Shown in pieces: positions 1 to 64,000 of a stretch of DNA of 64,000 bases. Source of the DNA: Neorhizobium huautlense (GTDB lineage Bacteria > Pseudomonadota > Alphaproteobacteria > Rhizobiales > Rhizobiaceae); NCBI RefSeq assembly GCF_002968575.1, contig NZ_PVBM01000007.1, positions 1 through 64,000 of the forward strand, in the 5' to 3' direction. Position 1 is the first letter of the stretch; each line of letters opens with the position of its first letter. Both the position numbers and the translations under genes were made by a program. The notes under the pieces are model-generated. The model made no database searches. It saw nothing but the letters and a program-made list of their open reading frames with translations, and was not told where the DNA came from.

Positions 1-127
1 AGGTTCGATCCACGCTTCCTCCCCACGGTCGGTCGCCCTTCCGCAGTTGCGCTTCACTTCGCTCGCCATGACCAGCTTACGGTGGGACTTCCACCCACAA
101 GAATGCGCCCATGCTGGGCGCACAACG
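1..127. other. Non-coding left edge with small hairpins
   Basis: I see no credible gene here. The stretch carries short inverted repeats (GGTGG-N5-CCACC near 91-105, and TGCGCCCA-TGC-TGGGCGCA near 106-124) and leads into the strong hairpin at 128-159. It may be the 3' part of an untranslated transcript or an intergenic repeat; the window edge prevents a decision. Confidence 0.4.
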
Positions 128-162
128 AAAGCGGCCGGGTTTTGAAGCCCGGCCGCTTTTTT
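128..162. terminator. Intrinsic terminator, possibly bidirectional
   Basis: A perfect 12-bp stem (128-139 with 148-159, AAAGCGGCCGGG/CCCGGCCGCTTT) and an 8-nt loop is followed on the plus strand by a T6 run at 157-162. On the minus strand it lies 20 nt beyond the prfB stop codon, with a poorer T tract (TTTCGTTG), so it probably also ends the prfB message. Confidence 0.75.
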
Positions 163-181
163 GTCTCGTGAAGACGAACCG

Positions 182-1313
182 TCAGTCGACGTCGGCCACT
201 TCCACATCCGCCTTGCCGCTGATGCGGTGTGCGAGCGCTGCCTCCATGAACTCGTTCAAATCGCCATCCAGCACATCGCCGGGCGCCGTGCTTTCCACGC
301 CTGTGCGCAGATCCTTCACCAGCTGATAGGGCTGAAGCACGTAAGAGCGAATCTGATGCCCCCAGCCGATATCCGTCTTTGACGCGGCTTCCGCGTTCGC
401 AGCCTCTTCCCGCTTCTTCAGCTCCGCTTCGTAGAGGCGGGCCCGCAGCATGTCCCAGGCCTTGGCACGGTTCTTGTGCTGTGACCGCTCCTGCTGGCAC
501 TGAACGACGATGCCGGAGGGAATATGCGTGATGCGCACGGCGGAGTCGGTGGTGTTGACGTGCTGGCCGCCTGCACCGGAGGAACGATAGGTATCGATGC
601 GGCAATCGCTCTCGTTGATATCGATGTTGATCGAGTCGTCGACCACCGGGTAAACCCAGATCGAGGAGAAGGATGTGTGGCGGCGCGCATTGCTGTCATA
701 GGGCGAAATGCGGACCAGGCGGTGAACGCCCGATTCGGTCTTCAGCCAGCCATAGGCATTGTGGCCCTTGACGAGGATCGTCGCGGACTTGATGCCGGCC
801 TCTTCGCCGTCATGCACTTCCAGAAGTTCGACCTTGAAGCGCTGACGTTCGGCCCAGCGGGTGTACATGCGAAGCAGCATGTTCGCCCAATCCTGGCTCT
901 CGGTGCCGCCGGCGCCGGAATGGACTTCGAGATAGGTGTCGTTGCCGTCCGCCTCGCCGGAAAGCATTGCCTCCACCTGACGGCGTCCGGCTTCGACTTT
1001 CAATGCCTTCAGCGCATCTTCGGCTTCCTTGACGATCGCCTCGTCGCCCTCTTCCTCGCCGAGTTCGATGAGCTCGATATTGTCGTTAAGCTGCTGGTCG
1101 AGAGCCTTCACTCCGTTGATGCCGTCATCGAGCTGCTGACGCTCGCGCATCAGCTTCTGCGCTTCCGCCGCATCGTTCCAGAGGTTGGGATCCTCAGCCT
1201 TGTTGTTCAACCAGTCCAGTCGTCTTACCGCCTGATCCCAGTCAAAGATGCCTCCTCAGCAGGCTTATGGCCTGCTTGATTTCGTCGACTATATTGATGA
1301 TTTCCGCACGCAT
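182..1313 (-). CDS. prfB: Peptide chain release factor 2, programmed +1 frameshift
   Basis: RF2 recognises UGA/UAA and triggers peptidyl-tRNA hydrolysis in the ribosome. The GGQ loop is present ([14 protein letters not shown]), and the stop-recognition tripeptide reads SPY rather than the textbook SPF. The reading frame is split: ATG at 1313-1311 begins [19 protein letters not shown] and meets an in-frame TGA at 1244-1242 as codon 24. Skipping one T at 1244 joins it to the 353-residue main frame, giving about 376 residues, normal for RF2. The next gene on this strand, mrcA, ends about 110 nt upstream. An annotator that ignores recoding would begin at an internal TTG at 1210 and lose the N-terminus. 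Confidence 0.95.
1241..1256 (-). promoter_or_regulatory. prfB: RF2 autoregulatory +1 frameshift site
   Basis: On the minus strand an internal Shine-Dalgarno-like AGGAGG (1256-1251) precedes CAT, then the slippery CTT (1247-1245), TGA (1244-1242) and C (1241). This is the classical CUU-UGA-C recoding signal: scarce RF2 makes the ribosome pause at UGA and slip +1. The anti-SD match and the spacing of three bases to CTT match the established E. coli arrangement. Confidence 0.95.
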
Positions 1314-1421
1314 GGCGCTTGCTTTTCACTCTTCATTTTGGGTGTTTCTCGGTGACGAGGACATAGTTGCACCGGACCCGGATGTAAAGCCCGGGCCCGA
1401 TCGCTATCCGTCATCGACGGG

Positions 1422-3878
1422 TCAGAAGAGACCCGGCATGCCCGAAGTCACGGCCTGCTGAGCCTGGGGCGAGTTGTTGAAGATCTGGTCCTGGGTCAGG
1501 TATTCCCCTTCGCCGATGACCTGGAAGACGTCAGCCGGGCCAGTGCCGGGCTTGAAGCCCTCGACGATCGTATCGGGTTCGCCTTCCATTGCAGCCATGC
1601 CGGTCTTGCGGTTCACGGCGACGAACTGCATGCCTTCCGGAACATGGAACTTTTCGGCCGGCGTCAGCTTGGCGGCTTCGGCCAGGAACTTGCCGAAGAT
1701 CGGAGCGGATAGAGACCCGCCTGTGCCGCCCCTGCCGAGAGGGGCCGGCGTGTCGAAGCCGAGATAGAGGCCGGCGACCAGGTTCGGCGTGTAACCGACG
1801 AACCAGGCATCCTTCTCGTCATTGGTGGTGCCGGTCTTGCCGGCAACCGGGCGATCCTTGACCGGGATCTTGCCGGCGGCCGTACCACGTGTAACCACGC
1901 CCTCCATCATCGAAGTGATCTGATAGGCGGTCATCGGGTCGAGAACCTGTTCGCGGTTATCCACCACGGTCGGCTCCTCCTGGTTCGCCCAATCATTGGC
2001 GTTGCAGCCTTCGCAGGTGCGCTCTTCGTGGCGGAAGATCGTCTTGCCGTAACGGTCCTGGATGCGGTCGATCACGGTCGGCTTGATCTGCTTTCCGCCA
2101 TTGGCAAACACGGCATAGGCGGAAACCATCCGCATCACGGTCGTTTCGCCGGAGCCTAGGGACATGGCCAGGACGGGCATCATTTTGTCATAAATGCCGA
2201 AGCGCTCGGCATATTCGGCAACGAGCTCCATACCCATGTCCTGCGCCAGGCGCACCGTCATCTGGTTTCGCGACTTTTCGATGCCCGTGCGCAGCGTTGA
2301 GGGGCCGGCGGATTCGCCGCCGTAGTTTTCCGGCCGCCAGACCTGGCCGCCAGAGACGATTTCAATCGGAGCGTCCATGATGACCGACGCGGGCGTATAA
2401 CCGTTGTCGAGCGCCGCTGCATAAACGAAAGGCTTGAACGAGGAGCCCGGCTGGCGCATCGCCTGGGTGGCGCGGTTGAACTCGGATTGGGAATAGGAAA
2501 ATCCGCCGACCATGGCGAGCACGCGGCCCGTATTCGGGTCCATCGCGACCAGACCGCCCTGCACTTTCGGCGGCTGACGCAACCGGTAGGTCTTCGATGC
2601 CTCGTTGATCGGTTCGACGTAAACGACATCGCCCGGCTTCAGCACACCCTCCGGCGACTTCGCCGTCTTGCGGGTGCCGGAGGCATCGCGAAACGCCCAC
2701 TTCATATCGTCTGCCGCGATCACGCCGGTCTCGCGGGCAGGATCAACCTTGCCGCCGGCATCAGTCGAAGGCTGTAGCCCGATCGACACCGATTTGGCTG
2801 AAACCTCGGTGACGACGGCAAGCTTCCATTCCGGCACATCGCGCAGCGTCGGCAGCTTGGCGAGTTCAGGTCCCCAGTCGCCCGTCACGCTGATCTGAGC
2901 GGCAGGGCCATGGAAACCGCGACGTTCGTCATAATCCAGGAGACCCTCCTGGAGGACCCGACGCGCGATGACCTGAAGATCGGGATCAAGCGAGGTGCGC
3001 ACCGACAGACCGCCTTCGTAAAGCGACTTATCGCCGTAACGCTCAATGATCTGGCGGCGAACCTCTTCAGAGAAATAATCGGATGCGAAGAGATGCGTGC
3101 CCGTACGCCGCTGCTTGACGCCAAGCGGCTGCTTCTTGGCATCGTCCGCATCGGCCTGGGTGATGTAACCATTCTCCGCCATACGATCGATGACCCAGTT
3201 GCGGCGTTCGAGCGCCTGCTTTTCGCGGCGGAACGGGTGATAGTTGGCAGGCCCTTTGGGAAGCGCGGCAAGATAGGCCGCCTCCGCCGTGGTCAATTCC
3301 GTTACCGATTTGTCGAAATAGGTCAGTGCGGCGCCGGCAATGCCGTATGAGTTAAGGCCGAAGAAGATTTCGTTCAAATAAAGCTCGAGAATCTTGTCCT
3401 TCGAATAGGTCTGCTCGATGCGGAACGATAGAATGGCTTCCTTGACCTTGCGGTCGATGGTCTGGTCGGCAGTCAGAAGAAAGTTCTTCGCGACCTGCTG
3501 GGTGATTGTGGAAGCACCCTCTGGGCGCCTGCCCGAACCGAAATTCTGGAGGTTGGTCAGGATCGCACGGCCGAGGCCGGTAATATCGATGCCCGGGTGG
3601 TTGTAAAAATTCTTGTCTTCCGCCGAGAGAAACGCCGCCTTCACGCGATCGGGAACCGCCTGGATGGGCAAAAACAACCGTCGCTCTCGTGCATATTCTG
3701 CCATCAACGCGCCATTGCCGGCGTGAACACGCGTTGCAACCGGCGGCTCGTAGGACGCCAGCACCTCGTAATTCGGCAATCCCTTGGTCATTCCTGTGAG
3801 GTAGATACCCACACCGGCGGCTACGACCAAAAACAGGACGCAAGCCAATCCAAAGAGATAACCAATCAATCTGATCAT
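1422..3878 (-). CDS. mrcA: Penicillin-binding protein 1A, bifunctional
   Basis: Class A PBP of 818 residues that polymerises lipid II and cross-links peptidoglycan on the periplasmic face. An N-terminal membrane anchor covers about residues 5-27. The GT51 glycosyltransferase shows EDKNFYNHPG, then STITQQVAKN and KILELYLNEIFFG between about residues 90 and 200. The transpeptidase has SSFK (in PGSSFKPF) as the catalytic SxxK, SRN (KSRNQ) and KTGT (AGKTGTTND). An OB-like insert lies between the two enzymes, as is usual for PBP1a. It is transcribed toward prfB; amiC lies about 255 nt upstream on the same strand. Confidence 0.93.
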   Translation of the reverse strand: MIRLIGYLFGLACVLFLVVAAGVGIYLTGMTKGLPNYEVLASYEPPVATRVHAGNGALMAEYARERRLFLPIQAVPDRVKAAFLSAEDKNFYNHPGIDITGLGRAILTNLQNFGSGRRPEGASTITQQVAKNFLLTADQTIDRKVKEAILSFRIEQTYSKDKILELYLNEIFFGLNSYGIAGAALTYFDKSVTELTTAEAAYLAALPKGPANYHPFRREKQALERRNWVIDRMAENGYITQADADDAKKQPLGVKQRRTGTHLFASDYFSEEVRRQIIERYGDKSLYEGGLSVRTSLDPDLQVIARRVLQEGLLDYDERRGFHGPAAQISVTGDWGPELAKLPTLRDVPEWKLAVVTEVSAKSVSIGLQPSTDAGGKVDPARETGVIAADDMKWAFRDASGTRKTAKSPEGVLKPGDVVYVEPINEASKTYRLRQPPKVQGGLVAMDPNTGRVLAMVGGFSYSQSEFNRATQAMRQPGSSFKPFVYAAALDNGYTPASVIMDAPIEIVSGGQVWRPENYGGESAGPSTLRTGIEKSRNQMTVRLAQDMGMELVAEYAERFGIYDKMMPVLAMSLGSGETTVMRMVSAYAVFANGGKQIKPTVIDRIQDRYGKTIFRHEERTCEGCNANDWANQEEPTVVDNREQVLDPMTAYQITSMMEGVVTRGTAAGKIPVKDRPVAGKTGTTNDEKDAWFVGYTPNLVAGLYLGFDTPAPLGRGGTGGSLSAPIFGKFLAEAAKLTPAEKFHVPEGMQFVAVNRKTGMAAMEGEPDTIVEGFKPGTGPADVFQVIGEGEYLTQDQIFNNSPQAQQAVTSGMPGLF

Positions 3879-4133
3879 ATCGAAGCTACCGTTCAGCTTT
3901 CATTCGGCGCACGAAACGCACCATCGCATGGTTTGACGCGTTTTGCACGGTGATTGCGGCAACGCAAGGTGGAAGCGGATCAAACGTCCGTCATAAATTG
4001 CATTCTCACACCTACCGAATAATCGCCGGAATGTGAGTAAAATAGGGCTCCGACATCCGTTTTGGATCAGGCCGTGCGGTTCCGCAGACATTCGCCAGGG
4101 TCCTGTGGCAGGCAGGCCACGGAACAGCCTGTC

Positions 4134-5378
4134 TCAACCGCCGTTTGCCAGCGCCCGGTCCCGATAGCGTCGCACAGCCTCGGCAAGGCGATCGGTGACC
4201 TTTGTACGCCAGGCTTCATCGAGCAGGAGCTTCTCGTCTTCGGTATTGGAAAGAAAGCCCAGCTCGAGCAGGACGGAGGGAATATCGGGGGCGCGCAAAA
4301 CCTGAAAACCGGCATAGCGATGCGGATTGTTGATCAAACCGATCTGACCTTCGAAGGATTCAACGACATTCGAGGCGAGCGCGACGGAAAAGGCCTGCGT
4401 CTCGCGCCGCGCCAGATCGAGCAGAATGTCGGCCACTTCCGGCGGACCGCTGTGGATGCTGAAACCTGCGAGTTCGTCCGAGAGGTTTTCGCGCGCCGCG
4501 AGATTTTCGGCCATGCGGTCGGAGGCCCGGTCGGACAAAGTATATACGGTTGCGCCGCGGATATCCTTCTGCGCCAGCGTATCGGCATGCAGTGAAACAA
4601 AAAGGTCCGCATGTCCCTGGCGAGCGAGCGTAACGCGCTCGGACAACGACAGGAAGGTGTCGTCGTCGCGGGTCAGGAATGCCTTGATGCCCGCTATCTT
4701 GTTCAGCCGCTCGGAAAGCATCCTGGCGAAAGCCAACGTGATCGTCTTTTCCGACGTCTTGGTCGCCGCCCCGGTCGCGCCGGCGTCGATTCCGCCATGT
4801 CCGGCATCGACTGCAACCGTGAAAACATTGTCCTGTTCACCCGTGGCCAAGGCGTTCGGCGCAGGTTCGACCGGCATCTGCCAATCCTGCGTCTTCACGA
4901 GGTCGCTGAAGATCTCCTTCGAGGTCATCTCCGCGTCCAGCACCAGACGAAAGGTGCCGTTTTCATTCGGCTGCGTTTCGGCGAGCACCAGCTTAACCGG
5001 CTTCTTCGCCGTCAGCACGATGCGGGCGCTCGATTCGTCCATCGTACCGTAGCGAATGTCCCTGAAGAGCCCACGGGCGGAAAGATCCTCGGCGGGAAAG
5101 CCGAACGCTGTTGCGGGCAACTCGACGATCACCCGCTCGGGTGCAGCGACATAATGAACGGAAAATTCCGGTTTCTTCTCGAAATCGATTACGATGCGGG
5201 TGCGCGCGTCGTCACCTGCGACCCGTGCGCTGAACGCCAGAAGGGTCTGCGTCGAGGCATGCGCCGGCAGCAACGGCAAGGCGACTGCAACGACCATTAG
5301 AAAGAGCAGTGCAGGAATGATTCGCGCCAACGCCCGCTTCGGCCGACCGTTATAGGCTACGACCGCCCTTGGCTTCAC
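4134..5378 (-). CDS. amiC: N-acetylmuramoyl-L-alanine amidase, AmiC type
   Basis: Periplasmic zinc amidase that cleaves the N-acetylmuramoyl-L-alanine bond, normally during septum splitting. A signal/anchor segment (IIPALLFLMVVAVALPLL) ends in an AHA cleavage-type sequence. An AMIN targeting domain follows, then Amidase_3 with DAGHGGIDAG, SLHAD and VLLELGFLSN supplying His, His and Glu. I chose the GTG at 5378 because GAGGG stands 5 nt upstream and it gives a compact signal peptide. The frame is open to an ATG at 5486, which would add 36 residues before the signal peptide. It is divergent from rne. Confidence 0.9.
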   Translation of the reverse strand: MKPRAVVAYNGRPKRALARIIPALLFLMVVAVALPLLPAHASTQTLLAFSARVAGDDARTRIVIDFEKKPEFSVHYVAAPERVIVELPATAFGFPAEDLSARGLFRDIRYGTMDESSARIVLTAKKPVKLVLAETQPNENGTFRLVLDAEMTSKEIFSDLVKTQDWQMPVEPAPNALATGEQDNVFTVAVDAGHGGIDAGATGAATKTSEKTITLAFARMLSERLNKIAGIKAFLTRDDDTFLSLSERVTLARQGHADLFVSLHADTLAQKDIRGATVYTLSDRASDRMAENLAARENLSDELAGFSIHSGPPEVADILLDLARRETQAFSVALASNVVESFEGQIGLINNPHRYAGFQVLRAPDIPSVLLELGFLSNTEDEKLLLDEAWRTKVTDRLAEAVRRYRDRALANGG

Positions 5379-5489
5379 ACTCGCCCTCAACTCGAAACCC
5401 GCATCAAAGACCCGCCACCTGCCGATAAGATCCGCCGCCAAGCGCCCGCTTCGGAAGGAGTTTACCCCTCCGGACACGCGAATCATTCA

Positions 5490-6005
5490 CCCGTTCCATG
5501 CCACCCATAAGAGCGCTAATTCCATCCAGAATATGGCAAACTTGGCTTTTCCCTTGCTATTGTGACAGATAAACCATACAACGCGAATGAGGGTTAAAGT
5601 GTTGACGGGATAGTCTGTCGATAGGCCGCCAGCCACAGTGGAAACTGGCGCCGAAGACCGGCAGTCATCCGCCGTCGTTACACTTTGTCCTGATACTCGA
5701 TCCATCCGGCGGTGGCCGGAACAATCCCGGGTGGCATGCCACCCACCGCTCATACGGAGCACATTCATCGGGCCTTTTCAGGCCTATAGTATCGTCATTC
5801 TCGTTTGGTCTTTGATGTCACGGCACAAATTTCAGAACCTGGAAGGACTGAGGGAGCGAGGAGCCCCGTCATCTTTCCGGTTGCCGTCACAGCCGCGCCT
5901 GACGGGAGCATATTTATCCGGCGCAACGACCGTACTGCATGACGGCCCAGTCCTCGCGGCAGGCTCTACTGCACCCTCCCGGCGGCGCCGAGGAGCAGAA
6001 TTTCA
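5490..6005 (+). promoter_or_regulatory. rne: Long intergenic region / structured rne leader
   Basis: About 500 nt lie between the divergent amiC and rne. Visible structure includes a perfect 16-nt palindrome, GGGTGGCATGCCACCC (5729-5744), a GGCC-TTTTCA-GGCC hairpin near 5771-5785, and a TTGACG -35-like hexamer near 5600. No good -10 could be fixed. GAGGAG sits about 10 nt before the rne ATG. Long autoregulatory 5' UTRs are known for RNase E genes in other proteobacteria; applying that here is inference. Confidence 0.5.
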
Positions 6006-8936
6006 ATGGCAGACAAAATGCTTATCGATGCGTCTCACGAAGAGGAGACGCGCGTAGTCGTCGTTCGCGGCAACCGGATCGAGGAATTCGATTTCGAATC
6101 GCAGCATAAGAAGCAGATACGCGGCAACATCTATCTGGCAAAGGTAACGAGGGTCGAACCCTCATTGCAGGCCGCCTTTGTCGATTATGGCGGCAATCGC
6201 CACGGCTTCCTGGCCTTCGCGGAAATCCATCCGGACTATTACCAGATCCCGCTTGCCGACCGTCAGGCCCTGATGCAGCAGGAGGCGGAAGACCAGCGCA
6301 GGATTGCAGAAGCCGAGGCAGCCGACCCGGCGACCGATCTCGCCCAACAGGAGCAGCCGGATATCGGCATTGCTTCCGCTCCGCCCCCGGCGGATGAACC
6401 TGTCAGCGAAGCCGGATCGGAAGCAACCGAAGCCAGCCCGAACGAAGCGGCCGCGGAACAAGAGAGCGAAAAGCCGAAAGCCAAGCCGAAGCGCAGTCGC
6501 TCCCGCAAGAAGCCGGTCGAAGCCGCTGCGGAGGAAACTCAAACAGCCTCCGAGGATGCGCCGAGCGAAGGTAACGTCCCCTCGTCCAGCGAGACCGGCG
6601 GCGACGACGAAGGATCCACGCCTGGCGAAATGGCTGCGATGGTCGATACCGATTCGATTTCGGAAGATGTCGATATCCGTCGCGGCCGCGACGACGTGGA
6701 CGACGACGATGACGACGATCACGGTGAGAAGGAAGTTATCGAATCGGTCGGCGCCGAAGACGCGATGGAAGAAGTTCCGGACCGGATCGTCCGCAAGCCG
6801 CGCAAGCAGTACCGCATCCAGGAAGTCATCAAGCGCCGCCAGATCCTGCTTGTGCAGGTCGCCAAGGAAGAACGCGGCAACAAGGGTGCCGCCCTTACGA
6901 CTTATCTTTCGCTCGCCGGCCGCTATTCGGTGCTGATGCCGAACACGGCGCGCGGCGGCGGCATTTCCCGCAAGATCACCCAGCCGCAGGACCGCAAGCG
7001 CCTCAAGGAAATCGCCCGCGAACTCGACGTGCCGCAGGGCATGGGCGTCATCCTGCGCACCGCCGGCGCCAACCGCACCCGCGTCGAGGTCAAGCGCGAC
7101 TTCGAGTACCTGATGCGCCTGTGGGAAAACGTCCGCACGCTGACATTGAACTCGACCGCACCCTGCCTCGTTTATGAAGAAGGTTCGCTGATCAAGCGCT
7201 CGATCCGCGACCTCTACAACAAGGACATTTCTGAGATCATCGTGTCCGGCGAAGAAGGTTATCGTGAAGCGAAAGACTTCATGAAGATGCTGATGCCGAG
7301 CCATGCCAAGGTGGTCCAGCCCTATCGCGACCTGCATCCGATCTTCTCGCGCTCCGGCATCGAGGCGCAGCTTGATCGCATGCTGCAGCCGCAGGTGACG
7401 CTGAAGTCCGGCGGCTACCTGATCATGAACCAGACGGAGGCGCTGGTCGCCATCGACGTCAACTCCGGCCGCTCGACCCGCGAACATTCCATCGAGGAAA
7501 CGGCGCTCCAGACGAACCTCGAAGCCGCCGAAGAAGTGGCGCGCCAGCTTCGCCTGCGCGACCTTGCCGGCCTGATCGTCATCGACTTCATCGACATGGA
7601 AGAAAAGCGCAACAACCGCGCTGTCGAGAAGAAGCTGAAAGATTGCCTGAAGAACGACCGCGCCCGCATTCAGGTCGGCCGCATCTCCCATTTCGGCCTG
7701 CTCGAAATGTCGCGCCAGCGCATCCGCGCCTCGGTGTTGGAATCGACGACCCAGATCTGCTCGCATTGCGGCGGCACCGGCCACGTGCGCTCACAGTCGT
7801 CGGTCGCGCTGCATGTGCTGCGTGGCGTCGAGGAATATCTCCTCAAGAATACCACGCATGACATCAACGTCCGCACGACGCCGGACATCGCGCTCTATCT
7901 CCTGAATCACAAGCGCGGCACAGTCGTCGATTACGAGAACCGCTTCGGCGTCTCGATCTTCATCGAGTCGGATGTCAGCATCGGCTCGAACCATTTCGCG
8001 ATCGACCGCGGCGAGCCCGTGGAGAACCCGGTCAAGATCGAAAGCCTGATGCAGTTCGCCGCCATCCCCGTCGAAGAGGATGATGACGACGTCATCATCG
8101 AAGCCGACGAGGACGAAGAGGAAGAGATCGCGGCCTCGGCCTCGCAGCCTGCTGCCGCCAGCGCCGAGCGTACTCCGCAGGGCGACGACCAGAATGGCCG
8201 CAAGCGCAAGCGCCGCCGCCGCCGCCGCAACCGCAATGGCGAACGGAGCACGGACGCCCAGGCAGCACAGGGCGGCAGCGAGAATGTCATTGGCGACGAC
8301 GAAGATGGCGACGAAGGCGAAGACGACGTCGCGGAAGTCTCCGAAGTCGATGCTGCCGCGGACACCGATGAAAACAACCGCCGCAAGCGCCGCCGCCGCG
8401 GCAAGCGTGGCGGTCGTCGCAACCGCAATGGCGACGACGAAGGCAGTGAATTGAGCGCCGACGATGCCGGCGATACGGATGAAGTTGAGAGCGACGAAAC
8501 GGCAGTTGCCGTCGAAGTCTCTGAAGAGGCGCCGGCTGAGGCGGTCACCGTCGCCGCCGAACCGGAAGCAGCTCCGGCTCTTGAAACCCCGACAAAACCC
8601 CGGCGGTCGCGTCGTGGAAAAGCGACCGTGGTAGACGCTCCGGCTATCGAGGACGTATCGCCGCCGGTCGAGACTATGGTGGAACAGGTCGAAGCCGCGC
8701 TTGGCGAAGAGCCTCCGGCACCTGCGGCAACAGCCGTGCAGGACATCGCGCCTGACGAGGTAGAGCAAGCGGATGCCGACGACGCAAAGCCGGTGCGGGC
8801 TAACCGCGCATCGAATATCTCCTCCTCGTCCGAAGCTGTCGTGAAGAGTTCGGATCCGGCCGCCGCGCAGGAAACCGATGGCGACGCCGCAAAGCCGAAG
8901 AAGGCCGGCTGGTGGCAGCGCCGCGGCTTCTTCTGA
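6006..8936 (+). CDS. rne: Ribonuclease E
   Basis: Endoribonuclease E/G of 976 residues that starts mRNA decay and processes rRNA, and scaffolds a degradosome. The S1 domain begins in the first 80 residues (KQIRGNIYLAKVTRVEPSLQ) and is interrupted by an acidic, low-complexity insert from about residue 95 to 260. The catalytic DNase I-like region contains VAIDVNSGR and LIVIDFIDM, carrying the two magnesium-binding aspartates, followed by the zinc-link CSHCGGTGH. The last 300 residues alternate acidic runs with RKRRRRRR-type blocks, typical of an unstructured RNA/protein-binding scaffold, and end in WWQRRGFF, which I recognise from rhizobial homologues. ATG at 6006 follows GAGGAG. Confidence 0.96.
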   Translation: MADKMLIDASHEEETRVVVVRGNRIEEFDFESQHKKQIRGNIYLAKVTRVEPSLQAAFVDYGGNRHGFLAFAEIHPDYYQIPLADRQALMQQEAEDQRRIAEAEAADPATDLAQQEQPDIGIASAPPPADEPVSEAGSEATEASPNEAAAEQESEKPKAKPKRSRSRKKPVEAAAEETQTASEDAPSEGNVPSSSETGGDDEGSTPGEMAAMVDTDSISEDVDIRRGRDDVDDDDDDDHGEKEVIESVGAEDAMEEVPDRIVRKPRKQYRIQEVIKRRQILLVQVAKEERGNKGAALTTYLSLAGRYSVLMPNTARGGGISRKITQPQDRKRLKEIARELDVPQGMGVILRTAGANRTRVEVKRDFEYLMRLWENVRTLTLNSTAPCLVYEEGSLIKRSIRDLYNKDISEIIVSGEEGYREAKDFMKMLMPSHAKVVQPYRDLHPIFSRSGIEAQLDRMLQPQVTLKSGGYLIMNQTEALVAIDVNSGRSTREHSIEETALQTNLEAAEEVARQLRLRDLAGLIVIDFIDMEEKRNNRAVEKKLKDCLKNDRARIQVGRISHFGLLEMSRQRIRASVLESTTQICSHCGGTGHVRSQSSVALHVLRGVEEYLLKNTTHDINVRTTPDIALYLLNHKRGTVVDYENRFGVSIFIESDVSIGSNHFAIDRGEPVENPVKIESLMQFAAIPVEEDDDDVIIEADEDEEEEIAASASQPAAASAERTPQGDDQNGRKRKRRRRRRNRNGERSTDAQAAQGGSENVIGDDEDGDEGEDDVAEVSEVDAAADTDENNRRKRRRRGKRGGRRNRNGDDEGSELSADDAGDTDEVESDETAVAVEVSEEAPAEAVTVAAEPEAAPALETPTKPRRSRRGKATVVDAPAIEDVSPPVETMVEQVEAALGEEPPAPAATAVQDIAPDEVEQADADDAKPVRANRASNISSSSEAVVKSSDPAAAQETDGDAAKPKKAGWWQRRGFF

Positions 8937-8963
8937 TCTGCCAGAGTGATAACTTTTGAAGAC

Positions 8964-8990
8964 AACGGCCGCGCCAGACGCGGCCGTTTT
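8964..8990 (+). terminator. rne intrinsic terminator
   Basis: A 10-bp stem, AACGGCCGCG (8964-8973) with CGCGGCCGTT (8979-8988), a CCAGA loop and a short T4 run lie 27 nt after the rne stop codon. Confidence 0.8.
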
Positions 8991-9242
8991 GCGTTGGCGG
9001 CGTCCGAATCGCGCATGAGAAACTGAATCAACCGGATAAGGGATCGATTCCGAAAAACTCGCTATCGTGTTGAAGACGAATCAATTTTCCGGCTTCGAGA
9101 AGCCCGCCTATACGCAGTTGTGATGAGTCCAAATTGCCGAGATGTGATTTTGCGGCTTTTCGAAAGGTACGCCTGGCTTATTTTGGGCGCAAACCGAAAC
9201 AATGGTCGCAGGATTCGCTTGCGCCGACCAATGAGGATAAGG
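8991..9242 (+). other. Intergenic region upstream of the DsbA-like gene
   Basis: About 250 nt between the rne terminator and the start of the next gene. It must hold the promoter of the DsbA-like gene, but I could not pick out a convincing -35/-10 pair. Other than GAGGATAAGG just before the start codon, nothing distinctive is visible. Confidence 0.4.
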
Positions 9243-10004
9243 ATGACCCACACCTTGAAAACGCTCGCCACCAGTTCGATGCTGGCATTGGCTGTTTTTT
9301 CTGCCGCGCCGGCCGTCGCATTGGATGAGCAGCAGAAAAAGGAGATGGGCGCTTTCATCCGCGAATACCTCATTGAGAATCCCGAGATTCTCATTGAGGC
9401 GCAGAACGCGCTGGAAGCGAAACAGCAGTCGAAGCGCGTCGAGCAGTCCATGAGGGGCATTGCCGACAACCGCCAGCAGATTTTTTCCTCCCCGAGCGAC
9501 ATCACACTCGGCAATCCAAAGGGCGATGTCACGGTCGTTGAGTTCTTCGACTACAATTGCGGCTACTGCAAGCGTGCGCTCAGCGACATGGATGACATTC
9601 TTGCCAAGGATAAAAATGTCCGCTTCATCCTGAAGGAATTCCCGATTCTTGGACCGGATTCACTTGCCGCGCACCGTGTGGCCAATGCGGTGCGCCTTCT
9701 CGCACCGGAAAAATATGCCCAGTTCCATCGCACGCTGCTCGGCGGCGAAGAGCACGCGTCGGAAGCCACCGCAATTGCGGTCGCCACCTCCCTCGGATTG
9801 AACGAGGCGGCAATCCGCAAATCCATGACAGAGACGCCGAACGACGATATCGTGCGGCAAGCCTACCAGCTCGCCAACAGCATCGGCATTACCGGCACCC
9901 CGACCTATATCCTCGGCGACGAGGCTGTCTTCGGTGCCGTCGGCTCCGAAGTGATCGAGGAAAAAGTCGCCAACGTCCGCGCCTGCGGCAAGGCAACCTG
10001 CTGA
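9243..10004 (+). CDS. DsbA-family thiol:disulfide protein (Com1/ScsC-like)
   Basis: Periplasmic thioredoxin-fold protein, about 253 residues. A signal peptide (TSSMLALAVFSAAPAVA) is followed by a helical segment (QKKEMGAFIREYLIENPEIL) of the kind that precedes the catalytic domain in ScsC/Com1-like proteins. The redox motif is CGYC (DYNCGYCKRAL) and the cis-proline loop is TGTPTY. It probably oxidises or isomerises envelope protein disulfides; which of the two cannot be told from sequence. ATG at 9243 is preferred because AGGATAAGG immediately precedes it and the signal peptide then starts correctly; the open frame extends to 9120 with unlikely sequence. Confidence 0.85.
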   Translation: MTHTLKTLATSSMLALAVFSAAPAVALDEQQKKEMGAFIREYLIENPEILIEAQNALEAKQQSKRVEQSMRGIADNRQQIFSSPSDITLGNPKGDVTVVEFFDYNCGYCKRALSDMDDILAKDKNVRFILKEFPILGPDSLAAHRVANAVRLLAPEKYAQFHRTLLGGEEHASEATAIAVATSLGLNEAAIRKSMTETPNDDIVRQAYQLANSIGITGTPTYILGDEAVFGAVGSEVIEEKVANVRACGKATC

Positions 10005-10047
10005 GCGCGCGCCATATTACTCATCAAATGTTGCGTCGCAGTGGACG

Positions 10048-10076
10048 CCCCGGCTTTCGGCATGCCGGGGGCTTTT
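10048..10076 (+). terminator. Intrinsic terminator after the DsbA-like gene
   Basis: CCCCGGC (10048-10054) pairs with GCCGGGG (10064-10070) around a 9-nt loop and is followed by GCTTTTCC. It separates the DsbA-like gene from aroQ. Confidence 0.75.
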
Positions 10077-10137
10077 CCTTGCGCGCTTGCCGGTCTATAG
10101 GTGGCCCTGAATTTCTGGATGGAACAACAGATCACTG

Positions 10138-10575
10138 ATGAGCAAGACGGTCTTCGTCCTCAACGGCCCCAACCTCAACATGCTGGGAAAGCGCGAGCCC
10201 GGCATCTACGGCGGCAAGACACTCACGGATGTTGAAAACGACTGCATCGCGGCTGGTCGGGATCTGGGTTTCGATGTCGATTTTCGCCAGAGCAATCATG
10301 AAGGCGACCTCATCGGCTGGATCCACGAAGCCGGCGAGAAGGCCGTGGGCGTCGCGATAAACGCGGGCGCCTATACCCACACTTCGATTGCGTTGCATGA
10401 TGCGATCAAGGCCATTTCCGTTCCCGTGGTGGAACTTCATATTTCGAATGTGCATGCACGGGAGGAATTCCGTCACCATTCGATGATCGCACCGGCTGTA
10501 AAGGGCGTGATCTGCGGCTTTGGTACCGCAAGCTACATTCTTGCGCTTCACGCCTTGAAATCCATTACCGCCTGA
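10138..10575 (+). CDS. aroQ: 3-dehydroquinate dehydratase, type II
   Basis: Type II dehydroquinase (145 residues) of the shikimate pathway: dehydrates 3-dehydroquinate to 3-dehydroshikimate. The N-terminal FVLNGPNLNMLGKREPGIYG contains the flexible-lid Arg and the catalytic Tyr; FRQSNHEGDLIGWIHEA, INAGAYTHTSIAL and VVELHISNVHAREEFR are the other signature segments, including the catalytic His. It begins a tight plus-strand group with accB and accC; aroQ next to accBC is common in proteobacteria. Confidence 0.96.
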   Translation: MSKTVFVLNGPNLNMLGKREPGIYGGKTLTDVENDCIAAGRDLGFDVDFRQSNHEGDLIGWIHEAGEKAVGVAINAGAYTHTSIALHDAIKAISVPVVELHISNVHAREEFRHHSMIAPAVKGVICGFGTASYILALHALKSITA

Positions 10576-10603
10576 CAAGATAAACAGAACAATAGGGTTT
10601 GCC

Positions 10604-11068
10604 ATGTCTGAGAAGAAGAATGGGATCGACAAAGGATTGATCCGCGACCTCGCGAACATCCTCAACGAGACCGACCTGACCGAAATCGAAGTCGAGCAGG
10701 AGGACCTGCGCATCCGGGTCTCGCGCGCCGGAACGACACAGTATGTTCAGGCACCAATCGCATCCGCTCCGGCATTTGCTCCTTCGGCCGTCGCCGCAGC
10801 GCCGACCCCTGCAGCTCCGGCACCGCAGGACAACAAAAACGCCGTGACGGCGCCGATGGTAGGCACCGTCTATCTCGCAGCCGCCCCGGGCGCCCGCGCC
10901 TTCATCGAAGTGGGCGCTACCATCAAGGAAGGCCAGACGCTGCTGATCATCGAGGCCATGAAGACGATGAACCAGATCCCATCGCCGCGCTCCGGCAAAA
11001 TCACGGAGATCCTGGTCAACGACTCGCAGCCTGTCGAGTATGGCCAGCCACTCGTGATCATCGAGTAA
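10604..11068 (+). CDS. accB: Biotin carboxyl carrier protein of acetyl-CoA carboxylase
   Basis: BCCP, 154 residues, carries the biotin that shuttles CO2 between biotin carboxylase and carboxyltransferase in the first step of fatty-acid synthesis. The C-terminal biotinyl domain contains EAMKTMNQI, with the biotinylated Lys (family consensus EAMKMMN). A Pro/Ala-rich linker (about residues 50-70) joins it to the N-terminal helix. It sits 10 nt upstream of accC. The ligase that would modify it, birA, is also in this window at 57.6-58.3 kb. Confidence 0.96.
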
Positions 11069-11078
11069 GGCCCGGTCC

Positions 11079-12425
11079 ATGATTTCCAAGATCCTCATAG
11101 CCAACCGCGGTGAGATTGCACTTCGCGTGCTTCGCGCCTGTAAGGAACTGGGCATCGCCACCGTCGCGGTCCACTCCACCGCAGACGCAGACGCCATGCA
11201 TGTGCGGCTTGCCGACGAAAGCGTCTGCATCGGCCCGCCGCCGTCGCGAGAGAGCTATCTGAACATCCATCAGATCGTTGCGGCCTGCGAAATCACCGGC
11301 GCCGACGCCGTTCATCCGGGCTACGGTTTTCTGTCGGAAAACGCCAAGTTCGCCGATATCCTCGACGCGCACGGCATCACATTCATCGGCCCGACAGCCG
11401 AGCACATCCGCATCATGGGTGACAAGATCACCGCCAAGCTGACCGCGCAGGAACTTGGCATTCCCGTCGTTCCGGGTTCCGATGGCGAGGTCAAGCCGGA
11501 GAACGCTCTGGAGATCGCCCGCAAGATCGGTTTCCCCGTGCTTATCAAGGCCACAGCCGGCGGCGGCGGTCGCGGCATGAAGGTCGCCAAGACGGAAGCG
11601 GATCTCGAAGAAGCCGTCTCCACGGCACGCTCCGAAGCTTTGGCCGCGTTCGGCAATGACGCGGTCTATATGGAGAAGTATCTCGGCAAGCCGCGCCATA
11701 TCGAAATCCAGGTGGTCGGCGACGGCGAAGGCAATGCGATCCATCTCGGCGAACGGGATTGCTCGCTGCAGCGCCGGCACCAGAAGGTTTGGGAAGAGGC
11801 TAACTCGCCTGCCCTCAATGTCGAACAGCGGATGAAAATCGGGCAGATTTGCGCCGATGCGATGAAAAAGCTGAAATACCGCGGCGCCGGCACCATCGAA
11901 TTCCTCTACGAGAACGGCGAGTTCTATTTCATCGAGATGAACACCCGCCTGCAGGTGGAGCATCCGATCACGGAAGCCATCACCGGGATCGATCTCGTCC
12001 ATGAACAGATCCGAGTGGCATCGGGCGGCGGACTATCGGTAAAGCAGGAAGACATCGTCTTCTCCGGTCATGCCATCGAATGCCGCATCAATGCCGAAGA
12101 CCCGCGTACCTTCGTACCGTCACCCGGGACGATCACCCATTTCCATGCCCCCGGGGGCCTCGGCGTGCGCGTCGATTCCGGCGCCTATGCGGGCTACCGT
12201 ATCCCACCATACTACGACAGCCTGATCGGCAAGCTCATCGTGCACGGGCGAACCCGCGTCGAATGCATGATGCGTCTGCGCCGCGTTCTGGACGAGTTCG
12301 TTGTGGACGGCATCAAGACAACCCTGCCGTTGTTCCAGGACCTCGTTTCAAACCCGGACATAGCCAACGGCGATTACGACATCCACTGGCTGGAGGATTA
12401 TCTGGCCGGGGACAAAGCGCACTAG
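11079..12425 (+). CDS. accC: Biotin carboxylase subunit of acetyl-CoA carboxylase
   Basis: ATP-dependent biotin carboxylase (448 residues, the usual length). The N-terminal domain starts [20 protein letters not shown]; the ATP-grasp glycine-rich loop is GGGGRGMK; the catalytic region includes [20 protein letters not shown]. It charges the biotin on AccB with bicarbonate. It lies 10 nt downstream of accB and is evidently co-transcribed with it. Confidence 0.97.
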
Positions 12426-12437
12426 AGAAAGACCTGA

Positions 12438-13055
12438 ATGGCAGGGCGGCGCGGCAGATATTACCCGGCGATCACTCCGGACATACTGCTGCGTGCCTAT
12501 TCCATCGGCCTTTTTCCGATGGCCGAATCCTCCGACGTCCCGGAAATCTTCTGGGTCGAACCGGAAATGCGCGGCATCCTGCCCCTTGACGGTTTTCATA
12601 TCTCGAAAAGCCTTGCCAAAACGGTCCGAAAGAGGCCGTTCGATATTCGCTTCGACACGGCCTTCGAGCGGGTGATCGCCTACTGCGCCGAACCCGCTGA
12701 AGATCGACCAAGCACCTGGATCAACACCACCATTCGCAAACTCTACACGGAGCTTCATCGGATGGGGCATGCGCACAGTGTCGAGGCGTGGGAAGACGAG
12801 GAGCTGGTGGGTGGTCTCTACGGCGTATCGCTAGGTTCAGCCTTTTTCGGGGAAAGCATGTTTTCCAGGCGCACCAACGCCTCGAAGATCTGCCTTGTTC
12901 ATCTTGTCGAACGTTTGAGAGCAAAGGGCTTTACGCTGCTCGACACGCAGTTCACCACCGAACACCTGAAGACTTTCGGTGCGATCGACATCCCCAAGGA
13001 TGAGTATCTCAAGCTTCTCAAGAAAGCGGTCGATGTGCCGGACAAAGAGTTTTGA
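12438..13055 (+). CDS. aat: Leucyl/phenylalanyl-tRNA-protein transferase
   Basis: L/F-transferase (205 residues) adds Leu or Phe from aminoacyl-tRNA to N-terminal Lys/Arg of proteins, making N-degrons read by ClpS/ClpAP. Family signatures: [58 protein letters not shown] and [16 protein letters not shown]. It follows accC by 12 nt, so it is likely read from the aroQ-accBC transcript. It is convergent with the DUF2155 gene, only 3 nt separating their stop codons. Confidence 0.95.
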
Positions 13056-13058
13056 CGC

Positions 13059-13487
13059 CTAGTTCGTCGCCTTGGGCGGCGGCACGTCCGAGCTCGGCTT
13101 GCAGCCGGTCAGCCAAACGTCATAGATCGGGTGCTCGACGGCATTCAGGCCGGGGCTGTCGGCAAACATCCAGCCGGTGAAGATGCGCCGGATCTTGCGG
13201 TCTAGCGTGATCTCATCGACTTCTATAAAGCCGTCTATCTTCTGTGCTTCCGTATCGTCGCGCGAATAACAAACCTTCGGCGTCACCTGAAGCGCGCCAT
13301 ACTGCACGGTCTCGTCGACATAGACGTCGAAGGTCGTGATGCGGCCGGTAATCTTGTCGATGCCCTTGAATACGGCCACAGGATTGGAGATACGCGCAGC
13401 AAAAGCCGCTTCCCCCGCAAAAACGGAGACTGCCGCCATCACCGTGCCGGCGATCACTTTTCGTGGGGAAAGCTTCATCCGTGTCAT
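13059..13487 (-). CDS. DUF2155 domain secreted protein
   Basis: 142-residue exported protein of the DUF2155 family, found across alphaproteobacteria; function unknown. A signal peptide (VIAGTVMAAVSVFAGEAAFA) is followed by a domain with FKGIDKITGRITTFDVYVDE and FTGWMFADSPGLNAVEHPIYDVWLTGC. The single Cys pair (KVCYS and LTGC) could form a disulfide. It lies immediately downstream of the NDUFA12 gene on the same strand, a pairing I recognise from other alphaproteobacteria; the gap is 66 nt. Confidence 0.88.
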   Translation of the reverse strand: MTRMKLSPRKVIAGTVMAAVSVFAGEAAFAARISNPVAVFKGIDKITGRITTFDVYVDETVQYGALQVTPKVCYSRDDTEAQKIDGFIEVDEITLDRKIRRIFTGWMFADSPGLNAVEHPIYDVWLTGCKPSSDVPPPKATN

Positions 13488-13553
13488 TCCGTGTCCCGTC
13501 TCGACAACATGTCAGAGTCGACGCCTAAGGCCCGATTATGGCCAAAACAGGTG

Positions 13554-13952
13554 TCAGTTGCCGGGGGTCCAGGCGTCATAGTCGCCGGTCACGCGGGGAC
13601 GTTCGCCGGTCGCAGCAAGCGAGCCCTTGGGACGATATGCGAGCGGCGTACCGGTCATGTTCGGCTTGTGGGACTTTTGCCAGTCACGCGCCTTGTAGTC
13701 TTCCTGCGATGGGGCAATGTCGGTGCGATAGTGCATCCAACCGTGCCACCCCGGCGGAATGGCGGAGGCTTCGGCATAGTTCTTGTAGATAACCCAGCGC
13801 TTGGGAGGCCCCCAGGATGTCAGAGGGCCTTCGTAATAAACGTTGCCCAACTCGTCTTCACCAACCTTCTTGCCGTGACGCCAGGTGAAGAACCGCGTCC
13901 CGATCGTCTGTCCATTCCACCAGGTGAAAATCTGCAACAGGAGGTTTTTCAT
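13554..13952 (-). CDS. NADH:ubiquinone oxidoreductase subunit NDUFA12 (B17.2) family
   Basis: 132-residue accessory subunit of respiratory complex I, the bacterial homologue of mitochondrial B17.2/NDUFA12, restricted largely to alphaproteobacteria. Diagnostic parts are FTWRHGKKVGEDELGNVYYE, RWVIYKN and IPPGWHGWMHYRTD. It would sit at the membrane/peripheral arm junction on the cytoplasmic side. It is far from the main nuo cluster (58.3-64 kb), which is usual for this accessory subunit. Confidence 0.93.
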   Translation of the reverse strand: MKNLLLQIFTWWNGQTIGTRFFTWRHGKKVGEDELGNVYYEGPLTSWGPPKRWVIYKNYAEASAIPPGWHGWMHYRTDIAPSQEDYKARDWQKSHKPNMTGTPLAYRPKGSLAATGERPRVTGDYDAWTPGN

Positions 13953-14057
13953 GAATATTCCGTCGGCTTGGCAAACAAGTGAGGTACCATAGACATGGCT
14001 GATCCGCTTATGCCGCTTGATCTTAGGGATGTCCAGTGATTCCCGTTGTCGCAGCCC

Positions 14058-14522
14058 TCATTTGAGCCGCATCTTGAAGCCGAAATGGCTCTTGGCGAAG
14101 CCGAGGCGCTCGTAAAAACGGTGCGCATCGACGCGCGCCATATTGGAGGTGAGCTGGACGGACCGGCAGTCGCGGCGCCTGGCCTCTTCGATCGCGTAGC
14201 CGATCATCTGCGCACCGATCCCTTGGCCGCGCATGTCGGCTCGCGTCTGCACGGCTTCTATAATCATCGAAAGCGATCCCCTGCCCGTCAGGGTGCGGTT
14301 GAAGAGGACCTGAAAGGTACCCACCACTTCGCCCCCACGTTCAGCCACGAAAAGCTGCTCGTTCTGGGAGGCGTCGATCATGTGGAAAGCGCGCAGATAG
14401 TCCTCGAAAGCCTCGTCCGCCGTCGTGTCTGCGTGGCCGCCGATAGCGTCTGCGGCAAAGAGGGCAATGAGTGCGGCAAGATCCGTTTCCCGTGCCCGGC
14501 GGATCAGCAGATTATCCGTCAC
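14058..14522 (-). CDS. GNAT family N-acetyltransferase
   Basis: Probable acetyl-CoA-dependent N-acetyltransferase of unknown substrate. The GNAT fold is supported by an N-terminal IRRARETDLAALIALF strand-helix and the acetyl-CoA loop motif RADMRGQGIGAQMIGYAIEE, followed by VQLTSNMARVDAHRFYERLGF. I chose the GTG at 14522, which is preceded by AAGGAAAA; an ATG at 14570 would add 16 residues that look unlike the family. It is divergent from the secreted protein at 14585. Confidence 0.8.
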   Translation of the reverse strand: MTDNLLIRRARETDLAALIALFAADAIGGHADTTADEAFEDYLRAFHMIDASQNEQLFVAERGGEVVGTFQVLFNRTLTGRGSLSMIIEAVQTRADMRGQGIGAQMIGYAIEEARRRDCRSVQLTSNMARVDAHRFYERLGFAKSHFGFKMRLK

Positions 14523-14584
14523 CTGTTTTCCTTTCCGACAAGAATCAGCAATGATCGGTACGGGGACCATAGAGGGATCGGGTA

Positions 14585-15013
14585 ATGGGACAAAGGCTTG
14601 CGGCGGTATTATTCTTACTGGGAGTAGCCGCGTTCACAATCACCAACGCTCAGGCCCGCAACGCGATCGCCTTTTCCCAGGCGCCTGAAATGAGCAGCGG
14701 CACCTGCGTCGGCAAGTCGATCCGCAAAGCGCTGGACTGCGCAAAGAAGCAATGCGTCGACGGTGGCGGCACGGCGGAGGATTGTCTCGAAACGACCGCT
14801 TGTTTTCCCGCCGGTTGGAGCATCGACATCTTCGTACAACAGAAAGATGGACCGCATTGGCATGAAGTGCACTGCGGTTTCGACAGCAAGGAAACAGCAC
14901 TGCAGGCTTCCAAATCCGTCTGTGATCGCAAACGGCGCAAAGATCTCATCGAATGCAGTGTAGTCACGATCTACAACGAGGACGGCAAGGCACTCGAGCC
15001 TCCCGCCGAGTGA
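14585..15013 (+). CDS. Hypothetical secreted Cys-rich protein
   Basis: 142 residues; I do not recognise the family. A signal peptide (LAAVLFLLGVAAFTITNAQA) precedes a mature region with seven Cys (GTCVGK, LDCAKKQCVDGG, DCLETTACF, VHCGFD, VCDRK, IECSV region), suggesting a disulfide-stabilised periplasmic domain. GWSIDIFVQQKDGPHWHEVHC looks like the conserved core. Divergent promoter space with the GNAT gene at 14522 is only about 60 nt. No neighbour suggests a role. Confidence 0.75.
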   Translation: MGQRLAAVLFLLGVAAFTITNAQARNAIAFSQAPEMSSGTCVGKSIRKALDCAKKQCVDGGGTAEDCLETTACFPAGWSIDIFVQQKDGPHWHEVHCGFDSKETALQASKSVCDRKRRKDLIECSVVTIYNEDGKALEPPAE

Positions 15014-15022
15014 GCCGATTTT

Positions 15023-15526
15023 TTAGGCTGGCAGGCGCTTCTCCAGGATGACCGCCGGCAGACCGGAATTGGGAGCTCCCCACTCCTCCATGCGGTCGAC
15101 CTCGGAAAATCCGAGCCTGGTGTAAAAAGAAATCGCACGGACGTTTTGCAGCGCCACCTCGACGCGCATGATCTCCGCATCCGGAAAACAGGTTTCGAGT
15201 TCGGCAAAGATATCGCGCCCGATGCCTTCGCTCTGGCAGGAGGGCCTGACGTAAAGCTGGTGAAGCATCGCCGTCTTGGCCATCTTCGGATACACGGCGG
15301 CGTAACCGATGCCGCCGATGCCCTTGCCGTTGTCGGCAACCAGGAATTCGCCTTCTCTTTTTTGAATTCGCGATCGAATGGCGGCAAGGGAATGCCAGCC
15401 ATCAATCATCTTCTGCACCCGTTCGGACCCGTAAAATGGATCGTAGGTGGCATGAAACGTTTCCGCCAACAAGCTGCGGATTTGCTCCACATCCCGTTCT
15501 CCGGCGGTGCGTACGAAGTAGACCAT
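15023..15526 (-). CDS. GNAT family N-acetyltransferase
   Basis: 167 residues. The acetyl-CoA signature is LYVRPSCQSEGIGRDIFAEL, followed by MRVEVALQNVRAISFYTRLGF, a standard GNAT C-terminal half. Substrate unknown. The stop codon lies 9 nt from that of the convergent secreted-protein gene. The start is 4 nt downstream of the gatB stop, so it is probably translated from the gatB transcript. Confidence 0.85.
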   Translation of the reverse strand: MVYFVRTAGERDVEQIRSLLAETFHATYDPFYGSERVQKMIDGWHSLAAIRSRIQKREGEFLVADNGKGIGGIGYAAVYPKMAKTAMLHQLYVRPSCQSEGIGRDIFAELETCFPDAEIMRVEVALQNVRAISFYTRLGFSEVDRMEEWGAPNSGLPAVILEKRLPA

Positions 15527-15530
15527 GGGT

Positions 15531-17033
15531 CTATTCTTCTATGCCCAGTTTGGCTTTTACGAGGGCTTGGACAGCCTGCGGGTTGGCCTTGCCGCCGGTC
15601 GCCTTCATGACCTGGCCGACGAACCAGCCGGCGAGCGTCGGCTTTGCCTGCACCTTGGCAACCTGATCCGGGTTGGCGGCAATGATCTCGTCGACAGCTT
15701 TTTCGATCGCGCCGGTATCGGTCACCTGCTTCATGCCGCGGGCTTCGACAATCTCGGCTGGATCCCCGCCCTCGTTCCAGATGATCTCGAAGAGATCCTT
15801 GGCGATCTTGCCGGAGATAGTTTCGGACTTGATGAGATCGATGATCGCGCCGAGCTGAGCGGGCGAAACCGGAGTCTCATCAATGTCTTTGCCGGCTTTG
15901 TTCAAGGCGCCAAGCAAGTCGTTGATGACCCAGTTCGCGGCGATCTTGCCGTCGCGGCCCTCGGCAACGGCTTCGAAATAATCGGCGATCGCCTTTTCCG
16001 AAACGAGAACCGAGGCATCATAAATCGACAAGCCGAGGTCGCGTACGAAGCGTGCCTTTTTATCGTCCGGCAGTTCGGGAAGATGCTCTTTCAATTCGGC
16101 AATGAAGGCGTCGTCGAATTCGAGCGGCAGCAGGTCCGGATCGGGGAAGTAACGATAGTCGTGTGCGTCCTCCTTGGAGCGCATGGAGCGGGTTTCGCCC
16201 TTACCCGGATCGAAGAGGCGAGTTTCCTGGTCGATCGATCCACCGTCCTCGAGGATGGCAATCTGGCGGCGCGCTTCATACTCGATCGCCTGGCCGATGA
16301 AGCGGATCGAGTTGACGTTCTTGATCTCGCAACGGGTACCGAATTCCGCGCCCGGACGGCGGACCGAAACGTTGACATCGGCGCGCATCGAACCCTCGTC
16401 CATGTTGCCGTCGCAGGTGCCGAGGTAACGCACGATCGAGCGCAGCTTGGTCATATAGGCCTTGGCTTCGTCGGACGAGCGCATGTCGGGCTTGGAGACA
16501 ATTTCCATCAGCGCCACGCCGGAACGGTTCAGGTCCACGTAAGACATGGTCGGATGCTGGTCATGCATCGACTTGCCGGCGTCCTGCTCCAGATGCAGGC
16601 GCTCGATGCCGACCTCGATATCCTCGAATTGCCCCTGGCGGTCCGGGCCAAGCGAGATGACGATCTTGCCCTCGCCAACAATCGGATCCTTGTACTGGGA
16701 GATCTGATAACCTTGCGGTAGGTCCGGATAGAAATAGTTCTTGCGGTCGAAAACGGAGCGCTTGTTGATCTGCGCCTTGAGGCCGAGGCCGGTGCGTACC
16801 GCCTGCTTGACGCATTCTTCGTTGATCACCGGCAGCATGCCGGGCATGGCGGCATCGACCAGCGATACGTTGGAATTGGCAGGCTTGCCGAATTCGGTGG
16901 AGGCGCCCGAAAAGAGCTTGGAATTGGACAGAACCTGGGCGTGCACCTCCATGCCGATGATAACCTCCCAGTCGCCGGTTGCACCGGGAATGAAGCGTTT
17001 CGGGTCAGGCGTGCGGACGTCAACAATGGTCAT
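15531..17033 (-). CDS. gatB: Asp-tRNA(Asn)/Glu-tRNA(Gln) amidotransferase subunit B
   Basis: GatB (500 residues) phosphorylates and amidates mischarged Glu-tRNA(Gln) or Asp-tRNA(Asn) within the GatCAB complex. Recognisable blocks: [68 protein letters not shown] and [14 protein letters not shown]; the C-terminal YqeY-like tRNA-binding domain ends with [15 protein letters not shown]. gatA and gatC lie at 19.6-21.4 kb on the same strand, separated by several small genes rather than in one gatCAB operon. Confidence 0.97.
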
Positions 17034-17101
17034 CTGATGCTCGTGAAATGGTCTCGATTATGTTGTCTGGAGGTAGAGCAAATGGCGATGAGGCGCAAGC
17101 T

Positions 17102-17611
17102 TTAGAAGCTCGGTCCATAGGTATCTGGCGCTTCCACCACGAGACGCTTGGAGAGCCCTACCGATTGCACATCCCGGTCGATCTTGGGCGAATAGGCCAC
17201 AGTCAGCCAGTTGACCGAATAGCCGTGCTTTTCGAAGAAGCCGACAGCCTCCGTATTGCGGGCGTGGGTTTCGACCCGCGCAACCTCAAATCCCTGATGG
17301 ACGATCTGCGCCTCGATCTCTTCCAGAAGCAGCTTACCGAGCCCCTGGCCCTGAAATGCCGGATCGATCCAGAAATCGGAAATCAACTCGTCCAGCTTCT
17401 CGCGCGCAGCCCAACCGGCGACATTGCCGCCCTGCTCTACGATCGTAATCGTGAGCCACGAGGAATGGGTGAAATTCTGGAAGGCGGAAAAGGCGCTTTC
17501 CCGCATATCGGTCATCTCGCCGATCGAGATCATGGCCTTTTCCCAAGCGCGAAATCCCACTTCCGCAAGGGTATCCACTTCATCTTCACGCGCATTGCGA
17601 ATGCTGGCCAT
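17102..17611 (-). CDS. GNAT family N-acetyltransferase, paralogue of 19090-19590
   Basis: 169 residues; acetyl-CoA motif FWIDPAFQGQGLGKLLLEEI followed by RVETHARNTEAVGFFEKHGY. It shares the pattern EVGFxAW, GWxARE, SDxW, QGxGxGxxLL and THAxN with the GNAT at 19090-19590, so the two are paralogues. It starts 282 nt from, and divergent to, the YjhX-type gene. In E. coli the YjhX toxin is encoded with a GNAT-type partner, YjhQ; whether this protein has that role is untested. Confidence 0.85.
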   Translation of the reverse strand: MASIRNAREDEVDTLAEVGFRAWEKAMISIGEMTDMRESAFSAFQNFTHSSWLTITIVEQGGNVAGWAAREKLDELISDFWIDPAFQGQGLGKLLLEEIEAQIVHQGFEVARVETHARNTEAVGFFEKHGYSVNWLTVAYSPKIDRDVQSVGLSKRLVVEAPDTYGPSF

Positions 17612-17691
17612 GGCACCCCCTGTTGTTGCGCCAGTAGAACACTGAGTCTTGCCTTTTGCCAGCAGAACATCGGCCGGACTGCATAATGCAG

Positions 17692-17720
17692 CTTGACGCT
17701 TGGGGAAAACGTGCTAGCAG
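17692..17720 (+). promoter_or_regulatory. Candidate promoter for the yjhX leader
   Basis: CTTGAC (17692-17697), a 17-nt spacer and TAGCAG (17715-17720) fit the rhizobial housekeeping consensus CTTGAC-N17-CTATAT at the -35 and only moderately at the -10. Transcription would start near 17727 and give a leader of about 165 nt before yjhX. Confidence 0.45.
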
Positions 17721-17726
17721 CGAATT

Positions 17727-17893
17727 CGTACCGATGGAGTTTTAATGTTCTCTTCCGTAGAGACCTTCTGAAGGGCCGGTCAGCGACGTAAGCCGCGCCG
17801 GCCCAGGCAAAAACGAGAGCCCCGACGCCAACCAAAGCGCCGGCAACGTTTTTGTGCGCTCGCGAGCGAGCGCCTATCCGGACATCAAAACCA
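17727..17893 (+). promoter_or_regulatory. Structured leader of yjhX with an 8-codon uORF
   Basis: GGAG stands 5 nt before an ATG at 17745 that opens an 8-codon frame (MFSSVETF, stop at 17769-17771). The uORF overlaps small hairpins TCTCT-TCCGT-AGAGA and CCTTC-T-GAAGG. A 7-bp stem GGGCCGG/CCGGCCC (17773-17779 with 17798-17804) follows. A second GCGCCGGC at 17837-17844 could compete for pairing, and GCGCTCGC-GA-GCGAGCGC (17856-17873) lies 20 nt before yjhX. The yjhX start itself has only a weak SD. The layout resembles translational or Rho-type attenuation; function is inferred. Confidence 0.5.
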
Positions 17894-18151
17894 ATGGATA
17901 TCTCCCGCGCCGAACAGCGCATCCTCCACCTGCTCGCCCAGGGCGGCAGGATCGAAATCACCCGCGACGAAAACCGCAAGATCGAAAAGCTGCAGCTCTT
18001 TACCCGCGAAGGCTGGGTTTTCTCCCGCATCGATCTGATCACTTTCCGCAAGCTCAAGCAGAAGAAGGCGATCCGATCCAAAGCTGGCAAGCCTTACCGC
18101 ATCACCGAAAGGGGGTTGGTGCTGGTGAGAGCCGAACAGGACAACCGGTAG
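17894..18151 (+). CDS. YjhX/TopAI family protein (UPF0386), putative topoisomerase I inhibitor
   Basis: 85 residues, exactly the length of E. coli YjhX. The whole protein matches the family: MDISRAEQRILHLLAQGGRI, then GWVFSRIDLITFRKLKQKK and GKPYRITERGLVLVR. In E. coli, YjhX (TopAI) is reported to inhibit topoisomerase I and to be countered by YjhQ. Here a GNAT gene lies divergently upstream, and topA itself is at 31.4 kb in this window. The start at 17894 was chosen because homologues begin MDISRAEQ; a longer frame from 17852 would add 14 unrelated residues. Confidence 0.85.
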   Translation: MDISRAEQRILHLLAQGGRIEITRDENRKIEKLQLFTREGWVFSRIDLITFRKLKQKKAIRSKAGKPYRITERGLVLVRAEQDNR

Positions 18152-18160
18152 TCAGGAACC

Positions 18161-18192
18161 GATATCCCGCGTCGATATTGGCGCGGGATATC
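18161..18192. repeat. Perfect inverted repeat after yjhX
   Basis: GATATCCCGCG (18161-18171) and CGCGGGATATC (18182-18192) form a perfect 11-bp stem with a 10-nt loop, 9 nt after the yjhX stop. No T run follows on either strand, so it is not a canonical terminator; it may protect the 3' end or bind a dimeric regulator. Confidence 0.7.
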
Positions 18193-18376
18193 CACTGCGA
18201 GCTGCGTCCCGGTCCGCCATCGGCGGCCTAACCATGCTCTCGTTCGCCACCCATTCCTGCACTACAAAAGGCGTCATCTCAACCGCCCTCCAAGAACCGG
18301 CAACTCGTCCCAGAAAGACTGGGAACAAACCAACCCCGGTCGTGTTGATCGAGCATCTGGATCTGGAGGCCTCCAA

Positions 18377-18772
18377 ATGAAACTGCTTGCCCTCACCACA
18401 GCCGCCGCCCTCTCCTTTTCGGCGAGCGTGCCCTATGCTCAACAGACCCCTGAGACGCCACCGAGTTCCCCGCCCCAGGCGGATGCGCCTCCCCGCGACG
18501 CGCCACCGCCCGCAGCACCGGCCGAACAGGATCAGGATACGGTCAAAGGCGAATGGCGGATGCATCCTCCGCTCCGTGAGAGAGGGGCGCGCTTCCGGAT
18601 CGAGACAGGCCGTACGACCATCGATCTTCGCTGCCCAGACGGAGAGCCGGCGAAAGACTGCGCCGATCTCCTCCTGCAGGTGCTTGACCGGCTACAGGGG
18701 GATACGTCCTCGGACAGCAACGACCGCCGCGACGACGACCGGGACCGTCCGCGTTCCCGCTGGGATAGATGA
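18377..18772 (+). CDS. Hypothetical Pro-rich secreted protein
   Basis: 131 residues, family not recognised. A signal peptide ([20 protein letters not shown]) is followed by a Pro/Ala-rich spacer (about residues 24-52), a short core FRIETGRTTIDLRCPDGEP with a conserved-looking Cys pair (LRCPDG, KDCADL), and a strongly charged Asp/Arg tail (RRDDDRDRPRSRW). Probably periplasmic. ATG at 18377 follows GGAGG with a usual spacing (GGATCTGGAGGCCTCCAA). Standing alone, its neighbours give no clue to its role. Confidence 0.7.
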   Translation: MKLLALTTAAALSFSASVPYAQQTPETPPSSPPQADAPPRDAPPPAAPAEQDQDTVKGEWRMHPPLRERGARFRIETGRTTIDLRCPDGEPAKDCADLLLQVLDRLQGDTSSDSNDRRDDDRDRPRSRWDR

Positions 18773-18805
18773 GAAGATAACGGCGGCATCTGGGCCCACC
18801 GCCTA

Positions 18806-19072
18806 TCAAGCCAGCAAATCCGCCTTCATCGCCGACCATTCCTCGGCGACCGTTCCCACACGTGCTTTACCGGCGCGGCGATACCAGTAGTCCGCATTCC
18901 AGTCGTCGCCTTCGATGCGATGGCAGAGCGCGTGGCCCCAGTCGAAGGGCTTTTCGCCCTCGTGAGCCTGGCAGATTTCATGGACCGCCTGCCAATCCGC
19001 GCCCATTGTGAAGCCGGCAGCCGCAAGACGGTCGAAGGCCGCGACCAATTTTGCCAAATCTGAGTTCACCAT
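18806..19072 (-). CDS. Conserved hypothetical protein, 88 aa
   Basis: 88 residues, no domain I can name. The sequence is compact and aromatic-rich (KPFDWGHALCHRIEGDDWNADYWYRRAG), soluble, and resembles short proteins annotated as hypothetical in rhizobia. It starts 17 nt downstream of the GNAT gene (19090-19590) on the same strand, so both are probably on one transcript with gatA upstream. Confidence 0.7.
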   Translation of the reverse strand: MVNSDLAKLVAAFDRLAAAGFTMGADWQAVHEICQAHEGEKPFDWGHALCHRIEGDDWNADYWYRRAGKARVGTVAEEWSAMKADLLA

Positions 19073-19089
19073 GACCGTTTCCTCCTCCG

Positions 19090-19590
19090 TTAAGGGCGGC
19101 CAAGCATCTTTTCCAGATGCACCTTTTCCAGCTCGACGCCCATGGCTTTGGAATGTTCAAAACCGCGCCAGACAATAGCAAAGCCGCAACGCTCATAGAG
19201 ACGGATGGCGCCGAAATTCTTTGCATGGGTATCGAGGCGAACCGTCCGAAGACCTTCCGCTGCGATCACGTCGCAAAGATGAAGGAGCAGCGACCGACCG
19301 ACACCGCGGCCCTGGCGATCCGGGCGAACCCAAAGATCCGACACATAATTCGGTGCGTTTTCGCGCGCGCCCCAACCGACAATCTCTCCATCCAGCTCCG
19401 CGACATGGATCTCGGCGCCACCTTCTGACGGAAAGATCGCGAACTCATGTTTTACCCGGGCAACTACCTCGGGATCGAGATAACTCTCCTCGAACGCATC
19501 ACTGGCGGACCAGGCCGCAAAACCGACTTCGCCGACCACGTGGTGATCGGCGATTATCATTTTCCGGATTTTAAGACCGCTTACCACCAC
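19090..19590 (-). CDS. GNAT family N-acetyltransferase, paralogue of 17102-17611
   Basis: 166 residues. Acetyl-CoA site [20 protein letters not shown] and C-terminal [21 protein letters not shown]. The first codons overlap the end of gatA by 10 nt, which suggests translational coupling to gatA. A Met at residue 11 is an alternative start that would remove the overlap. It is clearly related to the GNAT on the other side of yjhX. The substrate is unknown. Confidence 0.83.
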
Positions 19591-21062
19591 TTTGCCGGCG
19601 TGAACCGACCGGCGGCCTGTTCGATGACATGGGCAGTGCGGAACAGCGTTTCTTCCTCAAAGGGTTTGCCGATCAGCTGCAGACCGAGCGGCAGGCCCTT
19701 GTGGTCCAGACCGGCGGGAACGGCAATGCCCGGCAGGCCAGCCATGTTCACGGTCACGGTGAAGATGTCATTCAGATACATCTTCACCGGATCGGAAGCC
19801 AGATCCTCGTCGGCGACACCGAAAGCGGAGGACGGGGTAGCGGGCGTCAAGATGGCATCGACGCCGGCATCGAAGACGAGTTCGAAGTCGCGCTTGATGA
19901 GGGTGCGGACCTTCTGCGCCTGCAGGTAATACGCATCGTAGTAACCGGCAGACAGAACATAGGTGCCGATCATGATGCGGCGCTTGACTTCCGTACCGAA
20001 GCCGGCGGCGCGAGTCTTTTCGTACATGTCGACGATGTCCTTGCCGTCGACGCGCAGGCCGTAGCGCACGCCGTCGTAGCGAGCGAGGTTCGAAGAGGCT
20101 TCCGCCGGTGCCACGATGTAATAGGCCGGAAGTGCGTATTTGGTGTGCGGCAGGGTAATGTCGACAATCTCGGCGCCGGCATCCTTCAGCCAGGCGATGC
20201 CCTGCTGCCAGAGCTTTTCGATTTCATCCGGCATGCCGTCGACACGGTATTCCCTGGGAATGCCGATCTTCATGCCCTTCAGCGACTGGCCGAGCGCGGC
20301 CTCGTAATCCGGCACTGGCAGATCGACCGAGGTCGTGTCCTTGGCGTCGACGCTTGCCATGGATTTCAACATGATCGCGGCATCCCGCACGTCACGGGCA
20401 ATGGGGCCTGCCTGATCCAGTGAAGAGGCGAAAGCGACGATACCCCAGCGGGAGCAGCGGCCATAGGTGGGCTTGATGCCCACGGTGCCGGTGAAGGCTG
20501 CCGGCTGGCGGATCGAGCCGCCGGTATCGGTCGCCGTCGCGCCGGCGCAAAGATGTGCCGCAACGGCCGCGGCCGAACCACCGGACGAGCCGCCCGGCAC
20601 CAGCTGCTGATTGGAGCCCTCGGCCTTCCATGGGTTGATCACCGCACCGTAATGCGACGTCTCGTTGGAGGAGCCCATGGCGAACTCGTCCATGTTGAGC
20701 TTGCCCAGCATGACGGCGCCATCGTCCCAGAGGTTCTGAGACACGGTCGATTCATATTTCGGTTTGAAACCGTCGAGGATATGCGAGCAGGCTTGAGTAT
20801 GGACGTCGCGGGTGGCGAAAAGATCCTTGATGCCGAGCGGAATGCCCTCCAGAGCGCCGACCTGGCCGGCAGCTCGGCGCTCATCCGAAGCCTTGGCCAT
20901 ATCCAGGGCCTTTTCCGGCGTGACGGCCACATAGGCGTTCAGCACGCCGTTTGCCGCTTCAATCGCATCGAGATAAGCCTTCGTCAGCTCGACGGACGTC
21001 AATTCCTTGGCCTTCAGTTTTTCGCGGGCTTCGGCAATGGTGAGGCTGGTGAGTTCGGTCAT
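19581..21062 (-). CDS. gatA: Asp-tRNA(Asn)/Glu-tRNA(Gln) amidotransferase subunit A
   Basis: GatA (493 residues) hydrolyses glutamine and passes ammonia to GatB. The amidase-signature catalytic triad is visible: Lys in GIKDLFAT, and the two Ser in [14 protein letters not shown] and [14 protein letters not shown]. The start [20 protein letters not shown] at 21062 matches the family; the frame is open further upstream but that part is non-homologous. gatC lies 55 nt upstream. It mischarges nothing itself but works with GatC and GatB (15.5-17.0 kb). Confidence 0.97.
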
Positions 21063-21117
21063 GGTCTCTTCAAAATGTTCGAATACGTGAAAAGGAGAGA
21101 AGCGGCGCTGTCCGCGC

Positions 21118-21405
21118 TCACTCGACGACCTTCGGCACCAGGAAGAAATTGTAGTCGGTGGACGGCGCATTGGCCACGATGTCGTCCGCCTTGTCGCCAT
21201 CTGTGACATTGTCGGTGCGCTTGCGCATGTCCATCGGGGTCACGGAAGTCATCGGCTCGACACCGGCGACGTCGACTTCGCCGAGCTGCTCGACAAAGCC
21301 GAGGATACCGTTCAGCTCGCCGACCATGCGATTGGCATCTTCCTCGGTGACCGCAATGCGGGCAAGGCGCGCAACGCGCTTCACAGTGGCGAGATCGACG
21401 GACAT
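21118..21405 (-). CDS. gatC: Asp-tRNA(Asn)/Glu-tRNA(Gln) amidotransferase subunit C
   Basis: GatC, 95 residues, the small belt that wraps GatA and GatB. It begins [20 protein letters not shown] and contains [21 protein letters not shown] and ends [12 protein letters not shown], all typical. ATG at 21405 is chosen because homologues start at MSVD; the open frame extends 20 codons further. It is the first gene of the gatC-gatA-GNAT group. Confidence 0.96.
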
Positions 21406-21517
21406 GGCATAACTCCGGGCAAGAAAAATCCTCCCCGCTATAATGGCCACGCCCGCCCTTCGCAACAGGATAACGCGCCCCAGCTCAACGCGCAGCCCCT
21501 CCCCGCTCGACCAAGCC

Positions 21518-22222
21518 TCAGTAGCTCAGGCTGCCCCCCACGGACGGCGTTTCCACGCGGGTGCGGGTGCCTTCCATGCCTTTGACGAATTTTTCCGGCG
21601 TCTGGTCGATGATGGGGAAGCTTCCGTAGTGGCAGGGAATGGCGTGCTTGAAATCGAAGAAGCGTTGGCAGGCAAGCGCGGCGACGGCTCCGCCCATGGT
21701 GAACCGGTCTCCGATCGGCACGATGCCGATATCCGGCTGGTGCAGTTCGTTGATCAGCCCCATATCGGTGAAAATGTCGGTATCGCCCATATGCAGCACG
21801 GACGGTTCGTCGTCAAAATGCAGCATCAGTCCATTTGCATTGCCGAGGCTATGGGAAACGCCGTCCTCGGTGATCTGCGCAGAAGAATGGTGCGCCTGAG
21901 TGAAGGTGGCGGTAAAGCCGTCAAAGGCCACCGTTCCACCGGTATTGCCCATTTCAAGCTTTTCGACGCCCTTGCTACCGAGCCATGCGGCAAGGTCGGC
22001 ATTGGCGAGAACCGTTGCGCCGGTTTCCTTAGCAATCCTGACGGTATCGCCGACGTGATCGCCATGGCCGTGGGTCAGCAGAATATGGGTCACTCCCTCT
22101 GCCGCGGCTTTTGCATCCTGCCCGCTAAAGGCGGGATTCCCTGTGAAAAATGGGTCGATCAGTATCTTCGCCTTTGCGGTTTCTAGGCGAAAGGCGGAAT
22201 GGCCGAGCCAGGTCAGCTTCAT
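21518..22222 (-). CDS. UPF0173 family metal-dependent hydrolase
   Basis: 234-residue metallo-beta-lactamase-fold hydrolase. It begins [14 protein letters not shown] and has the metal-binding [11 protein letters not shown] (HxHxDH) with further ligands in [14 protein letters not shown] and [10 protein letters not shown]. Cytoplasmic, no signal peptide. Natural substrate is unknown for this family. It lies about 110 nt upstream of gatC on the same strand and is divergent from ruvX. Confidence 0.88.
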
Positions 22223-22338
22223 GAAATTACTCCTGCTATACGGGTCAACATGGTAACGACAGATAGCTGATATGGAGCTAAAGGAAAGGGGCGGCGCGAG
22301 GAACCAGCGGCCGCTTCACCACAGGGAACGGAGAGCAA

Positions 22339-22830
22339 ATGGCAGTGATGACGATCGAGGAACTGGCCGAAGCCCTCGAGCCCGCACAGGCAATCGCCGG
22401 CATCGATCTCGGCACCAAGACGATCGGGCTTGCCATGTCGGACATCGGCCGGCGTTTCGCCTCTCCTCGCCCGGTCATCAGGCGGGTGAAATTCACCAAG
22501 GACGCGGAACTGATGCTGAATTTCGCGGAAAAGGAAAAGGTGGCGGCTTTCATCATCGGCCTGCCGGTAAACATGGACGGTTCGTCCGGGCCTCGCGTCC
22601 AGGCAACCCGGGCCTTCGTGCGTTCCATGGGCGAAAAGACCCCCATTCCCTTTGTCTTCTGGGACGAACGGCTTTCCACCGTCGCGGCCGAGCGGGCGCT
22701 TCTTGAAATGGATGTTTCCCGGGCAAAGCGGGCCGAGCGGATCGATTCCGCTGCGGCAAGCTTCATTCTTCAGGGAGCTCTCGACAGACTTTCCTCGCTC
22801 GGCAGGGAAATCTCCTCCCGTGACGTCTGA
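22339..22830 (+). CDS. ruvX: Putative pre-16S rRNA nuclease / Holliday junction resolvase, YqgF family
   Basis: 163-residue RNase H-fold nuclease (YqgF/RuvX). Active-site blocks: [17 protein letters not shown] (first Asp), [29 protein letters not shown] (Glu) and [16 protein letters not shown] (Asp). Family members mature the 5' end of 16S rRNA and have been proposed to act on Holliday junctions. Its last 61 nt overlap the coding region of the convergent small membrane protein gene (22770-23099), an unusual arrangement. Confidence 0.92.
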
Positions 22831-23099
22831 CGCTGACGCCACCAGGCAGCAATCTGCCGGCGCTTGCGGAACCCGATGATCGCAAAAACGATCAGACTGT
22901 CGAATGCGATGGCACGGGCCACCAGCGGGGGAATGGTCTCCGGCGGTATGCCCAGGACATGCCCGTATATCTGAAAGACCAGATCATGCGTCTGACGCGT
23001 CAGCATGAAGAAGCCGAAGCTCATGTCGTAGTAGGAGAGCCCGTACCAGCTGGTCAGCAGCAAGACAGGCCCGGCCCATAAAATCAGGAACCACTTCAT
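22770..23099 (-). CDS. Small membrane protein, probable DUF6105 family
   Basis: 109 residues with two hydrophobic segments ([20 protein letters not shown] near the N-terminus and [14 protein letters not shown] later) and a basic C-terminal tail. DYMSFGFF-like and [10 protein letters not shown] segments recall a rhizobial family annotated DUF6105; the family name is from memory. ATG at 23099 overlaps the stop of the 56-aa gene in an ATGA, indicating translational coupling. The 3' end overlaps ruvX by 61 nt on the opposite strand. Confidence 0.75.
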
Positions 23100-23266
23100 G
23101 CGGTCCTCCCCCTCGGCTCGACCGGATACATCTCCGGCGCCATGAGCCATCTCGTTAGCGCCATGACACTCAAAACCACAGCCGGAACGGCAATATTCAG
23201 TGCCAGCATGGCGAAGATTGCGGTCATGGCGACCAGCAATGCCTTACCCCTTACTGCAGTTCCCAT
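23096..23266 (-). CDS. Small membrane protein, 56 aa
   Basis: Short gene read on the minus strand: ATG at 23266, TGA at 23098-23096. The 56 residues begin MGTAVRGKALLVAMTAIFAM and contain one long hydrophobic stretch (about residues 9-37) and a charged end PVEPRGRTA. The stop shares an ATGA with the start of the next membrane-protein gene, strong evidence that it is translated. The SD is weak. A TTGACG -35-like box and a CtrA-type palindrome lie just upstream. Function unknown. Confidence 0.65.
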   Translation of the reverse strand: MGTAVRGKALLVAMTAIFAMLALNIAVPAVVLSVMALTRWLMAPEMYPVEPRGRTA

Positions 23267-23292
23267 GTCGTCCGCGTCCCGATCATCTTTGG

Positions 23293-23308
23293 TTAATGAT
23301 GCGTTAAC
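23293..23308. promoter_or_regulatory. Candidate CtrA-binding site
   Basis: TTAA-TGATGCG-TTAAC on the plus strand, part of the longer GTTAA-N7-TTAAC palindrome, so the full CtrA consensus TTAA-N7-TTAAC is met on both strands. On the minus strand it lies directly after a TTGACG (23313-23308) with AAAGAT at -10 distance, about 30 nt from the 56-aa gene start. CtrA is the cell-cycle regulator of alphaproteobacteria. Confidence 0.6.
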
Positions 23309-23393
23309 GTCAAACTTAGAGGGCCAGAGATTTACCGCAACGGAAACCGCGGCGCATGGTTAATTCGAAGAGGCGGGACTGTGGAAAAGTCGA

Positions 23394-24038
23394 TCAGCCA
23401 TAGATGGCGCGGACCAGGCGGGAGATGGCGCCCGCGACCTTGTCCCAATCCTTGTTGGTGCGCAGCGCAACGCCGGCGAACTGCCCGCTCACGGCGGCCG
23501 AAATCACAAGATGCTGGATTGCGGCAAACAGGATCGCGTTGGTGGTCGTGGCGTCGACACCCTTTGGCGGTGTCAGCGATCCCCGCATCCGGTCCAGCCA
23601 TTTGCCGAGAGCCTTCGTTCGGGCTTCCGAGAGGCGGCGGACCTGCGGCGTGTCCTGCGAGACCTCCCAGGCAACGATCTTGCAGACGAGTGGATCGTCG
23701 CGCAGCGCCTCCATGAAATAGATCGCAAGCTTCTCCATCAGGTCGCCATAGGTCAGCAGGAACATGCCGCCGGTGTCTTCCGGTATCCGTTCCTTGACCC
23801 AGGTGCCGAGATCAGCGCCGATTGCCTCGATCAAACCTTCGAGGCCGCCGTAGTAGCGGTAGATAAGTTGTTTGTCGCAACCGGCCTTGCGGGCGATGGC
23901 ATTGATGCCGAAGCCCTGGAATCCCTGTTCCGCCAGAAGATCACGCGCAGCGAGAAAGATCGCGCGTTCCGTGCTGGCGCGATTGCGCACTTTTGCAGCC
24001 GGACTTGCCTGCGCCGTGACTTCGGGGATCTGGAGCAT
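23394..24038 (-). CDS. TetR/AcrR family transcriptional regulator
   Basis: TetR-type repressor, about 214 residues. The N-terminal helix-turn-helix reads INAIARKAGCDKQLIYRYYGG after AIFLAARDLLAEQGFQGFG. The C-terminal half is a ligand-binding domain with no obvious ligand. I start at ATG 24038 (MLQIPEV); a GTG at 24092 would lengthen it by 18 residues. It is divergent from the AEC transporter gene with about 180 nt between, so that transporter is a natural candidate target. Confidence 0.85.
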   Translation of the reverse strand: MLQIPEVTAQASPAAKVRNRASTERAIFLAARDLLAEQGFQGFGINAIARKAGCDKQLIYRYYGGLEGLIEAIGADLGTWVKERIPEDTGGMFLLTYGDLMEKLAIYFMEALRDDPLVCKIVAWEVSQDTPQVRRLSEARTKALGKWLDRMRGSLTPPKGVDATTTNAILFAAIQHLVISAAVSGQFAGVALRTNKDWDKVAGAISRLVRAIYG

Positions 24039-24221
24039 CTGTCGCCTGTACCAATTGAGCTTGTCATCGCGATAAAGCGGGGCTCCGGGCACTGCAAGCC
24101 GTCCGAAGAGCCATGCACAAGATTGCGGCGCATTATGATATGCCGTTCAGCAACTGTCTGATTGCACAAGGGCTTGCGAGGGACTAACGAGGGGAACACC
24201 TCCTCGATCCCTTACTGGCAA

Positions 24222-25157
24222 ATGCTCCTGATATTCGAAAGTATCCTGCCGATCTTCCTTCTGGTGTTACTCGGTGCGGCCTTGAAGCGAAGTTCCTTCA
24301 TCAATGCGACGCTTTGGGACGGGCTTGAGCAACTGGGCTACTACGTCCTGTTTCCGGCCCTGCTTTTTTATACGCTGGCGACCGCAGACTTCACGAAAAT
24401 CGATATAGGATTGATCGGCGCGGTATCGAACGGCGCGGTGATACTGATGGCGGGCCTGGTTCTGGCTCTTTGGCCAGTCCTTCGCCGAGCCGGCGTTGGC
24501 GCGCCGGCCTTCAGTTCGCTTTTCCAGTGCTCGACCCGCTGGAATGCGTTTGTCGCTCTTGCAATCGGTCAGAAAGTTTTTGGAACTGAGGGGATTGCGA
24601 TAATCGCTGTCATCATGGCAGCGATCATCGTGCCCATCAACCTGATCAACGTCTCGGTGCTGCTCTGGTTTTCCGGTCGATGGCAGGGATATCGGATATT
24701 TGCCCTTCGCATCGTGACCAATCCGCTGATTTTCAGCAGCGTTGCCGGCATCGTCGTCAATCTTCTGCACATCCCGATCTATCAGCCGTTGATGGTGACG
24801 GTCGGGCTCGTCTCGCAGGCATCACTAAGCCTTGGCCTGATCGCCGTCGGCGCCGGTCTGCGGATCGCCGATGCCCTCAAGCCAGGCGCCATGGTGATGC
24901 TCGGCACCGCGCTGAAGCTCTTGATGTTCCCGGCAGTCATGGTCGGCTTGGCAATTCTTTGCCATGTCGGCGGCGAAACGCTCGTGCTGCTCGCCTTGAG
25001 CGCAAGTGTGCCGACGGCCATGAACGGATATCTGCTCGCCAAGAAGATGGGCGGCGACGCGGACCTTTATGCCGCCACCGCAACGGTGCAGACGGTCGCC
25101 TCGTTCTTCACCATCCCGCTGGTGATGATCGCTGCCAGTCAGCTTGCCGCGGGATAA
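24222..25157 (+). CDS. AEC family transporter (auxin efflux carrier type)
   Basis: About 311 residues, with roughly ten hydrophobic segments in two five-helix halves, for example ILPIFLLVLLGAALKRSSF, AIAIIAVIMAAIIVPINLIN and VVNLLHIPIYQPLMVTVGLV. Members export or import organic acids and similar anions; substrate cannot be assigned. ATG at 24222 starts the first membrane helix directly; a longer frame from 24162 adds a hydrophilic 20-residue piece. No strong SD is visible close to either start. The 3' end overlaps aidB by 19 nt, convergently. Confidence 0.85.
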   Translation: MLLIFESILPIFLLVLLGAALKRSSFINATLWDGLEQLGYYVLFPALLFYTLATADFTKIDIGLIGAVSNGAVILMAGLVLALWPVLRRAGVGAPAFSSLFQCSTRWNAFVALAIGQKVFGTEGIAIIAVIMAAIIVPINLINVSVLLWFSGRWQGYRIFALRIVTNPLIFSSVAGIVVNLLHIPIYQPLMVTVGLVSQASLSLGLIAVGAGLRIADALKPGAMVMLGTALKLLMFPAVMVGLAILCHVGGETLVLLALSASVPTAMNGYLLAKKMGGDADLYAATATVQTVASFFTIPLVMIAASQLAAG

Positions 25158-26791
25158 AGAAGATCGATGATGTAGCGGGCATCGAATCTCGCATCAAGCA
25201 TGCCGTAGGTCGAACGCCAGCCGCCCGCCAATCGGGTTTCAAGAAACGCATCGGCGATCTTGCCCGCGCCGAGGCGCATGAGTTCGGATGCACCGGCTGC
25301 GAGAGCCAGCTGCTCGACCAGGAGGCGCGCCGCCCCCTCATCGGTTTCGCAGAGCGCCATGGCGGCGCGGAGCACCTCCACCGTCTTTCTGCCGGACGCA
25401 CCGAGATCGCGCTCGAAACCGGCGAGCACCGTGTTGAACAGGTCCTTGCCGCGCGACAGCACACGCAGCACGTCGAGCGCCATTACGTTGCCGGAGCCTT
25501 CCCATATCGCGTTGACCGGAGCCTCGCGGTAGTGACGAGCGATCGGCCTCTCTTCGACATAACCGTTGCCGCCCAGGCACTCCATCGCCTCGTAGATGAG
25601 CGAGGGCGCCAGCTTGCAGTTCCAGTATTTGACCACAGGGGTCATGACACGGGCAAAGGCAGCGTCCGCCGGATCGGAGGCGGCGCGGTCGAAGGCATCG
25701 GCCAGCCTGAAACTGAGTGCCGTCGCCGCTGCGACATCCAGGGCCATGTCGGCCAATACACGCGTCATCAAAGGCTGGTCGATCAGCTTTTTGCCGAAGA
25801 CACCGCGGCCCCGGCAATGGTGCACCGCCTCGGCCAGCGAAGCCCGCATAATACCAGCGGATGCCAGGGCGCAATCGAGCCGCGTCAGCGTCACCATGTC
25901 GAGGATGGTGCGGATACCGGCGCCCGGATCGCCGAGCAGATAACCGAAGGCATCGGTGAATTCGACTTCCGACGACGCGTTCGAGCGGTTGCCGAGCTTG
26001 TCCTTGAGCCGCTGAAACTGCAGGCCGTTCGCCGATCCGTCTTCCAGAAGACGCGGAACAAGGAAGCAGCCGATGCCCTCGTTCGTCTTGGCCAACATGA
26101 CGAAGCCGTCGCTCATCGGTGCCGACATGAACCACTTGTGGCCGGAAAGCCGGTAAATGCCCTCTCCCACCCGCTCGGCGGTCGAACGATTGGCGCGTAC
26201 ATCCGTACCGCCCTGTTTCTCCGTCATGCCCATGCCAAGTGTGACGGCGGTTTTCTGCAGCGCCGGGCGATTCGTCGAATCGTATTTGCGCGACAGGATC
26301 TTCGGCGCCCATTCCTTCTGGACGCGCGAAGAGGCCATCAGGGCCGCGACCGAGGCGCTGGTCATCGTCAGCGGGCAAAGATGGCCGCATTCGAGCTGCG
26401 CCGTCAGATAGAAGCGCGTTGCGCGCGCCTTGTGCTCATGGCCCTTGGCTTCCGGTATGTTTTCCCAGACGGAGGAATGCAGTCCCGCCTGCATCGAGCG
26501 GCGCATCAGCGCATGCCAAGCCGGGTGAAACTCCACGGTGTCCAGCCGCTCGCCACGCGGGCCATGGGTCTTGAGCTTCGGCGGATTCTCGTTCGCCATG
26601 CGCGCAAGTTCCTGCGCCTCCGGCGAAGTCACGTAACGGCCCAGCTGGTCGTATTCCTCCCGAACCGTACGATGCAGGCCACTCGTCAGGTCGACAACCA
26701 ACGGATCGGATCGATACGCATTGATCCCCGACCAGGGTTTCGGCTGGTTCAGTTCGACAAATTTTTCTTCGGCGCGCGATATCTGGTTCAT
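25139..26791 (-). CDS. aidB: AidB-type acyl-CoA dehydrogenase
   Basis: 550-residue flavoprotein of the acyl-CoA dehydrogenase superfamily, AidB branch. It shares with E. coli AidB the segments ARMANENPPKLKTHGPRG, RRLD-type VEFHPAWHALM, LCPLTMTSASVAAL, GMGMTEKQGGTDVRANRS, LKDKLGNRSNASSEVEF and PVNAIWEGSGNVMALDVLR. AidB belongs to the adaptive response to alkylation damage in E. coli, protecting DNA by a mechanism that remains debated. The Glu typical of dehydrogenase catalysis was not checked. Confidence 0.9.
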   Translation of the reverse strand: MNQISRAEEKFVELNQPKPWSGINAYRSDPLVVDLTSGLHRTVREEYDQLGRYVTSPEAQELARMANENPPKLKTHGPRGERLDTVEFHPAWHALMRRSMQAGLHSSVWENIPEAKGHEHKARATRFYLTAQLECGHLCPLTMTSASVAALMASSRVQKEWAPKILSRKYDSTNRPALQKTAVTLGMGMTEKQGGTDVRANRSTAERVGEGIYRLSGHKWFMSAPMSDGFVMLAKTNEGIGCFLVPRLLEDGSANGLQFQRLKDKLGNRSNASSEVEFTDAFGYLLGDPGAGIRTILDMVTLTRLDCALASAGIMRASLAEAVHHCRGRGVFGKKLIDQPLMTRVLADMALDVAAATALSFRLADAFDRAASDPADAAFARVMTPVVKYWNCKLAPSLIYEAMECLGGNGYVEERPIARHYREAPVNAIWEGSGNVMALDVLRVLSRGKDLFNTVLAGFERDLGASGRKTVEVLRAAMALCETDEGAARLLVEQLALAAGASELMRLGAGKIADAFLETRLAGGWRSTYGMLDARFDARYIIDLLYPAAS

Positions 26792-26990
26792 GAGGCGGTT
26801 CTAGCGGAAGTTACAGAGTCTGGAAACGGCAGCCTTTAACGATTTCGGTCGTTCTGCACAAAAGGCCGCGACGGGGGCAGAGAAGATCTGCCGGCACGGC
26901 CCGAACAAGTGGTGAGATAACTCTTCTGCCGCTTGCGACCTTCACCATCAGACCTTATAGACCGCCGAACGCAAGCGGAGACATGATCTT

Positions 26991-27932
26991 ATGGTCTTCT
27001 TCCCCCATCGCCATCTCCTTGGCATCAAGGGCCTTACCGAACAGGACATCACCTTTCTTCTCGACAAGGCCGATGAGGCCGTGAAGATTTCCCGCCAGCG
27101 GGAAAAGAAGACGTCGACCTTACGCGGCCTCACGCAAATCAATCTCTTCTTCGAGGCCTCTACACGCACCCAATCCTCATTCGAACTCGCCGGCAAACGG
27201 CTTGGCGCCGATGTGATGAACATGTCGGTGGGCAATTCGTCGGTAAAAAAAGGCGAGACCCTGATCGACACGGCGATGACGCTCAATGCGATGCGTCCCG
27301 ACGTTTTGGTGCTGCGCCATTCCTCGGCGGGTGCGGCCGCACTGCTTGCACAGAAGGTGGCCTGCTCGGTCGTCAATGCCGGCGATGGTCAGCACGAACA
27401 CCCGACCCAGGCCCTGCTCGACGCGTTGACGATCCGCCGCGCCAAGGGAAAGCTGTCGCGCATCATCGTGGCGATCTGTGGCGACGTGCTGCACTCGCGC
27501 GTCGCCCGCTCCAATATCCTTCTGCTCAACGCGATGGGCGCTCGGGTTCGGGTGGTCGCGCCGTCGACGCTTTTGCCCTCCGGCATCCGGGAGATGGGCG
27601 TGGAGGTCTTCCACTCGATGGAGGAAGGCCTGAAGGATGCCGATGTGGTAATGATGCTCAGGCTTCAGCGAGAGCGCATGGCCGGGGCGTTCGTACCCTC
27701 CGTGCGCGAATATTTCCGCTTCTACGGTCTCGACGCGGAAAAACTCAAGGCGGCCAAAGAGGACGCACTCGTCATGCATCCCGGCCCGATGAACCGCGGC
27801 GTTGAGATTGCCTCCGAAGTGGCGGACGGACCGCAGAGCGTCATAGAGCAACAGGTGGAAATGGGGGTCGCGGTGCGCATGGCGGTGATGGAGACCTTGC
27901 TCGTCTCGCATAACCAGGGAGAGCGCGCATGA
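26991..27932 (+). CDS. pyrB: Aspartate carbamoyltransferase catalytic subunit
   Basis: PyrB (313 residues) joins carbamoyl phosphate to aspartate in pyrimidine synthesis. The carbamoyl-phosphate loop [20 protein letters not shown] (Ser-Thr-Arg-Thr) and the [11 protein letters not shown] motif are intact, as is [13 protein letters not shown]. Its stop overlaps the pyrC start (ATGA), so the two are translationally coupled. No pyrI regulatory subunit is present, consistent with the alphaproteobacterial arrangement of PyrB with a PyrC-like partner. Confidence 0.97.
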
Positions 27933-29215
27933 CCGCGACTGTTCTGAAGAACCTCCGCATCATCGACCCCTCACGTAATCTTGATGAGACCGGCACGATT
28001 CTAATCGGCGACGACGGCCGCATCCTCGCCGCCGGCAAGGACGCTCAGAACCAGGGCGCGCCGGAAGGCGCAACGATCAAGGATTGCCTGGGTCTTGTCG
28101 CGACGCCGGGACTCGTTGACGCCCGCGTTTACGTCGGCGAGCCGGGCGCCGAGCACACCGAGACGATCGAATCGGCGAGCCGTGCGGCAGCCGCCGGAGG
28201 CGTCACCTCCTTCATCATGATGCCGGACACCCATCCGGTGCTGGACGATATCGCGCTGATCGAGTTCGTACAGAAGACGGCGCGCGACAAGGCGCTGGTC
28301 AACGTTCATCCGGCCGCAGCGCTGACCAAAGGACTTGCCGGCCAAGAGATGACCGAGATCGGGCTGTTGCAGCAGTCCGGTGCGGTTGCCTTCACCAACG
28401 GTCGCCATGGCCTTTCCGACAGCCTGCTTCTTCGCCGCGCCATGACCTATGCGCGGGAATTCGATGCGGTCATAGCTCTCGAATTACGGGAACGATATCT
28501 CGGCAACGGGGTCATGAACGAGGGTCTGTTCGCGAGTTGGCTCGGTCTGTCGGGCGTGCCGAAGGAAGCGGAGATCATTCCGCTCGAGCGCGATTTACGA
28601 ATCGCCGGCCTGACCGGTGCGAAGTATCATGCGGCCAAGATCTCCGTGGCGGAATCGGCTGAGGCGGTCCGTGTCGCTCGCTCGCGCGGCGCGAAGGTCA
28701 CCTGCGGCGTATCGATCAATCATTTGTCGCTCAACGAAAACGACATCGGCGAATACCGGACGTTCTTCAAGCTTTCGCCGCCGCTGCGCTCCGAGGACGA
28801 TCGCGTTGCGATGGCCGATGCAATTGCCGACGGCACGATCGACATCATCGTGTCCTCGCACGACCCGCAGGACGTCGACACCAAGCGCCTTCCTTTTGCG
28901 GATGCCGCCGACGGCGCGATCGGGCTTGAGACGATGCTCGCCGCGGCCCTCCGGCTGCATCACGACGGCCGGGTGCCGTTGATGCGCCTGATCGACGCCA
29001 TGTCGACCCGTCCGGCGCAGATTTTCGGCCTCGACGCCGGTACGCTGAAACCGGGGGCCAAAGCTGATATCACGCTCATCGATCTCGACGAGCCTTGGAT
29101 CGTATCGAAGGATATGCTTTTGTCCCGTTCGAAGAACACGCCTTTTGAAGACGCGCGTTTCTCAGGTCGCGCCATGGCGACCTACGTGGCGGGCAAATGC
29201 GTACATTCGCTTTGA
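27929..29215 (+). CDS. pyrC: Dihydroorotase / dihydroorotase-like PyrC
   Basis: 428-residue amidohydrolase directly coupled to pyrB. Overall it matches class I dihydroorotases ([48 protein letters not shown]). The usual zinc motif DxHxH after the first strand reads DARVYVG here, lacking both His residues, so it may be a non-catalytic PyrC partner of PyrB, as described for some bacteria. An active dihydroorotase would then be encoded elsewhere. It is followed 13 nt later by plsY. Confidence 0.9.
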
Positions 29216-29228
29216 TGGGGGACGATGC

Positions 29229-29846
29229 TTGAGTGAGCTATTCAACTGGCAGATCACGCTGCCTATCGCAATTGCAGTGCTCGTCTTCGGCTACCTGCTA
29301 GGCTCCATTCCCTTCGGCCTCATCCTCACCCAAGCGGCGGGCCTCGGCGATATCCGGTCGATCGGTTCCGGCAATATCGGCGCGACAAACGTTCTGCGCA
29401 CCGGCAACAAAAAGCTCGCGGCGGCAACTCTTTTGCTCGATGCTCTGAAGGCCACGGCCGCGGCCGTGATCGGTTGGTATTTCTTCGGTGAAGAAGCGGG
29501 GCTGCTGGCGGGATTTGCAGCCTTTCTGGGGCACCTCTTCCCCGTCTGGCTGGGTTTCAAGGGCGGCAAGGGCGTCGCCACCTATATCGGCACCCTGCTC
29601 GGCGTGGCGCCGATGATGGTTCTCGTCTTCGCTGCGATCTGGCTTGCAACCGCGAAGCTCAGCAAATACTCCTCGCTGTCCGCTCTGGTTGCAACTCTCG
29701 TCATCCCGGTTGTGCTGTGGTTCATAGATGAGCCGAAGATTGCACTGATCATGGCGATCATGACAGTCATCTCCTGGTGGAAGCACGAAACCAATATCAA
29801 GCGGTTGATGGCCGGTACGGAAAGCAAGATCGGCCAAAAGGGATAA
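29229..29846 (+). CDS. plsY: Glycerol-3-phosphate acyltransferase PlsY
   Basis: Polytopic enzyme (205 residues) that acylates glycerol-3-phosphate from acyl-phosphate, the first step of phospholipid synthesis in the inner membrane. Motif 1 [17 protein letters not shown], motif 2 FKGGKGVAT and motif 3 [16 protein letters not shown] are present among five hydrophobic segments. The start is a TTG at 29229, preceded by TGGGGGACG; no suitable ATG exists nearby. It lies between pyrC and dprA on one transcript, with 4 nt to dprA. Confidence 0.95.
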
Positions 29847-29850
29847 CGAT

Positions 29851-30993
29851 ATGGACGGCAGCGCAAGGCTGACTGGCATTGCGCTGACGGAAAGACAAAG
29901 AATCGCCTGGCTCAAGCTGATCCGTTCCGACAATGTCGGCCCCGCGACCTTTCGCGACCTCATCAATCATTGCGGCTCCGCAGAAAACGCTCTCGCCATG
30001 TTGCCGGAACTTTCCAAACGCGGTGGTGCGGCGAGAGCGATCCGCATCGCCACGGTCGCGGAAGCAGAAAGCGAGCTCGACGCCGCCCGTCGCCACGGCG
30101 CACGGTTTATCGGCATCGCCGACCAGATTACCCGCCAGCTCTTCGCCAAATCGATGGCGCCCCACCGCAATTGGCCGTCAAAGGTCACCTCTCGGCGGCA
30201 ACGCGCCCGTCAGTCGGTGTCGTGGGGTCACGCAATGCCTCGATTGCTGGCGCCAAGTGCGCGGCAATGATTGCCCGCGATTGCGGTCGCGCAGGCTATA
30301 CAGTCACGTCCGGCCTCGCTCGGGGGATCGACACCGCAGCGCATCGCGCCAGTCTCGATACCGGAACGATTGCGGTGCTTGCCGGAGGGCTCGACCAGCC
30401 TTACCCGCCGGAAAACAGTCCGCTTCTCGACGAGATCACCGACCGCGCCGGCCTGGCAGTGAGCGAAATGCCCTTCGGCTGGGAACCCCGCGCAGGGGAT
30501 TTCCCCCGTCGCAACCGACTGATTGCCGGCATCTCGCTGGGTGTCGTCGTGGTGGAAGCAGCAGAGCGCTCGGGCTCACTCATCACCGCGCGGATTGCCA
30601 CCGATTTCGGTCGACTGGTCTTTGCCGTTCCCGGCTCGCCGCTCGACCCCAGGTGTCACGGCACAAACGACCTGCTTAAAGAGGGCGCTATCGTGACCAC
30701 CGCCTCGACCGACGTCATCGAGGCCCTGGCGCCACTTTCCGAGCTTGATCTTTTCGACGGATCGGTCGTGGAAGAACCGGACAAGACGAGCGGCAGCATG
30801 CTACCGCCCGATGACGACGACCGCGCAAGGATTCGTTTCCGCGCTCGGACCGACGCCGGTGGAGGTGGATGACATCATCCGGCATACGGGACTGCCCGCC
30901 TCCTGCGTTTACCTGATCTTGCTTGAGCTGGACCTGGCCGGCCGTCTACACCGACACATTGGGGGATTTGTCTCGCTCGCGATGGAGGAATGA
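29851..30993 (+). pseudogene. dprA: DNA-processing protein DprA, interrupted by two indels
   Basis: DprA/Smf loads RecA on incoming single-stranded DNA. The first about 90 codons ([21 protein letters not shown]) are in one frame; from [20 protein letters not shown] onward the match continues in a second frame with [31 protein letters not shown] and [12 protein letters not shown]; the last about 50 codons ([17 protein letters not shown]) return to the first frame. The pattern fits a 1-base loss near 30122 and a 1-base gain near 30833. Corrected, it is about 380 residues, normal for the family. As given, no intact product can be made; assembly error is equally possible. Confidence 0.85.
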
Positions 30994-31179
30994 CCTGGGA
31001 CGGCGCCTGGCCTGAACATCCCCCGCCTCGATATAGGCCATTTCGATGAGATAGCAGAGCATATCTGCCCCTTCCCCAAGAGCAACCTGCCTCAATTCAC
31101 CAAGCATCTGCCGGATATAGGCACTATTCTCCCTGGTATTCTCCTCACGCCGACCGTTCATCTCATTTTGAGTGACCAC
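30946..31179 (-). CDS. Hypothetical protein, 77 aa
   Basis: 77 residues, unrecognised. Soluble, helix-rich (NSAYIRQMLGELRQVALGEG, then LCYLIEMAYIEAGDV) with a basic C-terminus. The GTG at 31179 is preceded by GAGGGG at good spacing, which supports translation. The last 48 nt overlap the 3' end of dprA on the opposite strand. Standing between dprA and topA, its neighbours give no function. Confidence 0.65.
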   Translation of the reverse strand: MVTQNEMNGRREENTRENSAYIRQMLGELRQVALGEGADMLCYLIEMAYIEAGDVQARRRPRSFLHRERDKSPNVSV

Positions 31180-31325
31180 GTTACATTCCCCTCGAGCCAC
31201 GCGGCGGGTTGGATGCCACGCATAGCAGCATGTGCAACCGACCGTATAGCATTTATTTAAGATTGCATCAACCTGAACATCTTCTTTAGGTTGTACTCCG
31301 TTGTATCCCGATTTTGTCGATCACC

Positions 31326-31368
31326 TCTTGACCGCGGGGCAAACGCCCTCCATGTCGGGAGGTCAAGA
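31326..31368 (+). promoter_or_regulatory. topA: Inverted repeats in the topA upstream region
   Basis: TCTTGACC (31326-31333) pairs with GGTCAAGA (31361-31368). Inside lie GGGC-AAAC-GCCC (31337-31348) and CCTCC/GGAGG (31347-31351 with 31358-31362), which cannot all form at once. TTGACC could also serve as a -35. The region ends 53 nt before the topA start. Confidence 0.4.
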
Positions 31369-31421
31369 TTTCCGCCTGGCCGCGACTGCTGCTGGGCGAA
31401 GCCTCTATTCAGAGAAAAAAG

Positions 31422-34079
31422 ATGAATGTTGTTGTTGTAGAATCTCCAGCCAAAGCCAAGACGATCAATAAGTATCTCGGTTCCGGCTACAAGGTTCTCG
31501 CCTCTTTCGGCCACGTGCGCGATCTTCCGGCCAAGGACGGGTCCGTGCTTCCCGACCAGGATTTCGAAATGTCCTGGGAGGTCGATGGTGCGTCCCAGAA
31601 GCGCATGAAGGATATTGCCGACGCGGTGAAGGGTTCGGACGGGCTGTTTCTGGCGACCGACCCTGATCGCGAGGGTGAAGCTATCTCCTGGCATGTGCTC
31701 GATCTTCTGAAGAAAAAGCGAGTGATAGGCGACAAGCCGGTCAAGCGGGTCGTCTTCAACGCCATCACCAAGAAAGCCGTGCTTGATGCCATGGCCAATC
31801 CGCGCGACATCGACGTGCCTCTGGTCGATGCTTATCTCGCCCGCCGTGCGCTAGATTATCTCGTCGGCTTCAATCTTTCGCCGGTTCTCTGGCGCAAGCT
31901 GCCGGGCGCACGCTCGGCGGGCCGCGTTCAATCCGTCGCGCTGCGGCTCGTCTGCGACCGGGAATCGGAAATCGAACGCTTCGTCTCGGAAGAGTACTGG
32001 AACCTGTCCGCCTTGCTGCGCACTCCGCGCGGGGACGAGTTCGAGGCCCGCCTCGTTTCCGCCGACGGGAAACGCCTGCAGAACCGCTCCATCAAGAACG
32101 GCGAGGACGCCAATCGGCTGAAGACGCTCCTCGACGGCGCCAGCTATGTCGTTGACACGGTCGAGGCAAAGCCCGTCAAACGCAATCCTGGCCCGCCCTT
32201 CACCACTTCAACCCTGCAGCAGGCTGCGTCCTCCAATCTCGGCTTCAATGCCTCGCGCACCATGCAGGTCGCGCAGAAGCTCTATGAGGGCGTGGATATA
32301 GGCGGCGAAACCGTCGGTCTCATCACCTATATGCGTACCGACGGCGTGCAGATGGCGCCCGAAGCCATTGAAGGCGCCCGTCATGCTATCGCCGACCAAT
32401 TCGGAAACCGATATCTGCCGGAAAAGCCCCGCTTCTATTCCACCAAAGCCAAGAACGCCCAGGAAGCGCACGAAGCCGTTCGCCCGACCGATTTCAACCG
32501 CTCGCCGGACAAAGTGCGCCGCTACCTCGATGCCGACCAGGCCCGGCTTTACGAACTGATCTGGAAGCGCGGGATCGCAAGTCAGATGGCATCCGCCGAA
32601 ATCGAGCGCACCACGGTCGAGATCCTTGCGGACAACAACGGCCAGCGGGCCGGTCTCAGAGCGGTGGGCTCCGTCATTCGCTTCGACGGCTTCCTTGGCG
32701 CCTATATGGACCAACGCGAGGATGGTGAAAAGGGCGACGATGATGAAGACGACGGCCGGCTTCCCGAAATCAATGCGCGCGAAAAGCTCGACAAGAGCAA
32801 GGTGAATGCCAGCCAGCACTTCACCGAGCCGCCGCCCCGCTATTCGGAAGCATCACTGATCAAGAAGATGGAAGAGCTCGGTATCGGTCGACCCTCCACC
32901 TATGCCGCGACACTGAAGACGTTGAGCGACCGTGAATACGTGACGGTCGACAAACGTAAGCTCGTTCCCGAAGCGAAGGGCCGGCTCGTAACCGCCTTCC
33001 TCGAGAGCTTCTTCACCAAATACGTGGAATACGACTTTACCGCCGACCTTGAAGAGAAGCTCGACAAGATTTCCGCCGGTGAACTCGATTGGAAACAAGT
33101 CCTGCGCGAATTCTGGCAGGATTTCTTCGCTCAGATCGAAGACACGAAGGAGCTGCGTGTCACCAACGTGCTCGATGCGCTGAACGAGGCTTTGGCGCCC
33201 CTCGTCTTCCCAAAACGGGAGGACGGCAGCGACCCGCGCATCTGTCAGGTCTGCGGCACCGGCCAACTATCGCTGAAACTCGGCAAATACGGCGCCTTCG
33301 TCGGCTGCTCGAATTACCCGGAATGCAACTATACGCGCCAGCTTTCCTCCGAAGGAGGCGCGGAGGCGGAAGCGAACGGCCTGAACGAACCGAAGGCACT
33401 GGGCGCCGACCCGCATACCGGCGAGCAACTGACGCTGCGTTCCGGCCGGTTCGGTCCCTATATCCAGCGTGGCGAGGGCAAGGATGCCAAACGCTCGTCG
33501 CTGCCGAAGGGCTGGAAGCCGGAGGAGATCGATCACGAGAAAGCGCTCGCTCTGATTAGCTTGCCGCGCGATGTGGGCAAGCATCCCGAAAGCGGCAAGA
33601 TGATCTCGACCGGCCTTGGCCGTTACGGTCCCTTCGTCCTGCATGACGGCACCTATGCCAATCTTGAATCTATCGAGGACGTCTTCACCATCGGACTTAA
33701 CCGGGCCGTGACGGTGCTTGCGGAGAAGCAGAGCAAGGGTCCCGGCGGGAGAACCCGAGGAACACCTGCGGCTCTGAAGGAGCTGGGCGACCATCCCGAT
33801 GGAGGATCGATCACGGTGCGTGACGGCCGCTACGGCCCTTACGTAAACTGGGGCAAGGTGAATGCCACTCTGCCGAAGGGCATGGACCCGCAAGGGGTCA
33901 CCCTGGAACAGGCGCTCGCGCTGATTGTTGAAAAGGGCGGCAAGGCGCCTGCAGGCAAAGCCACGCCGAAAAAGGCAGCCGCCAAGGCGGGCACCGGCGC
34001 CAAGAAAGCTGTGCCGAAGGCAAAGGCAAAAGCGCCTGCCAAGAAGGCGGCGCCCAAGGCGAAGAAGACGGGAACGTGA
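31422..34079 (+). CDS. topA: DNA topoisomerase I
   Basis: Type IA topoisomerase (885 residues) that relaxes negative supercoils. TOPRIM domain VVVVESPAKAKTINKYLGSG ... ATDPDREGEAISWHV, catalytic Tyr in GLITYMRTDGVQ, and a C-terminal CQVCGTGQLSLKLGKYGAFV zinc ribbon (paired with GCSNYPECNY), followed by repeated FGPYIQ/YGPFV/YGPYV modules and a long Lys/Ala/Pro-rich basic tail typical of alphaproteobacterial TopA. It overlaps rnr by 4 nt (GTGA). A YjhX-type putative inhibitor is encoded at 17.9 kb. Confidence 0.97.
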   Translation: MNVVVVESPAKAKTINKYLGSGYKVLASFGHVRDLPAKDGSVLPDQDFEMSWEVDGASQKRMKDIADAVKGSDGLFLATDPDREGEAISWHVLDLLKKKRVIGDKPVKRVVFNAITKKAVLDAMANPRDIDVPLVDAYLARRALDYLVGFNLSPVLWRKLPGARSAGRVQSVALRLVCDRESEIERFVSEEYWNLSALLRTPRGDEFEARLVSADGKRLQNRSIKNGEDANRLKTLLDGASYVVDTVEAKPVKRNPGPPFTTSTLQQAASSNLGFNASRTMQVAQKLYEGVDIGGETVGLITYMRTDGVQMAPEAIEGARHAIADQFGNRYLPEKPRFYSTKAKNAQEAHEAVRPTDFNRSPDKVRRYLDADQARLYELIWKRGIASQMASAEIERTTVEILADNNGQRAGLRAVGSVIRFDGFLGAYMDQREDGEKGDDDEDDGRLPEINAREKLDKSKVNASQHFTEPPPRYSEASLIKKMEELGIGRPSTYAATLKTLSDREYVTVDKRKLVPEAKGRLVTAFLESFFTKYVEYDFTADLEEKLDKISAGELDWKQVLREFWQDFFAQIEDTKELRVTNVLDALNEALAPLVFPKREDGSDPRICQVCGTGQLSLKLGKYGAFVGCSNYPECNYTRQLSSEGGAEAEANGLNEPKALGADPHTGEQLTLRSGRFGPYIQRGEGKDAKRSSLPKGWKPEEIDHEKALALISLPRDVGKHPESGKMISTGLGRYGPFVLHDGTYANLESIEDVFTIGLNRAVTVLAEKQSKGPGGRTRGTPAALKELGDHPDGGSITVRDGRYGPYVNWGKVNATLPKGMDPQGVTLEQALALIVEKGGKAPAGKATPKKAAAKAGTGAKKAVPKAKAKAPAKKAAPKAKKTGT

Positions 34080-36442
34080 GAGAACCGCGCGACAGATCGA
34101 AACACCACGGTAAACGACAGGACAGAACTGTCGGCGCGACAACCTCTTCCGCCGGCGAGAAGCGCGTGATCATTCACGGCGCGGTGCCGCCCCGGGAGGT
34201 CCTGCTCGAATTCATCGCCGAAAACCCCGACAAGGCTTCGAAGCGGGAGATTGCCAAAGCCTTCGGCCTCAAGGGAGAAACCCGAGTCGAGCTGAAGGAT
34301 CTTTTGCGGGCGCTGGAGGATGAAGGCCTTCTCACCAAGAACCGCAAGTCGCTGACACGCCCCGGCGCATTGCCCCCGGTGACGGTGCTCGACATCACCA
34401 CTCGCGACAAGGATGGCGAATTGATCGGTCGTCCCGCCGAATGGCCGGAAGAACAGGGCGCCGCACCCGCTGTTCTCATCCGCCAGCCTTCGGAAAACCG
34501 TGGCAAGGGCAAGACGCCGGCCGCAGGCCTCAACGACAGAGTGCTGGCAAAAATCTTCGCGAACAAAGACCGCTCCGGCCCCGCCTACACTGCCCGGATC
34601 ATCAAGGTTATCGACAAGCGCCGCGGTGCCTCGCTCGGCGTCGTCAAAAAGCTCGCCGATGGTGAACTGCGCCTGCTGCCGACCGACCGGCGGGGCGAGG
34701 AAATGGTGATCGAGAGCACCGACATCGGCGACGCCAAGGACGGAGACCTGGTCGAGACGGAAGTCGTCCGTTCAGGCCGTTTCGGTCTTCCCCGCGCCCG
34801 CGTGCTATCCGTTGTCGGCTCCGTCGGGTCGGAGAAGGCGATCTCGATGATCGCCATTTATTCTCACGGTATCCCGCATATTTTCCCTCAGGCGGTTCTC
34901 AATGAGGCAGAAGCCGCCAAGCCCGCGACCATGTCCCGACGGGAAGATTGGCGCGATCTTCCGCTCATCACCATCGATCCGGCCGACGCCAAGGACCATG
35001 ACGACGCCGTCTACGCCGAACCGGACCCCTCCCCTGACAACCCGGACGGCGTGATCGTCACGGTCGCGATAGCCGACGTTTCCTGGTATGTCCGCACCGG
35101 TTCGCCGCTCGACCGGGAAGCGCTGAAGCGCGGCAATTCCGTGTATTTTCCGGATCGCGTCGTACCGATGCTGCCTGAACGCATCTCGAACGATCTCTGC
35201 TCGCTTCGTGAAGGCGAGGATCGGCCGGCACTCGCCGTGCGCATGGTTTTCTCCAAGGAAGGCCGAAAATCCGGCCACACGTTCCATCGTGTCATGATGA
35301 AGAGCGCCGCCAAGCTCTCGTACCAGCAGGCGCAAGCGGCGATCGACGGAAAGCCTGACGATAAGACCGGGCCACTGCTGGAGCCGATCCTCCAGCCCCT
35401 GTGGCACGCCTATCGCATCCTGAAACGCGGCCGGGAGCGCCGTCAGCCGCTCGAACTGGACATGCCCGAACGCAAGATCATCTTGAAGCCGGACGGCACG
35501 GTCGACCGTGTTCATGTTCCGGAACGCCTCGACGCGCACAAGCTCATCGAGGAGATGATGATCCAGGCTAACGTCGCTGCGGCCGAGACCCTTGAGAAGA
35601 AGCGCCAGCCGCTCGTCTATCGCGTTCACGACACGCCGGCTCTTTCCAAACAGGAGGCGCTGAGGGAGTTTCTGGCTACGATCGGCATTTCGATGGCCAA
35701 AGGCGGGCAGATGCGGGCCAATTCCTTCAACGGCATCCTCGCCCGCGCGCTCGATACGCCGCATCAGAGCATGGTCAACGAGATGGTGCTGCGCTCCCAG
35801 AGCCAGGCCATCTACAGCCCCGAGAATATCGGCCATTTCGGCCTCAACCTGATGAAATACGCGCATTTCACCTCACCGATCCGCCGTTATGCAGATCTGA
35901 TCGTGCATCGTGCGCTGGTCGGCTCCCTGGGTCTCGGCGAAGGCGGGATTACGCCGGACGAAGAGGCACAGCTCGACGATATTGCTGCGGAAATTTCAAC
36001 GTTCGAGCGCCGCGCCATGGCGGCAGAGCGTGACACGATAAACCGGCTGATTGCCTATCATCTCAGTGAAAGGGTCGGGGAGGAATTCGAAGGCCGCGTC
36101 TCCGGCGTCACGAAGGCGGGACTATTTGTCTCGCTTCCGGCCTATGGTGCCGACGGTTTCATCCCTATATCTACCCTCGGCAACGACTACTTCATCTACG
36201 ACGAGGCGCATCAGGCGCTGTCGGGCGAGAGGACTGGGCTCGGTTATCAACTCGGCGATACCGTCGATGTGAAGCTCGTGCAAGCCATCCCGCTTGCCGG
36301 CTCGCTCCAGTTCGAAATGCTGAGCGAGGGTAAAAAACTGCCCACGGCGACCCGCTCCTTCCACAAGTCGGGACGGCGCGACCGATCCAGCGGCCGGGCA
36401 AAGCCCGGTACGCGGCCGCCACGCAGCGGCCGGAGGAGATAG
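34076..36442 (+). CDS. rnr: Ribonuclease R
   Basis: 3'-5' processive exoribonuclease (788 residues) able to degrade structured RNA. Order: N-terminal winged-helix (KREIAKAFGLKGETRVELKD), cold-shock domain, RNB catalytic domain with IDPADAKDHDDAVYAE (metal-binding Asp) and TSPIRRYADLIVHRAL, S1 domain (EFEGRVSGVTKAGLFVSLPA), and a basic Arg/Gly-rich tail. Start GTG overlaps the topA stop as GTGA, so translation is coupled. The DUF983 gene follows after 2 nt. Confidence 0.96.
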   Translation: MREPRDRSKHHGKRQDRTVGATTSSAGEKRVIIHGAVPPREVLLEFIAENPDKASKREIAKAFGLKGETRVELKDLLRALEDEGLLTKNRKSLTRPGALPPVTVLDITTRDKDGELIGRPAEWPEEQGAAPAVLIRQPSENRGKGKTPAAGLNDRVLAKIFANKDRSGPAYTARIIKVIDKRRGASLGVVKKLADGELRLLPTDRRGEEMVIESTDIGDAKDGDLVETEVVRSGRFGLPRARVLSVVGSVGSEKAISMIAIYSHGIPHIFPQAVLNEAEAAKPATMSRREDWRDLPLITIDPADAKDHDDAVYAEPDPSPDNPDGVIVTVAIADVSWYVRTGSPLDREALKRGNSVYFPDRVVPMLPERISNDLCSLREGEDRPALAVRMVFSKEGRKSGHTFHRVMMKSAAKLSYQQAQAAIDGKPDDKTGPLLEPILQPLWHAYRILKRGRERRQPLELDMPERKIILKPDGTVDRVHVPERLDAHKLIEEMMIQANVAAAETLEKKRQPLVYRVHDTPALSKQEALREFLATIGISMAKGGQMRANSFNGILARALDTPHQSMVNEMVLRSQSQAIYSPENIGHFGLNLMKYAHFTSPIRRYADLIVHRALVGSLGLGEGGITPDEEAQLDDIAAEISTFERRAMAAERDTINRLIAYHLSERVGEEFEGRVSGVTKAGLFVSLPAYGADGFIPISTLGNDYFIYDEAHQALSGERTGLGYQLGDTVDVKLVQAIPLAGSLQFEMLSEGKKLPTATRSFHKSGRRDRSSGRAKPGTRPPRSGRRR

Positions 36443-36444
36443 GA

Positions 36445-36897
36445 ATGGAAAGACAGGACGAGCAGACGGTCTGGTATGGAAGCGCCGTGGAAGCCGGGAG
36501 GCCGCTCGGGCGCTCGATAAAACGGGGTATGCTGAACCGCTGTCCGAACTGCGGGACCGGCCGTCTTTTTCGAGCCTTTTTGAAACCGGTGGATGCCTGT
36601 GCTGCCTGTGGCGAGGACATTTCTCATCACCGCGCCGACGACCTGCCGGCTTATCTCGTCATTGTCGTCGTCGGGCACGTTCTGCTTACAGGTTATATGC
36701 TGACCGACATGGTCTTGCTCGTTTCCCCATGGGTGCACCTTGCGATCTGGGTGCCGCTTGCCGTGCTCGCCGCGCTGCTGACCATTCAGCCGATCAAAGG
36801 CGGTGTCATCGGCCTGCAATGGGCGCTGAGGATGCACGGCTTCGGCGGTGAAGACGGCGGGGTAGCAGATCCCGGCCGCGGCGGGCCGATCGCATGA
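36445..36897 (+). CDS. DUF983 family membrane protein
   Basis: 150 residues. A zinc-ribbon-like pair (NRCPNCGTGRLF and CAACGEDI) precedes two hydrophobic segments (LVIVVVGHVLLTGYMLTDMV and VPLAVLAALLTIQPIKGGVI), the typical DUF983 organisation. Inner membrane, function unknown. It sits between rnr and the NUDIX gene, with an ATGA overlap to the latter, placing it in the topA-rnr operon. Confidence 0.92.
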   Translation: MERQDEQTVWYGSAVEAGRPLGRSIKRGMLNRCPNCGTGRLFRAFLKPVDACAACGEDISHHRADDLPAYLVIVVVGHVLLTGYMLTDMVLLVSPWVHLAIWVPLAVLAALLTIQPIKGGVIGLQWALRMHGFGGEDGGVADPGRGGPIA

Positions 36898-37580
36898 TAT
36901 CCTCTGCCGAGGAACAGATGCCGTCGGCAATGGACTCGCTGAAGCATGCGCCCGTCGCCGGCGTGCGGCCGAAAGATGCAGCGTCGCTCATCCTGATCGA
37001 TCGCTGCGCAGGCGGTGCCCGCGTCCTGGTGGGCCGGCGCGGCAGCGGCCATGTCTTCATGCCGGATGTCTATGTCTTTCCCGGCGGACGGCGGGATGCA
37101 CGGGATCATGCCCTGCCCTTCAGCGCCGATCTCGATACGCTTGTTCTGGAAAAACTCCTTCTCGGCACATCGTCCCGCTTGACCCCAAATCGCGCACGGG
37201 CGCTTGCGCTTGCCGCACTGAGGGAGCTTCGTGAGGAGACGGGAATCGGCAGCGGGATGGCGCCGGACCTTTCACGTCTGCGTTATGTCGCACGCGCGAT
37301 CACTCCTCCCGGCAACGTACGGCGCTACGACACGCGCTTCTTCCTTGCCTTTTCGGACGAGACTGTCTTCGACATGACGAGTTTGGGAGATTCCAGCGAA
37401 CTTCAGGACGTGCGCTGGCTTGACATCGCCGACCTTTCCGGTCTGAAACTCCCGGCCATTACGAAGACGGTCTTGGAGGACGTGAAAAATCTCATGATAG
37501 CCGATCCCTCTTTGTCGTTCGGAAATCCGGTGTCCTTCTACTTCATGCGCCATGGACGATTCGTCCGCAGCCGACTGTAA
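36894..37580 (+). CDS. NUDIX hydrolase, NUDT19/CoA-type
   Basis: 228 residues. The Nudix box is LAALRELREETGI, agreeing with REUxEExGU, but the Gly and Glu expected upstream are not conserved, a feature of the CoA/ NUDT19-like branch. YVFPGGRRDARD lies before it and VFDMTSLGD after it. Substrate probably a nucleoside diphosphate derivative such as acyl-CoA or NADH; this is inferred. Coupled to DUF983 by ATGA and followed by an MFS gene 10 nt downstream. Confidence 0.88.
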   Translation: MISSAEEQMPSAMDSLKHAPVAGVRPKDAASLILIDRCAGGARVLVGRRGSGHVFMPDVYVFPGGRRDARDHALPFSADLDTLVLEKLLLGTSSRLTPNRARALALAALRELREETGIGSGMAPDLSRLRYVARAITPPGNVRRYDTRFFLAFSDETVFDMTSLGDSSELQDVRWLDIADLSGLKLPAITKTVLEDVKNLMIADPSLSFGNPVSFYFMRHGRFVRSRL

Positions 37581-37590
37581 GGAATATCGA

Positions 37591-38775
37591 ATGCCCCAGC
37601 CGACGACCGACGCCAACGGCCATGTCGAGCGGATCCATTGGCCGTCGCTCATCGCCGCTATCGCCGCCATCAGCGCAGTGGGGATTGCCATCGGGCTCGG
37701 TCTGCCGCTCCTCAGCATTATCCTGGAGAAGCGCGGCATTCCCTCAACGCTGATCGGGCTCAACGCGGCCATGGCGGGCGTCGCTTCAATGCTTGCCGCC
37801 CCCGTCACGACCAAACTCGCGCATGACTACGGCGTCGCAAGGACCATGATATTCGCCGTCGTCCTGGCGGCATTGAGCGCCATCGGCTTTTATTACGCCG
37901 ACGCCTTCTGGATGTGGTTCCCGCTTCGATTTACGTTTCATGGCGCGACCACCACCCTCTTCATCCTATCGGAATTCTGGATCAACGAGGCCGCACCTCC
38001 GCGGCGACGCGGGCTTGTGCTGGGGATCTATGCAACTGTCCTGGCCATCGGCTTTGCGAGCGGCCCCTTGCTCTTCTCGGCGCTCGGCAGCGATGGGATC
38101 CTGCCCTTCCTGGTGGGTGCCGGCATCATCATGCTCGCGGTGATCCCGATCTTCATCGCCCGGCACGAAAGCCCGGTGCTCGACACCAAACCCGACCGGC
38201 ATTTCTTCCACTATATTTTTCTGGTGCCTACCGCGACCGCAGCCGTCTTCGCTTTCGGGGCAGTTTCGGCAGGCGGCCTCTCTCTCTTCCCAATCTATGC
38301 GCTTCGCGAGCAATTGAGCGAGCAGCAGGCCGCGATCCTTCTCACGGTAATGGGAATCGGCAACATGGCCTTTCAAATTCCCCTTGGCCTGATTTCCGAT
38401 AAAATGCGTGACCGCCGACCGCTTCTGACCGCCATGGCCGCGCTGGGAGTTGCAGGCTCGCTGGCGCTCCCCTTGCTGATCGAGAACTGGATCCTGATGG
38501 CCGTCGTCCTGTTTTTCTGGGGCGGCTGTGTGTCTGGGCTCTATACGGTGGGCCTGGCGCACTTGGGCGCAAGGCTGAGCGGCCCGGATCTTGCAGCCGC
38601 CAATGCGGCCTTTATCTTCTGCTACGCGGTGGGTACGGTTGCGGGACCGCAGAGCATCGGGGCCGCGATGGACGTCGGCGGCAATGACGGTTTTGCGTGG
38701 GCACTGGCCGGTTTCTTCGGCTTCTATGTGGTGGTTTCGGGCTGCCGCTTACTTTTCCGATCAAAACGAGGTTGA
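37591..38775 (+). CDS. MFS transporter (YcaD-like)
   Basis: 394 residues, about 12 hydrophobic segments. Loop motif KMRDRRPLLTA after helix 2 of the second half is MFS-like, and AAPPRRRGLVLGIYATVLAIG in the first half resembles the YcaD group. Inner membrane; substrate unknown. I used the ATG at 37591 (MPQPTTD), with AAGGA upstream, instead of 37552, which overlaps the NUDIX gene. The stop codon at 38773-38775 coincides with the -35 region of rpmG. Confidence 0.87.
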   Translation: MPQPTTDANGHVERIHWPSLIAAIAAISAVGIAIGLGLPLLSIILEKRGIPSTLIGLNAAMAGVASMLAAPVTTKLAHDYGVARTMIFAVVLAALSAIGFYYADAFWMWFPLRFTFHGATTTLFILSEFWINEAAPPRRRGLVLGIYATVLAIGFASGPLLFSALGSDGILPFLVGAGIIMLAVIPIFIARHESPVLDTKPDRHFFHYIFLVPTATAAVFAFGAVSAGGLSLFPIYALREQLSEQQAAILLTVMGIGNMAFQIPLGLISDKMRDRRPLLTAMAALGVAGSLALPLLIENWILMAVVLFFWGGCVSGLYTVGLAHLGARLSGPDLAAANAAFIFCYAVGTVAGPQSIGAAMDVGGNDGFAWALAGFFGFYVVVSGCRLLFRSKRG

Positions 38776-38799
38776 CTTTTCGGGCGCGATTTGTAATTT
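38772..38799 (+). promoter_or_regulatory. rpmG: Probable rpmG promoter
   Basis: TTGACT (38772-38777), 16-nt spacer, TAATTT (38794-38799). It gives a 5' leader of about 60 nt with a GAGG ribosome-binding sequence 12 nt before the ATG. The -35 overlaps the stop codon of the MFS gene. A GGCGCGA/TCGCGCC hairpin overlaps the -10. Confidence 0.6.
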
Positions 38800-38865
38800 C
38801 GCGCCAGATTTTGCCGTGGAGCTCACCCGCGTCCACGGCTTCATTTTTTTAGAGGCAGAACGACC

Positions 38866-39033
38866 ATGGCGAAAGCTACGACCATCAAGATCAAGCTGCT
38901 GTCGACGGCTGACACCGGTTTCTTCTACGTCACGACGAAGAACAGCCGCACGATGACGGACAAGATGACAAAGACCAAGTACGACCCGGTTGCCAAGAAG
39001 CACGTTGAATTCAAGGAAACCAAGATCAAGTAA
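38866..39033 (+). CDS. rpmG: 50S ribosomal protein L33
   Basis: 55 residues: [20 protein letters not shown] followed by [14 protein letters not shown] and a basic [12 protein letters not shown] end. Contains no CxxC pair, so it is the zinc-free form. It lies at the exit-site side of the large subunit near tRNA. Too short for ordinary ORF thresholds but unmistakable by family. It has its own promoter and terminator and is therefore a monocistronic unit. Confidence 0.97.
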
Positions 39034-39054
39034 ACCTTGATCCGAGGTTGTCAG

Positions 39055-39092
39055 AAGGCGCCGGCCGTCAGGCTTCAGGCGCCTTTTCTTTT
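39055..39092 (+). terminator. rpmG intrinsic terminator
   Basis: AAGGCGCC (39055-39062) pairs with GGCGCCTT (39078-39085) across a 15-nt loop, followed by TTCTTTT, 21 nt after the rpmG stop codon. Confidence 0.85.
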
Positions 39093-39130
39093 GGCCAAGG
39101 TTCGGCCTTCGCTACTCGACGCACTCGCAT

Positions 39131-39310
39131 AAAAGAAAAGCGCCGCTCCCATGACATGGAAGCGGCGCTTTTAAATGGGGGTCGACCAGCTTGCAATCAC
39201 GGCACGAGGAACCGCTTTGGTATGCCTGCCAGTCGACCGACCCCACGACCCAGGAGATGCGGCGGACCTGAACATCATGGGGTATGACGATCCCTTTAGG
39301 GAACCCATAG
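39131..39310 (-). ncRNA. Candidate small RNA, minus strand
   Basis: The 3' end is a perfect 12-bp terminator (AAAAGCGCCGCT 39136-39147 with AGCGGCGCTTTT 39161-39172), followed on the minus strand by TTTTCTTTTATG. Upstream, 39238-39228 (GGTCGACTGGC) pairs with 39190-39180 (GCTGGTCGACC) over 11 bp using two G-U pairs that can form only in a minus-strand RNA; in the plus-strand RNA these are C-A mismatches. CCC-TAAA-GGG lies near 39301. No promoter could be fixed with certainty, so the 5' end is approximate. Confidence 0.5.
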
Positions 39311-39803
39311 TTTCGGTTGCGGCCAAAATTGCTCAAAACGAAAAGAAAATCAACAGATTCTTAACTCGGCGTTCAATCCACATACCTTGTTGGTTAAAAT
39401 TCACGCTGGAACATCTCCGCGTCATCTGACTTCCTGGAGAAGCCCATCAACAATTGATGAAAATCAACCTTTTCTAGTCAGGTAATTTTCGAAAAACTAT
39501 CGGCCTTTCCAAGAATAAGCTTTAGCGTCAGAGTGTTTTTTCTGCGCCGCGCAAAAAACGTGAAGCTGCGTCAGCCCGCTAGTTTCATTCCACTTTGGAA
39601 ACGGATGGGCGATACAGCTTAAGACTTCTCAAAGCTGTTCAATCAGAAGATTTATGGTCTTCCTAGCAAGGTCTTTTTCTGGGCAAACTTTAATCCCCAA
39701 AAACCCTACGCGAGGGGCAAATAATGAGGGATGAACAGCAGTGATTGCCGAAATCGAAAATCCATAGGCGTTCAAATACATATTTTAGAATTAAATGATT
39801 CTC
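39311..39803. other. AT-rich intergenic region
   Basis: About 490 nt downstream of pleD. Base composition is visibly richer in A/T than the flanks, with TTTTTTCTGCGCCGCGC and AAGCTT-like tracts and many T runs. No open frame with a credible start and family match is present on either strand. It could hold the promoter of the candidate sRNA on the minus strand, but I see no clear site. Confidence 0.4.
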
Positions 39804-41174
39804 TTATGCTGCGGCGGCGACCACTCGGTTGCGCCCGCCGTTCTTGGCTTCGTAGAGCGCCCGATCGGCCTGCTTCAAGAGTTGTTCCGGAGTTTCGGCT
39901 CCATACGTGTTGCACGCGATTCCGAGCGACGCAGTGACGTTGAGGGCAGCCCCCGCACTCTTCAGAGAGAACGGTTGGCTTTCGATGATGCCGCGCAGGC
40001 GCTCGGCGATAGCGGTCGCGGCCACGGCATCGGTATCGGGCATCACGACCACAAATTCCTCGCCGCCGTACCGGCAGGCAAGATCGGCTCCCCTCACAGT
40101 AGAGCGTATGCGCGCAGCAAACTCTCTCAGCACCTCGTCTCCGGCATCATGCCCGTAGGTATCGTTGACGGACTTGAAGCGATCGATGTCGGTGATGCAA
40201 ACGGAGAGTGGCCGGCCCCGCGCCGCGGCGCGGTTGAACAACACCTTCAGGTGGTTGTCGAGATAGCGGCGGTTATTGAGGCCGGTCAGCCCGTCGGTTA
40301 CAGCAAGTTCGATCGTCTGGCGGACGCTCATCCTCAGGCGATCGTTATAGCGCTTGCGCTTGATCTGCGTCAGGACGCGGGCGATCAGCTCGTTCGGGTC
40401 AAGCGGCCGTACGATATAGTCATTGACGCCCAGATCCAGCGCCCGAACGATCAGGTCGTCGGCCCCCAGCTCCGTCACCAGCAATAGCGGGAGGAAGCGG
40501 GTACGCTCCAGTGAGCGAAGCTGCGAGCAGAGACGCAATGGATCGTATTCGTCGAAATTGGCGTTGACGATGACCAGGTCGACCGGATTTTCCGCGGCTT
40601 CGAAGAGTGCCGCCTGCGGGTCGGACATGGCGATGACTTCGGCAATCGGCTTCAATGCCTTGACGATCCGCTCCTGAGAGCTTGCACGTCCATCGACCAG
40701 CAGGACCTGGGCAGGCTCCTCACGACCGTCTACCCCCTTCAATACATCTTCAAGCACGATATTGTGGGCGGTGTCGGCACGGATACGCAGCTCGTCCGTC
40801 AGTGCTTTCAATCTTACCAGGCTTTTTACGCGGGAAATGAGCTGCAGGTCATTGACCGGCTTGGTCAGGAAATCGTCGGCGCCGGCTTTTAAGCCCCGGA
40901 CCCTATCGGAAGGCTGGTCGAGCGCAGTGACCATGACGACCGGAATATGGGCAGTCCGCGGATTGGCCTTCAGCCGCTCGCAGACCTCGAAACCATCGAT
41001 GCCGGGCATCATGATGTCGAGCAGGATCAGATCGACATGGGTGCTTTCACAGATCGCAAGCGCCTTGTACCCGTCATCTGCCGTCAGCACATCGAAATAC
41101 TCGGCGAGCAGCCGCGCTTCGAGCAGCTTCACATTTGCAGGAACATCGTCGACTACCAACAGGCGTGCGGTCAT
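39804..41174 (-). CDS. pleD: PleD-type response regulator diguanylate cyclase
   Basis: 456 residues, two receiver domains followed by GGDEF. First receiver: VVDDVPANVKLLEA with phospho-acceptor Asp in LILLDIMMPGIDGFE and Lys in FLTKPVND. The second receiver has lost the acidic pocket. GGDEF signature is GGEEF (CRYGGEEFVVVMP), with an I-site RxxD (RGAD) five residues upstream, so product inhibition by c-di-GMP is expected. It makes c-di-GMP and drives polar development. The start at 41174 (MTARLLVVDD) matches Caulobacter PleD. The divK stop at 41191-41193 lies 16 nt upstream. Confidence 0.95.
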   Translation of the reverse strand: MTARLLVVDDVPANVKLLEARLLAEYFDVLTADDGYKALAICESTHVDLILLDIMMPGIDGFEVCERLKANPRTAHIPVVMVTALDQPSDRVRGLKAGADDFLTKPVNDLQLISRVKSLVRLKALTDELRIRADTAHNIVLEDVLKGVDGREEPAQVLLVDGRASSQERIVKALKPIAEVIAMSDPQAALFEAAENPVDLVIVNANFDEYDPLRLCSQLRSLERTRFLPLLLVTELGADDLIVRALDLGVNDYIVRPLDPNELIARVLTQIKRKRYNDRLRMSVRQTIELAVTDGLTGLNNRRYLDNHLKVLFNRAAARGRPLSVCITDIDRFKSVNDTYGHDAGDEVLREFAARIRSTVRGADLACRYGGEEFVVVMPDTDAVAATAIAERLRGIIESQPFSLKSAGAALNVTASLGIACNTYGAETPEQLLKQADRALYEAKNGGRNRVVAAAA

Positions 41175-41190
41175 GCCATCCGATCCGATT

Positions 41191-41562
41191 TCACGCGTCA
41201 CCCAGATAAGTCTTGATCGTCTCTATGAATTTCGGGACCGAAATCGGCTTGGAGACATAGGCTTCGCAGCCGCCCTGACGAATGCGTTCTTCGTCCCCCT
41301 TCATCGCGAAGGCAGTTACGGCGATCACAGGGATAATATGAAGCTCATCATCCTCCTTCAGCCACTTGGTGACTTCGAGACCCGAAACTTCCGGGAGCTG
41401 GATGTCCATGAGGATAAGGTCCGGCCGATGCTTGCGGGCAAGGTCGAGTGCCTCCATGCCATTGCGGGTCTGGATGGTATCGTATCCCGATGCTTCGATC
41501 AGGTCGCGGAAGAGCTTCATGTTCAGCTCGTTGTCCTCGACGATCATGACCCGTTTGGGCAT
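41191..41562 (-). CDS. divK: Single-domain response regulator DivK
   Basis: 123 residues, a lone receiver domain. [20 protein letters not shown] carries the acidic pair, [15 protein letters not shown] the phospho-Asp, and [11 protein letters not shown] the conserved Lys. DivK relays PleC/DivJ signals to DivL-CckA and so to CtrA. AAGGA precedes the ATG at 41562; a longer frame from 41652 is not family-like. It is transcribed with pleD, the order found in Caulobacter and rhizobia. Confidence 0.96.
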
Positions 41563-41692
41563 AGCGATCCGTTCCTTAATCCCGCCTTGCAAGCGTGCCT
41601 TCTGTATATAAGCTCTGCCAACGGTCGATTCCACAGGCCTTATTTTAGGCATAGTAAGACGATTTGGTTGAAGAAAAGGTAACCTTCAGACG

Positions 41693-42001
41693 ATGCGGCG
41701 CGAACCGACAAGAACCAACACCAGCGCGGCCAATGCGGAGGAAACGGCTGCCGCTGTGCTCGGCTGGCTCGCCAACGAGCCGGAGATGCTCGGGCGCTTC
41801 CTTGCTTTATCGGGCCTGCAGCCCAATCAAATGCGCCATGCTGTCAACGATCCGGGCTTTCTTGCGGGCATGATCGACTTCCTGATGGGGCACGAGCCCA
41901 CATTGCTTGCGTTCTGCCAGGCAACGGATACCAGGCCGGAAACCGTGGCGGCGGCCTGGCAGCACTACGCCGGGACCAGCCTCGATTCCAGCGAATACTG
42001 A
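41693..42001 (+). CDS. DUF3572 family protein
   Basis: 102 residues, alphaproteobacterial DUF3572: LGWLANEPEMLGRFLALSGL and PGFLAGMIDFLMGHEPTLLAFC are the conserved helices. Soluble, probably all-helical, function unknown. It is divergent from divK with about 130 nt between, a conserved neighbourhood that may indicate a link to the cell cycle; that is inference. Confidence 0.88.
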   Translation: MRREPTRTNTSAANAEETAAAVLGWLANEPEMLGRFLALSGLQPNQMRHAVNDPGFLAGMIDFLMGHEPTLLAFCQATDTRPETVAAAWQHYAGTSLDSSEY

Positions 42002-42158
42002 ATGACCAACCGCTTGCGTCCCTCCTCTCCATAAGATGCTCGACTCACCGCTGCAATCGTCCCGCTCCGAAACCTGCTGGAAGGCGCTGGGCGAGCGATC
42101 GACGGATGTCATGCGGTAAACTCGTGCGGACCTACATCCGTTCCGAGGCCGCCCGACG

Positions 42159-42740
42159 TCAAAGCTCCAGCCGCATCAGCGGCCGGCCATCCTTGCGGCG
42201 GGCTACCACTTCGAAGCCGGCGGCGTCGAAGATCGCCGTCGAGCCGATGCACAGCGTCACCGATCTCGACTGCTTAACATGATCGATCGGACAGGCATCG
42301 ACGAACCGCGCTCCCATCCCGCGCGCATAGTCGATGGCACCCGACAGCAGGCGGTGGCTCAGCCCTTTGCCCCTGAGCTTCGGCGTCAGAAAAAAACAGC
42401 TGACCACCCAGACAGAGGGATCGGTTGCATCCGCCTCGTCCAGCGGGCGCGAGACAGTACGCGGCGAATTGAACTGCGGCACATCATGGCGCGGTCCGAC
42501 CTGTACCCAGGCGACCGGCCCGCCATCCGCGTAGGCCAGAATGCCGGGCGGCGGACCAGCATTTATGCGGTTGTGGATATGATCCTTCCGCTCTTGCGGC
42601 TGCATCTTGGTGCGCACCGCATGCGGCAGGCGCAGAGCGACGCACCAACAGTGGCAGAAGGCACCCTGCGGGCCGAAGAGCATTTCGAAATCCTCCCAGC
42701 GCTCCGCTGCCACAGGCTCGAAATGAAGATCGATATCCAC
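42159..42740 (-). CDS. GNAT-like N-acetyltransferase
   Basis: 193 residues. FEMLFGPQGAFCHCWCVALR at the N-terminus and FFLTPKLRGKGLSHRLLSGAI for the acetyl-CoA loop fit a GNAT subgroup that has a Cys-rich start. The GTG at 42740 has GGAGG 7 nt upstream and is preferred to the ATG 5 codons earlier. It is divergent from dinB, about 77 nt apart. Substrate unknown. Confidence 0.8.
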   Translation of the reverse strand: MDIDLHFEPVAAERWEDFEMLFGPQGAFCHCWCVALRLPHAVRTKMQPQERKDHIHNRINAGPPPGILAYADGGPVAWVQVGPRHDVPQFNSPRTVSRPLDEADATDPSVWVVSCFFLTPKLRGKGLSHRLLSGAIDYARGMGARFVDACPIDHVKQSRSVTLCIGSTAIFDAAGFEVVARRKDGRPLMRLEL

Positions 42741-42796
42741 GCCAAACCTCCACACCGCCCCTTGTGACTCGCGAGCTTAGGCCTTAACGTCGCGGT

Positions 42797-42811
42797 GTTC
42801 AACCTTTGTTC
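42797..42811 (+). promoter_or_regulatory. dinB: LexA (SOS) box of dinB
   Basis: GTTC-AACCTTT-GTTC, an exact match to the alphaproteobacterial LexA operator GTTC-N7-GTTC, ending 6 nt before the dinB ATG. It overlaps the likely transcription start and predicts DNA-damage induction of this polymerase. Confidence 0.85.
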
Positions 42812-42817
42812 TCTGCC

Positions 42818-44110
42818 ATGACGCCCACGCCTGATACGACATCCGGCTTCTGTCGCGACTGCCTTGCGGAGCAGAAGGCGCAAACGCGCCGGTGCCGCAG
42901 TTGCGGCAGCCCCCGCCTCCTATATCACAAGGAACTCTATGGGCTGACGCTGGCGCATATCGATTGCGATGCCTTTTATGCGACGATCGAAAAACGCGAT
43001 AATCCAGACCTTGCGGACAAGCCGGTGATCATCGGCGGAGGCAAGCGAGGCGTCGTCTCGACTGCCTGCTATATCGCGCGGATCAACGGCGTTCGCTCTG
43101 CCATGCCGATGTTCAAGGCGCTGGAACTGTGCCCGGATGCGATCGTCATCCGGCCGAATATGGAGAAATATGTCCAGGTGGGGCGCCAGGTGCGGCAGAT
43201 GATGATGGATCTGACGCCATTGGTTCAGCCACTTTCCATCGATGAAGCCTTTCTCGAACTGGCTGGAACGCAGCGGCTGCATCACGATCCGCCGGCCCGC
43301 ACGCTCGCCAGGCTCGCTACGCGGGTGCAGAGCGAACTCGGCATTACCATCTCGATCGGTCTTTCCTATTGCAAGTTTCTCGCCAAGGTCGCTTCCGATC
43401 TCGACAAGCCTCGCGGGTTTTCCGTCATCGGCCGGGAAGAAGCCCTGGAATTTCTCAAGACCCGGCCGGTGACGACCATCTGGGGGGTTGGCAAGGCGTT
43501 CAATGCCACCCTGGAGGCCGACGGCATCCGCACCATCGGCCAACTTCAGAGTATGGAGGAAAGCGACCTGATGCGCCGGTACGGGAGCATGGGGCAGCGC
43601 CTTTATCGCCTGGCGCGAGGCATAGACGACCGCGAGGTGCATCCCAACGAGGCCGCAAAGAGCGTCTCTGCCGAGACGACGTTCTTTGACGATATTTCGA
43701 GCCACGATGAACTCGTGCCGATCCTGCGCCGGCTTTCGGAAAAGGTCTCCACACGCCTTAAGAAACATGGAATCGCCGGGCAAACCGTCGTCCTGAAGAT
43801 GAAGACTGCCGACTTCAAGGGCAGGACGCGCAATCGGCGGCTCGAGGATCCGACGCAGCTTGCGGATCGGATCTTCCGCACAGGCCTCTCCTTGATGGAA
43901 AGAGAAACCGACGGTACCAAGTTTCGATTGATCGGAATCGGGGTCACCGACCTCACCGATCCGGCCCTTGCCGATCCGCCGGACCTCGTCGACCGCCAAT
44001 CCGGCCGCCGCGCCGCAGCGGAGGCGGCGATGGACAAGCTGCGCGACAAGTTCGGCAAGGCGGCGGTGGAGACCGGTTACACCTTCGGAGACCGCCGTCG
44101 GGATCAATGA
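42818..44110 (+). CDS. dinB: DNA polymerase IV (Y-family) with N-terminal zinc ribbon
   Basis: 430-residue translesion polymerase. Catalytic acids: [14 protein letters not shown] and [10 protein letters not shown]; steric-gate region CDAFYA; little-finger domain follows after about residue 275. Ahead of the polymerase core, the first 40 residues carry CRDC and CRSC spaced by 13 residues, a four-Cys zinc-ribbon-like extension not found in E. coli DinB. ATG at 42818 is preferred to a TTG 4 codons upstream. The LexA box just before the start marks it as an SOS gene. Confidence 0.93.
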
Positions 44111-44219
44111 AATGTGATCCGTTTTCAACCACCACATTCGAACTTTTCGACCCGCGGAAAATCTTCGTTAAACCTCGTTAGCTAATATGCCGCCTGTGTA
44201 TTGCGTATAGGGTCGAGAC

Positions 44220-45569
44220 ATGCTGCGTCGTATTGCGTTCGGAATTGGGCTCTTGTCTGCGACCATGCTGTCGCATCCGGCTTTGGCGGAAGGCGCCCGC
44301 ACACTTCAGATCATCGTTTCCAAGGACAAGCAGCAGTTGGTCGTCTATGACGGAGCCGACGTCGTGACCACCTCCAAGGTGTCGACCGGCAAGGCCGGAC
44401 ATACGACACCGAGCGGGATCTTCTCGATCCTCGAAAAGCGCAAGTATCACGAGTCGAATCTCTATTCGAATGCGCCGATGCCGTGGATGCAGCGGCTGAC
44501 ATGGTCGGGCATTGCGCTTCACGAATCCAATAGCGTGCCCAATTATCCGGCCTCGCATGGCTGCGTTCGCATGCCAGGCGCATTTGCGAAATCCCTCTTC
44601 CAGATGACCGAGCAGGGCGCGCATGTGATCATCACCGACGCGCCGGTCGAGCCCGAGCGGATAGACCATGCCGGTCTGTTCCGCCCCCTCAAACCCCTTC
44701 CGACTGGTCCCTTGATGTCCGACGTGGAGCTGCGCGCCTCTGCGATCCGCGCGGGCGATAGGCCCGTCGAAGTGGCCATGAACATCGTGCCGGGCAATCC
44801 TGCCACCCCCCATCCAGCCCCTGCCCCTGCAATCGCCGCCACAGACCCTGACGCTGCACCGCTCCGGATCCTGATCACCCGTCGAGGTGAACGGGAGACG
44901 CTGATGGATGCCCAGCTGCTGCTTCAGGATCTGGGTTTCGAGACAGGCGGATCGGACGGGTATTCAGGGCCGCTTACCCGACAAGCCATTGCCGGATTCA
45001 AGCGCTGGAAGGGGCTTTCCCAAAAGGGGCCGTTGCTGACACCTGACTTTCTGACCGCCCTTTACGAAACGGCCGGCAAACCCCAGCCGCCGGCAGGTCA
45101 GATCATGGTTCGGCGGAATTTTGAGCCGCTGTTCGAAGCACCTGTCGGCATCAAGAATCCCGAAATCGCGCTCGGCACCCATTTCTTCACGGTGGACAAG
45201 GTGGAGCGTAACGCCGAAACGGCCGAATGGACCGCTCTGACGCTGCCGAATCAACTCGGCGAGGCGACCGAGCGGCGGCTCGGCATCACTGTCACCGTAG
45301 ATCGCTCCGCACCGGCAACCGCTGCCAGCGCGCTCGATCGGATCGAGATCCCCGCCGATATTCGCGACCGGATCGAGACGCTTATGACCGACGGCACATC
45401 GGTAACGATCAACGACCAGGGTATCGGGCCGGAGACCGGCAAGGGGACGGATTTCGTCACTGTCACCCATCCGCAGCGCCAAGCAGCGGCCCAGGCATCC
45501 GTTACGAAGGTCCGCCCGGTGCGTCAGACATCCGCTGCCTTGAAGCCCCGCGGGATCGGGCTGTATTGA
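44220..45569 (+). CDS. L,D-transpeptidase (YkuD) with peptidoglycan-binding domain
   Basis: 449 residues, periplasmic. Signal peptide GLLSATMLSHPALA, then the YkuD domain with HESNSVPNYPASHGCVRMP carrying the catalytic Cys (SHGCVR). Middle region LLLQDLGFETGGSDGYSGPL resembles a PG_binding_1 domain. The C-terminal third is unassigned. It would form 3-3 or protein cross-links in peptidoglycan. AGGG lies 8 nt before ATG 44220. It is convergent with dnaE, 4 nt separating the two. Confidence 0.92.
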   Translation: MLRRIAFGIGLLSATMLSHPALAEGARTLQIIVSKDKQQLVVYDGADVVTTSKVSTGKAGHTTPSGIFSILEKRKYHESNLYSNAPMPWMQRLTWSGIALHESNSVPNYPASHGCVRMPGAFAKSLFQMTEQGAHVIITDAPVEPERIDHAGLFRPLKPLPTGPLMSDVELRASAIRAGDRPVEVAMNIVPGNPATPHPAPAPAIAATDPDAAPLRILITRRGERETLMDAQLLLQDLGFETGGSDGYSGPLTRQAIAGFKRWKGLSQKGPLLTPDFLTALYETAGKPQPPAGQIMVRRNFEPLFEAPVGIKNPEIALGTHFFTVDKVERNAETAEWTALTLPNQLGEATERRLGITVTVDRSAPATAASALDRIEIPADIRDRIETLMTDGTSVTINDQGIGPETGKGTDFVTVTHPQRQAAAQASVTKVRPVRQTSAALKPRGIGLY

Positions 45570-45573
45570 AGGC

Positions 45574-48500
45574 CTAAACCAATTCCACGTCGAGAACGCC
45601 CGGCGCTGTTCTGAGCGCTGCGGCTATCTCGGGGGAAATGCGATATTTCTCCGTCAACTCCACCTCGATCTCCCGCTTGCCATCATCCTTGATGACGACG
45701 AAGGAGACGAGGCCGTCGCCCCTGGCGTTGAGGTGCCGTGCAACCGCCTTCAACGGACCGGAATCCCGGACATAGACACGCAGCGCCTTCTGCATCTGCA
45801 CCGACTTCTCTTCAAGAGACTGGGCCGTCTGAATCCGCAACCCGATGCCTTCCGGCCGCTCTTCCGCCTGCACGGTAATCACCAGGGATTTGCCCGGCTC
45901 GAGGAGATCTCGATACTGCGCCAATCCTTCCGAAAACAGCACGGCTTCGAACTGGCCTGACGAATCTGAAAAAGCGACAATGCCCATCTTGTTGCCGGTG
46001 CGCGTCTTACGCTCCTGCTTGCTCGTTACCGTGCCGGCCAGGCGGCCGGCCGTCGCACCCTTCTTCACGGCAGCGGAAAATTCCGCGAATGTCTGGACAC
46101 GCATCTTGGCGAGCACGGCGGCGTAAGAATCAAGAGGGTGAGCCGACAGATAGAAGCCCAGGACCTGATACTCGCGCATCAGCTTTTCCGATGGCGTCCA
46201 GGGATTGAACTGCGGCAGGATGAGCTTCTCCGGGCCGGCACTCGCTGAGGATCCGAAGAAATCGGACTGGCCGCTAACCTTCTCCTCCTGCGCGCGCTGC
46301 GCATAACCGATGATGCGATCAAGACCGCCGATGAGTTCGGCACGGTCTGTTCCAAAGCAGTCAAACGCACCGGCGGAGATGAGGCTCTCCATCACGCGCC
46401 GGTTGATCTGTTTTGGATCGATGCGAAGGCAAAAGTCCTCGATGCTCTTGAACGGCCGATCGCCGCGTACCGCGGTAATATGGTCAACGGCCGCTTCGCC
46501 CACGCCCTTGAGAGCCGCGAGTGCGTAGTAGATCTTGTTCTCACCCGTCTCGAAATGCCGAAAGGAGGTCTGGACGGACGGCGGAACGACGGTAATCCCG
46601 AGCCGACCGGCATCCTGGCGGAAGTCGTTCAGCTTCTCGCTGTTTGCCATATCGTAGGTCATCGATGCGGCAAGGAACTCGACGGGGAAATGCGCCTTCA
46701 TATAGGCGGTCTGGTAAGAGACAATCGCGTAAGCGGCAGCATGCGACTTGTTGAAGCCGTAATTGGCGAACTTGGCCAGGAGATCGAAGATATTGTCGGC
46801 CTGCGGCTTGGAAACGCCGTTCTTCACCGCACCGTCGACGAAACGGGCACGCTGCTTGTCCATTTCCTCCTTGATCTTCTTACCCATGGCCCGGCGCAGA
46901 AGGTCGGCCTCGCCGAGCGAATAGCCTGACAGGACCTGGGCGATCTGCATGACCTGCTCCTGGTAGACGATGACGCCCTGCGTCTCCTTGAGCAGATAAT
47001 CGATCATCGGATGGATCGATTCGATCTCCTCCTCGCCATGCTTACGGGCGTTATAGGTCGGGATATTCTCCATCGGTCCCGGACGGTAGAGCGCCACAAG
47101 TGCGATGATATCCTCGATGCAGTCCGGCCGCATACCGATCAGCGCCTTGCGCATGCCGGCACTTTCCACCTGGAATACGCCGACCGTCTCGCCGCGCGAC
47201 AGCATCTCGTAAGTCTTCTGATCGTCGAGCGGGATCTTTTCCAGCTCGACTTCGATGCCCCGTTTCCTGCAGAAATCCACCGCCGTTTTCAGCACCGTCA
47301 GGGTCTTCAGGCCGAGGAAGTCGAACTTTACGAGACCCGCCTGCTCCACCCACTTCATGTTGAATTGGGTCACCGGCATATCCGAGCGCGGGTCTCGATA
47401 CATAGGCACGAGCTTGGACAACGGCCGGTCGCCGATAACGATGCCGGCAGCATGCGTCGAAGCGTGACGGTAAAGGCCCTCGATCTTCTGCGCGATGTCC
47501 AGCAGGCGGGCGACGACCGGTTCCTTCTCGGCCTCCTCCCGCAGCTTCGGCTCCTCTTCAATCGCCTTGGAAAGCGGCGTCGGATTGGCCGGGTTGTTCG
47601 GCACCAGCTTGCAGATCTTGTCGACCTGCCCATAGGGCATTTCCAGCACGCGGCCGACGTCGCGAAGGGCGGCACGCGCCTGCAGCGAGCCGAAGGTGAT
47701 GATCTGCGCCACCTGCTCACGGCCGTATTTCTGCTGCACGTAGCGGATCACCTCTTCTCGGCGATCCTGGCAGAAGTCGATGTCGAAGTCCGGCATCGAG
47801 ACGCGATCGGGATTGAGGAAGCGTTCGAACAGAAGCGAGAAGCGCAGCGGATCGACGTCGGTGATGGTCAGCGCATAGGCGACAAGCGAGCCCGCACCCG
47901 AACCGCGGCCAGGCCCAACCGGAATGCCCTGCTGTTTCGCCCATTTGATGAAGTCGGCAACAATCAGGAAGTAGCCTGGAAACTTCATCTTCTCGATGAC
48001 GCTGAGCTCGAAATCCAGTCGCTCCCGATAATCTTGTTCGGTGAAGCCGCGTGTCATACCCAGCGTGGCTACACGCTCTTCCAGACCTTCGATCGATTGA
48101 CGACGAAGTTCGTCCGCCTCGGCACGTTCGGCTTCTGCCGGATCGTCGGTGGCGCCAGTAAAGCGCGGCAGGATTGGGTTGCGTGTCTTCAGAACGAACG
48201 AACAACGCCTGGCAATTTCGACGGTGTTTTCCAGCGCCTCCGGCAGGTCGGCAAACAGCGCGGACATTTCGGCACGGCTTTTCAGATAGTGGTCCGGTGT
48301 CAGGCGGAAACGGCTGTCGTCGGAAACGATGGCATTGTGAGCAACCGCCATCAGCGCGTCATGGGCGTCGTAGTCGGCTTTGGACGGAAAGAAGGCTTCG
48401 TTCGTGGCGACCAGCGGCAGGTCATGGTCGTAGGCAAGCGTCACGACCTTGTGCTCGTGGCGCCGGTCGTAGGCGCCGTGGCGCTGCAGTTCGACATACA

Positions 48501-49071
48501 GCCGGTCGCCGAATATCTCCTTGAGCTTGAGCAGCCTTGCTTCGGCAAGCGTTGCGTTGCCTTCTTTCAGGACTACGTCCACCGGGCCGGTACCGGCGCC
48601 GGTCAGGGCGATGAGGCCCTCGGTGCCGCCCTCCTCCAACCAGGAGCGGCAGATATGGGTGGAGTGATGCCCCTCACCGCTGAGATAGGCGCGGCTGATG
48701 AGGTCAACGAGACGTTCGTAGCCGACGGCATTTGCCGCCAGCACGACGATCGCCGGCAGCTTGGCGAGTTGCTGGTGGCTGTTTCGCCGTTCATCCGACT
48801 GATCTTCCATATCGATCGACAGTTGGCAGCCGATGATCGGCTGTAACCCGTCGCCGATTGCCTTCTGGGCAAATTCCAGTGCAACGAAGAGATTGTTCGT
48901 GTCGGTGATGGCGATCGCGGGCTGATTGTCCGCTATCGCCTTGGAGAGTATCTTCTTAAGAGGCAGCGCTCCTTCAAGGAGCGAATAGGCAGAATGAACC
49001 CGAAGGTGCACAAATTGCGGGGAATCCCCTTGCCCTTCGGCACCCGATCCCATCTGCGTCAAATCTGCCAT
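45574..49071 (-). CDS. dnaE: DNA polymerase III alpha subunit
   Basis: Replicative polymerase, 1165 residues. N-terminal PHP domain (FVHLRVHSAYSLLEGALPLK, with further HSTHI and DTNN-type residues), polymerase palm with PDFDIDFCQDRR and GPGRGSGAGSLVAYAL, finger region, helix-hairpin-helix (YALAALKGVGEAAVDHIT) and a C-terminal OB fold (TKQERKTRTGNKMG-like region). Length and domain order match DnaE1, not the shorter SOS paralogue DnaE2. It follows the 28-aa peptide gene by 106 nt on the same strand. Confidence 0.97.
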   Translation of the reverse strand: MADLTQMGSGAEGQGDSPQFVHLRVHSAYSLLEGALPLKKILSKAIADNQPAIAITDTNNLFVALEFAQKAIGDGLQPIIGCQLSIDMEDQSDERRNSHQQLAKLPAIVVLAANAVGYERLVDLISRAYLSGEGHHSTHICRSWLEEGGTEGLIALTGAGTGPVDVVLKEGNATLAEARLLKLKEIFGDRLYVELQRHGAYDRRHEHKVVTLAYDHDLPLVATNEAFFPSKADYDAHDALMAVAHNAIVSDDSRFRLTPDHYLKSRAEMSALFADLPEALENTVEIARRCSFVLKTRNPILPRFTGATDDPAEAERAEADELRRQSIEGLEERVATLGMTRGFTEQDYRERLDFELSVIEKMKFPGYFLIVADFIKWAKQQGIPVGPGRGSGAGSLVAYALTITDVDPLRFSLLFERFLNPDRVSMPDFDIDFCQDRREEVIRYVQQKYGREQVAQIITFGSLQARAALRDVGRVLEMPYGQVDKICKLVPNNPANPTPLSKAIEEEPKLREEAEKEPVVARLLDIAQKIEGLYRHASTHAAGIVIGDRPLSKLVPMYRDPRSDMPVTQFNMKWVEQAGLVKFDFLGLKTLTVLKTAVDFCRKRGIEVELEKIPLDDQKTYEMLSRGETVGVFQVESAGMRKALIGMRPDCIEDIIALVALYRPGPMENIPTYNARKHGEEEIESIHPMIDYLLKETQGVIVYQEQVMQIAQVLSGYSLGEADLLRRAMGKKIKEEMDKQRARFVDGAVKNGVSKPQADNIFDLLAKFANYGFNKSHAAAYAIVSYQTAYMKAHFPVEFLAASMTYDMANSEKLNDFRQDAGRLGITVVPPSVQTSFRHFETGENKIYYALAALKGVGEAAVDHITAVRGDRPFKSIEDFCLRIDPKQINRRVMESLISAGAFDCFGTDRAELIGGLDRIIGYAQRAQEEKVSGQSDFFGSSASAGPEKLILPQFNPWTPSEKLMREYQVLGFYLSAHPLDSYAAVLAKMRVQTFAEFSAAVKKGATAGRLAGTVTSKQERKTRTGNKMGIVAFSDSSGQFEAVLFSEGLAQYRDLLEPGKSLVITVQAEERPEGIGLRIQTAQSLEEKSVQMQKALRVYVRDSGPLKAVARHLNARGDGLVSFVVIKDDGKREIEVELTEKYRISPEIAAALRTAPGVLDVELV

Positions 49072-49177
49072 GTCCGCGCCATACCCATTTCCTGAATCGG
49101 GTCATTTTCCAGTGCGGCGTCCAGAGAGTCCAGATCGGATTTCCTTGCTCAACGTCTTTCGGAGACAGGCCCGGATG

Positions 49178-49264
49178 TCACATTGCCATGACGATCATGG
49201 AAAGGCTGGCCACGAAGGTGGCGATGGAAGCAAATGCGGCAATGTCACGAAGAAGGTCAGTCAT
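49178..49264 (-). CDS. Candidate 28-aa membrane peptide with SOS-like promoter
   Basis: Short gene read on the minus strand: ATG at 49264, stop TGA at 49180-49178. MTDLLRDIAAFASIATFVAS then LSMIVMAM: a charged N-terminus followed by a single hydrophobic helix of about 20 residues. GGGAG lies 7 nt upstream of the ATG, a strong site. Size and type recall Caulobacter SidA (29 aa, SOS-induced, inner-membrane division inhibitor), but the sequences were not aligned and I do not claim homology. It precedes dnaE by 106 nt. Confidence 0.55.
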   Translation of the reverse strand: MTDLLRDIAAFASIATFVASLSMIVMAM

Positions 49265-49290
49265 CGTCGTCTCCCTTGTTCCTTTATGTT

Positions 49291-49325
49291 TTCAATTTGT
49301 TCTCATTTTGTTTGAGAGTCAACAG
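49291..49325 (-). promoter_or_regulatory. LexA-like repeats and -35 before the 28-aa gene
   Basis: On the minus strand, TTGACT (near 49322-49317) is followed by AAAC-N7-GAAC-N7-AAAC, three half-sites on an 11-nt period. Each pair matches the alphaproteobacterial SOS box GAAC-N7-GAAC at 7 of 8 defined bases. The central half-site lies inside the presumed -35/-10 spacer, where repression would be expected. It is weaker than the perfect box of dinB. Confidence 0.45.
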
Positions 49326-49407
49326 AGGAACAAAACGGGAATTGCGGATTTTAAATTATAGTTAAGAGGCTGGTATATGCGCCCCTTTCGCACGCTTGCG
49401 CGGCCAA

Positions 49408-50124
49408 TCAGGCGTTTGCGGACGGCTTTGCAGAAATGAAGCGGCGGGCGATCATCCAGCAACCGACAGCCCATGTGGCACCGCCGCACCAGCCGCCCAG
49501 CACATCGGTGGGGTAGTGGACGCCCAGATAAATCCGGCTGAAGCCGATTAGGAGAGTAAGAAATATAGCGGCGGCGATCAGGAAGATGCGGGTGGAGCGA
49601 TACTGCTGCGCTCGCGACAGGAGTGCTCCGAGCGTCAGATAGGTAACGGCGGAAAGCATGGCGTGACCGCTCGGAAAACTGAGGTCGTGAACTTCGATCA
49701 GATGAGGCACGATATCCGGCCTCGGTCTCGCGACGCCAAGCTTCAAGGCGTTGCTGACCAGCCATCCGCCGAGGATCGACAGGAACATGAAGATCGCGAT
49801 CGCCCTTTGCCTGGCGAGCAGAAGGTAAGTGGTCCCCATGATAGTCATCAGCGAGAGCACCGTGGTGCCGCCGAGCGCGGTGATGTCATCGAAGGCATGG
49901 CTGAGCCAATAGGGACCCACCGGTATCGACAGGTCGGTTGTCGTCCTCAGGGCGAGCAGAATACGCTCGTCAAACGCACGTGTATCGCCTTCAACGACCT
50001 CGCTTGTCAGGTTGAAGAAGAGAAATAGACCGCCCGCCAGAAATGCGAACATCATCAAACCGATTGGCTCGAAGGTCATGAACCTTTCGACGATTCTCTG
50101 TCTCATCCGAGAATGGAAGACCAT
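49408..50124 (-). CDS. PAP2 family phosphatase
   Basis: 238-residue integral membrane lipid phosphatase. Signatures: KLGVARPRP (KxxxxxxRP), FPSGHAM (PSGH) and SRIYLGVHYPTDVLGG (SRxxxxxHxxxD), between about six hydrophobic segments. Likely substrates are undecaprenyl pyrophosphate or phosphatidic/lipid phosphates; sequence alone does not decide. AAGGAG lies just before ATG 50124. It is downstream of the DUF1206 gene, 31 nt apart. Confidence 0.92.
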   Translation of the reverse strand: MVFHSRMRQRIVERFMTFEPIGLMMFAFLAGGLFLFFNLTSEVVEGDTRAFDERILLALRTTTDLSIPVGPYWLSHAFDDITALGGTTVLSLMTIMGTTYLLLARQRAIAIFMFLSILGGWLVSNALKLGVARPRPDIVPHLIEVHDLSFPSGHAMLSAVTYLTLGALLSRAQQYRSTRIFLIAAAIFLTLLIGFSRIYLGVHYPTDVLGGWCGGATWAVGCWMIARRFISAKPSANA

Positions 50125-50155
50125 GTTCTCCTTCCTGTTGTACCTTGTGCTGGTC

Positions 50156-50974
50156 TCAGACCGGGAGCGCATGACGCGCGTCGGAAAGCGTCGGCGATGC
50201 GATGTTCCTGAAGCGGGCCTCGATCAGGCCATAGGCGCCGAAGGCGAAAAGACCAAGAGCCACCAAGGCATACAAAATGGAACCGAATGGCAGCTGGCGT
50301 ATCCAGGCGAGCGCGTCTGCCAGGCTTCCCGCTTGCGACGGGTCAACCGCGAATGCTGCATAAAGGAAAAATCCGCCGAGGATCAGAAAAACCGCACCCC
50401 GCGCCACGAGTCCATACATGCAGATGCCGTTCAGGAGCGACCTCCGCTCCCAATCCGCGCCGAAATATTTCAAATAACTCTTTCTCATTCCCTTTACGAT
50501 CTGTGCCACTCCGGCCGCGATGATGGCAATCGCCACCATCCCCACCAGATAGGGACCGAAGGGCTGCTGTATCAACCATGCAGCCCAGCTTTTTTCGTCG
50601 CCCGACTGGCTGCCGCCAAGCCCCACCTGCAATGCCTGCCCCAGGGCATAAAACGCCAAACTGGCATAGGTGGCTGCACTGACGAAAAGCGCGGCTCGTA
50701 CCGCATAACCTTTGGCATCGGAGGCGTGCCGGTCGGTGTTGAAGACTGCCTGCACCAACCGCCACAGGACGAAACCAATCAGCCCGATGCCGATCAGCGC
50801 CAGCCAGATCGCACCGAGCGGCTGCTCCAGTACGAGCTGCAGAGCAGACTTGCTGTCGGGCTCCCCGCCGCCAAAGCTCGTCAACAGCGCCATGCCACCA
50901 ATGAGAACATAAACGATACCGCGAGCAGCATAACCAAAGCGTGCCAGCCGTTCGAACTTCGCTTCCTTCAGCAT
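50156..50974 (-). CDS. DUF1206 family membrane protein
   Basis: 272 residues made of three similar two-helix repeats, each near FARFGYAARGIVYVLIGGMAL, KGYAVRAALFVSAATYASLA and MYGLVARGAVFLILGGFFLY, which is the DUF1206 pattern. Function unknown. ATG at 50974 has GGAGGAG upstream; the longer frame to 51073 is not homologous. It forms a small minus-strand group with the PAP2 gene. Confidence 0.88.
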   Translation of the reverse strand: MLKEAKFERLARFGYAARGIVYVLIGGMALLTSFGGGEPDSKSALQLVLEQPLGAIWLALIGIGLIGFVLWRLVQAVFNTDRHASDAKGYAVRAALFVSAATYASLAFYALGQALQVGLGGSQSGDEKSWAAWLIQQPFGPYLVGMVAIAIIAAGVAQIVKGMRKSYLKYFGADWERRSLLNGICMYGLVARGAVFLILGGFFLYAAFAVDPSQAGSLADALAWIRQLPFGSILYALVALGLFAFGAYGLIEARFRNIASPTLSDARHALPV

Positions 50975-51100
50975 CCGGCTCCTCCATGAGGCAGATGCAA
51001 CGCATGTATGCGATCCCTGTTCCACCCGGCCGTCAGGAAGTGGTGAGGTCAACGGTCCGGCGAGGGTCGACAAAAGACCTCCGGATCGACCGGAGGTTCG

Positions 51101-51781
51101 TCACATTTCCACGACTTTGCCGCCTTGGATCGTCACGCGGCGGTCCATGCGTTGAGCAAGATCATGATTGTGAGTGGCGATCAGGGCAGCCAGACCTGAT
51201 TGGCGCACCAGTGCTTCAAGCGCCTCGAAAACGTATGATGCCGTCTTCGGATCGAGATTGCCCGTCGGCTCGTCTGCCAACAGCACGCGCGGCGCGTTCG
51301 CCACGGCTCGTGCGATTGCCACGCGCTGCTGCTCGCCGCCGGAAAGCTCCGCCGGACGGTGGTCGGCCCGGTGGCCTATGCGCATGTAGTCGAGGAGCTG
51401 GCTTGCCCGCTCCTTGGCCTCGGTCTTGGCAAGACCCGCAATGAGCTGCGGCATCATGATGTTTTCCAAAGCCGAGAATTCAGGCAGAAGATGATGGAAC
51501 TGGTAGACGAAGCCGATCTGGTTGCGCCGGATGGCTGTGCGTTCGTCGTCGCTCAGATCGTTGCAGGGCTGGCCGGCGATGAAGACTTCGCCACCGTCTG
51601 GATGTTCCAGCAGACCGGCAAGATGCAGCAGGGTCGATTTACCGGTGCCGGACGGTGCAACCAGGGCAACGGTCTCTCCGCTTCTAAGCTCGAAGTCAGC
51701 CCCCTTGAGGATCGAAAGCGTGGTCTCGCCCTGGCCGTAAATACGTTCGACGCCAGAGAGTTGCAGGACGGGTTTACGTGC
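51101..51781 (-). CDS. lolD: Lipoprotein-releasing ABC transporter ATP-binding protein
   Basis: ATPase of the LolCDE/LolCD system, which extracts lipoproteins from the inner membrane for LolA. Walker [11 protein letters not shown]-loop VYQFHHLLP, signature LSGGEQQR, Walker [10 protein letters not shown] and the H-loop THNHDL are intact. The start is uncertain: TTG at 51781 with AGGA upstream fits the domain start, while an ATG at 51844 would overlap lolC by 49 nt. It follows lolC closely and is certainly co-transcribed. Confidence 0.9.
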
Positions 51782-51795
51782 CAAGGATGCGGGTC

Positions 51796-53103
51796 CTATT
51801 CGTACCGAAGGGCCTGGACTGGATCGAGCTTCGAAGCCCGCCATGCAGGGAAGATCGTCGCGATGAAGGAGAGCACCAACGCCATGATCACGACCGACAG
51901 GGTTTCGCTAAAGCTCATCTCGGCCGGCAGCTGGCTCAAGAAATAAAGCTCCGGATCGAAGAGCACGGTGCCAGACAACCACGAGAAGAACTGCCGGATC
52001 GACTCGACGTTGAGACAGACGACGACGCCGAGCACCACGCCTGCGATCGTACCGACGATGCCGATCGCAGCCCCGGTCATGAAGAAGATCCGCATGATTG
52101 CGCCGGCCCCCGCGCCCATGGTGCGCAGGATCGCGATATCGCTGCCCTTGTCCTTCACGAGCATGATGAGACCGGAGATGATGTTGAGCGCTGCCACCAG
52201 CACGATCAGAGTCAGGATCATGAACATCACGTTCCGCTCTACCTGGAGCGCGGAGAAGAAGGTCTGATTGCGCTGGCGCCAGTCGGTGATGAATATCTGT
52301 CGTCCGGCGGCTGCTTCCACCAGCGGGCGCAATGCATCGACATTATCCGGATTGTCGACGAAGAGCTCGATCGATTGCACGATGCCATCGGCGTTGAAAT
52401 AGAGCTGCGACTCCTCAAGCGGCATATAGATGATCGTCGCATCGTATTCCGACATGCCAATCTCGAAGATGCCGGATACGGGATAGGATTTCACGCGCGG
52501 ATTGACGCCCATGGGAGTGACGTCTCCCTCGGGCGAAATAAGTGTGATCTGATCGCCTGCACTCAGGCCGAGCTGCGCCGCGAGCCTTGAACCAACAAGC
52601 ACGCCCTGCCCCGAGGCAAAGCCCACCATGTCGCCGGATTTTACGTTTCCGGCGACCTCGGCCAGCTTTTCAAGATCTTCCGGACGGACGCCGCGAACCA
52701 GGGCTCCAGACCCTGCACCGCCGCGACCCGAAGCGAGTGTCTGCCCCTCCACCAGGGGCAGAGCCATCTTCACCCCAGGGACGGCCGCGAATTTCCGCGT
52801 CAGCTCGGCGTAATCGTTAAAAGGACCGTCGATCGGCTGGACGATCATATGGCCGTTGATGCCAAGGATGCGGGAAATGAGCTCGGTGCGGAAACCGTTC
52901 ATCACCGCCATGACGATAATGAGCGTTGCAACACCGAGCATGATGCCGACGAAGGAGAAACCAGCAATGACGGATATAAACGCCTCGCGTCGCCGAGAGC
53001 GGAGGTAACGCCAGGCGACCATGCGCTCGAAGGCCGAGAAGGGGCCTGCCGAAGGGGAGCGCCCCGCCTTTTCCGCTTCACCATTCGTCGCGACGCTCGC
53101 CAT
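51796..53103 (-). CDS. lolC: Lipoprotein-releasing system permease LolC/LolE
   Basis: 435-residue MacB-type permease: helix 1 ([20 protein letters not shown]), a periplasmic loop of about 200 residues, and three C-terminal helices including [20 protein letters not shown] and [21 protein letters not shown] single protein serves for LolC and LolE in many alphaproteobacteria, as no second permease is adjacent here. proS lies 80 nt upstream, and a perfect hairpin is located in that gap. Confidence 0.93.
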
Positions 53104-53138
53104 GCCGTCTCCTCAACCAGCCCAGTCTCTGTCTTTGA

Positions 53139-53165
53139 CAGTTCCAGACAGATGATCTGGAACTG
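53139..53165. repeat. Perfect inverted repeat between proS and lolC
   Basis: CAGTTCCAGA (53139-53148) and TCTGGAACTG (53156-53165) form a 10-bp stem with a 7-nt loop. On the transcribed minus strand it is followed by TCAAAGAC rather than a T run, so it is probably an mRNA-processing or stability hairpin, not a full terminator. Confidence 0.65.
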
Positions 53166-53183
53166 CTCCGGCAAATCGCCGTA

Positions 53184-54509
53184 TCAGGCCCTGGCGAGCT
53201 TGTTCATGGCCGCTTCGAGGGTAAGCACTTCGCGCTCGCCCGTCTTGCGGTTCTTAAGCTCCACCTCGCCGTTGCCGGCGGAGCGCGGACCGACAATCAC
53301 CTGGAACGGCACGCCGATCAAATCGGCCGTGGCGAACTTGGTCCCGGCGCGCTCGTCGGTATCGTCATGAAGTACGTCCTTGCCAATCGTCGTCAGCCCG
53401 CTGTGAACGGTTTCGGAGAGACGATCGCAGGCGTCGTCGCCCGGCTTCATGTTGATCACCACGACGTCAAAGGGCGCCACCGATGCCGGCCAGATGATTC
53501 CGTTCTCGTCATGCGATGCTTCGATGATGGCGGGAACAAGGCGGGTCGGTCCGATACCATAGGAACCCATGTGAACAAGGTGTTCCTTGCCGTCCGGACC
53601 TTGCACCTTGGCGCCCATGGGCTCTGAATATTTGGTGCCGAAATAGAAGATATGGCCGACTTCGATACCCCGGGCGGAAAGCCGGTCGCCTTCGGGGATG
53701 GCATTGAACGCTGCCTCGTCATGCATCTCGGAGGTCGCAGCATAAACCGACGTCCACTTGTCGAAGATCGCCTGCAGGCCTGCGACATCGTCAAAATCGG
53801 TTTCCGCACCGGGAATTTCGAAATTTACGAAATCCTTGTGGGAAAATACTTCCGACTCGCCGGTCTCGGCCAGGATGATGAATTCATGAGAAAGGTTGCC
53901 GCCGATCGGGCCGGTATCGGCGCGCATCGGAATGGCGCGCAACCCCAACCGCGAGAACGTGCGCAGGTAGGCGGCAAACATCTTGCGATAGGAATGTTCG
54001 GCAGCTTCCTTCGTCAGATCAAAGGAATAGGCATCCTTCATCAGGAACTCGCGGGACCGCATGGTGCCAAACCGCGGACGGATCTCGTCGCGGAACTTCA
54101 ACTGGATGTGATAGAGGTTGAGCGGCAGGTTCTTGTAGGATTTGACATAGGACCGAAAGATGTCCGTGACCATTTCCTCGTTGGTCGGACCATAAAGCAT
54201 CGGCCGATCCTGGCGGTCCTTGATGCGCAGCATTTCCTTGCCGTAGGCGTCGTAACGACCGCTTTCCTGCCAGAGTTCGGCTGACTGCAGCGTCGGCATC
54301 AAAAGCTCGATCGCACCGGAGCGGTTCTGCTCCTCGCGAATGATGGCGTTGACCTTGTCTAGAACCCTCTTGCCGAGCGGCAGCCACGAATAGATGCCCT
54401 GGCTCTGCTGGCGGATCATGCCCGCGCGCAGCATCAGCCGGTGGGAGACAATTTCCGCTTCCTTGGGATTTTCCTTCAGAATGGGCATAAAATAGCGGGA
54501 AAGGCGCAT
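53184..54509 (-). CDS. proS: Prolyl-tRNA synthetase, short alphaproteobacterial type
   Basis: Class II synthetase, 441 residues. It has the catalytic core ([52 protein letters not shown]) and the anticodon-binding domain. It lacks the about 180-residue INS editing domain of E. coli ProS, as is usual for type 2 enzymes, so a separate Ala-tRNA(Pro) deacylase may be needed. Start at 54509 ([20 protein letters not shown]) fits the family. It leads the lolC-lolD group. Confidence 0.96.
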
Positions 54510-54791
54510 CGAGATTTCCGAGGTTGCCGGGCCGATTTCTCGGTCGAGGAATCAGGCCATTTTGTAAGGATATCGCGCGGCTACATAGCGGTTTCAGAGG
54601 AGGATGGGAACCCGCTCCCGCAGGAATCGCGAGAAAGCCGACGATTCGAGGCCGCGCTTGAAGACCGCGAAAAAGTGGGGATTTCATGGCAAGTCCGCGA
54701 CATTTGTGTCAACGAAAAAATTTTATTGAAGTGTGTCAAAAATACAAAAAAATCGAGTGACAAAGCCCAACCGTTGAGCTAGGTTCAGCTC
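54510..54791. other. Upstream region of proS and of the plus-strand sRNA
   Basis: No gene seen. On the minus strand two TTGACAC repeats (54712-54706 and 54739-54733) lie 27 nt apart and could be alternative proS -35 elements. The right part is A-rich. On the plus strand GTGACA (54757-54762), 17 nt and TAGGTT (54780-54785) is a plausible promoter for the candidate sRNA. Confidence 0.4.
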
Positions 54792-54937
54792 ACAAAAGAG
54801 GCAAGGAGTTCAAATTCTTGCCATTTCGCGGTCAAGTCTTGGGAGGATCAGATCTTAGGCGCGCTTGTTCGCTGCCCCGGCAACGGTTAAGGATCACGCG
54901 AAACTTGAAACAAGGCTTAACCGCCTTGTTTTTTTTT
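54792..54937 (+). ncRNA. Candidate small RNA with intrinsic terminator
   Basis: A promoter-like pair (GTGACA, 17 nt, TAGGTT) predicts a start near 54792. A first hairpin GGCAAG-N11-CTTGCC follows within 30 nt. The 3' end is a classical terminator: AAACAAGGC (54908-54916) with GCCTTGTTT (54923-54931) followed by nine T (54929-54937). No protein frame with a family match is present. Length about 146 nt is typical of trans-acting sRNAs. I cannot assign it to a named sRNA family. Confidence 0.6.
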
Positions 54938-55033
54938 GCCTTTAAATCCCAAAGCCGCCTCTGCGGCGCGATTGACGCGCCCGCTATGCATACGAAACGT
55001 AACAGGAATATGACATGCTTCGTGCGCTAGTTT

Positions 55034-55303
55034 CTATTCGAAGCTTGGCACGATGTTCGGAATATTGGTGATCCCGAAACCGAACCAGGTCGAAGCCAGA
55101 TAATAGGCAGCGTAAAGCACAGCGGAGATCAGAGTTGTGAGTATCACGACCCGACCGCCGCGGAATTTGGTAGGAGCACTCTCGACCGTTCCGACAGTCA
55201 CTTCGCCGTCTTCCTGCTGACTGCGGTAGCCAAGTGGCAGGACCATGAAGAGGACGGTCCACCAAAGAATGAAATAGATGGCCGCGACCGTCAGCAGGGA
55301 CAT
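55034..55303 (-). CDS. DUF1467 family membrane protein
   Basis: 89 residues with two transmembrane helices (TVAAIYFILWWTVLFMVLPL and VVILTTLISAVLYAAYYLAS) and the conserved GYRSQ loop between them. The family is alphaproteobacterial and of unknown function; it regularly lies between mce and proS. It is preceded by AAGAGAT near ATG 55303, with 160 nt to mce. Confidence 0.9.
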   Translation of the reverse strand: MSLLTVAAIYFILWWTVLFMVLPLGYRSQQEDGEVTVGTVESAPTKFRGGRVVILTTLISAVLYAAYYLASTWFGFGITNIPNIVPSFE

Positions 55304-55464
55304 GATCTCTTTCCCGAGTTTAAGAAACAGGCGGCGTTATAGGACGAAAGCTTGTGAAGCTCAAACGGCGGCGGCGGACGGGATGTCGCAGCTTGCGAAA
55401 GTGAATCCGGGTCGGCGCTTAACTCGCGGAAAGGAACTGTGATTTCCGGATTCTTGGTACTAGT

Positions 55465-55869
55465 TCAGACCTCTTCGAGTTCGACGAGGGTGCCGTTAAA
55501 ATCCTTGGGATGAAGGAAGATGACCGGCTTTCCGTGTGCACCGGTTCTCGGATTGCCGTCACCAAGCACACGCGCGCCCCCTGCCTTCAGCCGGTCGCGC
55601 GCAGCCAGGATATCGTCCACTTCATAACAGATGTGGTGCATGCCACCCGCCGGGTTTTTCTCCAAAAAAGCGGCAATGGGTGAGTCCGCGCCAAGTGGCT
55701 CGAGAAGCTCGACCTTGGTATTTTCAAGCTCCACGAAGACCACCGTGACGCCGTGTTCCGGAAGAGCCTGGGACTGGGACACGCGCGCCCCCAAAGTGTC
55801 GCGATAGGTCGCGGTGGCGGCAAATAGGTCCGGCACCGCGATGGCTATGTGATTGACGCGTCCCAGCAT
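55465..55869 (-). CDS. mce: Methylmalonyl-CoA epimerase
   Basis: 134-residue VOC-fold enzyme interconverting (2R)- and (2S)-methylmalonyl-CoA in propionyl-CoA catabolism. VNHIAIAVPDL and GMHHICYEVDDI supply metal-binding His; ENTKVELLEPLG and FNGTLVELEEV supply the Gln/Glu-type ligands. It is read with rnj (24 nt apart), although the mutase genes are not in this window. Confidence 0.92.
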   Translation of the reverse strand: MLGRVNHIAIAVPDLFAATATYRDTLGARVSQSQALPEHGVTVVFVELENTKVELLEPLGADSPIAAFLEKNPAGGMHHICYEVDDILAARDRLKAGGARVLGDGNPRTGAHGKPVIFLHPKDFNGTLVELEEV

Positions 55870-55893
55870 GATCTCTTCCTTCCGGCCTGACCT

Positions 55894-57561
55894 TTAAAGC
55901 CGCGTGACGAATACCGTGACGACCGGCTTCTTGCCCCATGTTTCGTTGGCGGCGGCGCGCACTGCCCGGCGGACCGCCTCGCGCAGCATATCGAGGTCCT
56001 TGCGGCGGGCGCGAGGAATGCTTTCTACGGCTCCAAGCACGGCATCGTAGAGCGCATCCTCCATGTCCTCGCCCTCGTCATCAAATTCCGGCAGGCCGAA
56101 CGATACCAGATCGGGATCCGTCAGGAACTCATAGCGGTTGTCGAGAAGCACATTCACTGCCACATGACCGACATAGGAGAGCTTGCGCCGATCGCCGATG
56201 CCCATTTCATCGAAATCGCCGATGAGCTTGCCGTCCTTGAATATCCGGCCGTGCGGCGCCTCGTCGACGACTTCAACCGGTCCCGGCGCAAGCCGAAGTA
56301 TATCGCCGTTGCGTACCCGCGGCACGGTCTTGATACCGGCCGATGCAGCAAGTTCTGCCTGCGCCGTCAGGTGCGCAGCCTCGCCATGCACGGGCACCAG
56401 AATCTGCGGCCGCGTCCACTCGTACATCTTGAGGAGTTCATTGCGCCTCGGATGACCCGAAACATGCACCAGCGCATCTGAATCCGTGACGATCTTGATG
56501 CCCTGCTCGATGAGGCCATTCTTGATTTCAATAATGGCCTTTTCGTTGCCCGGAATGGTACGCGATGAGAAGACCACCGTATCTCCGGCCGACAGCGCAA
56601 CGTTGCGCATCTCGTCGCGCGAGATCTTGGCAAGCGCTGCGCGCGGCTCGCCCTGGCTGCCCGTGAGGATAACGACGATCTTGTCGCGCGGAATATAGCC
56701 ATATTCGTCTTCGGCTATGAACGGCTTTAAGCCTTCCATAATGCCGATGTCGCGGGCGACATCGACGACGCGCTTCAAGGAGCTGCCGAGCAGCAGCACC
56801 TCCCGGCCTGCTGCCTCCGCGGCCTGCGCGATCGAGCGGATGCGGCCGACATTCGATGAAAAGGTTGTAATCGCAACGCGGCCTTCGGCTTCTTCGATCA
56901 CCTTGCGCAGTCCCTCGGAGACCTCCTCTTCGGAAGGCGACACGCCTTCGCGCATCGCATTGGTGGAGTCGCACATGAGGGCCAGCACGCCCTCGTCTCC
57001 CAGCTGACGAAACCGATGTTCGTCGGTCAGCGGCCCGAGTGTGGGCGCCGCATCGATCTTCCAGTCGCCGGTATGGACGACATTGCCGAGCGGCGTGCGG
57101 ATGACGAGCGACATCGGCTCGGGGATCGAATGATTGACCCCCACCGCCTCGATTTCAAAGGGGCCGATATTGATCCGGTCACCCGCCTTGAAGATCGTGA
57201 CGGGAATATCGGCGCGGGAGCCTTCGTAGTTTCGCTTCGCTTCCAGCATGCCCGCCGTAAACGGCGAGGCATAGACCGGTACGTTGAGACCCGGCCACAG
57301 GTCGTTCATCGCACCGTAATGATCCTCGTGGGCATGTGTGATGATCATGGCCTTGAGGTTGTTGCGCTGACTTGCGAGATAGCGGATGTCCGGGAGGACC
57401 AGATCGACACCCGGCAGGTCAGGCCCCGGAAAGGTAACCCCGCAATCGACCATGATCCACTGGCGCTTCTCCGGCGAACCATAGCCGTAGAGGGCGAGGT
57501 TCATGCCGATCTCGCCCACGCCGCCGAGCGGCAGAAACACCAGTTCTTCCTGTTTTGCCAT
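55894..57561 (-). CDS. rnj: Ribonuclease J
   Basis: 555-residue metallo-beta-lactamase/beta-CASP RNase with endo- and 5'-3' exonuclease activities, important for rRNA maturation in rhizobia. THAHEDHYGAM is the HxHxDH metal motif; VHTGDWKID and LVHVSGHPRRNELLKMYEW belong to the lactamase and beta-CASP parts. Start at ATG 57561 (MAKQEELVFLPLGGVGEIGM) is family-like; the frame extends 15 codons further without similarity. Encoded between birA and mce. Coexistence with RNase E is usual in alphaproteobacteria. Confidence 0.96.
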   Translation of the reverse strand: MAKQEELVFLPLGGVGEIGMNLALYGYGSPEKRQWIMVDCGVTFPGPDLPGVDLVLPDIRYLASQRNNLKAMIITHAHEDHYGAMNDLWPGLNVPVYASPFTAGMLEAKRNYEGSRADIPVTIFKAGDRINIGPFEIEAVGVNHSIPEPMSLVIRTPLGNVVHTGDWKIDAAPTLGPLTDEHRFRQLGDEGVLALMCDSTNAMREGVSPSEEEVSEGLRKVIEEAEGRVAITTFSSNVGRIRSIAQAAEAAGREVLLLGSSLKRVVDVARDIGIMEGLKPFIAEDEYGYIPRDKIVVILTGSQGEPRAALAKISRDEMRNVALSAGDTVVFSSRTIPGNEKAIIEIKNGLIEQGIKIVTDSDALVHVSGHPRRNELLKMYEWTRPQILVPVHGEAAHLTAQAELAASAGIKTVPRVRNGDILRLAPGPVEVVDEAPHGRIFKDGKLIGDFDEMGIGDRRKLSYVGHVAVNVLLDNRYEFLTDPDLVSFGLPEFDDEGEDMEDALYDAVLGAVESIPRARRKDLDMLREAVRRAVRAAANETWGKKPVVTVFVTRL

Positions 57562-57568
57562 TTCTCTC

Positions 57569-58339
57569 TTATTCCGTTCTGTCGAAAAATACATCACCGG
57601 CGGCAATCGGCAAAATCTTGCCGTGCCCGGTGTCCAGCATCAGAAAACCCTTGTCATCGATACCTGCGAATGTTCCGACAAGCGAGCGGTCGGACAGGTT
57701 TACGGTGATTTTTTCGCCGATGCCACAGGCGACGGCACGCCAGCGCCTGCTGATCTCTGTCATGCCACGCCCCTCGTCCCAAACTTTCAGAACATCAGCC
57801 ATCTCCCTGAAGAGATGAGCAAAAACCTCTTCCGGAGACGCGCCAAAGCCATGATCGGCGAGCCGGGTGACACCATAGGGCACATCCTGCGGCATGTGGC
57901 GGATATTGATCCCGATACCGATGACGAGCGCACGGCGGCCGTCCGGCAGCCCCTCGCCTTCCAGTAGAATGCCGCAGGTCTTCCTGCGTCCGATCAAGAT
58001 ATCATTCGGCCATTTAACTTCGACCGGATCGCCACCCGGCGGCAGCACGGCTCGGATCGCCGCATGCACGGCAACAGCGACGGCCAGGGGCAGCGAGGCC
58101 AACCGTTCAGGCGGAGCCGGGTCGATTAACAGCAAGGAGGCGTAGAGGTTGCCGGGCTCCGACGTCCAGGCGCGCCCTCGCCTTCCGCGTCCGGCAAGCT
58201 GGCGGCTGGCGGTGATCCACAACAAACCGAAATCGCCCGCGCGAGCGCGGGCGAGACATTCGCTATTTGTGGAACCAACTTCGCTCAGAGCTTCGTGGCG
58301 AAACTCATCAAGCGAAAAGCGGCTGCCCCGACTTGGCAT
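57569..58339 (-). CDS. birA: Biotin-[acetyl-CoA-carboxylase] ligase
   Basis: 256-residue ligase that attaches biotin to BCCP (accB, 10.6 kb here). Catalytic segments are QLAGRGRRGRAWTSEPGNLY (biotinyl-AMP loop) and VKWPNDILIGRRKTCGILLE. The N-terminal DNA-binding HTH of E. coli BirA is missing, so it is a group I ligase without repressor activity. It starts 2 nt after nuoN and ends 7 nt before rnj, inside one long minus-strand transcript. Confidence 0.95.
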   Translation of the reverse strand: MPSRGSRFSLDEFRHEALSEVGSTNSECLARARAGDFGLLWITASRQLAGRGRRGRAWTSEPGNLYASLLLIDPAPPERLASLPLAVAVAVHAAIRAVLPPGGDPVEVKWPNDILIGRRKTCGILLEGEGLPDGRRALVIGIGINIRHMPQDVPYGVTRLADHGFGASPEEVFAHLFREMADVLKVWDEGRGMTEISRRWRAVACGIGEKITVNLSDRSLVGTFAGIDDKGFLMLDTGHGKILPIAAGDVFFDRTE

Positions 58340-58341
58340 CC

Positions 58342-59784
58342 TCAGAAGAAGGACTTGGCTGCCGCATTTGCAGCGATGCCGATCGGGCCACCAAAGAGTA
58401 CGTAGGCTGTGACGAAGAGCCCGGAAAGGCCAAAGACAAGGCGCAACTCACCGGAAATGCGGGCAAATTCGCCTTGGGCTTCATCAAACCACATGAGCTT
58501 GACGATGCGCAGGTAATAATAGGCACCCACGACGGATGAAAGTACGCCGATGACCGACAATGCATAGAGCTTGGCTTCGATCGCTGCCACGAACACGAAA
58601 TACTTGGCGAAGAAGCCTGCCAGCGGCGGGATACCCGCCATGGAAAACATCAGCGCCGTCAGCACGATCGCCATGAAAGGCTTGGTGGAAGAAAGCCCAG
58701 CGAGATCGTCCACGTTTTCGACATTGCCGCCTTCCTTGCGGCGCATCGCCATGATGCAGGCGAAGGTTCCAAGCGTCATGACCATGTAGATCGTCATGTA
58801 GAGGACGACGCCGGATACGCCGGTTTCGGACCCTGCAGCAAGACCTACCAGTGCGTAGCCCATATGGCCGATCGAGGAATAGGCCATCAGCCGCTTGATG
58901 TTGCGCTGGCCGATCGCGGCGAAGGAACCGAGCAGCATCGAGGCGATCGACACGAAGACGATGATCTGGCGCCAGTCGGCCAGGATCGGCAGGAAGGCTT
59001 CCGATACGATGCGCACCAGGATCGCCATCGCAGCAACCTTCGGGCCAGCCGCAAAGAAAGCCGTGACGGGGGTTGGCGCGCCTTCATAAACGTCCGGCGT
59101 CCACATGTGGAACGGCACAGCCGAAATCTTGAAGCAGGCGCCGGCTAGTATGAAGACCATGCCGAAGATGAGGCCCATATGCCGGGGCTCAGAGCTCAGT
59201 ATGCCGGCGATTTCGTCGAAACCGGTATTACCGGTGAAGCCGTAGACCAGCGACATGCCGTAAAGCATCATGCCGGAAGACAGGGCGCCGAGGACAAAAT
59301 ATTTAAGGCCGGCTTCCGTCGAGCGGATGCTGTCGCGGTTGAAGGCCGCGATGACATAGAGCGCCAGCGACATCAATTCGAGGCCGAGATAGAACGCAAT
59401 GAGATCGTTTGCCGAGATCAGCAGCATCATCCCGAGCGTCGAAAGCACCAGCAGCACCGGAAATTCGAAGTGGTCGAGCTGATCCGACTGGGCACGGCCA
59501 ACCGACATCACCATGGCGGTGATCGAACCGATCAGAGCGACGACTTTCATGAACCGGGCAAAGGGATCAAGCATGAATGCGCCGCCATAGGCTTCGCCCT
59601 CGCCCGGCATGAAGATCAGCCACAGTCCGGCGACCAGAAGCAGCGCCACCGCAAGACCCGTGACCGTCGACGTCGACTTGTCGCCGGAGAAAACTCCGAT
59701 CATCAGGAGAGCGAGCGAACCCACGGCCAGAATGATCTCCGGCATTGAGAGCTGCAGGCTTAGGGAGAGTATTTCAGCGGTCAT
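58342..59784 (-). CDS. nuoN: NADH-quinone oxidoreductase subunit N
   Basis: 480-residue antiporter-like subunit of complex I with about 14 membrane segments. Typical stretches: [20 protein letters not shown] (with the conserved Glu), [20 protein letters not shown] and [20 protein letters not shown] (key Lys/His region). Translocates protons in the membrane arm. It is the last nuo gene; birA follows after 2 nt. Confidence 0.96.
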
Positions 59785-59802
59785 GTCCTGTCGTGTCCCG
59801 TC

Positions 59803-61314
59803 TCAGTGCACATTGAGTGCAAGGTCTTTCGCCGCCTGCAGGGCTGCGGAATAATTGTTCACCAGCTGGTCTACCGAGGCCGCCGTCGCATCGAAGATCG
59901 GGGCCGGATAGAAGCCATAGAAGATGGTAAGTGCGACCAGCGGATAGAGAATGAGCTTCTCACGCGCCGAAAGGTCGAGCAGACCTTTAAGGCTTTCCTT
60001 TTCCAGCGCGCCGAAGATCACCCGACGGTAGAGCCAGAGCGCATAGGAGGCCGAAAGGATGACGCCCGTGGCGGCGAAAAGCGCGACCCAGGTATTGACC
60101 CGAAAGACGCCGATGATCGTCAGGAATTCGCCGACGAAACCGGAGGTGCCCGGCAAGCCGACATTCGCCATCGTGAAGATCATGAAGGCGACGGCATATT
60201 TCGGCATGTTGTTGACGAGCCCGCCATAGGCCGCGATTTCGCGGGTGTGGAGGCGATCGTAAACGACGCCGACGCAGAGGAAGAGCGCGCCGGAGACGAT
60301 GCCGTGCGACAGCATCTGGAACAGCGCTCCCTGGAGGCCCTGCACATTGGCCGCAAAGATGCCCATCGTGACGTAACCCATATGGGCAACGGATGAATAG
60401 GCGATCAGCTTCTTGATGTCGTCCTGCATCATCGCGACCAGCGAGGTATAGATGATCGCCAGCACCGACAGCGTGAACACGAAAGGCGCGAAGTAGTCGG
60501 ATGCCAGGGGGAACATGGCAAGCGAGAAGCGGACGAAACCGTAGCCGCCGAGCTTCAGCATGACGCCGGCCAGGATGACCGATCCAGCGGTCGGAGCCTG
60601 GACGTGGGCGTCCGGAAGCCAGGTATGGACAGGCCACATCGGCATCTTAACGGAGAAAGCGGCAAAGCAGGCGAGCCACAGCCAGGTCTGCATGCCGGCC
60701 GGGAAGCCGTATTTCAGGAGTACGGTGATATCGGTCGTGCCGGTCTGCCAGTACATGGCCATGACGGCAAGCATCATCAGCACAGAACCGGTCAGCGTGT
60801 AGAGGAAGAACTTGTACGACGCGTAGACCCGGTCCTTGCCGCCCCAGACGCCGATGATGACGAACATCGGAATGAGGGTCGCTTCGAAAAAGACGTAGAA
60901 GAGCACAATATCCAGCGAAACGAAGACGCCGACCATGACCACTTCCAGGAGGAGGAAGGCGATCATGTATTCCTTGAGGCGCTTGCCCACGGAATCCCAG
61001 CTGGCAAGTACGCAGAAGGGCATCAGGAAGGTGGTGAGGATGACGAACAGCATGGAAATGCCGTCGACGCCCAAATGATAAGAGATGCCGGTGCCGAGCC
61101 AGGCATGCTTCTCGACCATCTGGAAGCCCGGATTGGAATTATCGAAACCGATCCAGATGAACAAGGATACCACGAAGGTGAAGGCCGTCGTGAACAGGGA
61201 GACGTTCAGGATATTGCGGCGACCGTAGGGACCCTCCTCCCGCGTGAGCAGCAGCAGCAGGACGCCGACCAGCGGCAGGAAGGTGACCGTCGAGAGAATT
61301 GGCCAGTCGGTCAT
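59803..61314 (-). CDS. nuoM: NADH-quinone oxidoreductase subunit M
   Basis: 503-residue antiporter-like subunit. [20 protein letters not shown] and [20 protein letters not shown] contain the conserved Lys and Glu of proton transfer; [19 protein letters not shown] is also diagnostic. Its ATG overlaps the nuoL stop by 1 nt (TAATG) and 18 nt separate it from nuoN. Confidence 0.97.
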
Positions 61315-63314
61315 TACATTGAGCTCCCGAGCATCATCCAGGTGACGAGGGCGGCGATGCCGATCAGCATCGCGAACGCATAGTGATAAAGGTAACCGGA
61401 CTGCAGCTTGACGACCCGGTTGGTGACGTCGACCACGCGGGCGGCAACGCCGTTCGGGCCGTAGGTATCGATGACGCCGATGTCACCCTTCTTCCACAGG
61501 AACCGGCCGAGCGCCTTGGCGGAGCGGACGAAGAGGAAGTCGTAGAGTTCGTCGAAGTACCATTTGTTGAGCAGGAACTCGTAAAGGACCTTTTGCGACT
61601 GCGCCAGACGACGCGGCGTCGAAGGCGACTTGATATACATGTACCAGGCCGTCACGAAGCCGATCGCCATGGCGATGAAGGGGCTCCACTTCACAAGCGC
61701 CGGCACATGGTGGAATTCTTCAAGAATTTCATTTTCCGGCAGCGTGAACAGGGCGCCCTTCCAGAACTCCGCATATTCGTGACCGAAGAAATAACCTTCG
61801 AAGAGAACACCGGCCAAAACGGCGCCTACCGCCAGCACGTAGAGTGGCGCCAGCATGACCATCGGCGATTCATGCACATGGTGCATCACGTCGGCGGAGG
61901 CGCGTGGCTTGCCGAAGAAGGTCAGGAAGGCCAGGCGCCAGGAATAGAAGCTGGTGAAAAGCGCGGCGATCACCAGAAGCGTGAAAGCAATGCCGGATAC
62001 CACCGAATGGGAGGCATAGGCACTCTCAATGATCACGTCCTTGGAGAAGAAACCGGCGAAGCCGAACATGGTGCCTGGAATGCCGACGCCTGTCAGAGCA
62101 AGCGTACCGATCGTCATCATCCAGAAGGTGATCGGAATATGCTTCCGCAAGCCGCCCATGTAGCGCATGTCCTGCTCACCATCCACAGCGTGGATGACCG
62201 AGCCGGCGCCGAGGAACAGCAGCGCCTTAAAGAAGGCATGCGTGAAGAGGTGGAAGATCGCCGCGCCATAGGCACCGACCCCGAGCGCCACAAACATGTA
62301 ACCGAGCTGCGAGCAGGTCGAATAGGCAATGACGCGTTTGATGTCGTTCTGCACCAGGCCGACCGTCGCTGCGAAGAAGGCGGTGATTGCACCGATGAAC
62401 GTCACGACAACGAGTGCATCGTGCGACAATTCGAAGATCGGGGACATGCGGGCGACAAGGAAGACGCCGGCCGTGACCATGGTTGCTGCATGGATGAGAG
62501 CCGAAACCGGAGTCGGGCCTTCCATCGCGTCCGGCAGCCAGGTGTGCAGGAGAAACTGGGCCGACTTGCCCATGGCGCCCATGAAGAGCAACAGGCAGAC
62601 GACGGTTATCGCATTGGCCTTGTCGAGCGTCATGCCGAAGATGTTGACGATCGCCTGTCCAGCCTCCGGGGAGCCTTCGGCTGGCAGATAGCTGGCGGCA
62701 GCGGCAAAGATCGTTTCGAAGCTGATCGAGCCGAACAGGACGAAGACGCCGGCAATGCCAAGGACGAAACCGAAATCGCCGACGCGGTTGACGATGAAGG
62801 CCTTCATGGCTGCGGCCGACGCCGACGGCTTCTTGTACCAGAAACCGATCAGCAGATAGGAGGCGAGACCGACGCCTTCCCAGCCGAAGAACATTTGGGC
62901 AAGGTTGTCGGAGGTCACCAGCATCAACATGGCAAAGGTGAAGAGCGACAGATAAGCGAAGAACCGCGGCCGATGCGGATCGTGGTGCATGTAGCCGATC
63001 GAATAGATGTGCACCAACGTCGAGACCGTATTGACGACAACGAACATGACCGCCGTCAGGGTATCGACGCGGAAGGCCCATTCGACATCGATGCCGCCGG
63101 ACTGGATCCAGCGCATGACCTCGACCTTGATGACCTCATGGCCTTCACCATGGGCAAGTGCCACGTTGAAGAAAACGATCCAGGAGAGGATGGCCGCGAT
63201 CACCATGAAGCCGCTGGTGACGTATTCGGACGCCTTGGCGCCGATCGAGCGGCCGAACAGGCCGGCGATCAGGAAGCCGATCAGGGGAAGGAAGACGATT
63301 GCCTTGTAGATCAT
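61314..63314 (-). CDS. nuoL: NADH-quinone oxidoreductase subunit L
   Basis: 666-residue distal antiporter subunit with the long C-terminal lateral helix that spans the membrane arm. Motifs: [39 protein letters not shown] and [19 protein letters not shown]. Adjacent to nuoK with a gap of 7 nt, and translationally coupled to nuoM. Confidence 0.97.
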
Positions 63315-63321
63315 GACCTGA

Positions 63322-63630
63322 TCAGCCCTTCATCATATTGACGTCTTCGACGGCGATCGAACCACGGTTGCGGTAGAAGACGACGAGAATTGCAAGACCG
63401 ATGGCCGCTTCCGCAGCCGCAACGGTCAGAATGAACAATGCGAAGACCTGGCCGACGATGTCGTTCAGGAAGGAGGAGAAGGCAACCATGTTGAGGTTGA
63501 CCGAAAGCAGGATCAGTTCGACCGACATCAGAATGATGATGACGTTCTTGCGGTTCAGGAAGATGCCGAAAACGCCGAGAATGAAGAGGATGGCGCTGAC
63601 CGTGAGATAATGGGAAAGTCCGATTTCCAT
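63322..63630 (-). CDS. nuoK: NADH-quinone oxidoreductase subunit K
   Basis: 102 residues, three transmembrane helices: [40 protein letters not shown] (with the two conserved membrane Glu, one here and one in [12 protein letters not shown]). It forms part of the E-channel/central axis of complex I. Located 21 nt after nuoJ. Confidence 0.96.
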
Positions 63631-63651
63631 TTCTTTTTTCCTTTTTCCGCC

Positions 63652-64000
63652 TCAGACGCCCTGACCCGGCTTGACCTTGACCACCTCGACGGCGGTCGCG
63701 GGCGTACGGGCCACCTGCTTGGAAATATCCTGGCGTTTGATGTTGGTGCGGTGACGCAGCGTCAGCACGATCGCGCCAATCATCGCCACAAGAAGGACAA
63801 GGCCGGCGATCTGGAAGAAATACACATAATTCGTATAGAGCACGTCGCCGAGGGCGGCGGTGTTGGTGCGCACCGTCGGGTTCGGGATCGGCATGGTGAT
63901 CGACCGCGCCGCATCGGGGGTCAGGACACTGCCGCCAATGACGACGATCAGTTCCGCCGCGACGATCAATCCGATGAGTATCCCGACCGGCGCGTATTGC
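63652..64000 (-). CDS. nuoJ: NADH-quinone oxidoreductase subunit J, partial (5' end off window)
   Basis: The C-terminal part of NuoJ, read without a stop into the window edge: QYAPVGILIGLIVAAELIVV then YTNYVYFFQIAGLVLLVAMI and a basic cytoplasmic tail RHRTNIKRQDISKQV. About 115 of the usual about 205 residues are present, so the start lies beyond 64000. First nuo gene visible here of the nuoJ-K-L-M-N order. Confidence 0.92.
   Translation of the reverse strand, partial: QYAPVGILIGLIVAAELIVVIGGSVLTPDAARSITMPIPNPTVRTNTAALGDVLYTNYVYFFQIAGLVLLVAMIGAIVLTLRHRTNIKRQDISKQVARTPATAVEVVKVKPGQGV

Follow-up and report, generated by a model that had tools for sequence, protein, structure and literature searches.

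A conserved uORF leader upstream of yjhX in Neorhizobium, probably a rhizobial version of the toiL-type translation-stress switch

Results

The yjhX locus and its leader

The window, by which we mean the whole stretch of 64,000 nucleotides analyzed here, contains a gene of the YjhX/TopAI family that is preceded by a leader with a short upstream open reading frame (uORF) and several hairpins. The features of the locus are listed below; for the helices, the percentages refer to cells that pair across the 37 leaders of the genus.

17102..17611, − strand: divergent GNAT acetyltransferase gene (Pfam GNAT), a frequent neighbor of yjhX, outside the leader
17693..17698, + strand: −35-like TTGACG; TTGA[ACT] is kept in genus leaders
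17715-17720, + strand: weak −10-like TAGCAG, read from the sequence
17736..17739, + strand: GGAG, Shine–Dalgarno (SD) sequence of the uORF, 5 nt 5' of the ATG at 17745
17739..17750, + strand: 5' arm of helix P1 (end of the SD, start codon and codon 2); 91.9% of cells paired
17745..17771, + strand: uORF of 8 codons, MFSSVETF followed by TGA; kept in 37/37 genus yjhX loci
17773-17779/17798-17804, + strand: P2, GC hairpin directly after the uORF stop; 97.3% of cells paired, 3 two-sided changes
17808-17815/17847-17854, + strand: P3 outer helix, CAAAAACG/CGTTTTTG; 90.8% of cells paired, 2 two-sided changes
17822-17828/17837-17843, + strand: P3 inner helix; 97.3% of cells paired, 3 two-sided changes
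17856-17861/17868-17873, + strand: P4, hairpin adjoining the yjhX ribosome-binding site (RBS); 78.6% of cells paired, 4 of 6 pairs changed on both sides
17880..17891, + strand: 3' arm of P1, which is the yjhX RBS (GGA at 17880-17882), supported by the pairing tests
17894..18151, + strand: yjhX (topAI homologue), 85 amino acids; full-length match to PF09857, 128.7 bits

The YjhX protein of the window shares 45% identity over 85 amino acids with E. coli TopAI, and among named species N. alkalisoli comes nearest (96% identity), with 98% in a Rhizobiales isolate. E. coli YjhX/TopAI is described as an inhibitor of TopA that is neutralized by an antitoxin in the TopAI–YjhQ type II toxin–antitoxin module (PMC4666372). 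The same paper reports two palindromes in E. coli, which may instead be sequence of the leader hairpin. Matches to PF09857 occur in 107 of 247 genomes of the family, 16 of 289 of the class and 40 of 398 of the phylum, in samples that overlap. The predicted structure of the protein (pLDDT 89.8) has the order helix-strand-strand-helix-strand-helix; its structural matches in the PDB are weak (best E 0.036, none at E 0.001) and include ribosomal and winged-helix proteins, and a sequence search of the PDB returned nothing below E 0.14.

The initial annotation had described a leader with a promoter-like pair, a uORF and stems upstream of yjhX, and this overall observation is confirmed, with the elements present where they had been placed. 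The uORF does have a good ribosome-binding site, GGAG lying 5 nt ahead of the ATG here and in all 37 genus leaders, and the 7-bp GC stem is P2. The promoter-like pair holds in part: TTGACG is there, and TTGA[ACT] occurs 49-56 nt 5' of the uORF ATG in 27 of the 37 genus leaders (5 others have it at 77-84 nt, and in the remaining 5 a nearer match masks the place), but TAGCAG is only weakly −10-like and no promoter for the leader emerged from a sigma-70 consensus scan of the + strand. From the sequence we infer a transcription start near 17727. The GC stem next to the yjhX start, given as 8 bp, exists as P4, but with 6 pairs by our count and 7 in the fold. The stems of the proposed structure are likewise present, but the model of competing segments lacked P1, the helix between uORF and RBS that is likely the working part; P1 and P3 are both additions to the earlier description.

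Of 200 shuffled sequences, 199 fold less well than the leader stretch 17728-17896 (z −3.2). An Rfam scan of the leader gave no family at threshold, its sole weak match (a CRISPR repeat, E 1.6) being noise, and a scan of the + strand for the terminator consensus found nothing resembling a terminator. Just two Rfam families reach threshold anywhere in the window, an ar9 sRNA (54792-54937, +) and an EcpR1 sRNA (39175-39285, −), both unrelated to the leader.

Gene neighborhood

Four GNAT genes (14058-14570, 15023-15526, 17102-17611 and 19090-19590, all on the − strand) cluster around gatB-yjhX-gatA. E. coli YjhQ is also GNAT-like, so one of the four might be an antitoxin, and the divergent gene at 17102-17611 is a possible candidate. 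We rejected the identification of this gene as YjhQ itself, the match being only 23 bits and reflecting generic GNAT similarity. No YjhQ match was found within ~1.5 kb downstream of yjhX in the window's locus (L001), unlike the layout of the type II module, in which yjhQ comes directly after. Among the 186 yjhX loci collected, YjhQ-like matches occur in 12, namely E. coli and 11 others. In the 143 loci with a picked uORF, a YjhQ-like gene lies downstream of yjhX in the same orientation in 10, the divergent GNAT gene adjoins yjhX in 61, and gatB or gatA lies near it in 93; the gat and GNAT counts are lower bounds, because the loci are short. Downstream of yjhX, an ORF of 131 amino acids (18377-18772, +) has a signal-like start and a proline-rich stretch; it has no Pfam or NCBIfam match, and tblastn found it in none of the other loci among the 186.

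Conservation within the genus

The yjhX gene is present in 37 of 57 genomes of the genus, and all 37 carry the same leader and uORF. Conservation of the uORF and stems among relatives, which had been suggested initially as a check, is thus borne out. Two of the uORFs (L034 and L037) have lost the stop and run to 12 codons. The last residue is Arg in 27 of the 37, Cys in 5, Phe in 3 (including the window) and Ala in 2. The genus leader alignment was trimmed to start at GGAG.

A covariance model built from the 37 genus leaders was run over the 57 whole genomes with strict filters, at most 52 candidates being scored per genome. It matched at the 37 yjhX leaders with E 2.8e-18 or better, each match abutting yjhX. 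Since these leaders match by construction, the actual test is the absence of matches elsewhere: the next matches had E 0.034 (opposite strand of one leader) and E 0.062 (a genome without yjhX), and under the strict filters no leader beside a gene other than yjhX was found at a convincing score in the 57 genomes.

Because the RNAalifold consensus obtained from a MAFFT alignment was poor, the helices P1-P4 were written from the window sequence and scored across the 37 leaders. Overall, 91.5% of cells pair, compared with at most 47.4% when the partners are slid, and the covariation score of 0.182 (0.125 in shuffles) was reached by 0 of 500 shuffles. Within P1 no pair changed on both sides in the 37 leaders, the variation consisting of one-sided changes or unpaired cells.

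Conservation beyond the genus

With the same model, 31 of 121 genomes of the family match at E 0.1 or better, and the best match in each lies at yjhX, abutting it in 28 and 20-68 nt off in 3. The model overlooks divergent leaders, as G468 and G471 have yjhX and no match. A short nucleotide search of plasmids yielded 5 Rhizobiaceae records.

For a broader survey, the 186 loci were reduced to 166 by removing duplicates, whose 200-nt upstreams were identical, and L174, which lies at a contig end, and to 162 upstreams by leaving out L185 and L186 (no yjhX start at the expected place) and L141 and L159 (insertion). An SD-led ATG uORF of 4-14 codons at −190 to −100 was found in 144 of the 162 distinct yjhX upstreams, compared with 250 of 5000 random stretches of the window (5%) and 7 of 67 upstreams of long ORFs; in shuffled yjhX upstreams, for which a wider interval was scored, an ATG uORF occurred in 7.0%. 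The uORF has 8 codons in 119 of the 144 and ends in Arg-stop in 114, with varying Arg codons (CGG, CGC, CGT, CGA and AGA). The combination of 8 codons and a terminal Arg occurs in 99 of 162 yjhX upstreams versus 0 of 5000 random stretches. When the 18 others were considered together with L050 (mispicked), 17 had a related uORF by peptide motif, a post hoc assignment; the uORF of L067 was found on reading its upstream, and L047 is the sole case among the 162 upstreams with no uORF even by looser post hoc reading. In 45 of the 52 representatives folded, a hairpin that begins only a few nt from the stop codon has z < −1.

The two Pleomorphomonas loci L141 and L159 carry a partly palindromic insertion of ~115 nt in the P4 loop, with the uORF, the other hairpins and the RBS kept. 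Loci L109 and L134 are titled Arenimonas MAG and Marinicella sp. W31, yet have rhizobial-type yjhX and leader; the names may be wrong or the DNA misbinned.

Pairing of the uORF with the yjhX ribosome-binding site

The pairing between each uORF and its own RBS was compared with permuted RBSs in 53 representatives at most 72% alike, three of which had mispicked uORFs (L049, L050 and L069). The mean energy of the own duplexes was −15.3 kcal/mol compared to −12.5 (SD 0.39) for permuted RBSs; pairing as strong was reached in 0 of 20,000 permutations, and the own RBS beat the median swap in 42 of the 53. In a separate test with 40 synonymous recodings of each uORF in 52 representatives (L049 and L069 corrected, L050 out), the pairing exceeded the mean of the recodings in 48 (p = 2e-9 by the Wilcoxon test). 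The pairing thus tracks sequence changes between lineages and seems to be kept at the RNA level.

The window is the exception among the genus leaders, P1 being predicted at every 5' length tried in the other 36 of 37. In its P1, A17744 lies opposite C17886 as a mismatch, a place where G is found in L002 and L003, which are close relatives. The energy of its own-RBS duplex ranks 27 of 53, and the native uORF is equaled in pairing by 27 of 40 synonymous shuffles. With a 5' leader of 17 or 22 nt, the 5' side of the uORF pairs with the RBS instead and covers less of it, and at these lengths the window is the only one of the 37 genus leaders with fewer than 6 expected P1 pairs. The window copy may therefore be a weakened version, with a helix weaker than those of its relatives.

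Ensemble folding of 23 leaders indicates that the register of the pairing differs among lineages. The RBS pairs with codons 1-2 in the window and in L003 (N. alkalisoli), and Neorhizobium G007 uses the end of the uORF in addition to these codons. In A. tumefaciens B6, S. meliloti Ak57, R. lusitanum and Pleomorphomonas the partner is codons 5-8 or 4-8, in three Rhizobium-group leaders both uORF ends, and in E. coli codons 1-6. Other leaders are mixed, such as Hoeflea olei (codons 1-3) and Jiella (mostly 5-7).

In 12 Rhizobium-type loci (L050, L124, L127, L129, L139, L143, L146, L147, L153, L154, L155 and L160) TTGAC lies exactly 35 nt 5' of the uORF ATG and the uORF has no clear SD. Together, these two traits suggest that the uORF probably begins at the 5' end of the mRNA and is leaderless. 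The 12 loci are interrelated and do not represent 12 independent events.

The predicted effect of a ribosome on the RBS pairing is modest and mixed. Among 51 representatives, a ribosome simulated at the uORF start lowers the mean RBS pairing from 0.72 to 0.53 and one at the last codon gives 0.57, compared with 0.70 for a block in mid-leader; drops larger than 0.1 occur in 27 and 30 of the 51 leaders for the start and last codon, respectively. The start-codon ribosome frees the RBS in L003 (0.83 to 0.17) and in E. coli (0.62 to 0.11), and in the window lowers its pairing from 0.41 to 0.33 with a 17 nt leader and from 0.65 to 0.34 with 12 nt. Neither ribosome position lowers the RBS pairing in S. 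meliloti (0.66, 0.66, 0.65) or in Hoeflea olei.

Peptide styles on the YjhX tree

The YjhX tree comprises 68 proteins (L092 and L161 left out) and has few columns, many unresolved forks and an arbitrary midpoint root. The uORF peptides were classed by a strict ToiL rule, as the MLN-type peptides of L054, L124, L127 and L129 would otherwise be easily counted as ToiL. The main branch (support 97/82) separates 28 rows (24 ToiL, 3 ESR and 1 other) from 40 rows (36 ESR and 4 other). On both sides the uORF lies at the same distance, with 8 codons in 19/28 and 35/40 and a terminal Arg in 16/28 and 33/40, and on both sides there is a stop-codon hairpin and pairing with the own RBS. The permutation test gave 0 of 20,000 permutations as low for the 28 ToiL-side leaders and 6 of 20,000 for the 40 window-side leaders.

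The initial annotation had raised the idea of an independent attenuator with no sequence conservation. This idea is not supported: the peptide styles track the YjhX tree and the traits listed above are shared by both sides, which speaks for a single old leader rather than a separate rhizobial origin.

Discussion

Proposed mechanism and alternative explanations

These results lead us to propose that the leader is probably a rhizobial version of an old translation-stress switch of the toiL type, a reading drawn from sequence comparison and folding. The uORF-leader arrangement is common to many relatives and is therefore probably an old sensor of stalled ribosomes. The comparisons strongly support a toiL-like design: a conserved 8-codon uORF with a good RBS, ~150 nt 5' of yjhX, has a sequence able to pair with the yjhX RBS, the hairpins P2-P4 between the arms of P1 bringing the arms together. 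In healthy cells ribosomes would leave the uORF fast, the leader would refold and yjhX translation would be off, perhaps with a premature stop of transcription in addition, as in E. coli. Ribosomes dwelling on the uORF would block the pairing and free the yjhX start, and the protein would be made; in Neorhizobium the dwelling would be chiefly at the uORF start codon, as with tetracycline-type drugs. If YjhX acts as in E. coli, the product would be an inhibitor of TopA.

One alternative is an attenuator that works through the nascent peptide, in which ribosomes are arrested at the Arg-stop end when a particular drug or metabolite is present and, once stalled, open P2 instead of P1. The terminal Arg of 114/144 uORFs, kept despite varied codons, and the hairpin close behind the stop are what such a mechanism would lead one to expect. 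However, among close relatives of the window the terminal codon has shifted to Cys or Phe, and the window itself has Phe; the + strand has no terminator-like site in the consensus scan; a simulated last-codon ribosome does not free the window RBS, its pairing going from 0.41 to 0.70; and the conservation of CGN may come partly from pairing with the RBS in clades with a late register. We regard this alternative as unlikely.

It is distinctly unlikely that the rhizobial leader arose by convergence, apart from E. coli toiL. The peptides do differ (MFSSVETF and MLENVIIR), as does the pairing register, and the proteins share 45% identity, but the split of the peptide styles coincides with the main YjhX branch, and the uORF, its length, the Arg end, the stop-codon hairpin and the RBS pairing occur on both sides of it. 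A leader that binds a ligand or protein, or acts as an RNA thermometer, with an incidental uORF, would account for the three conserved hairpins, above all for P3, which is strongly kept and of which the pairing model explains only the spacing. This explanation appears quite improbable, since the place and length of the uORF are kept across divergent leaders while the hairpin sequences change, and no Rfam family reaches threshold in the leader. Action of the uORF peptide in trans, for which peTrpL of S. meliloti provides a precedent in the same bacterial family (PMC7298713), is hardly credible here, as the peptide varies between close relatives while the pairing in cis is kept.

Returning to the toiL-type switch, it is quite possible, and we propose it tentatively, that a single ancestral uORF switch on YjhX predates the divergence of its alpha- and gammaproteobacterial forms. 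Between lineages its register would have moved from the start codon, as in Neorhizobium, to the uORF end, as in Agrobacterium and Sinorhizobium, and to both ends in one Rhizobium group, where the uORF is apparently leaderless. Stall codons and hence antibiotics would then differ from lineage to lineage, and the gene in Rhizobiaceae would stand without yjhQ in a gatCAB neighborhood. Should YjhX be guarded in this way across Alpha- and Gammaproteobacteria, the sensing of stalled ribosomes would be the ancestral control of this family of topoisomerase inhibitors. The natural variety of registers lends itself to testing whether the site of ribosome stalling decides which antibiotic the leader senses, and the leader is a conserved landmark for annotating yjhX loci.

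Comparison with known systems

In the toiL-topAI leader of E. coli, ribosomes stalled on the uORF were found experimentally to control topAI (Baniulyte and Wade 2025, PMC12121999). That paper describes toiL for E. coli and for species whose TopAI is similar, reports the first seven ToiL residues as conserved in bacteria with topAI-yjhQP, and may include Caulobacter-like species in its figures. The window shares with E. coli a YjhX/TopAI-family gene directly downstream of the leader, an SD-led uORF of 8 codons (starting at −149 nt in the window and −139 nt in E. coli), and a hairpin at the uORF stop. Pairing of the uORF with the downstream RBS, as in E. coli, is predicted in 36 of the 37 genus leaders; in the window the mismatch weakens it and a 5' leader of 17 or 22 nt displaces it. 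The Arg-stop of E. coli and most relatives is absent from the window, and the conserved first seven residues of ToiL are not found in its peptide (MFSSVETF versus MLENVIIR), which is linked to ToiL only through the wider family. The Neorhizobium register is the start-codon region, whereas that of A. tumefaciens B6 and S. meliloti Ak57 is codons 4-8. The rhizobial leader usually has neither yjhQ nor yjhP downstream; it has gatB/gatA neighbors and conserved P3/P4 hairpins, and is apparently leaderless in one Rhizobium group.

Attenuators of the ermB/ermC type work with alternating hairpins. The yjhX leader has instead one long-range helix between uORF and RBS, and it precedes a toxin homologue instead of a gene for resistance. 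Common to both would be a stalled uORF ribosome that alters the RNA structure and thereby allows downstream translation, a comparison also drawn in PMC12121999.

No paper on the rhizobial yjhX leader was among the literature matches listed. The uORF attenuator of S. meliloti duf1127-1 is described in a paper (PMC12218461) whose main text contains neither the words toxin, topoisomerase, topAI and toiL nor yjhX. Like the switch proposed here, it is a rhizobial uORF leader that senses translation, duf1127-1 being induced by tetracycline, but its uORF has 29 amino acids and the mechanism proposed there is Rho-dependent termination ahead of the gene, after the uORF, governed by C-rich codons.
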